A DNA stretch of 37,543 nucleotides, taken from positions 72,778 through 110,320 of the forward strand of contig JAUYKA010000035.1 of assembly GCA_030698495.1 (NCBI GenBank), written 5' to 3'. The stretch is from a bacterium (GTDB lineage Bacteria > Patescibacteriota > Andersenbacteria > UBA10190). The notes under the pieces are model-generated. The model had not been told where the DNA came from, did not search any database, and saw only the letters and a program-made list of their open reading frames with translations. The position numbers and the translations under genes were made by a program. Shown piece after piece: positions 1 to 37,543 of this stretch (the stretch's first letter is position 1; every line of letters begins with the position of its first letter).

Positions 1-14
1 TCAACCGACGGTTA

Positions 15-335
15 TCACCCCGGAACGTACCATGACAAATAAGCCTTGCGGTCATGTTCGACAAAACGTGCCCTCTGCACTTTCGGAACAGGCTGTGACG
101 GATGATGGTATATCAACCAAAAACAACGGTAGATACGTCCATTATCATCCCTGTAAATACAGCAGACAACCTCCCTGAAGAAAAGTCCCCGTCCCAGAAC
201 CACCCACAGAGCAAACCACATGCCCGGTCTGTTTTCGCACTCAATCAGCTGGACATCGAAATCCAAATGGCGCCGCTTGAATCGCGGGTCGCACTCAAGC
301 AATAGCTCAACTTCCCACTTCTCCAGAGGCTTCAT
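15..335 (-). CDS. hypothetical protein (106 aa)
   Basis: Complete ORF, Trp/Arg rich; no recognised family. SD-like GAGAGAGGAG upstream of the ATG on the minus strand. Confidence 0.55.
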   Translation of the reverse strand: MKPLEKWEVELLLECDPRFKRRHLDFDVQLIECENRPGMWFALWVVLGRGLFFREVVCCIYRDDNGRIYRCFWLIYHHPSQPVPKVQRARFVEHDRKAYLSWYVPG

Positions 336-409
336 GGCTACTCCTCTCTCTAAAGTACAATTTACCAGCCAATAGTATCGCTAAGACAGATTACTATTCA
401 ACAGCAAAG

Positions 410-447
410 AAAAACCGCTCCAGTTAATTTAAAACCAAAGCGGCTCT
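410..447 (-). terminator. intrinsic terminator downstream of the PurN-like gene
   Basis: Minus strand AGCCGCTTTGG...CTGGAGCGGTTTTTC stem followed by a U-tract. Confidence 0.5.
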
Positions 448-455
448 CGCGAACC

Positions 456-1175
456 TCACCCGCGCGGAAACAAAAGACAAGCGGTTTCCTTAGCGTTATG
501 CAATAAGCTTACATCCTCCCGCCTGACCAGTAGCTTATCGCGCATAACCTCCCGCACATTGCCGGCAGCAAAGTCAGCCAACGTCTTCACCTGTACCCGA
601 TACTCCACCGGCAACACAAGCTCCTGTAAAGTAATCGGATCATGATCCGGTTGTATCTCCACGGCCTGCCGGCACAATACCGCACCCTTGTCGTACTCTG
701 CCGTCACCCGATGCGCGCATGCCTCTGTCCAATAGTCATAACCAACCGCACGTACAAACAGCAGTCTCGCCGCGTGCACTCGCCGGCCGTACATTCCTTG
801 TCCACCAAAATCCGGCCGTCCAAAATCAAGTGGTCCTGGATGCTGGTTAATAATCATGCCTTGATAGGCCTCTATAACATTGGGTGGCGTCTTGCACAAC
901 CACCCATATTGGCCGATTAAGTCCACCGAGTGTTTCTTGCACAATTTCAAGATTTCCTCGCCCAAGGCAGTTGGACAAGAATAAAATGGCCTTATTGTCT
1001 CAGTTGAAGCACCCAACGCCTGTGCCTTCACTAATCCACCAGCGCTCTTCCTGTTGGACATAACCACCGCCGGACAAATTCCCTTGAGTTCCCCGCTCTG
1101 ACACGCCCGGATGATGTATTGCGCCGTCGTGCCGCCGCCGGAAACAAGCATTGCCAACCGCAGTTCGCTTTTCAT
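456..1175 (-). CDS. PurN-like formyltransferase family protein
   Basis: N-terminus LAMLVSGGGTTAQYIIRACQSGELKG..VVMSNRKSAGG resembles GAR transformylase (PurN); central INQHPGPLDFGRPDFGG resembles the formyltransferase NxHP motif region. Confidence 0.75.
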   Translation of the reverse strand: MKSELRLAMLVSGGGTTAQYIIRACQSGELKGICPAVVMSNRKSAGGLVKAQALGASTETIRPFYSCPTALGEEILKLCKKHSVDLIGQYGWLCKTPPNVIEAYQGMIINQHPGPLDFGRPDFGGQGMYGRRVHAARLLFVRAVGYDYWTEACAHRVTAEYDKGAVLCRQAVEIQPDHDPITLQELVLPVEYRVQVKTLADFAAGNVREVMRDKLLVRREDVSLLHNAKETACLLFPRG

Positions 1176-1269
1176 CGCCTTCCCCTTTTGTCAAAAGAAC
1201 CCTAATAACTCGCCAATTCGAGTTTCTGCTCAAAATATATGAATAGCCGATAAAATACAAAAACCTGTC

Positions 1270-1722
1270 TTATACTTCCGTAAACTCCGAATAAAACTGC
1301 CCGCCATGCCAGCGCTCCAGCGCCGCCGCAATATATGGAATCGTATTTTCCGGTAATTCATCCGGCACCGTCCATTTCAAGTCATCGCATTTTTCCGGCT
1401 CGGCATTCACCATATCCCCCATCCATTTTTGGGTGGTAAAGAAAAAATCAATACGCTCGTGATCGCCGCAATGCCGATGCATGATATGGGCCGGTTCCAA
1501 GTCCTCAAGTTTTACTTCTACCCCTACCTCCTCCTGTGCCTCCCGAACGGCAGCAGCAGTGGCAAACTCCGCTTCTTCAATATGCCCCGCCGGCAAACTG
1601 TATTCCCCGTCGCGGTAACCCGTATTCAACCGGCGAGCCAGCAAAACTTTCCCGTCTTTTTCAAATATAACGTAGCTGGAAATTACGACCGTAAAATAGT
1701 TTCGCTTGGCATTAAGAGTCAT
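1270..1722 (-). CDS. NUDIX hydrolase
   Basis: NUDIX box GHIEEAEFATAAAVREAQEEVGVEV. Start taken at MTLNAKRNYF because the longer ORF (to 1818) would run through a terminator hairpin. Confidence 0.9.
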   Translation of the reverse strand: MTLNAKRNYFTVVISSYVIFEKDGKVLLARRLNTGYRDGEYSLPAGHIEEAEFATAAAVREAQEEVGVEVKLEDLEPAHIMHRHCGDHERIDFFFTTQKWMGDMVNAEPEKCDDLKWTVPDELPENTIPYIAAALERWHGGQFYSEFTEV

Positions 1723-1756
1723 CAGCAAAATAATATCACAATAATCTTTATCAAAT

Positions 1757-1786
1757 AATGAAAAACCGCCGCGGAAAACCGAGGCG
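1757..1786 (-). terminator. intrinsic terminator of the 63-aa gene at 1806-1997
   Basis: Minus strand ACCGCCTCGGTTTTCCGCGGCGGTTTTTC. Confidence 0.6.
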
Positions 1787-1805
1787 GTAAAGTGACAAAA
1801 AGAGA

Positions 1806-1997
1806 CTACCCCTCGCAAGACACGCGGTAAATACCACGCAGTGCCGCCAAGAACTGCACAAACGCCGGCCGAAAACGCTCGCTGTTTAACAGGGTCTCCA
1901 GCAGTGGAGCAACTTCGTCTGCCTCCACCCCCGCTTCGCTGAACACGCCGGCCGCCAATTCCAGCAAAGCCGCTTGATCGCGTGGTGAAAAAGTCAT
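1806..1997 (-). CDS. hypothetical protein (63 aa)
   Basis: Complete small ORF with SD-like GGGAGGAT upstream and a terminator downstream. Confidence 0.6.
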   Translation of the reverse strand: MTFSPRDQAALLELAAGVFSEAGVEADEVAPLLETLLNSERFRPAFVQFLAALRGIYRVSCEG

Positions 1998-2120
1998 ATC
2001 ACAAATCCTCCCGAGTAGAATTGCCTAAAGAACGACACTCATTAATAACACGTCAGTCTACTCTAGTCAACAAAATGTCCTGGTCCATAGTAGGAAAATT
2101 CAAAAAATTCAAACACCAAC

Positions 2121-2399
2121 CTACTCCAATTCCACCTGTCCACCGATAAGCTTTTCTTTCTTCTCTCTCCTCCAGCTCTTAACCTCAATCTCCAGCTTTC
2201 TGGCTACCGATTGATCCGGTAATGGCGTCGAGGTGTAAACCAGCGTAAACGGACCCTGGTTAACCGCCATGCGCGCACCCCTGCCTCTGTTATGATCTCT
2301 AATTCGCCGGGCCGTATCCGTGGTAATGCCAACATAGTAGCGTCCTGTTCGCGCTTGAGCGATATAGAGATACCAGAGCGACATGATTACATTATACAT
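2121..2399 (-). CDS. GIY-YIG domain endonuclease-like protein
   Basis: WYLYIAQARTGRYYVGITTDTARRIRDHNRGRGA matches the GIY-YIG signature. Confidence 0.88.
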   Translation of the reverse strand: MYNVIMSLWYLYIAQARTGRYYVGITTDTARRIRDHNRGRGARMAVNQGPFTLVYTSTPLPDQSVARKLEIEVKSWRREKKEKLIGGQVELE

Positions 2400-2439
2400 T
2401 TACATTCTCTCAACAAAGAGCTCCTTATTAACCAACAAA

Positions 2440-2482
2440 AAAGAACCCTTATGCACTCACCAGCTTGGTGACGGGGTTCTGA
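2440..2482 (-). terminator. intrinsic terminator downstream of the 2490-2690 gene
   Basis: AGAACCCCGTCACCAAGCTGGTGAGTGCATAAGGGTTCTTTTTTG on the minus strand. Confidence 0.6.
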
Positions 2483-2489
2483 CCTGTAA

Positions 2490-2690
2490 CTAACTGTTGT
2501 TTTCAGCAAGCACTGCCTGCACGAACTCCATAGCTTCTTCGAACGAGGCACCTATTTTTTCCGCAGTGACACGAATCTGTTGTCTAGTGTCGGGTGCATT
2601 GAAGTTTGTGTAGTGAAGTCCTGATTCTCGAATTTGAAAAATCAAGTACTGCCAGGCGATTTCGTTGCGTCTCTCTACTGAAAGAACCAT
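2490..2690 (-). CDS. hypothetical protein (66 aa)
   Basis: Complete ORF followed by an intrinsic terminator; no family recognised. Confidence 0.55.
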   Translation of the reverse strand: MVLSVERRNEIAWQYLIFQIRESGLHYTNFNAPDTRQQIRVTAEKIGASFEEAMEFVQAVLAENNS

Positions 2691-2819
2691 CTATTGTCCT
2701 CCAAAGCAAGTGAACAGTTTTGAATTGTGATAACTTCTCACAATTTAGTGGACATGTCAAGCAACTGTTGGGTAGATTGGCCTGCCTGCCGGAACTTCAG
2801 CGAAAACACCCGACATTCC

Positions 2820-2880
2820 AACACCCGATGTTTGAAATGCCCCTACACGCCTAATTACACTTATTTCAACATCGGGTGTT
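2820..2880. repeat. long imperfect inverted repeat
   Basis: Left arm AACACCCGATGTTTGAAAT (2820-2838), right arm ATTTCAACATCGGGTGTT (2863-2880). Confidence 0.75.
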
Positions 2881-3017
2881 AGATATTTACATTTATAGCG
2901 GAACCTATGTAAAGTGAGCCATCCGAAAGTTTGAGAATATATACATGATGCATACCTATATTATAGTCCCCCGTCGCTAAAGCTATGGGGGACACCCTTC
3001 GCTTCGGTAAAACAAAA

Positions 3018-3041
3018 GCCACCCCTATTTAGACGGGTGGC
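3018..3041 (-). terminator. intrinsic terminator of tmRNA
   Basis: Minus strand GCCACCCGTCTAAATAGGGGTGGC followed by TTTTGTTTT, just downstream of the tmRNA 3' end. Confidence 0.65.
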
Positions 3042-3081
3042 CTGCCACCCGTAGCGCCGAGCGCTAGCGAGGTGCGAAGGG

Positions 3082-3466
3082 TGGACATGGCGAGAATCGA
3101 ACTCGCGTGTGAAACGCATCCCTACAATCTTCTACATGTTTAGCCAGTCTAAATTACGCATATCTCGGCAACAGACTGACAAAGCCCGCAATATGCGTGG
3201 AATATTGTGCAATTCGGTTAGTCTGAATTCCGGACAAACTAACTAAAGCCGTCTGAATTGACACCGAAATTCTACCCGACGGCAGATAAAATCCGATGGC
3301 TATCGCTATTTAGGCGAAAGCAGGCGCGAAAGAAGGAGCAAAAGCTGTCTTCACGCGCTGTAGAATGTTTGCACGTAACATGATGAATCAAGTGATTAAC
3401 GAGTGGTGATTCGCCACACGACATGCTGATTGTAAAAACAACATCTCATCGAAGCCTAACATGCCC
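3082..3466 (-). ncRNA. ssrA: transfer-messenger RNA (tmRNA)
   Basis: Acceptor arms GGGCATG (5') and CATGTCC (3') pair; T-arm GCGAG-TTCGATT-CTCGC; 5' GGCTTCGATGAG resembles the conserved tmRNA 5' domain; resume context GTTACGTGCAAAC; tag ORF 3310-3372 ends in TAA; smpB is adjacent. CCA is not encoded. Confidence 0.92.
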
Positions 3467-3685
3467 GGATTTTCCCCGAAGGGTAAAATCCGTCCCCCAC
3501 AGTCTCCGCTATCAGCGGAGCGGCGGGGGACCACCCTTCGAAAAAAATCTGGGCATACAATGTCATTTGAAATTTGAGTTTTAGATTTTAGAGGTACTTT
3601 TAATTTTTAATTTTTGGATTTGATTTGAAATTTGAAATTTGCCTGCCCCGCGTAGCTTTAGCGAAGTGGGGGATTTTGGCCTTTT

Positions 3686-4138
3686 CTAATCTTCCTTCCC
3701 CCGTACCTCCCGATCAACATCTCTTTGTATGTCTCTCTCCTTCTTCGCCTGCTTCTTGTCGTACTTCTTCTTCCCCCGCGCCACCGCGATTTCTATCTTT
3801 ACTCTGGAACCTTTATTATACACCCTAATTGGCACTATTGTCAAGCCTTTTGCTTGCTTATTACCGTATATCTGTTTCAACTCGCTTTTTTTCAGTAAAA
3901 CCTTCCGCGAACGCATTGGATCGTAACTCTCCGGTGTGTTCTTGGGCTGCCACGGTGGAATAGTGGCGTTCGTTAAATAGGCCTCGCCGTTGTGAACCGT
4001 AATAAACGCTCCCTTTAAACTTATATTCCCCGCCTTCACCGACTTCACCTCGCAACCAAGCAACACTAAACCGCCCTCCATCTTTTCCAGGGTTTCGTAA
4101 TCAAACCTCGCCCGCTTGTTGTACGCTAACGTCTTCAT
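3686..4138 (-). CDS. smpB: SsrA-binding protein SmpB
   Basis: NKRARFDYETLEKMEGGLVLLGCEVKSVKAGNISLKGAF...LLKKSEL is a clear SmpB sequence; Lys-rich C-terminal tail. Confidence 0.97.
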   Translation of the reverse strand: MKTLAYNKRARFDYETLEKMEGGLVLLGCEVKSVKAGNISLKGAFITVHNGEAYLTNATIPPWQPKNTPESYDPMRSRKVLLKKSELKQIYGNKQAKGLTIVPIRVYNKGSRVKIEIAVARGKKKYDKKQAKKERDIQRDVDREVRGKED

Positions 4139-4265
4139 AAATCCAGTATTGCTCTAAATGCCAAAATAAGCTACCGTAAGCTCCAGATGCGCCTCGCGCA
4201 TCTGTGATGTTTTATCTTTTGAATTATTGTTTTTCGCTTTTCGTTTTAAGTTTTAAGTTTTCTCC

Positions 4266-4820
4266 ATGCCTAGCCGCCGCCGCCGCTATCGCGCCAGACC
4301 AAAACTACAAGTTAAACGACCACCGGCTAACGAAGAAATTCGCGCGCCGCAAGTGCGCCTAATCGATGCCGACGGCAGTCAGCTTGGTGTTATCTCCACG
4401 CCCGAAGCCCTGGAAAAAGCCATCGCGGCCGAACTTGATTTGGTTGTTGTCGCCGAAAAAGCCGATCCGCCCGTCGCCCGTATCATGGACGTCGGCAAAC
4501 ATATGTACGAACAGCGTAAAAAACAAGCTAAGCAGAAAGCCAAAAGCAAAGGCGGTGAAATCAAAGGCATCCGTATCGGCTTCAAAATCGGCGCTCACGA
4601 TCAGGAAATCCGCTTACGCAAAGCTGATGAATTTTTAAACCAGGGACACAAAGTTAAAGTTGAAATGCGCCTGCGCGGCCGCGAAAAAGGACGCGGCGAT
4701 ATGGCTCGGCAAAAAATCAGGGACTTTGTCGCCGCTATCCCCGGCAATCCGCAAATTGAAGGCGGTATCAGTTATAACCAGGGAAGTATTTCCGCTCTTG
4801 TCGTCCGTCCCCGCGCCTGA
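4266..4820 (+). CDS. infC: translation initiation factor IF-3
   Basis: NEEIRAPQVRLIDADGSQLGVI and IRIGFKIGAHDQEIRLRKADEFLNQGHKVKVEMRLRGRE are typical of IF-3; followed by rpmI and rplT. Confidence 0.97.
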   Translation: MPSRRRRYRARPKLQVKRPPANEEIRAPQVRLIDADGSQLGVISTPEALEKAIAAELDLVVVAEKADPPVARIMDVGKHMYEQRKKQAKQKAKSKGGEIKGIRIGFKIGAHDQEIRLRKADEFLNQGHKVKVEMRLRGREKGRGDMARQKIRDFVAAIPGNPQIEGGISYNQGSISALVVRPRA

Positions 4821-4889
4821 ATCATTTGACATTAAACAGCCTTTTCGCTACCGTATAGTATCTTAAGTTATTTTGAATATTTACCAGTC

Positions 4890-5084
4890 ATGAAACAAAA
4901 ATCCAAAAAAGCCGCCAGTAAACGTTTCCACTTTTCCTCTACCGGCAAAGCCCAGCATCGCGCCGTCCGTCAGGCCCACTTTAACGCCCGCGCTACCGGC
5001 AACGAAACCAGAAAAAAACACCCCGATCGAAACGTTGATGCCAGCGACTACGGCCGCCTGCGCGAAGTATTGCCGTATAACTAA
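4890..5084 (+). CDS. rpmI: 50S ribosomal protein L35
   Basis: MKQKSKKAASKRFHFSSTGKAQHRAV; canonical position between infC and rplT. Confidence 0.93.
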   Translation: MKQKSKKAASKRFHFSSTGKAQHRAVRQAHFNARATGNETRKKHPDRNVDASDYGRLREVLPYN

Positions 5085-5137
5085 ACTTCCATTATTTTTC
5101 ACTTTTCGTTTTAAGTTTTAAGTTTTAAGTTTCTACT

Positions 5138-5503
5138 ATGTCCAGAGCTCCTCGCAGTATCCCCAAAAGAAAACGTCACAAAAAATGGATTAAACGAGCC
5201 AAAGGTTTTCGCGGCCGCCGGCATAGTATTTTCAAGCTAGCTAAAGAAGCCGTTCTTAAAGCCGGCCAACACGCTTATTACGACCGCCGCAAAAAGAAAA
5301 GTAATTTCCGCTCCCAATGGCAGGTGGTGATAAACGCCGGTGTCCGCAAACATGATTTGTCTTATTCTCGCTTCATGCACGCCATGAAAGAGCAGAACAT
5401 ATCCCTCGACCGCAAAGTCTTATCCCAACTGGCTCGCCAAAATCCGGACATATTCGACCAGCTCGTCGTTCAAGTTAAAGATAAAATCGGCGCGGTTAAA
5501 TAA
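5138..5503 (+). CDS. rplT: 50S ribosomal protein L20
   Basis: KRKRHKKWIKRAKGFRGRRHSIFKLAKEAVLKAGQHAYYDRRKKKSNFR is an L20 signature. Confidence 0.97.
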   Translation: MSRAPRSIPKRKRHKKWIKRAKGFRGRRHSIFKLAKEAVLKAGQHAYYDRRKKKSNFRSQWQVVINAGVRKHDLSYSRFMHAMKEQNISLDRKVLSQLARQNPDIFDQLVVQVKDKIGAVK

Positions 5504-5870
5504 CTTTGCGCGCCCTACGGCGCTTACAGATAACCAACACCAGCAACGCCAACAAAACCCCCGCGGCGTCTATCGCCACGTCCGGCCAACTGCCATTGCG
5601 TCCGGCCACCAAAGTCTGATGAGCTTCGTCAAAACCAGCGTAAACCACTGCCAGCCATAACCCGGCCGCGATTTGCCTTAACCGCGACGCCCCAACAGCC
5701 AAAAACAGTAGAGCCGCCAACCCAAAAAACTCGCTCATGTGCGCCGCCTTGCGCAGCCAGAAGTCATACTCAAACCCCGATGACAAATGCGGCACGCTCG
5801 ACCAATACCAAATAATACCGGCCCATAAAAACACCCCGACCCACCAAAAACTTTTTCGCATATTGCCCAA
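5496..5870 (-). CDS. VanZ-like family membrane protein
   Basis: W..W..IIWYWSSVPHL...RKAAHMSEFFGLAALL...DEAHQTLVAGRNGSWPDVAIDAAGVLLALL pattern. Confidence 0.85.
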   Translation of the reverse strand: MGNMRKSFWWVGVFLWAGIIWYWSSVPHLSSGFEYDFWLRKAAHMSEFFGLAALLFLAVGASRLRQIAAGLWLAVVYAGFDEAHQTLVAGRNGSWPDVAIDAAGVLLALLVLVICKRRRARKVI

Positions 5871-5949
5871 AGTACCACGAATAGGTTATTTAGTATAAAG
5901 TGGAAACATCGTGAATATATACAAAATACAAGATACTAAATACTAATCT

Positions 5950-6891
5950 ATGAAAATCCTAGTCACCGGTGGGGCGGGTTTTTTGGGCAGCCACCTATGT
6001 GATCGCCTTATTGAACGCGGCGACTCCGTCGTCTGTGTCGACAACTTTTTCACCGGCCAACGCCGCAACATCGCCCACCTATTAGACCACCCCCGTTTTC
6101 AACTCATCGAGCACGACATTATCGAACCGCTTACGCTTGACGTTGACCAGATTTACAATCTCGCTTGCCCCGCCTCCCCTATCCACTACCAGCACAACCC
6201 CATCCGCACCGTCAAAGCTAACACCGTCGGCATGATTAATATGCTAGGCCTGGCCAAACGTACCGGCGCGCGCATCTTGCAAGCTTCCACCTCCGAAGTT
6301 TACGGCGACCCAGATATCCACCCGCAAACCGAAGCATACGTCGGCCACGTCAACTGTCTCGGACCACGCGCCTGCTACGACGAAGGCAAACGTATCGCCG
6401 AAACTCTTTGTATGGATTATCACCGCCACAATAAAGTCGATATTCGCATTGTCCGGATTTTCAACACCTACGGCCCTCGCATGCATCCGCAAGACGGCCG
6501 GGTTGTCAGTAACTTCATCATGCAAGCCCTAAACAATGAAGACATAACTCTCTACGGCGACGGCTCACAAACCAGATCATTCTGCTACGTCGATGACTTA
6601 ATCGCCGCTATAATAGCCATGATGGATCAAACCAAAACCGTCGGCCCCATCAACATCGGTAACCCCGATGAAATGACCATCAAAGAACTGGCTGAAAAAA
6701 TTATTGAGATTACCGGATCAAAGTCAACCATAGTTTTTCGCAACCTTCCCGCCGACGACCCCAAACAGCGCCAGCCCGATATAACCCTGGCCAAGCAAGC
6801 TCTAAACTGGCAACCCACTACCAACCTGCAAGAAGGCCTTAAAAATACAATTGATTATTTCCGAAAAAACAAGCAAAACAGCTTAGTCTGA
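5950..6891 (+). CDS. UDP-glucuronate decarboxylase-like NAD-dependent epimerase/dehydratase (SDR)
   Basis: [24 protein letters not shown] (YxxxK); [41 protein letters not shown]. Confidence 0.92.
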
Positions 6892-6918
6892 ACATTCTCT
6901 CATTAAAAATTAAAAATT

Positions 6919-7323
6919 TTATTTGATGCATTCCTGCCCCGGCGGCAACAAGGTGATTCTTTGATTAGCCAGCACGGCTCCGGACTGTTTCTGCCGCAAG
7001 ACTAAACTCCCCCCCGTTTCATCGCACGGCATTGTCATTCTGGCTTCACCGTCGCCTATATTACCCGTGCCGACTATAACATCCTCTTTTGCACTGCGCA
7101 GCATCAATACAATTTCTTCCCGACTGCCATCTCCGGGCGGTGTCCAGCGTACGGCTACCGGCACCCCTCTAACCACGGGCTCCGAAACTTCCAGCGCTAA
7201 AAACTGCTGCCCCGCCAAATTGCTGCGTATCGCCACGCCCCCCACCCTACTCGCGCCAATGCCTAATATAACCAACACCAATAAAGCGACGATACCCAAA
7301 ATCACATAAATTATTTTTTGCAT
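6919..7323 (-). CDS. hypothetical membrane-anchored protein (134 aa)
   Basis: N-terminal TM helix (IIYVILGIVALLVLVILGIGA), then a predicted extracytoplasmic domain. Confidence 0.75.
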   Translation of the reverse strand: MQKIIYVILGIVALLVLVILGIGASRVGGVAIRSNLAGQQFLALEVSEPVVRGVPVAVRWTPPGDGSREEIVLMLRSAKEDVIVGTGNIGDGEARMTMPCDETGGSLVLRQKQSGAVLANQRITLLPPGQECIK

Positions 7324-7324
7324 A

Positions 7325-8260
7325 TTACGAAAGGTTATTGAAATTAGACCGATAAGCCCTCCTGAATTTCAGCCATGGCGCTTGCGTATTCCATGGTGTT
7401 TCATAGTGCCTGCCCGACACCCGGCCTACCTTTGCCTCGCTGCCTGCCGGCGGTTCCTGATTAACCAGTAATCGCCCGTTGCTATCCCGTCCAATCGCAT
7501 AAAAATCCCGTCGCCCGGTCCACAACACCAGAACAATTAAAGGAACTAGCAGCAACAGCACCGCGTACATCGTCTGATCAATAGCCAGCATCCAGTCATA
7601 AAAACCATGTAAACACCACGGTGCTAAGAACGCCTGCCACCAATAACGACGAGTGTTATAAACGCTGAACAGCCCCCTGGCCAGCATTACTCCCATTATC
7701 CCGCCAAAGCTAATATGAGCCAGAGTAGACACCAGAAATCTTAAGAAGAATACAAATACCAGCGTATCAAAGTTGCCAGCCGAAAACAGCTGGAAAAAAT
7801 AAGCAGAGTTCTCTAATGTGGCAAATCCCAGTCCTGCCGCCAACCCCAGCACCAACCCGTCAAACACCTGATCAACCAACTGACTTTTTCTAAACCATCC
7901 CCACAGCGCCAGATACCTCACTCCCTCCTCTACCAACGCCACTATCAAAAAAGTCCCCACGGCTGGCCACAAAATATCCGCCCAGCCCTGAATAGGACTT
8001 AAAGCACCGGTAAAGTAGTAAGCGGTGCCAGGAGAAATCATCTGCCACAATACCGGCGCCCACTTCTCCAATAAAAAAGCTGGCGCCACCAGAAACATGC
8101 CCAATCCGAACGCCTTAACCACCGCCATCGCGGGCACTGATCGTTCATGCCGCCGTAAATACCATACCCAAATGAACAATCCCGCCGGCAGTAAACTTAA
8201 TAGAAACGCCAGAATGGCTATGGCTACACCCGGAGGCAGTACTACAACTTGTTCATTCAT
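7325..8260 (-). CDS. PrsW-family intramembrane protease-like protein
   Basis: Multi-TM; VALVEEGVRYLAL, GFATLENSAYFF, AHISFGGIMGV and CLHGFYDW motifs. Start chosen at MNEQVVVLPP. Confidence 0.85.
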   Translation of the reverse strand: MNEQVVVLPPGVAIAILAFLLSLLPAGLFIWVWYLRRHERSVPAMAVVKAFGLGMFLVAPAFLLEKWAPVLWQMISPGTAYYFTGALSPIQGWADILWPAVGTFLIVALVEEGVRYLALWGWFRKSQLVDQVFDGLVLGLAAGLGFATLENSAYFFQLFSAGNFDTLVFVFFLRFLVSTLAHISFGGIMGVMLARGLFSVYNTRRYWWQAFLAPWCLHGFYDWMLAIDQTMYAVLLLLVPLIVLVLWTGRRDFYAIGRDSNGRLLVNQEPPAGSEAKVGRVSGRHYETPWNTQAPWLKFRRAYRSNFNNLS

Positions 8261-8966
8261 GGCTAGTGTCAGATAATATAATCTCAATATCTTCTTTCAG
8301 AGTATCATACGGCAACACACCGACATATACTTTATCGCCGATCACAAAAGTCGGATTTGCCGTCACCCCTATATCAACAGCGTCATGCGCGTCGCCGGCA
8401 ATTTGCCAGATTGCTTCCTCGCTATCGCGACATTTATTAAAGTTATCCACATCCAAACCAATCTGTAACGCCAGATTATTTAACCCTTCATCCGATAAGT
8501 CCTCCGCCGCGTAAACCCCGCGCGCGTAACTTAAGAACTCCCCTTGCTGTGCCGCGCAATATGCTGTTAAAGAAGCTGTTTGCGCCCACGGATGAACATC
8601 GCTTAGCGGAAAACTTTTATACACCAATTTAACTTTGCCCGTATCCAGATATTCACGCTCCAACCAAGGCAAATCTTTAGCAAACCACTCTCGGCAATAA
8701 AGACATTCAAAATCAGCAAACATCACCAGCGTAACCGGCGCATCCGTGTCGCCGATAATTATGTCATCCTCACTTATTTGTACCGCTTGATCCATTTTAT
8801 ACATTGTTACTCCGGCCACTTCCGCTTGAACCCGATTATCTTCTCCGGATTCAACCATCTTTTCTCCTCCCATATTCATGTAAACCACGCCGGCTAAAAC
8901 TGCTCCCGCCAGCACAATCGCCACCGGTAAACCCCAGTTTTCACTTGAAGGATTATCCCCGCTCAC
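8253..8966 (-). CDS. DsbA-family thioredoxin-like disulfide oxidoreductase
   Basis: N-terminal TM anchor; DAPVTLVMFADFECLYCREWF (CxxC = CLYC); GVTANPTFVIGDKVYVG cis-Pro region. Confidence 0.92.
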   Translation of the reverse strand: MSGDNPSSENWGLPVAIVLAGAVLAGVVYMNMGGEKMVESGEDNRVQAEVAGVTMYKMDQAVQISEDDIIIGDTDAPVTLVMFADFECLYCREWFAKDLPWLEREYLDTGKVKLVYKSFPLSDVHPWAQTASLTAYCAAQQGEFLSYARGVYAAEDLSDEGLNNLALQIGLDVDNFNKCRDSEEAIWQIAGDAHDAVDIGVTANPTFVIGDKVYVGVLPYDTLKEDIEIILSDTSHE

Positions 8967-9008
8967 CCTTTTATCCTATAATACCGCCGTGAATTAGGCC
9001 ACTAAAGA

Positions 9009-9045
9009 AAAACCGTTGCGGCTTCAAGCCTGACAACGGTTGCTA
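9009..9045 (-). terminator. intrinsic terminator downstream of the 9061-9597 gene
   Basis: Minus strand AACCGTTGTCAGGCTTGAAGCCGCAACGGTTTTTC. Confidence 0.7.
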
Positions 9046-9060
9046 TTTTGCCTCCTGCTA

Positions 9061-9597
9061 TCAATGAATTGTCTTCACGAAAGACGCGCCGCGATACCGC
9101 CGACGATAAGCCCGACAACGCCCGTTTGACTTCTTCGCCGCGACCGGCGGATCCGGTGTTACCACCCCCCGCACCAAATCGTACAAAGTGGGCAGCCGGC
9201 CGCCACACAAAGGATAGCCGCGAAACACAACCAGCCGCCTGACCATGTCCACGGTAAATCCAAAAGAGGGGTACTGCCGGGCGATACGTTCGTACGCGTG
9301 AACATAACGCGGGCGGAACACCTCTGTCAGTCCGTGCCTCTGCGCATACTGCTTGCGCGCCTGCTTTTCGGACAGATCGCCAAACTGACTGCGAAAACCC
9401 TCATCATGAAAAAACAGCCAGAAGAAAGCGGCCTCCGAAAAACCATGGACACGGAAATAACGCAGATAGTCACCGCCATAGGCAGTATGGGCATATTGCC
9501 CCGCCGCCAAACCGTTCTCCTCACAAAACTGATCCAAAAAACCTCGTGACCTTACCTGACTTCGACTGGTAAGACCCCCCAAAGATACACTGGCCAT
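9061..9597 (-). CDS. hypothetical protein (178 aa)
   Basis: Strong SD (AGGAGGTG) upstream of the ATG, dedicated terminator downstream; no recognised family. Confidence 0.75.
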   Translation of the reverse strand: MASVSLGGLTSRSQVRSRGFLDQFCEENGLAAGQYAHTAYGGDYLRYFRVHGFSEAAFFWLFFHDEGFRSQFGDLSEKQARKQYAQRHGLTEVFRPRYVHAYERIARQYPSFGFTVDMVRRLVVFRGYPLCGGRLPTLYDLVRGVVTPDPPVAAKKSNGRCRAYRRRYRGASFVKTIH

Positions 9598-9634
9598 GTC
9601 AGCACCTCCTTAACATGCTTGCGTAAAAAGAACC

Positions 9635-9661
9635 AAAAAACCCTCGGTTTCTAGCCGAGGG
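9635..9661 (-). terminator. intrinsic terminator
   Basis: Minus strand CCCTCGGCTAGAAACCGAGGGTTTTTTGG. Confidence 0.8.
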
Positions 9662-9812
9662 CTCGTGTGAATATCCTAAATATTTTCTCTATATACTTTG
9701 GACACTTACACCAACACTCGGGCAACCCTTGCCTAACAGGCGCAAAAACAAGCCCAGCTTAATCGCTGCTATCCGTACCGATACCATGGTGTAGATGTGT
9801 TTGCTCATACCT
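9635..9812 (-). ncRNA. candidate standalone small RNA / small-protein transcription unit
   Basis: Promoter TTGACA-17 bp-TATATT (minus, 9842-9847 and 9819-9824), intrinsic terminator (9641-9661 plus U-tract), closing stem TACACCA/TGGTGTA. A 39-aa ORF lies inside (9689-9808). Confidence 0.5.
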
Positions 9813-9818
9813 ATACTC

Positions 9819-9847
9819 AATATATTAGGCCAAATTACTATTGTCAA
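9819..9847 (-). promoter_or_regulatory. sigma70-type promoter
   Basis: TTGACA (9842-9847), 17-bp spacer, TATATT (9819-9824) on the minus strand. Confidence 0.7.
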
Positions 9848-9876
9848 TCAACCCTGACTAACTCCCGCCACAAACA

Positions 9877-9905
9877 GTGACAAGTATGCAATACTATGCT
9901 ATATA
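9877..9905 (+). promoter_or_regulatory. putative promoter for the RHH::nucleotidyltransferase gene
   Basis: GTGACA-17 bp-TATATA on the plus strand, ~30 bp upstream of the ATG at 9936. Confidence 0.5.
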
Positions 9906-9935
9906 GAACTGTTAGATTTATATCTTACGTTACCT

Positions 9936-10778
9936 ATGCCTCAACGCGACCGTATCACCATTACCATTCGTCAGGATCTCCTGCGCAGCCTGGATCGCCT
10001 TATCGACCACCAGCGCATCCGCAACCGCTCCCACGCCCTGGAGGTACTACTAACCAGAACACTGTCTTCGGAAACCAGACAAGCTGTCATCCTGGCCAGC
10101 GGTCAAGGCGTAAAAATGCGTCCGTTTACTTATGAAATTCCCAAACCTTTAATCCCCGTTAACGGCCGCCCCTTATTGGAATACAGCATCGATTTATTGC
10201 ACCGCTACGGTATTAACGATATTGTCCTTACTGTCAGCCACCTGGCCGCTAAAATTAAAAATCATTTCGGCAACGGTTCGCACTTCGGCGTTAACATCTC
10301 TTACGTGCACGAGAAAAAAATCAGCGGCACCGGCGGCGCCTTACGTGCCGCTCAAAAGAAACTGGGCGATGCGCCTTTTCTGATGTTATACGGCGACGTC
10401 CTGCTTGATCTGGACATTACCGAATTTATGCAAGTCCACCAAAACACCAAAGCCTCCATCGGCACTCTGGCGCTAACTTCCGTCGCCGACCCCTCCGCCT
10501 ATGGCGCTGTCCGCATGCGCGGCACACGCGTCGTGGAATTTTCTGAAAAACCGGTTATATCCAATGATGTCTCTCGCCTGGTTTTCGCCGGTTGCGCCGC
10601 TTTCAATCCCAGTGTTTTCGATTTTTTGCAAAAAAGAGGACAGTTAAGCCTAGAGCGAGACGTCTTCCCTGAACTCATTTCCCAAGGCCGTCTCTTCGGT
10701 TATCCATTTGAGGGTCAATGGTTCGACGTTTCCACCCACGACGTTTATGAGCAAGTACTAAAACAGTGGCGCGGTTAA
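9936..10778 (+). CDS. RHH/CopG-like N-terminal domain fused to a sugar-phosphate nucleotidyltransferase
   Basis: Residues ~5-43 RITITIRQDLLRSLDRLIDHQRIRNRSHALEVLL (ribbon-helix-helix pattern); then QAVILASGQGVKMRPFTYEIPKPLIPVNGRPLLEYSIDLL ... MLYGDVLLDLD (NTP_transferase). Confidence 0.88.
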   Translation: MPQRDRITITIRQDLLRSLDRLIDHQRIRNRSHALEVLLTRTLSSETRQAVILASGQGVKMRPFTYEIPKPLIPVNGRPLLEYSIDLLHRYGINDIVLTVSHLAAKIKNHFGNGSHFGVNISYVHEKKISGTGGALRAAQKKLGDAPFLMLYGDVLLDLDITEFMQVHQNTKASIGTLALTSVADPSAYGAVRMRGTRVVEFSEKPVISNDVSRLVFAGCAAFNPSVFDFLQKRGQLSLERDVFPELISQGRLFGYPFEGQWFDVSTHDVYEQVLKQWRG

Positions 10779-10889
10779 TCCGGCACACCTATTGACATTG
10801 GGGAAAACTTCATATACCATCATACGTTTTGTGATAAAATGTACTTATCACTCACGTCCCCCGTCCTTTCTATCTACAAGGAGGTCAAC

Positions 10890-11067
10890 CATGGTCACTG
10901 CGTCACCCGCGCCGACTGCCAACGTTACCCCTACCAGTATTCGAGAACTGGAACGATGGATGCAACAGCGCGGCGTCACCGTACCACACAGCCTCGAGTA
11001 CCTCTCACCGCCCCTGATTCACATCCTCGCCCAAGGAGTCAGCGAACTCCCCGCCAGTAAAGACTGA
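10890..11067 (+). CDS. hypothetical small protein (58 aa)
   Basis: Strong SD AAGGAGGTCAACC before ATG; MVTASPAPTANVTPTSIRELERWMQQRG... Confidence 0.65.
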
Positions 11068-11105
11068 TACAGACCACCACTAGCCCGGTCCATCATCGAC
11101 CAGGC

Positions 11106-12032
11106 TCAACTTTTTTCCAAAGCCAATATCGCCGCGCCCATCATGCCCGCTTCGTTGCCCAAATTTGCCCGCCAAATAGTTTGCGGCTTGAGCGCGTCTG
11201 CTAAATATCCGCTCGCTTCATCCGCCGCTTTCCGCCGTAGATCTGCTAATAACCAGTCCCGCGACATTGCCGCTCCGCCAATCGCCACCAGATCCGGATA
11301 AGCCACTATAGACATAGCCAGCAATCCCCGTGCCATCCACAATAAAGCCTCTTCAATAACTTCCCCGGCCGCTAAGTTTCCGGCCTCGGCTTGATCTAAA
11401 ATATTTTTAAACGCTTCTTTGGCGTCACCTAAACCTTCAATCTTGCTCCGCGCCAAAGACACCAGCTTTGGCACCGCTATCCTTGCTTCCAAGTCAACCC
11501 GCGACCCGCAGCCGCACGCACCCGGAACCGGGTTTTCCCAAGATACCGGCAGGTGTCCTCCTTCCCAGCCATATTGGATTTTACCGTCAACAACCAATCC
11601 GGTGCCTATTCCCGTTCCCCAAGTTAAATGCAGCAATCTGATTTCCGGACGTCCTTCTCCCCGCCTCTTTTGCCATTCCGCCAACGCCGCGCAATTCGCG
11701 TCATTTTCTACCGCCACATTGGCTGGATTCAATAAACCGGGTACAAAATGGCTGACCGGTACGGGCCTACTGCCCACGGTCAACCCTTTTATATTCCCTG
11801 CATACTTTACCTCCCGTCCGTCCGCCGTCAATGTCGCCGGCAAAGCCAGCCCCGCCGCCTCCACCTTACTAACACCCAACTTTTCTACCGCTGCCGCGAT
11901 ACTGTCAATATATTCCTTAATGCCCCTACCGGCACCGCTGGCTGTCTTTACGGTCTTAATAATCTCAAGCTCCGGCGAAAACAATCCCGCCTTAATCCAC
12001 GTTGCTCCCGCGTCAATACCGATTACGTTCAT
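11106..12032 (-). CDS. ROK-family sugar kinase (glucokinase-like)
   Basis: IGIDAGATWIKAGL; AVENDANCAALAEW; LTWGTGIGTGLVVDGKI; GACGCGSRVDLEA. Confidence 0.93.
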   Translation of the reverse strand: MNVIGIDAGATWIKAGLFSPELEIIKTVKTASGAGRGIKEYIDSIAAAVEKLGVSKVEAAGLALPATLTADGREVKYAGNIKGLTVGSRPVPVSHFVPGLLNPANVAVENDANCAALAEWQKRRGEGRPEIRLLHLTWGTGIGTGLVVDGKIQYGWEGGHLPVSWENPVPGACGCGSRVDLEARIAVPKLVSLARSKIEGLGDAKEAFKNILDQAEAGNLAAGEVIEEALLWMARGLLAMSIVAYPDLVAIGGAAMSRDWLLADLRRKAADEASGYLADALKPQTIWRANLGNEAGMMGAAILALEKS

Positions 12033-12041
12033 ACTACTATC

Positions 12042-12467
12042 TTAATCCTCACGAGCCTGACGCAGCAAAGATGATTTATACTTATGCGGCTGGTATGTTC
12101 CCAGACGCGCTACGCGCACATCCCTTTTACCTAATCGGTCCAGCCGATCGCGTATCGTGGCATCATCCGGCTCCTGATCATATCCCAAAGCAACCACATC
12201 CGCGTCTAGCTCATCCAAAATTCTAAACCGATCTCCTTCGTTGCCTAAAATAGCTCGGTCAACCGCGGACTCGCCGGCTACTGCCAATCGCCGCCGCTCC
12301 TCACCTGCTTCCGGCTCACGGCCTTTGATATTCCTAATCGAACTGTCTCGCGCGACAATCACGGTTAAATCATCTCCCAGTTTCTTGGCTTCGTTAAAAA
12401 GAAAACGATGTCCGTCATGCAGCGGATCAAACGAGCCAAACACCACCACTTTAATAGTCTTATTCAA
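12042..12467 (-). CDS. cytidylyltransferase-like nucleotidyltransferase (FAD synthase/GCT-like)
   Basis: VVVFGSFDPLHDGHRFLFNEAKKLGD (HxGH-type motif), LGYDQEPDD. Confidence 0.88.
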   Translation of the reverse strand: MNKTIKVVVFGSFDPLHDGHRFLFNEAKKLGDDLTVIVARDSSIRNIKGREPEAGEERRRLAVAGESAVDRAILGNEGDRFRILDELDADVVALGYDQEPDDATIRDRLDRLGKRDVRVARLGTYQPHKYKSSLLRQARED

Positions 12468-12799
12468 CGCCCCGCGTTAGTGCTTGTCGGCATGAACAGC
12501 TGTCCCGTTACAAACGGTTCCCCCAAACTACTGGTGCGATTTACTCTTTGTGTATTTATTTGTTGTAGTAAATCTGTATTGATTCCGGGATTACTCGGTA
12601 CTACACCCGGGGGTAACATCATCGGCTGCTGTAACGGTTTCCAAGCTCGCAGATACAATAATGTCACCACCAGAATCCCCGCAATGGAAAATATCACCGT
12701 CCTGGCCGCGCTTGAAGACAGCCACCTAATTACCGCCTGTCCAAGAAAGCCTAACTTTAATTTCACCGTATTATCCGATGTTTTATTTCCTTCAGACAT
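12464..12799 (-). CDS. single-TM protein in the PilP-like position of pilus module 2
   Basis: One TM helix; follows the PilO-like gene, in the same position as 15373-15699 in module 1. Confidence 0.6.
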   Translation of the reverse strand: MSEGNKTSDNTVKLKLGFLGQAVIRWLSSSAARTVIFSIAGILVVTLLYLRAWKPLQQPMMLPPGVVPSNPGINTDLLQQINTQRVNRTSSLGEPFVTGQLFMPTSTNAGR

Positions 12800-13389
12800 T
12801 ATTGTGTTTTTTGTACATAAAATATTATGTCAACCGACATACTGTAATTAAATAAAGACACCCGCGCCCCTTCGCCTTGATGCGCTTGCGCTTTTAAACT
12901 CCAAGAACTAATCGCCGCCAACTCTTGAATATGCTCAATACTCTCCAAAAAATCAAGCAATCGGTCAACATTACCGCCCGCTATTAACGAAACTGTTACT
13001 TTCGTTATACCGGTATTTTTTAACGCTCCTTTGTCGGATTTTTCCGCGTCAATTTCATTGATTGACTTAATATCAAGCGTCAGTCCGTATTGATCAGCCA
13101 CTTGTTCCAAACGCTCGACAATTTGAGTCAGCGAATTACTGCCCGGTATCACCACTTTAAGTTGATTGTCATAATCCCGTTGCTGATCGATAACTTGAGA
13201 CATTTGCGTATTTCGTTCTTTGACGTTAACAATTTGTTGTCCCTGGGAACGCATATCGGCCAACTCCAGTGCCTTGGCCGACACCATTTTCCATAAAAAA
13301 GGTTGCGCCGCTATCAACAATATCACCACAATCGCCATAAAACCCAAACGTCGGTATTGCTTATTTTTTCCCGGCATTAAAGACAGCAT
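12799..13389 (-). CDS. PilO-like type IV pilus assembly protein (module 2)
   Basis: N-terminal TM, coiled coil, LTQIVERLEQVADQYGLTLDIKSI...GNVDRLLDFLESIEHI pattern; operon context. Confidence 0.8.
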   Translation of the reverse strand: MLSLMPGKNKQYRRLGFMAIVVILLIAAQPFLWKMVSAKALELADMRSQGQQIVNVKERNTQMSQVIDQQRDYDNQLKVVIPGSNSLTQIVERLEQVADQYGLTLDIKSINEIDAEKSDKGALKNTGITKVTVSLIAGGNVDRLLDFLESIEHIQELAAISSWSLKAQAHQGEGARVSLFNYSMSVDIIFYVQKTQ

Positions 13390-13391
13390 AG

Positions 13392-13952
13392 CTATCGAGG
13401 TTTTAAATTAATGTTAAACTGAAAAACAGGATTGCTGCGTTCCAATAAATTTGTTGTCGGTGAATTTACACTAGCAACCGATTCAAGCGCCTTAATCCGC
13501 CCCTCTAACACCGTTAATGTGCTCCTGCTTTCCGCTTGCCCCCCAACCGTCAGACTGGGTGTAAAAATTTCATCGTTTTCTATTATCGTCGTTGCCGTTA
13601 TATCGCTTAGTGTCACCCCGGGAGGCACTACCGGCAACAACTTTCGCAAGAAATCAGACCACACCGCTCGCCTGTTGCCGATATTACTTACTTTCTCCAA
13701 GACAAGATTCTGTTTGCTAATTTGCTCGCGCAACGCCTGGTATTCCTTAACCGCCGCCTCCAGCTCCGTTTTAGTGGTTCCCTTGGCCGCGACACCCATC
13801 ACCAACAACACCACTATTAACATAATCGCGACCATTGTTAATAAAGTAACCGCCATGACCAGGCTGTTGAAAAAAGTCTCTACCGAAACCATTAACGATT
13901 CTCGGCGTAACAACGCGCGACGCTCTGGTGGTAATAAATTAATCTCGCGCAT
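13392..13952 (-). CDS. PilN-like type IV pilus assembly protein (module 2)
   Basis: MREINLLPPERRALLRRES start, TM, LLPVVPPGVTLSDI; located between pilM- and pilO-like genes. Confidence 0.85.
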   Translation of the reverse strand: MREINLLPPERRALLRRESLMVSVETFFNSLVMAVTLLTMVAIMLIVVLLVMGVAAKGTTKTELEAAVKEYQALREQISKQNLVLEKVSNIGNRRAVWSDFLRKLLPVVPPGVTLSDITATTIIENDEIFTPSLTVGGQAESRSTLTVLEGRIKALESVASVNSPTTNLLERSNPVFQFNINLKPR

Positions 13953-13962
13953 ACCCAGTATA

Positions 13963-14265
13963 TCAACACCCAGCGCCAAGCGCCCTGGCGTGAGTATATT
14001 GTTTAAGTCTTAAACCCATGAACTTCCTCCCTTGGTGAGTTTTGAGATAATGCTCGCGGCGCTTGGCGTCTTCACTGTGCAAACATCCCTCAAAATATAT
14101 TAATTTAAAAGGTCTCCTAAACTTAGTCGAGAAATTCTTACCCTTATCATGTTCTTCTAATCTTCTGCGCAGGTTGCTGGTATAACCGATATAATGCTTA
14201 TTATCCGTCATACTCTCGAGAATATAAACATAGAAGAACATGCTGGGTGTTGTATTACTGGGCAT
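13963..14265 (-). CDS. GIY-YIG domain endonuclease-like protein
   Basis: FYVYILESMTDNKHYIGYTSNLRRRLEEHDKGKNFSTKFRRPFKLIYFE. Confidence 0.92.
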   Translation of the reverse strand: MPSNTTPSMFFYVYILESMTDNKHYIGYTSNLRRRLEEHDKGKNFSTKFRRPFKLIYFEGCLHSEDAKRREHYLKTHQGRKFMGLRLKQYTHARALGAGC

Positions 14266-14268
14266 ACT

Positions 14269-15315
14269 CTAGTGTACTTCCTCCTGGCGCAAAGCCAGAC
14301 CGATCGCGGTGGTAAAATGCATCGCGTCAGCCGGTGATATTGTGGCTGCCTTGCTTTCTCGCCCGACTACCAAGTTAATCAAAGAGTTGCCAAGCTGCAC
14401 CGGTACTGACGGGAATATCTCGCTAAATACATCAACCAAACCGGGTAAATTGGCCGCGCCGCCGGAAAGAAGCACGGTTTTAATTCCGTCAGGTAAATTC
14501 AATTGAGCAATTAGTTCCTGGGCTACTTTATGCACCTGCTCCACTAATTCCAAAGTCGCTTTGCGCAATGTTGCCGCCACTTGCGGATCTTTTTCGGTGG
14601 CTCGCAAACCCACTGAAGCCTTTTTCTCCGCCGCGATGGCCGGTTGAATCTTTAACTCCTGTGCCAAATTTTGCGTTAAATCGTCTCCGCCGCGCTGAAT
14701 GCTGCCCGTAAAGCGCATCGCTCCACGGTCAAAGAAAATAATATCAGTTGCCGTGGCTCCTAAATCAACCAGCAACACACCGCTTACATCAGCCGCGTCC
14801 AACGGCAGTAAACTTCTCACAATCGCCTGCGCCTCCAACTCCAAAGCCACCACGCGCAACCCAATCATATCCAACGCGCCCAACAGAGGATCAATAACAT
14901 CTCGTTGAGCCGCTCCAACCAGCACTTGTTGGCGATTGGCGTTCCCGCTTGTATTTATTAAAGGCTGCCAGTCTAAATAAACCCGGTCCAAGTCAAAAGG
15001 AATATGGTGACGAATCGCCCACTGCACCGCTTCATCCATCTCCCTGATACTCATCTTCGGCAACTCCAGCACGCGGACAAAAGACTGTGTTTCCGGAATA
15101 GACACCACAGCGGTTCTGGAAGATACCGGCATCGGTGTGCACTTGATCAGTGCCGCCTCAATCGTCTCTCCCATTACGACCGCGTCCTGAATTACACCTC
15201 GCCTCATTAAATTAGGCGCCAACGACGACCAACATACGGTGCGCAACTTAGGCGCCATACCTCCCGCCAGTTCCACTATTTTGATTGAACGTTCAGAAAC
15301 GTCTATACCGACCAT
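14269..15315 (-). CDS. pilM: PilM-like actin-fold pilus assembly ATPase (module 2)
   Basis: VGIDVSERSIKIVEL; SIPETQSFVRVLELPKM; EAVQWAIRHHIPFDLDRVYLDWQ; LLVDLGATATDIIFFDRG; VLLSGGAANLPGL. Confidence 0.93.
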   Translation of the reverse strand: MVGIDVSERSIKIVELAGGMAPKLRTVCWSSLAPNLMRRGVIQDAVVMGETIEAALIKCTPMPVSSRTAVVSIPETQSFVRVLELPKMSIREMDEAVQWAIRHHIPFDLDRVYLDWQPLINTSGNANRQQVLVGAAQRDVIDPLLGALDMIGLRVVALELEAQAIVRSLLPLDAADVSGVLLVDLGATATDIIFFDRGAMRFTGSIQRGGDDLTQNLAQELKIQPAIAAEKKASVGLRATEKDPQVAATLRKATLELVEQVHKVAQELIAQLNLPDGIKTVLLSGGAANLPGLVDVFSEIFPSVPVQLGNSLINLVVGRESKAATISPADAMHFTTAIGLALRQEEVH

Positions 15316-15372
15316 CCTAGAATCTAAAAATTAAAAAATCTCCCCTCCCAACATTATAACACTTCGCCTGAT

Positions 15373-15699
15373 TCATTGTACGCTTCTGACAAAATATTCT
15401 CTGTCATCCAAAGGCAAGTCCATATTTTGTCTTTTATTACGCTCTTCCCGCCACGCCGTTAACTTATCAATCAAATCAATCCGCAATTGCGCGCCGTTAT
15501 CACTCGATACGCTTGCTGCCGTCTTTGGCCTCGCCACAAACAAAGACAACATTAGATATGTCGCCGCGATAACTAATGCCAGCAAAATCAGGCCGGACAA
15601 CCATCGATGGTATCTTAATAATAAAATATCGGGTAACCGGCGCCCGACCGCGCTGACTGCTTGCCACTTCTCCCGCAAGTTTTGCATCTCAATATCCAT
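15373..15699 (-). CDS. single-TM protein in the PilP-like position of pilus module 1
   Basis: TM helix LSGLILLALVIAATYLMLSLFV; C-terminal DDREYFVRSVQ; overlaps the PilO-like stop. Confidence 0.65.
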   Translation of the reverse strand: MDIEMQNLREKWQAVSAVGRRLPDILLLRYHRWLSGLILLALVIAATYLMLSLFVARPKTAASVSSDNGAQLRIDLIDKLTAWREERNKRQNMDLPLDDREYFVRSVQ

Positions 15700-16339
15700 C
15701 GTTATTAACTATAGTTAATATTAACTGCGCGTCTAAAATACTGCTCGTCTTACTGGTTGACTCTCTGTCCACCCCATCTTCTCTATCCGGCACACTCATC
15801 AAAGCACTGCCCGATGCTTTAACTGCTCCCCGCACCAACCATTCTTTTACTGTTACCAAATAAGCTGAACGCTCGATCTGGCCCAAAAAATTAAGCAGGG
15901 CCAGCGGTTCTCCCGTAGCGTTTATCTTCAACCTTGCTTCCTTGAATGGTCCGGACCACGCTACCGGCATTCCCTGCTCATTACGTTTCACTTCCTCCAT
16001 TATCTCCGGTATCTTCAAAACCACCTTGTGATCCCCGGATAACCTTTCCAAATACCCGATAAAGTTGCCGATATTCTCACTCCTGGGCACCGACTCCTGT
16101 AAATCGACAAGTTTTTCTTGTTGACTTTCCAGCTCCCGTAAAAGCACCGCCTGACGCAGCGACGCTTCTGGTTCATTTTCCACAATCGCCTGCTTCACCG
16201 CTATTTGCGCCCGATATTTCTGCACAAACGAGAAAAAGTAAATCGACACCACGATAAGCAGTAGCAATACTAAAACCTCCGCTATCGCCTTTCTCGATAA
16301 GCTTTCTTTTACAACAATCTTCCGCTTCTTATCTGCCAT
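15689..16339 (-). CDS. PilO-like type IV pilus assembly protein (module 1)
   Basis: N-terminal TM, coiled coil LLRELESQQEKLVDLQESVP, GNFIGYLERLSGDHKVVLKI...LLNFLGQIERS. Confidence 0.82.
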   Translation of the reverse strand: MADKKRKIVVKESLSRKAIAEVLVLLLLIVVSIYFFSFVQKYRAQIAVKQAIVENEPEASLRQAVLLRELESQQEKLVDLQESVPRSENIGNFIGYLERLSGDHKVVLKIPEIMEEVKRNEQGMPVAWSGPFKEARLKINATGEPLALLNFLGQIERSAYLVTVKEWLVRGAVKASGSALMSVPDREDGVDRESTSKTSSILDAQLILTIVNNDGY

Positions 16340-16341
16340 GG

Positions 16342-16866
16342 CTATTTTCTAATAATCGTAAACTTAAAACTAACCTCATCGCCGGTAGTAAAATTACTCA
16401 ACGGCGCTTCAACTTTTTCCACCCACGACAGCCCTTCTAGATACCGCTGATATGCGGCTACCGACTCGCGCTTTTGAAAAACCCCCTTCATCACCAACCC
16501 ACCTTCCTTACTATTCAGACCGATTTCCGTCAATTCTATCTCCGGCGGCAGTCCGTTCAGCGCCTCTGCCGCCAGCGGCAACCATAGTTGTTGCTGCTCC
16601 ACTCTGCTCTCAAAAGAGGCAAGATAAAGATTAGTTTCCTTTAGCCGCTTTTCCGTTTGATCGTCACCGCTAAGCTGATGAGTCGTTGCTTCACCTATCG
16701 TTTGATCCGTAAACACCACCACCACGTATGCCGAAAAAATTACTAGCAGACAGACAAACACCGACAAAATCAATAATCTGATCAAGCGATCGGCGTCCCG
16801 CCATAACAACCTCTTATGTCGTCTGTCCAAAATCTGCGGCGGCAGTAAGTTAATATCTTCTTTCAT
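16342..16866 (-). CDS. PilN-like type IV pilus assembly protein (module 1)
   Basis: MKEDINLLPPQ start, TM, LNGLPPEIELTEI. Confidence 0.85.
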   Translation of the reverse strand: MKEDINLLPPQILDRRHKRLLWRDADRLIRLLILSVFVCLLVIFSAYVVVVFTDQTIGEATTHQLSGDDQTEKRLKETNLYLASFESRVEQQQLWLPLAAEALNGLPPEIELTEIGLNSKEGGLVMKGVFQKRESVAAYQRYLEGLSWVEKVEAPLSNFTTGDEVSFKFTIIRK

Positions 16867-16876
16867 AATATCAACT

Positions 16877-17911
16877 TCAAAGTATCACCGGCCTAAGCGC
16901 CAGCCCCAGCGCCGTTGAATAATGAACCGATTCGGCCAATCCCATCGGTTGAGTGGGATCGCCCGTCGGCATGATGTTAACCCAAGGATTACCGCGCTGG
17001 ATATGCACATTGTCAAAATAACGCAGAAAAACAGCATCCAACCCGGGCAGATTCGATCCTCCTCCGGTTAAAAGGACTTCATTAATCCAGCGATCTTTTC
17101 TGGGTCGAGTATAATACTCGACGATGCCGTGAGCCTCCGCCACTAAAGCTTCTAAATCAGCTTTGATACGCTGATACATTTTCTCCGGTACGGCGCTTTC
17201 CGACTGCGTCGAAATCTTCTTAATCTGTTCCTGTTCAATCTCGGACAAATTTGCCAATACCCCCTCCACCCCCCGGCTTAAGCTGGCCGAGAACCGAATC
17301 GTACCGCGATCGTGAATCACCACATTTGTGGTATCACTGCCCAAATCAACTACCAACAATCCGGCCCGCCGGGACAACTCCGGCGAAATTAAAGCCCTGA
17401 TAAACGCCTGACTTTCTAATTCCAAAGCCGCCACATCTAGCCCTAACGATGACAAAACACTCCACAACGGATCCACCACTTTTTTCTCCGCCGCGCCCAC
17501 CAATACCTCATGCTTGCCGCTTGTCTTTTTATCGCTCCGTCTAACCCACTGCCAATCCAAATAAACATTTTCCAGTCCGAAAGGTATATGCTGCGCCACC
17601 TCCCACTGCACCGCTTCACCTATTTCCGATTCATCCATAGTTGGTATTTGCACAACCTGCAAGAAAGATTCCGCCTCCGGAATTGAAGCTACTACCGCGT
17701 CCTTCACACGCAACGACAGTTTGCCCCGCCGAAACAATTCCACTATTGCTTTCTGCACCGCCTCCGGCGTCTTTACTACTCCACGCTCAATCACCCCTTC
17801 CGGCAAATCCACCCAGCTGTAAGTCTCCAGACGATGCTGTCTGTCGTTACCCAAACGCACCATTTTTATTGAACGCTCCGATATATCAATACCGATCATA
17901 CAAAATTCCAA
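16877..17911 (-). CDS. pilM: PilM-like actin-fold pilus assembly ATPase (module 1)
   Basis: IGIDISERSIKMVRL; EAVQWEVAQHIPFGLENVYLDWQ; LLVVDLGSDTTNVVIHDRG; VLLTGGGSNLPGL. Confidence 0.94.
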   Translation of the reverse strand: MEFCMIGIDISERSIKMVRLGNDRQHRLETYSWVDLPEGVIERGVVKTPEAVQKAIVELFRRGKLSLRVKDAVVASIPEAESFLQVVQIPTMDESEIGEAVQWEVAQHIPFGLENVYLDWQWVRRSDKKTSGKHEVLVGAAEKKVVDPLWSVLSSLGLDVAALELESQAFIRALISPELSRRAGLLVVDLGSDTTNVVIHDRGTIRFSASLSRGVEGVLANLSEIEQEQIKKISTQSESAVPEKMYQRIKADLEALVAEAHGIVEYYTRPRKDRWINEVLLTGGGSNLPGLDAVFLRYFDNVHIQRGNPWVNIMPTGDPTQPMGLAESVHYSTALGLALRPVIL

Positions 17912-17968
17912 AGTTTATTAGACAACTATAGTATAACTCATCATCCCCGGTTTATACATTTGTAAAGA

Positions 17969-18060
17969 AGTAAATACAGTAAATTCAGCAAGTACAGTGA
18001 ATACAGCTACTGTATTTACTTAATTTACTGCTCTCGCTGTATTTACTGTAATCACTGTTC
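17969..18060. repeat. 9-bp minisatellite arranged as an inverted repeat
   Basis: AGTAAATAC AGTAAATTC AGCAAGTAC AGTGAATAC AGC / TACTGTATTTACTTAATTTACTGCTCTCGCTGTATTTACTGTAATCACTG. Confidence 0.85.
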
Positions 18061-19479
18061 CTCCTCCCAAGAAATAAACTCATACTGCCCGCTGGTGGGG
18101 AAATACGGCGGCGGCGCGTATCTAAAGTTATAGTCATAAGACCGCGTTACCTCTGGATAACCGCTGGTAACATCGTCGCTACCGCCCACCCAAGTCACAT
18201 CCACCGTCAACACGTTCATTGCTATCATTCCGTAGATTGTCAGACTAGTCTTTATGGCGTGTTCCGCCGTATCACCGGAATTTTCGTAAAAACGCCGGCC
18301 GAAACCTCCTTTCTGCGCCACAAACGCTCCATTCATTTCCAACACGTCATCCGCCCCTGACCAGGGAATTAAAATATCCCGCTGCGCTATTACCCCCAGT
18401 GCCCGGCTGCCGTCCTTGACGCCATCATAAGTCAGCGATCCGTTTATAATCACGTCCACGTTCGTTCCATTCGCATCGGGAAACACCCCTGCCCCCACCG
18501 TCACCCTGGTGTGCACGTGTCCCTCTATCCACAATGTGTCTTCAAAATACAGCGCGCCCGCGTCCGGTATATCTTTGGTTTCAATAAACTCCTCCTCGGC
18601 AATATCATGTGATAGTTTCTCCCGCTTTTGCACACCGTTCACAATTGCCTTTGACCAAATCTTCGGCGCCTTCTCCGTCACTCGGTAAACCGTATAAGTA
18701 TTATTCTCATTTAACACCAGGTGATATCCTTCGGCGTGAGAAGAATCATAATATGACCCCGCCTCATCCGCGACTTCTTGAATATTAAGCAAATCCAACG
18801 TTAGCCCCGCGTAGTTGACCGGCGCCACCGGATACTCCCACAACTCCTGTATCTGCCCCGCCCCCCAAACGCCGGGCTTTATCAGACCAGAACCACACCC
18901 ATGATACCACTTACAAGTGTATGTTTCCTTGGCGCTAGTCATTTTACTATCAGACGTTCCGTCCATCCGAATACCTCCATTGGCGTGCACCACGCCATGC
19001 AATACGTCCATCGGGCCAAACCAGTAGTCGTCATTATAAACCGCACTGTACTGCGCTAGCGACGGCCGGCCGTACCGCGCCTTTAACGTCACTTCCCGAT
19101 GCGGCAGCGCCGCTGTTTGCCCCACGGAAGTAATAGTCACCGCTGTGCTACCCGTCGTCGGCTCGGTAAAACTGACATCGTACTCACCTAAGCTCCCCGC
19201 CAGCTGGTCATTTACTTCTCTTGTTTCCGAAGCGTAGTTCTCCGGATTATGCGCCAAGCGCCACCGGGCGTAATTTAAACCGGCCTCCGCTATTTGAAAC
19301 GCCTCCTCATCCTGCGCCTGTATTACACTCTCGTGATAGGTACGATTAACTAATCCTGTCAGCGCAATAAAAATCACCGCGAACATAAACACAAAAACCA
19401 TCGTCATAATCAAAAGCCCACCACGCTGACACGGCCCAGTAACCGATCCACGGCTCCATAAAAAAATCCTCCCCATCAA
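18052..19479 (-). CDS. PilX-like type IV pilus-associated secreted protein (475 aa)
   Basis: N-terminal hydrophobic GGLLIMTMVFVFMFAVIFIALTGLVNRTYHESVIQAQDEEAFQIAEAGLNYARWRL resembles PilX N-terminal proteins. Confidence 0.8.
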   Translation of the reverse strand: MMGRIFLWSRGSVTGPCQRGGLLIMTMVFVFMFAVIFIALTGLVNRTYHESVIQAQDEEAFQIAEAGLNYARWRLAHNPENYASETREVNDQLAGSLGEYDVSFTEPTTGSTAVTITSVGQTAALPHREVTLKARYGRPSLAQYSAVYNDDYWFGPMDVLHGVVHANGGIRMDGTSDSKMTSAKETYTCKWYHGCGSGLIKPGVWGAGQIQELWEYPVAPVNYAGLTLDLLNIQEVADEAGSYYDSSHAEGYHLVLNENNTYTVYRVTEKAPKIWSKAIVNGVQKREKLSHDIAEEEFIETKDIPDAGALYFEDTLWIEGHVHTRVTVGAGVFPDANGTNVDVIINGSLTYDGVKDGSRALGVIAQRDILIPWSGADDVLEMNGAFVAQKGGFGRRFYENSGDTAEHAIKTSLTIYGMIAMNVLTVDVTWVGGSDDVTSGYPEVTRSYDYNFRYAPPPYFPTSGQYEFISWEEEQ

Positions 19480-19486
19480 TAACCAT

Positions 19487-19635
19487 TATAAGTAAATAAA
19501 GTAAATACAGCGAGGACAGCAAGTTCAGTTAATACAGTAAATACAGCGAGGACAGTGAATACAGCTGCTGTACTCGCTGTATTTACTTAATTCACTGTAT
19601 TCACTGTATTCACTGAATTTACTGTATTTACTGGT
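19487..19635. repeat. 9-bp minisatellite arranged as a long inverted repeat
   Basis: About 8 units of AGTAAATAC-type followed by about 8 units of CTGTATTTA/CTGTATTCA-type in opposite orientation. Confidence 0.88.
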
Positions 19636-19636
19636 G

Positions 19637-21202
19637 TCACCGCCAACTCCTAAGCCAAAACAGGTTATCAGCCCACCATGTCGGCACAGCCAAACCGTAT
19701 GTCAGCGGACTAAACACTACAAACACAATTGCCACTGCTATCAAAACAGTGATCCACACCTTCCTCCGACGCGACTCGTCCCACCCGGCCGTATCGAACG
19801 CGCGCTGCAGCCATAACACCACAATCAACATCGCGAAGATAAGCGCCGTAAAATAATGATATAAAAACAACGCTCGCGGCACGTCAATTAAAGGTCCCAA
19901 AGCAATAACATACCCCATTACAGGTATCCACAAATTAACCGAGCTCACTGTATTTACTGTCCTTGCCTTGCCCGCCATAGCTTTATGCGAAGGCGAGGCC
20001 TTGCCCGCCATAGCTTTATGCGAAGGCTGGGCCTTGCCCGCCATAGCTTTATGCGAAGGCTGGGCTGTATTCACTGTATTTACTGAATTCACTGTACTCG
20101 CTGTCCGGTCCTGTCCGTACCGAACTACCGACAAAACAATAATTATTAACAACATAAGATTTGTTCCCCACCAAACCAGCGGATTACCAAGCAAATAAAT
20201 CATCCGCCCGGCTTCCTGCCAGTAAAAGATGGGACGCTCCATTAAAAGCCAGCTCCACCAGGCACTGGCGTAAGGATGCGTCGCCGTCAGATGATAATTG
20301 GCATCAAACATAACCTTATGCAGCGCGACCGTCTCTCTGATAAACGTTATCGGCAGTGCCCCGCCGGAAAAATCCGGCCTGTAAAAAGCGTCGCCGCCTC
20401 CCGGCGCGGACAACAGCGCGAAATGCAACGCCCAACCGGCCGCATAAACAACAGACGCGCAAAAAACAATCAACAGTCCCGCTAAAATATAATGGCGTAT
20501 CATTCTGTATTTACTGTCCTCGCTTTGCCCGCCATAGCCTCTGGCGAAGGCCGGGCTGTCCTCGCTAAAACATGTCCGCAGCAACCGCACCGCTATAATC
20601 ACACCCAGCAATCCCAGTATCGCCAAGCCGGTAAACTTTACCCCAACCGCCAAACCCGCCCAACCGCCGGCCAAACCGAAACCAACCCAGCGCTTCCACC
20701 CATACCATTTTTCATCCGACTTTAAGAACAGTAACAAACTGCTAAAAATCGCTAACAACAATATACTGTCCAGTGAAATCAACCGTGCTTGCACCGTCAA
20801 AGCATTATCCAATAGAACCAAACCTGCCGATGCCGCCGCCGCCCAGGGCCGCGCTCCCAACTGTCTGGCTAACCAAAATACGACTAGAGGCAATAAAGTG
20901 CCCGCCAATGCCGGTACAAAACGCAGCGCCGTTATCGGCACACTGCCATACGGCTCCCCGATATGATCGAAATCAAACCCGCCTCGGTATCCCCCTAAAT
21001 ACGCGACGCCCGCGACTAATAACTTGGCGTGCGGCGGATGAATATCAAAAAACCGCTCACCGGTACAGCAATATGCCGTGACAAACTTGCCAAAATGCAC
21101 CTCGTCAAACACCACCTCGCGCGGCTTGTTCAAACTAATAAAATGCAGTGCCAGACTGACTACCAGCAGCCCAATAATCAGCCATTTATCAGTTTTGCTC
21201 AT
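19637..21202 (-). CDS. Pmt-family (GT39-like) protein O-mannosyltransferase
   Basis: DEVHFGKFVTAYCCTGERFFDIHPPHAKLL; LVLLDNALTVQARLISLDSILLL; PRALFLYHYFTALIFAMLIVV; multi-TM. Carries in-frame repeats (see findings). Confidence 0.88.
   Translation of the reverse strand: MSKTDKWLIIGLLVVSLALHFISLNKPREVVFDEVHFGKFVTAYCCTGERFFDIHPPHAKLLVAGVAYLGGYRGGFDFDHIGEPYGSVPITALRFVPALAGTLLPLVVFWLARQLGARPWAAAASAGLVLLDNALTVQARLISLDSILLLAIFSSLLLFLKSDEKWYGWKRWVGFGLAGGWAGLAVGVKFTGLAILGLLGVIIAVRLLRTCFSEDSPAFARGYGGQSEDSKYRMIRHYILAGLLIVFCASVVYAAGWALHFALLSAPGGGDAFYRPDFSGGALPITFIRETVALHKVMFDANYHLTATHPYASAWWSWLLMERPIFYWQEAGRMIYLLGNPLVWWGTNLMLLIIIVLSVVRYGQDRTASTVNSVNTVNTAQPSHKAMAGKAQPSHKAMAGKASPSHKAMAGKARTVNTVSSVNLWIPVMGYVIALGPLIDVPRALFLYHYFTALIFAMLIVVLWLQRAFDTAGWDESRRRKVWITVLIAVAIVFVVFSPLTYGLAVPTWWADNLFWLRSWR
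19949..20105. repeat. composite repeat: three 33-bp units flanked by 9-bp minisatellite, inside an ORF
   Basis: GCCTTGCCCGCCATAGCTTTATGCGAAGGC at 19965, 19998 and 20031 (33-bp period), flanked by CACTGTATTTACTGT... units. Confidence 0.93.
20507..20568. repeat. second composite repeat copy inside the same ORF
   Basis: CTGTATTTACTGTCCTCGCTTTGCCCGCCATAGCCTCTGGCGAAGGCCGGGCTGTCCTCGC. Confidence 0.85.
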
Positions 21203-21248
21203 AAAAACAAACTAACTCAATATCCCTTAAAACAGCAAGCGCAATAGC

Positions 21249-21282
21249 TGTGTTACTGTATTCACTGTGTATTTACTGTATT
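21249..21282. repeat. short 9-bp minisatellite copy at the stop of a PilW-like gene
   Basis: TGTGTTACTGTATTCACTGTGTATTTACTGTATT abutting the TAA at 21281-21283. Confidence 0.75.
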
Positions 21283-22390
21283 AAGGACACTGGCAAGCAA
21301 ACTGTCCTGTTGACCCAGCTGAAAAACAAGACGGGGGATTACTGTAGGCTGTCCCTTTTATATACATGCCACACGTTGTTCCGTTCCAACAATCCCTAAA
21401 CAAATCCGAGTATTCGTTAACAGTCACATTGTTCACAATATCTGCTTCATCAACATTTGCCGGAATACCACTTCCGCCACACACACAGTAAGCGTTTACC
21501 GTATTGCCCACAGAATTTCCATTAAAACCAACCGACCAATCACAACAACTTTCCTGCAAGGGCTCAACTCCGGGATCACAATAACTGCTGCACTGATAAA
21601 AAGCGTCGTAAGCAAAATCACCAAAATAATCCAGCGACCCCAAGGCTTTGCTTTCCGGCTCATAACATTGCTTTTCCCCACAATCCCCCTCCTCACAAAC
21701 CTCGCTCCTCACCGTAACTCTTGTGCTTAACTCGTAAGCCGACGGTTCTTGTTGCTCATTTACGTCAACTACCAAATCAACCCCCACCTGCACTACATCT
21801 GACAGTGATCCCGAACTTATTGTCCCATCTGCATCCGGCTCAATTTTGTTGCCAGCTATGTCATAATAGCTAAATACCGGTGTTACCGACTCCTGGTTAC
21901 GCACGGTTCTTGCTATTATCTGCGCCGCTTCCGGCGTTTCACTACAAGTCGCGTTCATTTGTATAACTTGTCTCATCAAATCAGACGATCCCTCATCAAG
22001 GTAATAATGAACCTTTTCCGGAGTAGCATCCTCATCCGTATTACTAATAACCATGACACCGGTATTACTCGCCGCCACCAGCCAATCAGAGTCAGTATAG
22101 CCATCATCGTTGCAATCAACCGGCCGGGAATTGCGAATTGTATCGCTCATCCTTTCCAATTGAATACGAGCGTCTTCTGTCGTACGTGTTTGCTCTACTT
22201 GTTCCCGCGAAATATTAAAAGCCCGCCCAACAAACATCACTAACGCAATAATTAATATTGATCCTACCGCAATAACCATTAGCAGCTCCACCAGAGACAA
22301 TCCTAATTGCCGCTTATTAAAATCAAATATCTTCCTCTTATTCATCTCCATAATTATAGCATCAATTACAGCCGCTATGGATAAATACAC
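21281..22390 (-). CDS. PilW-like prepilin with Cys-rich C-terminal domain (cassette A)
   Basis: Prepilin motif QLGLSLVELLMVIAVGSILIIALVMFVGRAF; FNISREQVEQTRTTEDARIQLERM; C-terminal Cys-rich domain homologous to 30332-31381. Confidence 0.88.
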   Translation of the reverse strand: MYLSIAAVIDAIIMEMNKRKIFDFNKRQLGLSLVELLMVIAVGSILIIALVMFVGRAFNISREQVEQTRTTEDARIQLERMSDTIRNSRPVDCNDDGYTDSDWLVAASNTGVMVISNTDEDATPEKVHYYLDEGSSDLMRQVIQMNATCSETPEAAQIIARTVRNQESVTPVFSYYDIAGNKIEPDADGTISSGSLSDVVQVGVDLVVDVNEQQEPSAYELSTRVTVRSEVCEEGDCGEKQCYEPESKALGSLDYFGDFAYDAFYQCSSYCDPGVEPLQESCCDWSVGFNGNSVGNTVNAYCVCGGSGIPANVDEADIVNNVTVNEYSDLFRDCWNGTTCGMYIKGTAYSNPPSCFSAGSTGQFACQCP

Positions 22391-22446
22391 AATTTCACAT
22401 TGCCCTTAATCGCCAAACAACGTTAAACTTAAATACAGACAAGACA

Positions 22447-22974
22447 ATGAACATCAAACTTATCATATCAGTTACCATTCTATTACTGATTGCCGTCGGT
22501 GTCCTTGTTTTTTTCTCTTTTTTCTTCAATACCAGAACAACTGATACAGGTCAGGCAGATAGCCCTACCCCAGCCGCATCTGCCAAAACAGATTTATCAT
22601 CATTCGAGCCTCCTCGCTGTCCTGGAGACCAAATCTTCTACAGCCTTGGCCCGGCACTGCGCGAACCGGAAAAAGTCTGTCATTTTTCACCATCTAGCGC
22701 TCCGGATCTTCTATTACAGTCACTAGACAAATTTACCAACATGAAAATACTTATTTTATCGCAACAAAACCTGTCTTCCGTACCAGCCACAATATTTGGT
22801 CTACCTAACTTAACAGTGCTTGATCTAAGTAACAATCAACTAACCGCCCTGCCTGCGGAACTAAACAAAATAGACTCTTTGGAAATGGTTATTATCCGCA
22901 ATAATCCCATCAGCCCGGAAGAGCTGAAAACAATGAATACTACTTTCCCTAATAAAATTATAATTTCTCAATAA
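22447..22974 (+). CDS. leucine-rich repeat protein, membrane-anchored
   Basis: N-terminal TM; MKILILSQQNLSSVPATIFGLPNLTVLDLSNNQLTALPAELNKIDSLEMVIIRNNPI. Confidence 0.88.
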   Translation: MNIKLIISVTILLLIAVGVLVFFSFFFNTRTTDTGQADSPTPAASAKTDLSSFEPPRCPGDQIFYSLGPALREPEKVCHFSPSSAPDLLLQSLDKFTNMKILILSQQNLSSVPATIFGLPNLTVLDLSNNQLTALPAELNKIDSLEMVIIRNNPISPEELKTMNTTFPNKIIISQ

Positions 22975-22991
22975 TCAACTCCGCCAGTTCA

Positions 22992-25900
22992 CTAATTTGT
23001 CTTTCGCAAGGTAATAGAATAGTTATAAGTTGCTCCCGGATCATGAGAAGTCGCCACTATAGTGTAAGTGCCATTCTCTGGTAGGGCATAAGATGTACGC
23101 GGATCAGCAGTATAAAACGGCAGGTAATCACGATAATAAGTAGTATTGTTCATCTGATACCAATACCCATCCCCCTCGCTTAAGTGAGCTAGAATAGTAC
23201 CATCACTCTTCTTCAGATACAGATAAGGAAAAGTGTAATAGTTTGGTATAGTATCCATATCTACTTGTATCTGATCACCCGCCGCTCCATTAAACGTGTA
23301 TAAATCAGCATAACTCCCGTTACGATCATCTGACTGACAATCCCCGATATCCAGCGCATCACTAGTCGTCTGCCCACCAGTGCTCAAAGTTAGTGTCGTC
23401 TGATCACAAACCGGCGGCGTATATTCTTTTAACGTTAATGAGTAATCGAAATCGAAGAAATATTCAGGATAATAAGATGTAGTCACAATTGTATAAGTGT
23501 CATTAACCGGCAAAGAATAGTACCCCCCGCTAGATACGTTACTGGGAATACACCCCTTGGAATACGAGGAATCGCAAGAAATACCTCCTTGACTGATGAT
23601 TGTCCCGTCACTCTTCTTCAAATACAGATAAGGATAGGTGTAATTAGCCGTCGTTTGCATAATAATCTGTATTTTTTGACCGGCCGTGCCGCCAAAGGTA
23701 TACAAATCAGCATAACTGCCTGAACTGTCCATCGACGGACAATCACCGGAATCAAGCGTGCCGTTGGCGGTATCTCCGTTTGTGCTAAGAATTAACGTGG
23801 ACTGATCACAAGTCACCGCGGATACACCCAGCGTCAAATCACCGCTTGCGCCACTGTAGCCTCCGGCGCGGAAATAATACGTGGTTCCGGCTTGAGCCTG
23901 AAAAGAAACCTGCGATTGCATCCCGTTATAGTCGTCATTACAAGCGGTATAAGTACCCGACGACAGATTGGCATCCGTATACGCAACCAATACCGTATCA
24001 AAATTGCTGCCAACAGTATCGGCAATCATATTTCCGCTGCTCGTAGCGACATATTTATACCAAACTGTTTTACCTATATTACCACAACCTCCATAACCGG
24101 ATTCACTGGTTGCCAAAGCGGTACTTATAGATGTCGTATAGGGCAACGCGGTAATCAACGTAGCGTTGTTCACGTTGTCATTCACCGGTGCAGAAGGAGA
24201 TAAATCTTTTAGCGTTATCGTGTAACCAAAAGTACTGCCTGCGTTATAAGAAGTAGCCACAATAGTGTATGTGTCATCAACCGGTAGTGTTACTGATCCG
24301 CCTGTGGAAACATTAAGTGGCAGGCACGCCTTATTAGTTTGACTATCACAGGAATACCCCTCTTGAGCAACAACCGTCCCGTCACTTCTTTTTAGGTACA
24401 ATAAAGGATAAGTATCAATACCCCCCGTCAGCATTACCACACTCACCTTTCGATTTGCTGTACCCACAAAAGAGTATAAATCGACATACTTACCGCCATC
24501 CGTACAATCACCCTGCTCCAGACTATCGGCATATGTGGTTCCTGATGTCTGCAACGTCAACTGGACCGGATCGCAGCTTGGTTGGGTATATTCAGTTAAA
24601 GTTATCGTATACCCAAAAGTCACATCATATTCATTATAAGTAGTAGCCACAATTGTGTATGTATCATCAGCTGGCAATGTAATTCCCCCCGTAGCCAGAT
24701 TTAAAGGTAAACAAGCTTTATAACTCAAACCGTCGCAGGCATACCCGCCGCCACCTTCTATCACCGGAGTTCCGTCACTCCTGTTTAGATATAAATAAGG
24801 ATAAGTATTAGCCGTCTTATTGGCATCCATAACAATCTGCACTTCCTGGCCAGCCAGACCATCAAACGTATATAAATCGGCACGACTAGACGGGCGATCG
24901 GGCGCCAAACAATCGTTTTCATCCAATGTGTCACTAACCGAATCGCCATCAGTTCTTAGTGTTAATTGCGTTGAACTGCACCCCGGCGTTTCCACTTTAG
25001 CTAAAGTTAAAGAATAATTTGAGGATATGGACGGGAAAGTACCTGACGCCGTAGCTACAATTGTATAAGTATCGGTAGTCGGTAACCCTACCGAACCGCC
25101 CTGGGAAATATCATGAGGTAAACAGGCCTTACTACTATCCGAATCACAGGGCGTTCCCGCTTCACCAACCAACGTACCGTCACTCCTTTTCAGATAAATA
25201 TGAGGATTAGTGCTATCAAGCGAAGTTCTCTGCATGCTAACCTGCACGCGCTGACTTGCCTGACCATCAAACGTGTATAAATCAGTATAATTACCGGAAT
25301 CGTCACCGATGCAGTCGCTCGAATCCAACGTGCCGTTTACTGTTTGGCCATCCGTGCTCAAAGTCAGCTCGGTAGAACTGCACTCCGGCGTTTCCACTTT
25401 TGTTAAGCCCACTATGTACTCAAACGGAAAGACCCCCGTATACTCACTATCCGAAACTACTATAGTGTAATTTCCGGGATTGGGTATTGTATAATAGCCA
25501 AGGGGAGCATTAGTAGGTATGCAGGAATCATACAAATATCCGCTCTGACACTGCGTTGACGACCCTACCGGCAATACCTGTCCGTCACTATTCCTTATAA
25601 TTATCCCAGGATAAGCATTTTCACCTACCGTCTTTACCCCCGCATATATCTTTTGATTGGCTTCAGTAGTTGTAAAAGTATAAACATCTCCATAATTTCC
25701 CATGGCTCCCGCTACCGCACAACCATCGCCATTAATAGTTCCTGACTTATAATCACCTTCCGTGCTTAAGTTCAAATGCCCGCTACTGGGACATGCATTC
25801 TCGTCAATTTCACATTTATTACTCAACCGACTATTCCATCGCGTTAATCTATATCCACTCGTGGTACTGGGACTGACAATCGCCTCAACCGTCTGACAAG

Positions 25901-26252
25901 ACTCGCTGGTCGACTTATCTTTACCTATCGATAGAAAGGATAAATTACCGTCACTATCAAGATCGAAATTTATCAACGAAAAATTTCCAATAGTATCACC
26001 ATCATTGGCTGTCAATATACGGTTGAGTGTTGTACTCCCGGGATCGGTATTATACAAATCAACTAACTCATTCGGAGTTTTGCCGCCCCCTGTCGACAAC
26101 AACCACAACACATACTGCACGCCGGCATCAGCCACCCCAAATGCCTTTTGCTCCTGCTCTTTATTGGCAATCTCATGCGACTGCCGACTGATAAACCCAA
26201 CCGTGGCCGAAATAATTATCACAAACACCAGCAACGTTACCAGTACCAGCAA
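22992..26252 (-). CDS. giant PilX-like protein with tandem PPC-like beta domains (cassette A)
   Basis: N-terminal core homologous to 31400-31840 (KEQEQKAFGVADAGVQYVLWLL), then six ~110-130-aa repeats of the type CxxxxLTLSTDGxxxxGTLDxxDC...DLYTF...YLYLKRSDGT...TYTIVAT, plus one distinct PPC-like domain. True start probably lies further upstream. Confidence 0.87.
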   Translation of the reverse strand: MLVLVTLLVFVIIISATVGFISRQSHEIANKEQEQKAFGVADAGVQYVLWLLSTGGGKTPNELVDLYNTDPGSTTLNRILTANDGDTIGNFSLINFDLDSDGNLSFLSIGKDKSTSESCQTVEAIVSPSTTSGYRLTRWNSRLSNKCEIDENACPSSGHLNLSTEGDYKSGTINGDGCAVAGAMGNYGDVYTFTTTEANQKIYAGVKTVGENAYPGIIIRNSDGQVLPVGSSTQCQSGYLYDSCIPTNAPLGYYTIPNPGNYTIVVSDSEYTGVFPFEYIVGLTKVETPECSSTELTLSTDGQTVNGTLDSSDCIGDDSGNYTDLYTFDGQASQRVQVSMQRTSLDSTNPHIYLKRSDGTLVGEAGTPCDSDSSKACLPHDISQGGSVGLPTTDTYTIVATASGTFPSISSNYSLTLAKVETPGCSSTQLTLRTDGDSVSDTLDENDCLAPDRPSSRADLYTFDGLAGQEVQIVMDANKTANTYPYLYLNRSDGTPVIEGGGGYACDGLSYKACLPLNLATGGITLPADDTYTIVATTYNEYDVTFGYTITLTEYTQPSCDPVQLTLQTSGTTYADSLEQGDCTDGGKYVDLYSFVGTANRKVSVVMLTGGIDTYPLLYLKRSDGTVVAQEGYSCDSQTNKACLPLNVSTGGSVTLPVDDTYTIVATSYNAGSTFGYTITLKDLSPSAPVNDNVNNATLITALPYTTSISTALATSESGYGGCGNIGKTVWYKYVATSSGNMIADTVGSNFDTVLVAYTDANLSSGTYTACNDDYNGMQSQVSFQAQAGTTYYFRAGGYSGASGDLTLGVSAVTCDQSTLILSTNGDTANGTLDSGDCPSMDSSGSYADLYTFGGTAGQKIQIIMQTTANYTYPYLYLKKSDGTIISQGGISCDSSYSKGCIPSNVSSGGYYSLPVNDTYTIVTTSYYPEYFFDFDYSLTLKEYTPPVCDQTTLTLSTGGQTTSDALDIGDCQSDDRNGSYADLYTFNGAAGDQIQVDMDTIPNYYTFPYLYLKKSDGTILAHLSEGDGYWYQMNNTTYYRDYLPFYTADPRTSYALPENGTYTIVATSHDPGATYNYSITLRKTN

Positions 26253-26393
26253 CGTTATACCGCCGTTATTAATTATTTGCCGCTTTAATGGTTTAATATT
26301 TTTACTCTAAACAATTAACCCTCTTTAAAAACACTGATATCATTCACCACTTCACAGACACATATCAACACCAGCACACGGCTAATCAGAGTT

Positions 26394-28970
26394 CTATTGA
26401 GGCAGCGTAATATTAATATTATAGCCGGCACTTGGATCTTCGTTAATCACAGGACTGCATCCGTTTTGCCCGGGATCATAGCATGACGTTGTGCTGCAAT
26501 CTTGATTCGAACCGCCGCCACTGCACGCACCACTACATTTATATTCCCAGCTTTGTCCGTCCGAAGTGTTTGAATACGTATCGCCAGTACCGCTTACCGG
26601 TACTTCATATGTACCCGATGACTCCAAATTAGTCCCTTCCGGTAAGGTCTGGCTAATTGCTGTTGCCGGATAAATCACGCAAGCACTCGGGTAACAGCAA
26701 TGAGCATCGTTAAGTGTCAAAGAAATATTCCACCGATCACCTGAACAGGACACGGCCAAAGATGAATTCACTGTATCGACTCCTCCGTACCAGGGAGTTT
26801 TCTGCCTCCACACAAAAGTATTTTGACCCGATCCCGATTCCCAACGAGTACTTGATGCCTTCGTTAAATTAAAGTTCATTCCGTCAAGCCAACTGTAGGC
26901 CGGACCGCTTATTGAAGCGGAGAAACTATCCGGAATAGTCTGGTCTGCGCAACTAGAGCTTAGCGGAGGCTCCACCGTAGGCATATTGGTCGGTATTGAT
27001 GATGGCGGCGGCTCGCAATCGTTCCTGTAAACATAAGCCGCGATTTTCCCCGAGAAATCAATTTCGCCATTTCCTTCTTGCATTAAAGTCAACGATTCCG
27101 GCAGACCGGGAAACACCATCGGCAGGATAGCAAAATCTGAATCTTCCGATTCCAGTGTGTATTCCCAAGTGCCATAGCCCGTTCCTCTGCTTCTTACATG
27201 CGGCGGAGAAACCCCCAGCGTATTAGCCAAATCCTCGACTGAACCGGTGACTATATTAATCCCCACCGAACAGGAAGACTGGGCATTCACCCAGGACGTC
27301 AAAGCCCCCAAAAACCCTCTTATCCTGTTCCACCAACCTTCTTGGGCTCCCGCGGTCGAATCATCAATGATTCCGGCAATCTCCGAATCACATTCCGCTT
27401 TGAAATGCACCGTATCACCTATATGCAGCGGCTCTACTCGGCCTAGTACCTGCTGCCCGGGGTGTACTTCAAAAATCTCTACCGGTTCCTCTTCGTTATT
27501 CGAGTTAATCACCGGCGAGTTCTGGTTGATATTAAAGCTGGTCGACATATCCGGTTGTTGCCCGGGACATATTCCCTGCACCGGCAAATTAGTAGCGTTT
27601 TTATTGGTCGCCGGGCCGCATTCCATGTATTTGCATCCGGCCGCGCCTCTGGCGCGAGCCCACTGGCACTCGCCCCAGGTAAGAGTGTCTTCCGTCTTGC
27701 GGCATGGCTCACCCTCGGCCCGGCACGGTCGGTAGCTATACTCGTCAATCAAAGGAGGTTGCGGTATCCCGCTGGTCACCACGCCCCTGTCTTGCGAGTA
27801 ACAACAGGTTACCCTTTCCGACGCCGGCGTGTTCACTTCTGCGTCATTCTGATCGTACGAAGTCCAAGGCTCTACGCCGCACCAGGCGCAGTTGCGGCGG
27901 GGATCTTTTACACATACCTTTCCAATTTGCCCTTTTTTCAATTTACAAACTTCTCCTGATTGACACTGAATTTTACCAAGTGGACACTGCGTATTCGAAT
28001 CCGCCCCCAAATTACACGTATCAATATTAACCGAAGTCTCTACCGGATAACCGCAATTAGGTACACCATCCCCGAAATCACACCACGCCTCACCACAGCT
28101 CGGATCCGGATCACGCCCGATGACATGCGGCACACAAAATTGAGGGTTAACCGGATCAGGCAGGAAAGCAATTACCTGACAGTTGTTGCGGGCAACGGAT
28201 ACTTGGCAGATATTACCCACTCCGTCCCCGCCGCCCCCAACAGGCGGCTGAATGTTGGGTACGGGATCACCGAAGCCCGACCAGCCCGAATCGCACTCGC
28301 TGCTGCACGTCCAGCCATCGGGCAGGTTCTCGTCCAGACAGGGCTCCACGCATTTTTCGCCACAGCAAACATCCACCCCCGGACAATCACTGGAATCCGC
28401 GCAAGCCAGCGCGTCATCAGCCGAAATCCACCCCACTTGCACCGTTTGCTGCGTGGCCTTAGTGGAAGGAATACTGACCGCCACCTCTCCCTGTTTATAG
28501 TCAGCCGTGGTTTCATCCAGCGTGGGCGTACTTTGGGCATGTGCTACCGACATCGGTAAAACAGGCGCGGTATTTTTTGTCAGATAACCGTTCTCCTGAT
28601 CATCCACCAGACTAATAATAGTGGTTACGGTATAAGTGACGTTATCACGAATAACATCCTCCGTGCGCTGGATGATCCCGTCGGGTTCGCAATAGTTATA
28701 GGTTATGCCGTTAGCTTCTTTATTCGCGCAATCGGCCGGATCGGTATAGCCGACACTGTCATACGGCAAAGCCCTGATAATCTCCGCTTTTTCGTTGGCA
28801 ATGGCTTGGGCTTGGGCCAACAACTCATTATTAAACGCTGTTTTCGTACCTAGTGTGGCCAAACCGACTACAGCCATAGTAAGAGTGGCCAGGACAAAGA
28901 CACCAATCAATAATTCTATTAAAGACATCCCCTTATGCTCGTTCAAAAACCGACGAAATTTATTTATCAT
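26394..28970 (-). CDS. large Cys-rich PilV-like prepilin (cassette A)
   Basis: MINKFRRFLNEHKGMSLIELLIGVFVLATLTMAVVGLATLGTKTAFNN prepilin signature. Start chosen downstream of the terminator hairpin, not at 29069. Confidence 0.88.
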   Translation of the reverse strand: MINKFRRFLNEHKGMSLIELLIGVFVLATLTMAVVGLATLGTKTAFNNELLAQAQAIANEKAEIIRALPYDSVGYTDPADCANKEANGITYNYCEPDGIIQRTEDVIRDNVTYTVTTIISLVDDQENGYLTKNTAPVLPMSVAHAQSTPTLDETTADYKQGEVAVSIPSTKATQQTVQVGWISADDALACADSSDCPGVDVCCGEKCVEPCLDENLPDGWTCSSECDSGWSGFGDPVPNIQPPVGGGGDGVGNICQVSVARNNCQVIAFLPDPVNPQFCVPHVIGRDPDPSCGEAWCDFGDGVPNCGYPVETSVNIDTCNLGADSNTQCPLGKIQCQSGEVCKLKKGQIGKVCVKDPRRNCAWCGVEPWTSYDQNDAEVNTPASERVTCCYSQDRGVVTSGIPQPPLIDEYSYRPCRAEGEPCRKTEDTLTWGECQWARARGAAGCKYMECGPATNKNATNLPVQGICPGQQPDMSTSFNINQNSPVINSNNEEEPVEIFEVHPGQQVLGRVEPLHIGDTVHFKAECDSEIAGIIDDSTAGAQEGWWNRIRGFLGALTSWVNAQSSCSVGINIVTGSVEDLANTLGVSPPHVRSRGTGYGTWEYTLESEDSDFAILPMVFPGLPESLTLMQEGNGEIDFSGKIAAYVYRNDCEPPPSSIPTNMPTVEPPLSSSCADQTIPDSFSASISGPAYSWLDGMNFNLTKASSTRWESGSGQNTFVWRQKTPWYGGVDTVNSSLAVSCSGDRWNISLTLNDAHCCYPSACVIYPATAISQTLPEGTNLESSGTYEVPVSGTGDTYSNTSDGQSWEYKCSGACSGGGSNQDCSTTSCYDPGQNGCSPVINEDPSAGYNINITLPQ

Positions 28971-29018
28971 AATCGTGGCTACATCACCACCATTATTATA
29001 CTTCAAATCTATTATATA

Positions 29019-29060
29019 TGAAAAAGTTCCAAGAGACACAAAGTGTCTCTTGGAACTTAC
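29019..29060 (-). terminator. intrinsic terminator between the propeller-like gene and the PilV-like gene
   Basis: Minus strand AAGTTCCAAGAGACACTTTGTGTCTCTTGGAACTTTTTC: long perfect stem plus U-tract. Confidence 0.88.
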
Positions 29061-29068
29061 TGATTCCA

Positions 29069-30043
29069 CTATTGCCGTAACGCTGTATACTCACGGCTCT
29101 TGGAACTCCACGTTTTCGCCGCTATCGCAGCAAGCTTCTGTCCCTTTTCCTCTTTCCAAAGGAACATGGGGACAAAAACTCGCTTATGCAGATCGAGTAG
29201 ATACAGGTAAGCGCCTTCACCATCTTTGAAAGCCACAATGACGTTAGTCCCACAGGAAGTTATCATGCCTAGATAGGCAAATTTCTTACCCCGCGGGCAG
29301 GGGATTCTCATAACCTCACTAGTGCCCTCAAACACGTGAACCGCCTCAGACCCCTTCTTCTGCTGCTGGGGCCAGTACATCCCCATTACCTCAAGCTGTG
29401 TGGCCACCCAGCGATTCGTACCGCGTATTGCCGCCACGCTACCGTCCCGCTCCAAGAGCCTCTCCCGTTGACGAGAGGCTGTTCCATCCCCCAATTTGAC
29501 GGCGTAAACCCCCGGACGCGGATAGTCCGTAGCTACCACCAACAGCTCGTTGGTAATGGCAATACTCATATTCTGGCAGATAATCCTGTTGCCACTGCGG
29601 TTGGCGAAATACTTTCGTGTCTTACCTTCAGCAGTCATGCCGGCCACGTAATCCGTTAGGTTGTCAGCAATAAACACTTCAAACGGATTCTCTCTGATGG
29701 CCAGGCTAATAGGGTCAGCGACCAGATGCTTGTCGAAGGAGAATACATACACCTCTCCCTCCTCGTTAATGCTGATCAACTGTCCCGTCTTCGGTATGGC
29801 TGCCTTCTTGTCCGTGTTCGGAATAGCCGCGTAGACTACATTCTCAAACACACACAACGAGCCGGGCGTTCCCTGAACCTTCACTTCCCGCAACACGTTC
29901 CCCTTCCAATCGGTGCACACCACCTTGGCGTCGCCGACAACGGGACCGTAGCCAAGATACAACAGCGTCTCGCTGTTGTCTTCGGCACCCGCTGCAATGG
30001 CGCAGACCACCAGAATCACTAAAACCAACACAAACCGTCTCAT
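29069..30043 (-). CDS. secreted propeller-like protein, paralog 3 (cassette A)
   Basis: Signal peptide MRRFVLVLVILVVCAIAAGAE; shares ETLLYLGYGPVVGDAKVV.., PGSLCVFENVVYAAIP, NRWVATQ with 35175-36173 and 36369-37313. Confidence 0.8.
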   Translation of the reverse strand: MRRFVLVLVILVVCAIAAGAEDNSETLLYLGYGPVVGDAKVVCTDWKGNVLREVKVQGTPGSLCVFENVVYAAIPNTDKKAAIPKTGQLISINEEGEVYVFSFDKHLVADPISLAIRENPFEVFIADNLTDYVAGMTAEGKTRKYFANRSGNRIICQNMSIAITNELLVVATDYPRPGVYAVKLGDGTASRQRERLLERDGSVAAIRGTNRWVATQLEVMGMYWPQQQKKGSEAVHVFEGTSEVMRIPCPRGKKFAYLGMITSCGTNVIVAFKDGEGAYLYLLDLHKRVFVPMFLWKEEKGQKLAAIAAKTWSSKSREYTALRQ

Positions 30044-30045
30044 GG

Positions 30046-30160
30046 CTTTCTCCTCGTTCGTATTGTATTCGATTGTGGAAAAAACCGTCCTTGGAATCTA
30101 CACCCCTACTATTTAGATAAAAATCAAATTTGTCAAGTACCATTTTGTCAATAATGACAA
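30046..30160 (-). promoter_or_regulatory. conserved promoter/5'UTR block, copy 1
   Basis: Near-identical to 36176-36270 and 37316-37431; contains TTGACA, SD GAGGAGAAAG and palindrome TTGTCAATAATGACAA. Confidence 0.7.
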
Positions 30161-30204
30161 TAACAAAATAGCGCTTATAAAAAAGAGAGTTGAACAACCA
30201 TAAA

Positions 30205-30327
30205 CTGTATTCACTGTATTTACTGTACTCGCCTTGCCCGCCATAGCTTTATGCGAAGGCTGGCCTTGCCCGCCATAGCTTTATGCGAAGGCTGGCCTTG
30301 CCCGCCATAGCTTTATGCGAAGGCTGG
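30205..30327. repeat. composite repeat: 9-bp units plus three 32-bp units (intergenic)
   Basis: GCCTTGCCCGCCATAGCTTTATGCGAAGGC at 30231, 30263 and 30295 (32-bp period), preceded by CTGTATTCACTGTATTTACTGTACTC. Confidence 0.93.
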
Positions 30328-30331
30328 GCCG

Positions 30332-31381
30332 TTATTGCGGGCACCAGCAAGCAAACTGTCCCGGGACACCTGAAGCATCCCCACAAGACGGTGATTTGCT
30401 AAAAGGCCTTCCGCTAACCCCATTACCGCACCAAGTACCATTCCAACAATCCCTGTATAAAGACGCGTAGTCATCCGCTCCGGCAACATCTTGAACTTCC
30501 AGACCGCTCGGAATACTCGCGCCCTTGCAATTGCAATAGGCATCCACAACAGTTGTCCCGTCCCACTCAAACCCCACCGACCAATTACAACATCCGTCCG
30601 GCGGCGTATTATGATAGTCACAATAATTCAAACAGGCGCTAAATGCCGGGGCGACAAAATCATCATCATAATTGTAGAAAAACGGCTCCGCATCCGGCAG
30701 GAAAATTCCTCCCGACTGTTCACACACCAAACCTTCGCACATCCCTTCCGCGCAAATCTCACTCCTTATCGTAACCGATGTTTTTACGTCAAAGGGAGAC
30801 GGCGGCTGATTTATATCAAAATCAATCACCAAATCTATTTCAACTCTAGCCACTTGTGCCGGATCAATTGTTTGCACCCCCGCGTCGTTATAATAAACAA
30901 ACACGGCTTTGCTCTCCCCCACCGTTCTGTTTCTAACTGTCCTGGCAATCACTTCCGGATCACTCGCCGTCCCCGAACAAGCATCCTCTGTCACTTGACG
31001 CATCAAATTCGTTGAATCCTCATCAATGTAATATCGCACTTTCTCCGGCGCGCTGTCGCCGTCAACATTACTAATAACCTCAATACTATAAGGATCAACT
31101 TGGCTTAACCATAAAGTATCATCAGTATATCCATCTCCGTCGCAATCTATCGGACGAGAATTGCGAATAATATCAGCCACCCGTTCTATTTGCAAACGCG
31201 CGTCTTCCGTCGTTTTGGCTTGTTCAAAACTTCGTCTGGATATATTAAACGCAAAGCCTACAAACATAACCATTGCCACTATTAAAAGCGCGCCTATAGC
31301 AATCACTATCAAAAACTCAATCAGCGAGAACCCGGTAGCATCGATACGCTTTTCCCAATTAAATCCTCTCATAACCTTCAA
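30332..31381 (-). CDS. PilW-like prepilin with Cys-rich C-terminal domain (cassette B)
   Basis: ATGFSLIEFLIVIAIGALLIVAMVMFVGFAFNISRRSFEQAKTTEDARLQIERV; C-terminus CCNWSVGFEWDG..DAYCNCKG..DCWNGTWCG. Confidence 0.9.
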   Translation of the reverse strand: MKVMRGFNWEKRIDATGFSLIEFLIVIAIGALLIVAMVMFVGFAFNISRRSFEQAKTTEDARLQIERVADIIRNSRPIDCDGDGYTDDTLWLSQVDPYSIEVISNVDGDSAPEKVRYYIDEDSTNLMRQVTEDACSGTASDPEVIARTVRNRTVGESKAVFVYYNDAGVQTIDPAQVARVEIDLVIDFDINQPPSPFDVKTSVTIRSEICAEGMCEGLVCEQSGGIFLPDAEPFFYNYDDDFVAPAFSACLNYCDYHNTPPDGCCNWSVGFEWDGTTVVDAYCNCKGASIPSGLEVQDVAGADDYASLYRDCWNGTWCGNGVSGRPFSKSPSCGDASGVPGQFACWCPQ

Positions 31382-31399
31382 AATAAAATATTATAATCT

Positions 31400-31840
31400 T
31401 TACGGACACTTATTGCCCGGTCTTTGATTCCACCCGGTTATCTTGTAATCCCCCTCCACATTTATACTCAACCTAACATCCACAATCTGACATATATTCT
31501 GCTTAATAATATCCTTACCGGTGGAAGTGAAAGTTATATTGCCGTTACTATCGACTGCCACGCCGGACAAATCAAAAAAACCCATCACTTGCCCGTCCGT
31601 GCCCTTAATATCGCGATGCACTCCTTCCAAGTCAGCCGGCTTTTTATGGCCGCCGTTTTCAGCCAACAGCCAAATGGCATACTGCACCCCCGCGTCTGCC
31701 AGCCCAAACGCCTGCTGCTCTTGTTTCTTATTGGTCAGCTGACTGGTTTGCCCGCTGATAAACTGCACCGATACCGCCACAATAATCGCCAGCACGATCA
31801 TCGTCACCAGAACTAATAACGTTATTCCTCCACGCTGCAT
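31400..31840 (-). CDS. short PilX-like protein (cassette B)
   Basis: MQRGGITLLVLVTMIVLAIIVAVSVQFISGQTSQLTNKKQEQQAFGLADAGVQYAIWLLAENGG; homologous to the N-terminus of 22992-26252. Confidence 0.88.
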   Translation of the reverse strand: MQRGGITLLVLVTMIVLAIIVAVSVQFISGQTSQLTNKKQEQQAFGLADAGVQYAIWLLAENGGHKKPADLEGVHRDIKGTDGQVMGFFDLSGVAVDSNGNITFTSTGKDIIKQNICQIVDVRLSINVEGDYKITGWNQRPGNKCP

Positions 31841-31856
31841 AATAGCTTCCGCGCCT

Positions 31857-34800
31857 TTACTCTTGCGGGCTTAATGTCGACTGCCGGGATCCTTTATTGG
31901 TATTCTGATAACCGCACGCGCTTATGTAACCGGGACCCGCCCCCCAGTTAAACCCGTTCTCCGAAGACACAATACCCCCGGAAAAAACACTGCTGCACCG
32001 CACAGGCGGAACCGGAGTACCTTCTGCCGGACCAATCGGATAATATGTACTTGACTTCAGGGACCAAGCCCCGTTCGGCTCTTTTTTCTTACAACTACCC
32101 GCGACCGTATCGCAGTAATAGTAGTAACCGCCGCCACGAGGATTGTCAGCCGGGCACTCCTCCCTGGTAGTGCAAGATATGCTGGAAATCAGAACGTTGC
32201 CTTGACCGGGGACATAAACATAAACATCGCCGCGATCTCTGTAAACCCCGAAATCTAAAAACGAATCCAAGAAATGCACCTCCGTATTGTAGCCAATGCC
32301 GTATTCTTCGACGTCATAAGCAATCATGTTCCCGTACAACTCAATTGTGGACTTGTTGGTATAGTAACCATCATAGCTTTGACCTAAGGCATCGGCCTTG
32401 GCAGTTACACATTGGGGACCGGGCAAATCGTTCCAGGTTATATTATCCCAATAACATCTTTCAATGTTCATGTGGTCTTTATCCAGAGCTAAATTAACAT
32501 CTTGACCGTTAATCAAAGTGTTACATTGATCTTGTGTGCAACCTGTTCCATTGCTGTTGCTGTCAAATCCACCGCCCATAGTCAGCGTCAAATTTTCCGG
32601 AATGGAATCCAGTGGATGCAGAGGATCATCCACCAAACAACCGCATAGATAGCAGTTGGGGTTGTTGATGTTGATATACAGATTACCGGTAATTTCGGCC
32701 GTACCGGCTAATACTTGCTCTTGTTCAGACGATGCGGGTGTAACAATCAAGACAACTACCTTGTCTGAATCAGATTGTTGAAGATAATAAGAAAACTTCC
32801 CATAAGGATCCCCGGAGGTTGCGTTTTCTAGCTGGGTAAAATCGCCGTTATCTATGTCGCTTCTATTGCTGATGCCTATACGAAAACCACAGTTACCCGT
32901 AGCTTGCGCGTCTGCCACGGGCACAGCCGCTTTCAACCAAGCCTTTATCTTGTTAAATAAATAGCTGTCCGCATTCGGCAGCAGCAAATCGAAAGTACCG
33001 GCCACACCGCCATCATCATTTACTTGGCAATCTAAGTTAAAGCGCAACATGTCGCCGACCTGAAGATTGCGGCCAAGTTCATCTACATACTTGTCAGTAT
33101 CAATCGAATACACCACTGCCGGCTCCATTGAATAATAATCCGTTATTTTAATACTCGGTGAATCTTTATCGATATTTATCGATGACGCCGCGGTACTCCA
33201 CGCATTTCCGGCGCCCGGGCACACCCCCCGCGCGCCCACCGGAGTTGCCGTCGGCGGCGGCGTAACCGAACATTTATAGTACGAACAGCCGGTAGATTCA
33301 TTATTAACTTCCGACAATTCACACGTCCCCCACTGGCCGTTAACCTGGCACGGTTCTGACGGCGCCCGGCATGGTCTGGTAGAATATTCCGTTATTAAAG
33401 GCGGATCGGGAACACCTGATGTCACCGTGCCCCGGTCAAAGTAGTAGCAGCAGGAAATACGCGGAGAAACATCGAAAGGAATGAAACTACTCGGGTCAGT
33501 CACGCCTTGGTCGTACGACGTCCAGGTTTCCTGCGGAGTACAGGCGCCGCAGTTATTCTGGCCGGGCAGATAACAGTTGCCCCGTACATAGCAATGGCCT
33601 GGGTCTAAGCCAGCAGGATCGCCACATTGAGCGTCCGCGCCATACCCCGCGCAATCAGGTTTACCGTTAGGACATGCTACACTACTCGGATCCGGTAAAC
33701 CATCGTAAGGCTGACAAGTAGCGTTAGAGCCGTACAAATCAATGCACTCAACATCATAATCGCATTTGGTGTTGCTAACCATTTCCAGATCACACGCCGT
33801 TATCGCCCGCGGATAATCCGGATCCTGCACCCCGCATGAAGATACCACCTGTCCGTCATCAGGAATAGTGTCGCACCAGGCCTCACTGCATTCCGGACTC
33901 TTGTAAATATTGGTAACTTCACACAACCCATCACCGTTAACATCATCGCGCACATACACATAACAGCCGTTTACCTCCGGCGGACCACAGTTAGAACTCC
34001 CGCCGACACCCTCTTCGCCGCCACCGCCACCGCCACCGCCACCGCCGGGGCCATCACCAATACACTGTGCCGAAACCAGATCACATTCACCGCTTAGACA
34101 ATCCCAACCTCCGGTGCAAGGCGATCCGTTATCCCCGCCGTCATCGCATTGCTGGGTAACCGCGTCGCAAAAGCCGCTTACGCAATCGGAAGACGCGTCG
34201 CAAGGATCACCGTTTACGCCATCGTCAATACAAGTACCGCCCGGTCCGCAATGCAGGCTAGCCAGGCAATCTTCATCCAGCTCACAATCTTCATCTTCAT
34301 CACCATCCCCACCACACTCATTTGTTGCCGGATCACACCGCCAGCCTTCTAAACAATCTAAGTCTTCATTACAAGGATCGCCGCCCGGAGGCAGTACCCC
34401 GCAAAGATCAGCGGTACAACGCCAGCCCGGCGGTATCTCCGCTGGATTACACGGCTCTTGGCAAACATTGTCGCAGCAAACCTGATCCCCGTAACAACTG
34501 TCGGAAGTGGTACAACTCTTCCCCCGCACCGAAATCAAGCTTACTTGCACATTACTCTGCGCCGTTTCCGTGGACGGCGTACTCACAGAAATATACACCT
34601 GCTTATAATCCGCGTTGTCTTCCGTTTTCTGCTCGTCCGGGTCAAGTGTTCCATTGGTTTCGTCGTCTATTAACTGAACTAGAATGTTGACATTATACGT
34701 CACACTATCACGTAATACCTCTTCGTTCTTCGACAACACACCGTCCGGCTCGCATTCTAAATCTTCCTCAACACACCCCTGGAGACTCAAATACCCCACG

Positions 34801-35015
34801 TCGTCATAACTTAAAATCCTGATGAGTTCCGACTTCTCATTCGCTATGGCTTGGGCCTGTGTCGTTAATTTATTATTAAAAGCCGTCTTTGTTCCCACCG
34901 TCGCCAACCCGGTAACCGCCACCGCCAAAGTCACCATCACAAACACCCCCACCAACACTTCAATATATGAAGCGCCCAACCGGCCGCGCGCCGCACCGGT
35001 CGCACGACTAATCAT
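31857..35015 (-). CDS. giant Cys-rich PilV-like prepilin (cassette B)
   Basis: LGASYIEVLVGVFVMVTLAVAVTGLATVGTKTAFNNKLTTQAQAIANEKSELIRIL; Cys-rich tandem modules and a poly-Gly tract. Start chosen at MISRATG. Confidence 0.88.
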   Translation of the reverse strand: MISRATGAARGRLGASYIEVLVGVFVMVTLAVAVTGLATVGTKTAFNNKLTTQAQAIANEKSELIRILSYDDVGYLSLQGCVEEDLECEPDGVLSKNEEVLRDSVTYNVNILVQLIDDETNGTLDPDEQKTEDNADYKQVYISVSTPSTETAQSNVQVSLISVRGKSCTTSDSCYGDQVCCDNVCQEPCNPAEIPPGWRCTADLCGVLPPGGDPCNEDLDCLEGWRCDPATNECGGDGDEDEDCELDEDCLASLHCGPGGTCIDDGVNGDPCDASSDCVSGFCDAVTQQCDDGGDNGSPCTGGWDCLSGECDLVSAQCIGDGPGGGGGGGGGGEEGVGGSSNCGPPEVNGCYVYVRDDVNGDGLCEVTNIYKSPECSEAWCDTIPDDGQVVSSCGVQDPDYPRAITACDLEMVSNTKCDYDVECIDLYGSNATCQPYDGLPDPSSVACPNGKPDCAGYGADAQCGDPAGLDPGHCYVRGNCYLPGQNNCGACTPQETWTSYDQGVTDPSSFIPFDVSPRISCCYYFDRGTVTSGVPDPPLITEYSTRPCRAPSEPCQVNGQWGTCELSEVNNESTGCSYYKCSVTPPPTATPVGARGVCPGAGNAWSTAASSINIDKDSPSIKITDYYSMEPAVVYSIDTDKYVDELGRNLQVGDMLRFNLDCQVNDDGGVAGTFDLLLPNADSYLFNKIKAWLKAAVPVADAQATGNCGFRIGISNRSDIDNGDFTQLENATSGDPYGKFSYYLQQSDSDKVVVLIVTPASSEQEQVLAGTAEITGNLYININNPNCYLCGCLVDDPLHPLDSIPENLTLTMGGGFDSNSNGTGCTQDQCNTLINGQDVNLALDKDHMNIERCYWDNITWNDLPGPQCVTAKADALGQSYDGYYTNKSTIELYGNMIAYDVEEYGIGYNTEVHFLDSFLDFGVYRDRGDVYVYVPGQGNVLISSISCTTREECPADNPRGGGYYYYCDTVAGSCKKKEPNGAWSLKSSTYYPIGPAEGTPVPPVRCSSVFSGGIVSSENGFNWGAGPGYISACGYQNTNKGSRQSTLSPQE

Positions 35016-35106
35016 TACACAAACCTTTCTCAAAAAGACGGGCATAGCACTATATACAAAAATAATAACACTCGTCCTAATATAAGAAAACAACCACTTT
35101 TCAAAT

Positions 35107-35148
35107 ATGAAAAAGTCCCGCCTGGATTGGGTAAGCTAAACGGGACTT
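35107..35148 (-). terminator. intrinsic terminator after a propeller-like gene
   Basis: Minus strand AAGTCCCGTTTAGCTTACCCAATCCAGGCGGGACTTTTTC. Confidence 0.8.
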
Positions 35149-35174
35149 GAGAACTCGAGAAAGAACACTGTTGG

Positions 35175-36173
35175 CTACGGGGTAGCGGCCAGAGAAACCA
35201 GTCGCCCCTGCTTCCAGTGAAAGAGAAACTGAAACTGGCCGCTGTCCAGATCGGCAAGGTATAACGATTTTCCTTGCTTCTCCATGATAGCGATGACCAG
35301 TCGGTCACCACAGAAAGATATCGGACCCCATCCCCAGTAACTGTGCGGCTCCCACGGCTTCTTGGTATAGCGACAGTACCATCCTTTGCTTTTAGGACAG
35401 GGAATCTTCTTGATTTCCTGCGTGCCATTGAACACGTGCAGGTAGACCGGCTCATCGGGGAGTGGCACATAACGGCCAACCGATACCACCGGCAGACGCC
35501 GCATTGGTATCTGCGTCGCTACCCACCTGTCGCTGTTGCGCTGTGCGGCCACCACGCCGTCAAACGGCAGTAGTTTCTTGACGGGATACTTGCCGTCTTT
35601 GGCGGTAAGATCAACCGCCCTCACTCCCGGCTCGGGATCATCCGTGGCTACCAGCAGCAGCTTGCCCGTTGTCGCAAGGGAATAGTTCTGGCTAAACACC
35701 GAAGGCGGCTCGGTAGTAAACACCACCTCCGGCTCCTCGTCGTAAGCTACCCTGACGACATGGTCCAGACGATTGCAGACCACAAACCACGCCGGCGGGT
35801 AGTCGGAGGCCGTGATGGAAACAGGCCTGAAAAACATTTTCCCGTCAGCAAACGAGCTAATAATGCCTCCTTCGCTATCCAGCTTGAGCACTTTACCTGG
35901 CCCCATTTTCTTACTGCCGTCACTCGGCAAAGAGACATAGATATTACCCAAACTGGCACATAGACTACCCGGTTCAGCTTCCAGCGAAATCTCTCCCAGT
36001 TTTTTGCCTTTCAAATTCACCTTCACAATCTTCCCCGGGCCGGTCGCTTCCCCGCAACCCAGGTACAGCACCGCCTCCTTCAGCTTGTCCGGAATGTTGG
36101 CCGCGAATGTATTCATGGTCAGGAAACCAAGGAACAGCGCAACCATCAGAATCAGTGCAAAATACCGTCTCAT
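35175..36173 (-). CDS. secreted propeller-like protein, paralog 2 (cassette B)
   Basis: Signal peptide MRRYFALILMVALFLGFLTMNTFAA; repeated short beta-strand motifs (GKIVKVNLKGKKLGEI, GNIYVSLPSDG, GKVLKLDSEGGII). Confidence 0.82.
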   Translation of the reverse strand: MRRYFALILMVALFLGFLTMNTFAANIPDKLKEAVLYLGCGEATGPGKIVKVNLKGKKLGEISLEAEPGSLCASLGNIYVSLPSDGSKKMGPGKVLKLDSEGGIISSFADGKMFFRPVSITASDYPPAWFVVCNRLDHVVRVAYDEEPEVVFTTEPPSVFSQNYSLATTGKLLLVATDDPEPGVRAVDLTAKDGKYPVKKLLPFDGVVAAQRNSDRWVATQIPMRRLPVVSVGRYVPLPDEPVYLHVFNGTQEIKKIPCPKSKGWYCRYTKKPWEPHSYWGWGPISFCGDRLVIAIMEKQGKSLYLADLDSGQFQFLFHWKQGRLVSLAATP

Positions 36174-36175
36174 GG

Positions 36176-36270
36176 CTTTCTCCTCGTTCGTATTGTATTC
36201 GATTGTGGAAAAAACCGTCCTTGGAATCTACACCCCTACTATTTAGAAAAAAATCAAATTTGTCAAGTCC
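36176..36270 (-). promoter_or_regulatory. conserved promoter/5'UTR block, copy 2
   Basis: Near-identical to copies 1 and 3. Confidence 0.7.
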
Positions 36271-36286
36271 TGTTTTGTCAAGCACT

Positions 36287-36330
36287 ATGAAAAAGTCCCG
36301 CCTGGCTTGGGTAAGCTAAACGGGACTTGA
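36287..36330 (-). terminator. intrinsic terminator, near-identical copy of 35107-35148
   Basis: AAGTCCCGTTTAGCTTACCCAAGCCAGGCGGGACTTTTTC on the minus strand. Confidence 0.8.
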
Positions 36331-36368
36331 GAACACCATTGGAAATAACAAACTTGCCGGCGGCTTCG

Positions 36369-37313
36369 CTACAGCGTGGCCGCCAACGCAACCATCCTCT
36401 CACCCTTCCAGCGAAACAGCATCTGCGACTGGCCGCTGTCGATATCCAGCAGATAGATGGCATGACCATAATCTTCAAGATAAGCGACTACCAGATAATC
36501 GCCGCAGAAGGTCAATAACCGGTTCCATCCCAACCGATTGTTTTTCAAACAAGGTATCTTCCTCACCTCCTGCATGCCCTCAAACACATGAATGAAGACC
36601 GGCGCATTGGGTTTGGGTATATACCGCCCTCGCGACCGGCGCATAGGAACCTGCGTCGCCGCCCACCGATTGCTATTACGCTTAGCAGCAATCATACCAG
36701 TAAAAGGCAGCACTTCCTTATGAGGATGACGAGAGCCAATCGACGACAGCTCCACGGCGGTTACCCCGGGATTGGGATAATCTGTTATCACCAAAAGTAG
36801 ATCGTTGGTGACCGCAATCTCGTAATTCTGCGCAATCCGGGGCGAGGATCGACTGGAAAATACCACTTCGGTGCTGCCGTTTGGATCCAACCTCACCACG
36901 TGGTCGAGATGATTGCAGCCAACAAACAATGCCGGCGGATCGTCGCGTGCCGCGATGGAAAGGGGCTTCCTTAGCAAGCGATTGTCGATCAACGAACTGG
37001 AAACAACTCCTTCGCTGTTGATTTCAACCACTTTGCCTGTGCCAGTCCTGTTCGTACCGTCGCTGGGCAGAGCCGCATATATATTTCCCCCACTCACACA
37101 CACACCAGACGGAAGAGAACCCAGCGGGATTTCACCCAGATTCTCCCCGGCCAGATTCACCTTCACAATCTTCCCCGGGCCGGTCGCTTCTCCAACCCCC
37201 AGGTACAGCACGGCCTCCTTCAGCTTGTCCGGAATGTTGGCCGCGAATGTATTCATGGTCGGGTAACCAAGGAACAGCGCAACCATCAGAATCAGTGCAA
37301 AATACCGTCTCAT
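36369..37313 (-). CDS. secreted propeller-like protein, paralog 1 (cassette B)
   Basis: Signal peptide MRRYFALILMVALFLGYPTMNTFAA nearly identical to paralog 2; mature region diverged. Confidence 0.82.
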   Translation of the reverse strand: MRRYFALILMVALFLGYPTMNTFAANIPDKLKEAVLYLGVGEATGPGKIVKVNLAGENLGEIPLGSLPSGVCVSGGNIYAALPSDGTNRTGTGKVVEINSEGVVSSSLIDNRLLRKPLSIAARDDPPALFVGCNHLDHVVRLDPNGSTEVVFSSRSSPRIAQNYEIAVTNDLLLVITDYPNPGVTAVELSSIGSRHPHKEVLPFTGMIAAKRNSNRWAATQVPMRRSRGRYIPKPNAPVFIHVFEGMQEVRKIPCLKNNRLGWNRLLTFCGDYLVVAYLEDYGHAIYLLDIDSGQSQMLFRWKGERMVALAATL

Positions 37314-37315
37314 GG

Positions 37316-37431
37316 ATTTCTCCTCGTTCGTTTTCTATTCGATTGTGGAAAAAACCGTCCTTGGAAACTACACCAATACTATTTAGAAAAAAATCAAATT
37401 TGTCATGTCCTGTTTTGTCAATAATGACAAT
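37316..37431 (-). promoter_or_regulatory. conserved promoter/5'UTR block, copy 3
   Basis: Near-identical to copies 1 and 2; contains TTGTCAATAATGACAA. Confidence 0.7.
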
Positions 37432-37473
37432 AACAAAATAGCACTTATAAAAAAGAGCGTTGAGCAACCATAA

Positions 37474-37515
37474 ACTGTATTTACTGTATTCACTGTTCTC
37501 GCTGTCCTCGCTGTT
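37474..37515. repeat. 9-bp minisatellite copy
   Basis: CTGTATTTACTGTATTCACTGTTCTCGCTGTCCTCGCTG. Confidence 0.85.
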
Positions 37516-37543
37516 CAAGTCTCCCCCAAATTCGCCTTCAAAT

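Follow-up and report, generated by a model that had tools for sequence, protein, structure and literature searches.

How does a gene for a protein O-mannosyltransferase (Pmt) come to carry, within its own reading frame, a tandem repeat that also lies between genes, and does the peptide that it encodes serve the enzyme? The question is raised by the end of contig C13 (72778-110320), a stretch of 37,543 bp referred to here as the window, which belongs to a draft genome of 1.159 Mb comprising 37 contigs and 5,469 N, with repeats at the contig end as well. The open reading frame (ORF) concerned has the PMT (PF02366, 6.6e-44) and PMT_4TMC (PF16192, 7.9e-34) domains of Pfam together with the FDE and FLYHY motifs. 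It is intact across two inserts, and the conserved stretches FDEVHFGKF, DIHPP and FLYHY are retained in the alignment with its orthologs. The features of the gene are as follows.

19637..21202, minus strand: Pmt-type protein O-mannosyltransferase ORF, 521 aa, ATG start (ORF list, profile match, orthologs)
19943..20092, minus strand: insert 1, in-frame, 50 aa (junction in ortholog G005; repeat DNA continues to ~20104)
19947..19964, minus strand: minisatellite arm of 9-bp units at the low-coordinate flank of insert 1 (sequence, repeat search)
19965..19997, minus strand: REP-like 33-bp unit, copy 1, with GAG at its end (sequence, repeat finder)
19998..20030, minus strand: REP-like 33-bp unit, copy 2 (sequence, repeat finder)
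20031..20063, minus strand: REP-like 33-bp unit, copy 3 (sequence, repeat finder)
20065..20104, minus strand: minisatellite arm of 9-bp units at the high-coordinate flank of insert 1, direct and not inverted (repeat finder)
20510..20569, minus strand: insert 2, in-frame, about 20 aa, FSEDSPAFARGYGGQSEDSK (repeat scan, ortholog alignment, frame check)

Two In-frame Inserts Absent from Orthologs

A sequence-only reading of this DNA had described an ORF that reads through three 33-bp copies with adjoining 9-bp repeats, and both the open frame and the copies starting at 19965, 19998 and 20031 were confirmed. The array (Tandem Repeats Finder: 19965-20065; period 33, 3.1 copies, 97% matches, score 188) is far beyond chance, and the 9-bp array at 20065-20104 follows it directly. 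The closest ortholog, that of G005, is 51% identical; its DNA matching Pmt residues 10-370 and 421-521 is directly adjoining, and because the alignment runs straight across, joining residue 370 to 421, insert 1 measures about 50 aa (150 bp; 19943-20092). Alignment with orthologs lacking the insert had been proposed as the way to tell it from an ancestral domain; the segment is missing from 10 of 10 aligned relatives, two of which (G004 and G003) have another, shorter sequence in this loop, and it is thus specific to the lineage.

The first reading missed a second in-frame copy in the same ORF. Insert 2 is the same composite with a single REP-like core (20527-20551), which has the direct repeat CTGTCCTCGCT on either side. 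It is read in the frame that contains TAA in the insert-1 variant, its own variant having AGA at that place. Insert 2 is likewise absent from the aligned relatives, G009 having a different sequence at the site. The composite dispersed repeat is therefore present twice in frame in Pmt and absent from ten aligned orthologs.

As had been supposed, insert 1 lies in a loop between transmembrane segments: the PMT_4TMC match is interrupted there, and alignments to orthologs and to solved yeast-type Pmt structures (6p25, 9i5k, 9e61) place both insert sites between conserved hydrophobic stretches. From the known topology of Pmt and from the positive residues around them, both loops are expected to be cytoplasmic. 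An AlphaFold2 model built from a two-row alignment had a mean pLDDT of 39.9 and was set aside. In G009, which belongs to another genus of the same family, the insert-2 loop contains an in-frame 88-bp palindromic repeat unrelated to the composite; the G009 genome has 38 matches to this repeat, whose fold reaches -50.3 kcal/mol (z = -3.9). The loop thus accepts unrelated repeats and has been struck by them in two genera, so that such inserts flag protein positions tolerating extra sequence. A second copy of the 88-bp repeat lies in G009 within a 261-codon open frame, presumably a dihydrofolate reductase.

A Dispersed Composite Repeat

The inserted element consists of a GC-rich REP-like core (A/GTAG followed by a short stem) set within an AT-rich 9-bp minisatellite, and the insert DNA has 55 matches across the genome. 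A genome search for the 25-base core GCCCGCC(A/G)TAGCnnnnnGCGAAGGC returned 21 copies at no more than 3 mismatches and zero for the reversed control. The copies are mainly intergenic and are surrounded by the 9-bp unit CAGTAAATA and its variants, or else are embedded in AT-rich or 7-bp repeats. The layout of 9-bp units, core and 9-bp units recurs at C10, C18, C19, C23 and at 30231 in the window. The short stem CCTT..AAGG follows GTAG, ATAG or GAAG, differing among copies; folded as RNA, the copies in Pmt were weakly better than shuffles (z of -2.0 and -1.8).

Strong clusters of 9-bp arrays number 58, including 17 inverted pairs. For 43 clusters the nearest gene boundary is a 3′ end, for 12 it is a 5′ end and 3 lie within genes, unlike random intergenic points, which slightly favour 5′ ends. 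Apparent 9-bp matches within genes of C2, C10, C11 and C36 were weak or due to chance. Like REPs, the element thus has many dispersed copies, mostly intergenic and 3′ of genes. The window contains the following copies outside pmt.

17968..18057, no strand: inverted 9-bp arrays containing the stop codon of ORF 18052-19479 (minus strand) (repeat scan)
19490..19633, no strand: inverted 9-bp arrays forming a long hairpin downstream of pmt (fold -62.4 kcal/mol, z = -10.4)
30208..30225, minus strand: 9-bp minisatellite adjoining the intergenic array (repeat scan)
30231..30327, no strand: intergenic array with the insert-1 unit variant, three perfect copies at a 32-bp period, immediately 3′ of gene 30332-31381 (minus strand)
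37478..37513, minus strand: 9-bp array at the contig end (repeat scan)

Inverted arrays of the 9-bp unit lie at the 3′ ends of genes, as at 17968-18057 and 19490-19633, and often include the stop codon of the gene itself; genome-wide, 18 gene stop codons fall within 9-bp clusters. Such arrays are likely to be terminator-like hairpins.

Across the genome, repeat loci of all kinds number 335 and occupy 36.2 kb or 3.12%, vs. 7 loci and 0.1% by the same method in G002, a member of the same family (Ca. Andersenbacteria) that served as the reference for insertions: a thirtyfold difference in repeat content. Called genes make up 80% of the genome and hold 27 of the 335 loci, part of these 27 being ordinary protein repeats. 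A simple core search of 96 relatives did not find a comparable expansion of the core elsewhere. In two other relatives, at locus L115 of G074 and locus L109 of G006, REP-like cores are open in frame within longer ORFs.

Reading Frame and Unit Length

On the coding strand, two frames of the 33-bp unit are open, one of which reads QPSHKAMAGKA, and the third is stopped by TAA. The array at 30231-30327 indeed has a period of 32 bp, as the first reading stated (3.0 copies, 100% matches; Tandem Repeats Finder). Since each 32-bp copy shifts the frame, none of the six frames stays free of stops through three such copies, and the array of insert 1 therefore requires a frame-compatible unit. To this extent the idea that a frame-compatible length has been fixed in the gene stands for Pmt; it fails as a general rule. 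A strict division into 33-bp genic and 32-bp intergenic periods is contradicted by genic units of 40, 44 and 7 bp and by a perfect 33-bp array between genes (C10:59180-59245) that belongs to the same family of repeats. Where the units are of 40, 44 or 7 bp, only the total length keeps the frame, so that what matters is that the whole insert be a stop-free multiple of 3. Among tandem arrays of 10-60 bp units, ordinary protein repeats included, the period is divisible by 3 for 25 of 37 in genes vs. 17 of 63 in intergenic DNA (Fisher p = 1e-4).

Inserts in Other Genes

Inspection of alignments with G002 revealed repeat-derived in-frame inserts without counterpart in that genome in about ten genes besides Pmt, and in-frame insertion into unrelated genes whose orthologs lack the insert is thus a property of these repeats. 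The inserts lie in CTP synthase (pyrG, 31 aa), TrpRS (trpS, 14 aa), UvrC (uvrC, 26 aa), PrmC (prmC, 23 aa; 44-bp unit), an IPP transferase (16 aa), an AP_endonuc_2 protein (16 aa), a GT9 protein (26 aa; 40-bp unit), a FemAB protein (about 37 aa; 40-bp unit), a membrane protein that matches no Pfam family (49 aa) and C16_11104 (in-frame 7-bp array, 25 aa). Judging by their domains, we take the IPP transferase to be miaA and the AP_endonuc_2 protein to be nfo. The inserts of CTP synthase and TrpRS were detected through the REP-like core rather than by the repeat-depth scan. Insertions of at least 10 aa relative to G002 amount to 7,020 bp, 849 bp of which are repeat DNA; for the orthologous genes overall the figure is 3,316 of 668,352 bp.

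Two candidates were rejected. The 9-bp array of DnaX is real repeat DNA, but it coincides with a linker that aligns poorly with G002 and leaves a net 8 aa. For an 8.9-kb ORF of C36 the alignment was too weak (28%) for safe calls; this ORF (C36:3-8888; 2,962 codons) contains many CATTCCGG-type repeats, translated as VIPGSDPESTGILNQVQDD.

Origin and Role of the Pmt Inserts

We consider it likely that the Pmt inserts are tolerated in-frame landings of a spreading composite repeat, that the copy in insert 1 was amplified later and that the resulting linkers have no selected function. Composites would have spread through the lineage, mostly landing 3′ of genes, with hairpin- or single-strand-based copying as the likely class of mechanism. 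Two copies would have entered Pmt loops predicted to be cytoplasmic, each as a variant and in a frame that lacks stop codons, after which the copy at 19965 would have been amplified threefold as a 33-bp unit, since three copies of a 32-bp unit could not remain open. The resulting peptides would be tolerated linkers without selected function, and the same spread would have given the in-frame inserts of about ten other genes. Apart from insert 1 itself, its unit variant occurs only in the intergenic array at a distance of 10 kb. This points to copying over a short distance, after which the two arrays would have been amplified independently, with junctions of 33 and 32 bp, respectively.

The source genome contains three Y1_Tnp (RAYT-like) genes (C36:25853-26513, C30:215-487 and C9:9061-9297). 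A cognate RAYT flanked by the composite's REP was not found among the three; since other palindromes adjoin all of them, no transposase is attributable to the composite. These small palindromes are TTCTAAACCTTAGGTTTAGAA, AAACATCGGGTGTTTGAA and CACTGCCGCAGTG, respectively, and further copies of the first two families occur elsewhere in the genome. A bolder proposal, of which we are doubtful, is that an active, lineage-specific process builds the composites and places them in essential genes at a rate that outpaces their removal by selection; protein lengths would then be undergoing reshaping by repeats that move by a mechanism so far undescribed.

The peptide of insert 1 could instead be selected, for instance as a basic and flexible linker in the cytoplasm, able to bind a partner, DNA or the membrane and tuned by the length of the array. 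Its exact amino-acid repeat (PSHKAMAGK three times), basic and located in a loop, speaks for such a role, and selection has been argued for the amino-acid tandem repeats of Borgs (PMC9879509). This peptide is, however, one frame of a repeat found genome-wide and mostly between genes, related repeats are read in other frames in unrelated genes, and relatives manage without the insert; we regard a selected role as improbable and the insertion in Pmt as probably functionless. Decay of the gene, or an artefact of assembly that would make the in-frame state accidental, is less probable still: the draft has gaps and repeats at a contig end, but the ORF has kept its conserved stretches through two inserts, copy 1 differs from copies 2 and 3 in an array of only 99 bp, and artefacts are unlikely to account for every insert seen across several core genes. 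Birth of the repeat within Pmt by slippage and later copying outward, with which the variant common only to the nearby array would agree, is very improbable given that other composite variants of the same layout lie on many contigs and that a second, separate variant lies elsewhere in the gene; the earlier proposal of simple expansion in place in coding DNA is replaced by insertion of a dispersed repeat.

Relation to Known Repeat Families

In-frame selfish repeats have so far been known mainly from Rickettsia and from certain bacteria rich in REPs. Here they lie in core genes of a small-genome, Patescibacteria-like lineage; a search of the open-licence literature found no report of in-frame repeat inserts in CPR/Patescibacteria. 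In genomes of this kind they are best masked before annotation or structure modelling.

GTAG- and CGTC-tagged REPs are short palindromes found mostly 3′ of genes, often supplying the stop codon; some lie in ORFs, twice in some genes, and their clusters encode 43-82 aa, with several DNA repair genes among the targets (PMC3733652). The repeat described here, whose core is short and perhaps palindromic, similarly lies mostly 3′ of genes, has gene stop codons within its 9-bp clusters and occurs twice in one gene. It differs in that the core lies within a 9-bp (or 7-bp) minisatellite, in a tag that varies from copy to copy (GTAG, ATAG or GAAG), in head-to-tail tandem copies and in that a linked RAYT was not found. 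Rickettsia palindromic elements (RPE) are dispersed palindromes inserted in frame into unrelated genes, core genes included (PMC3733652), and the present repeats resemble them by that description. Unlike RPE, they occur in a different phylum and are composites of short tandem units with a 9-base repeat mixed in. In Borgs, tandem units within ORFs keep the frame and are all divisible by 3, whereas intergenic units often are not (PMC9879509). The frame-keeping units and low-complexity peptides are shared with the present case; the rule of divisibility is not, given the 7-, 40- and 44-bp units within ORFs, and the units here are dispersed repeats.

Two further groups of genes were noted in the window. 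Three related, secreted-looking proteins lie near the contig end (29069-30043, 35175-36173 and 36369-37313), and the one that was scanned had no Pfam match. Two similar ORFs (14269-15315 and 16877-17911) are PilM-like in appearance, each adjoining more pilus-like genes.
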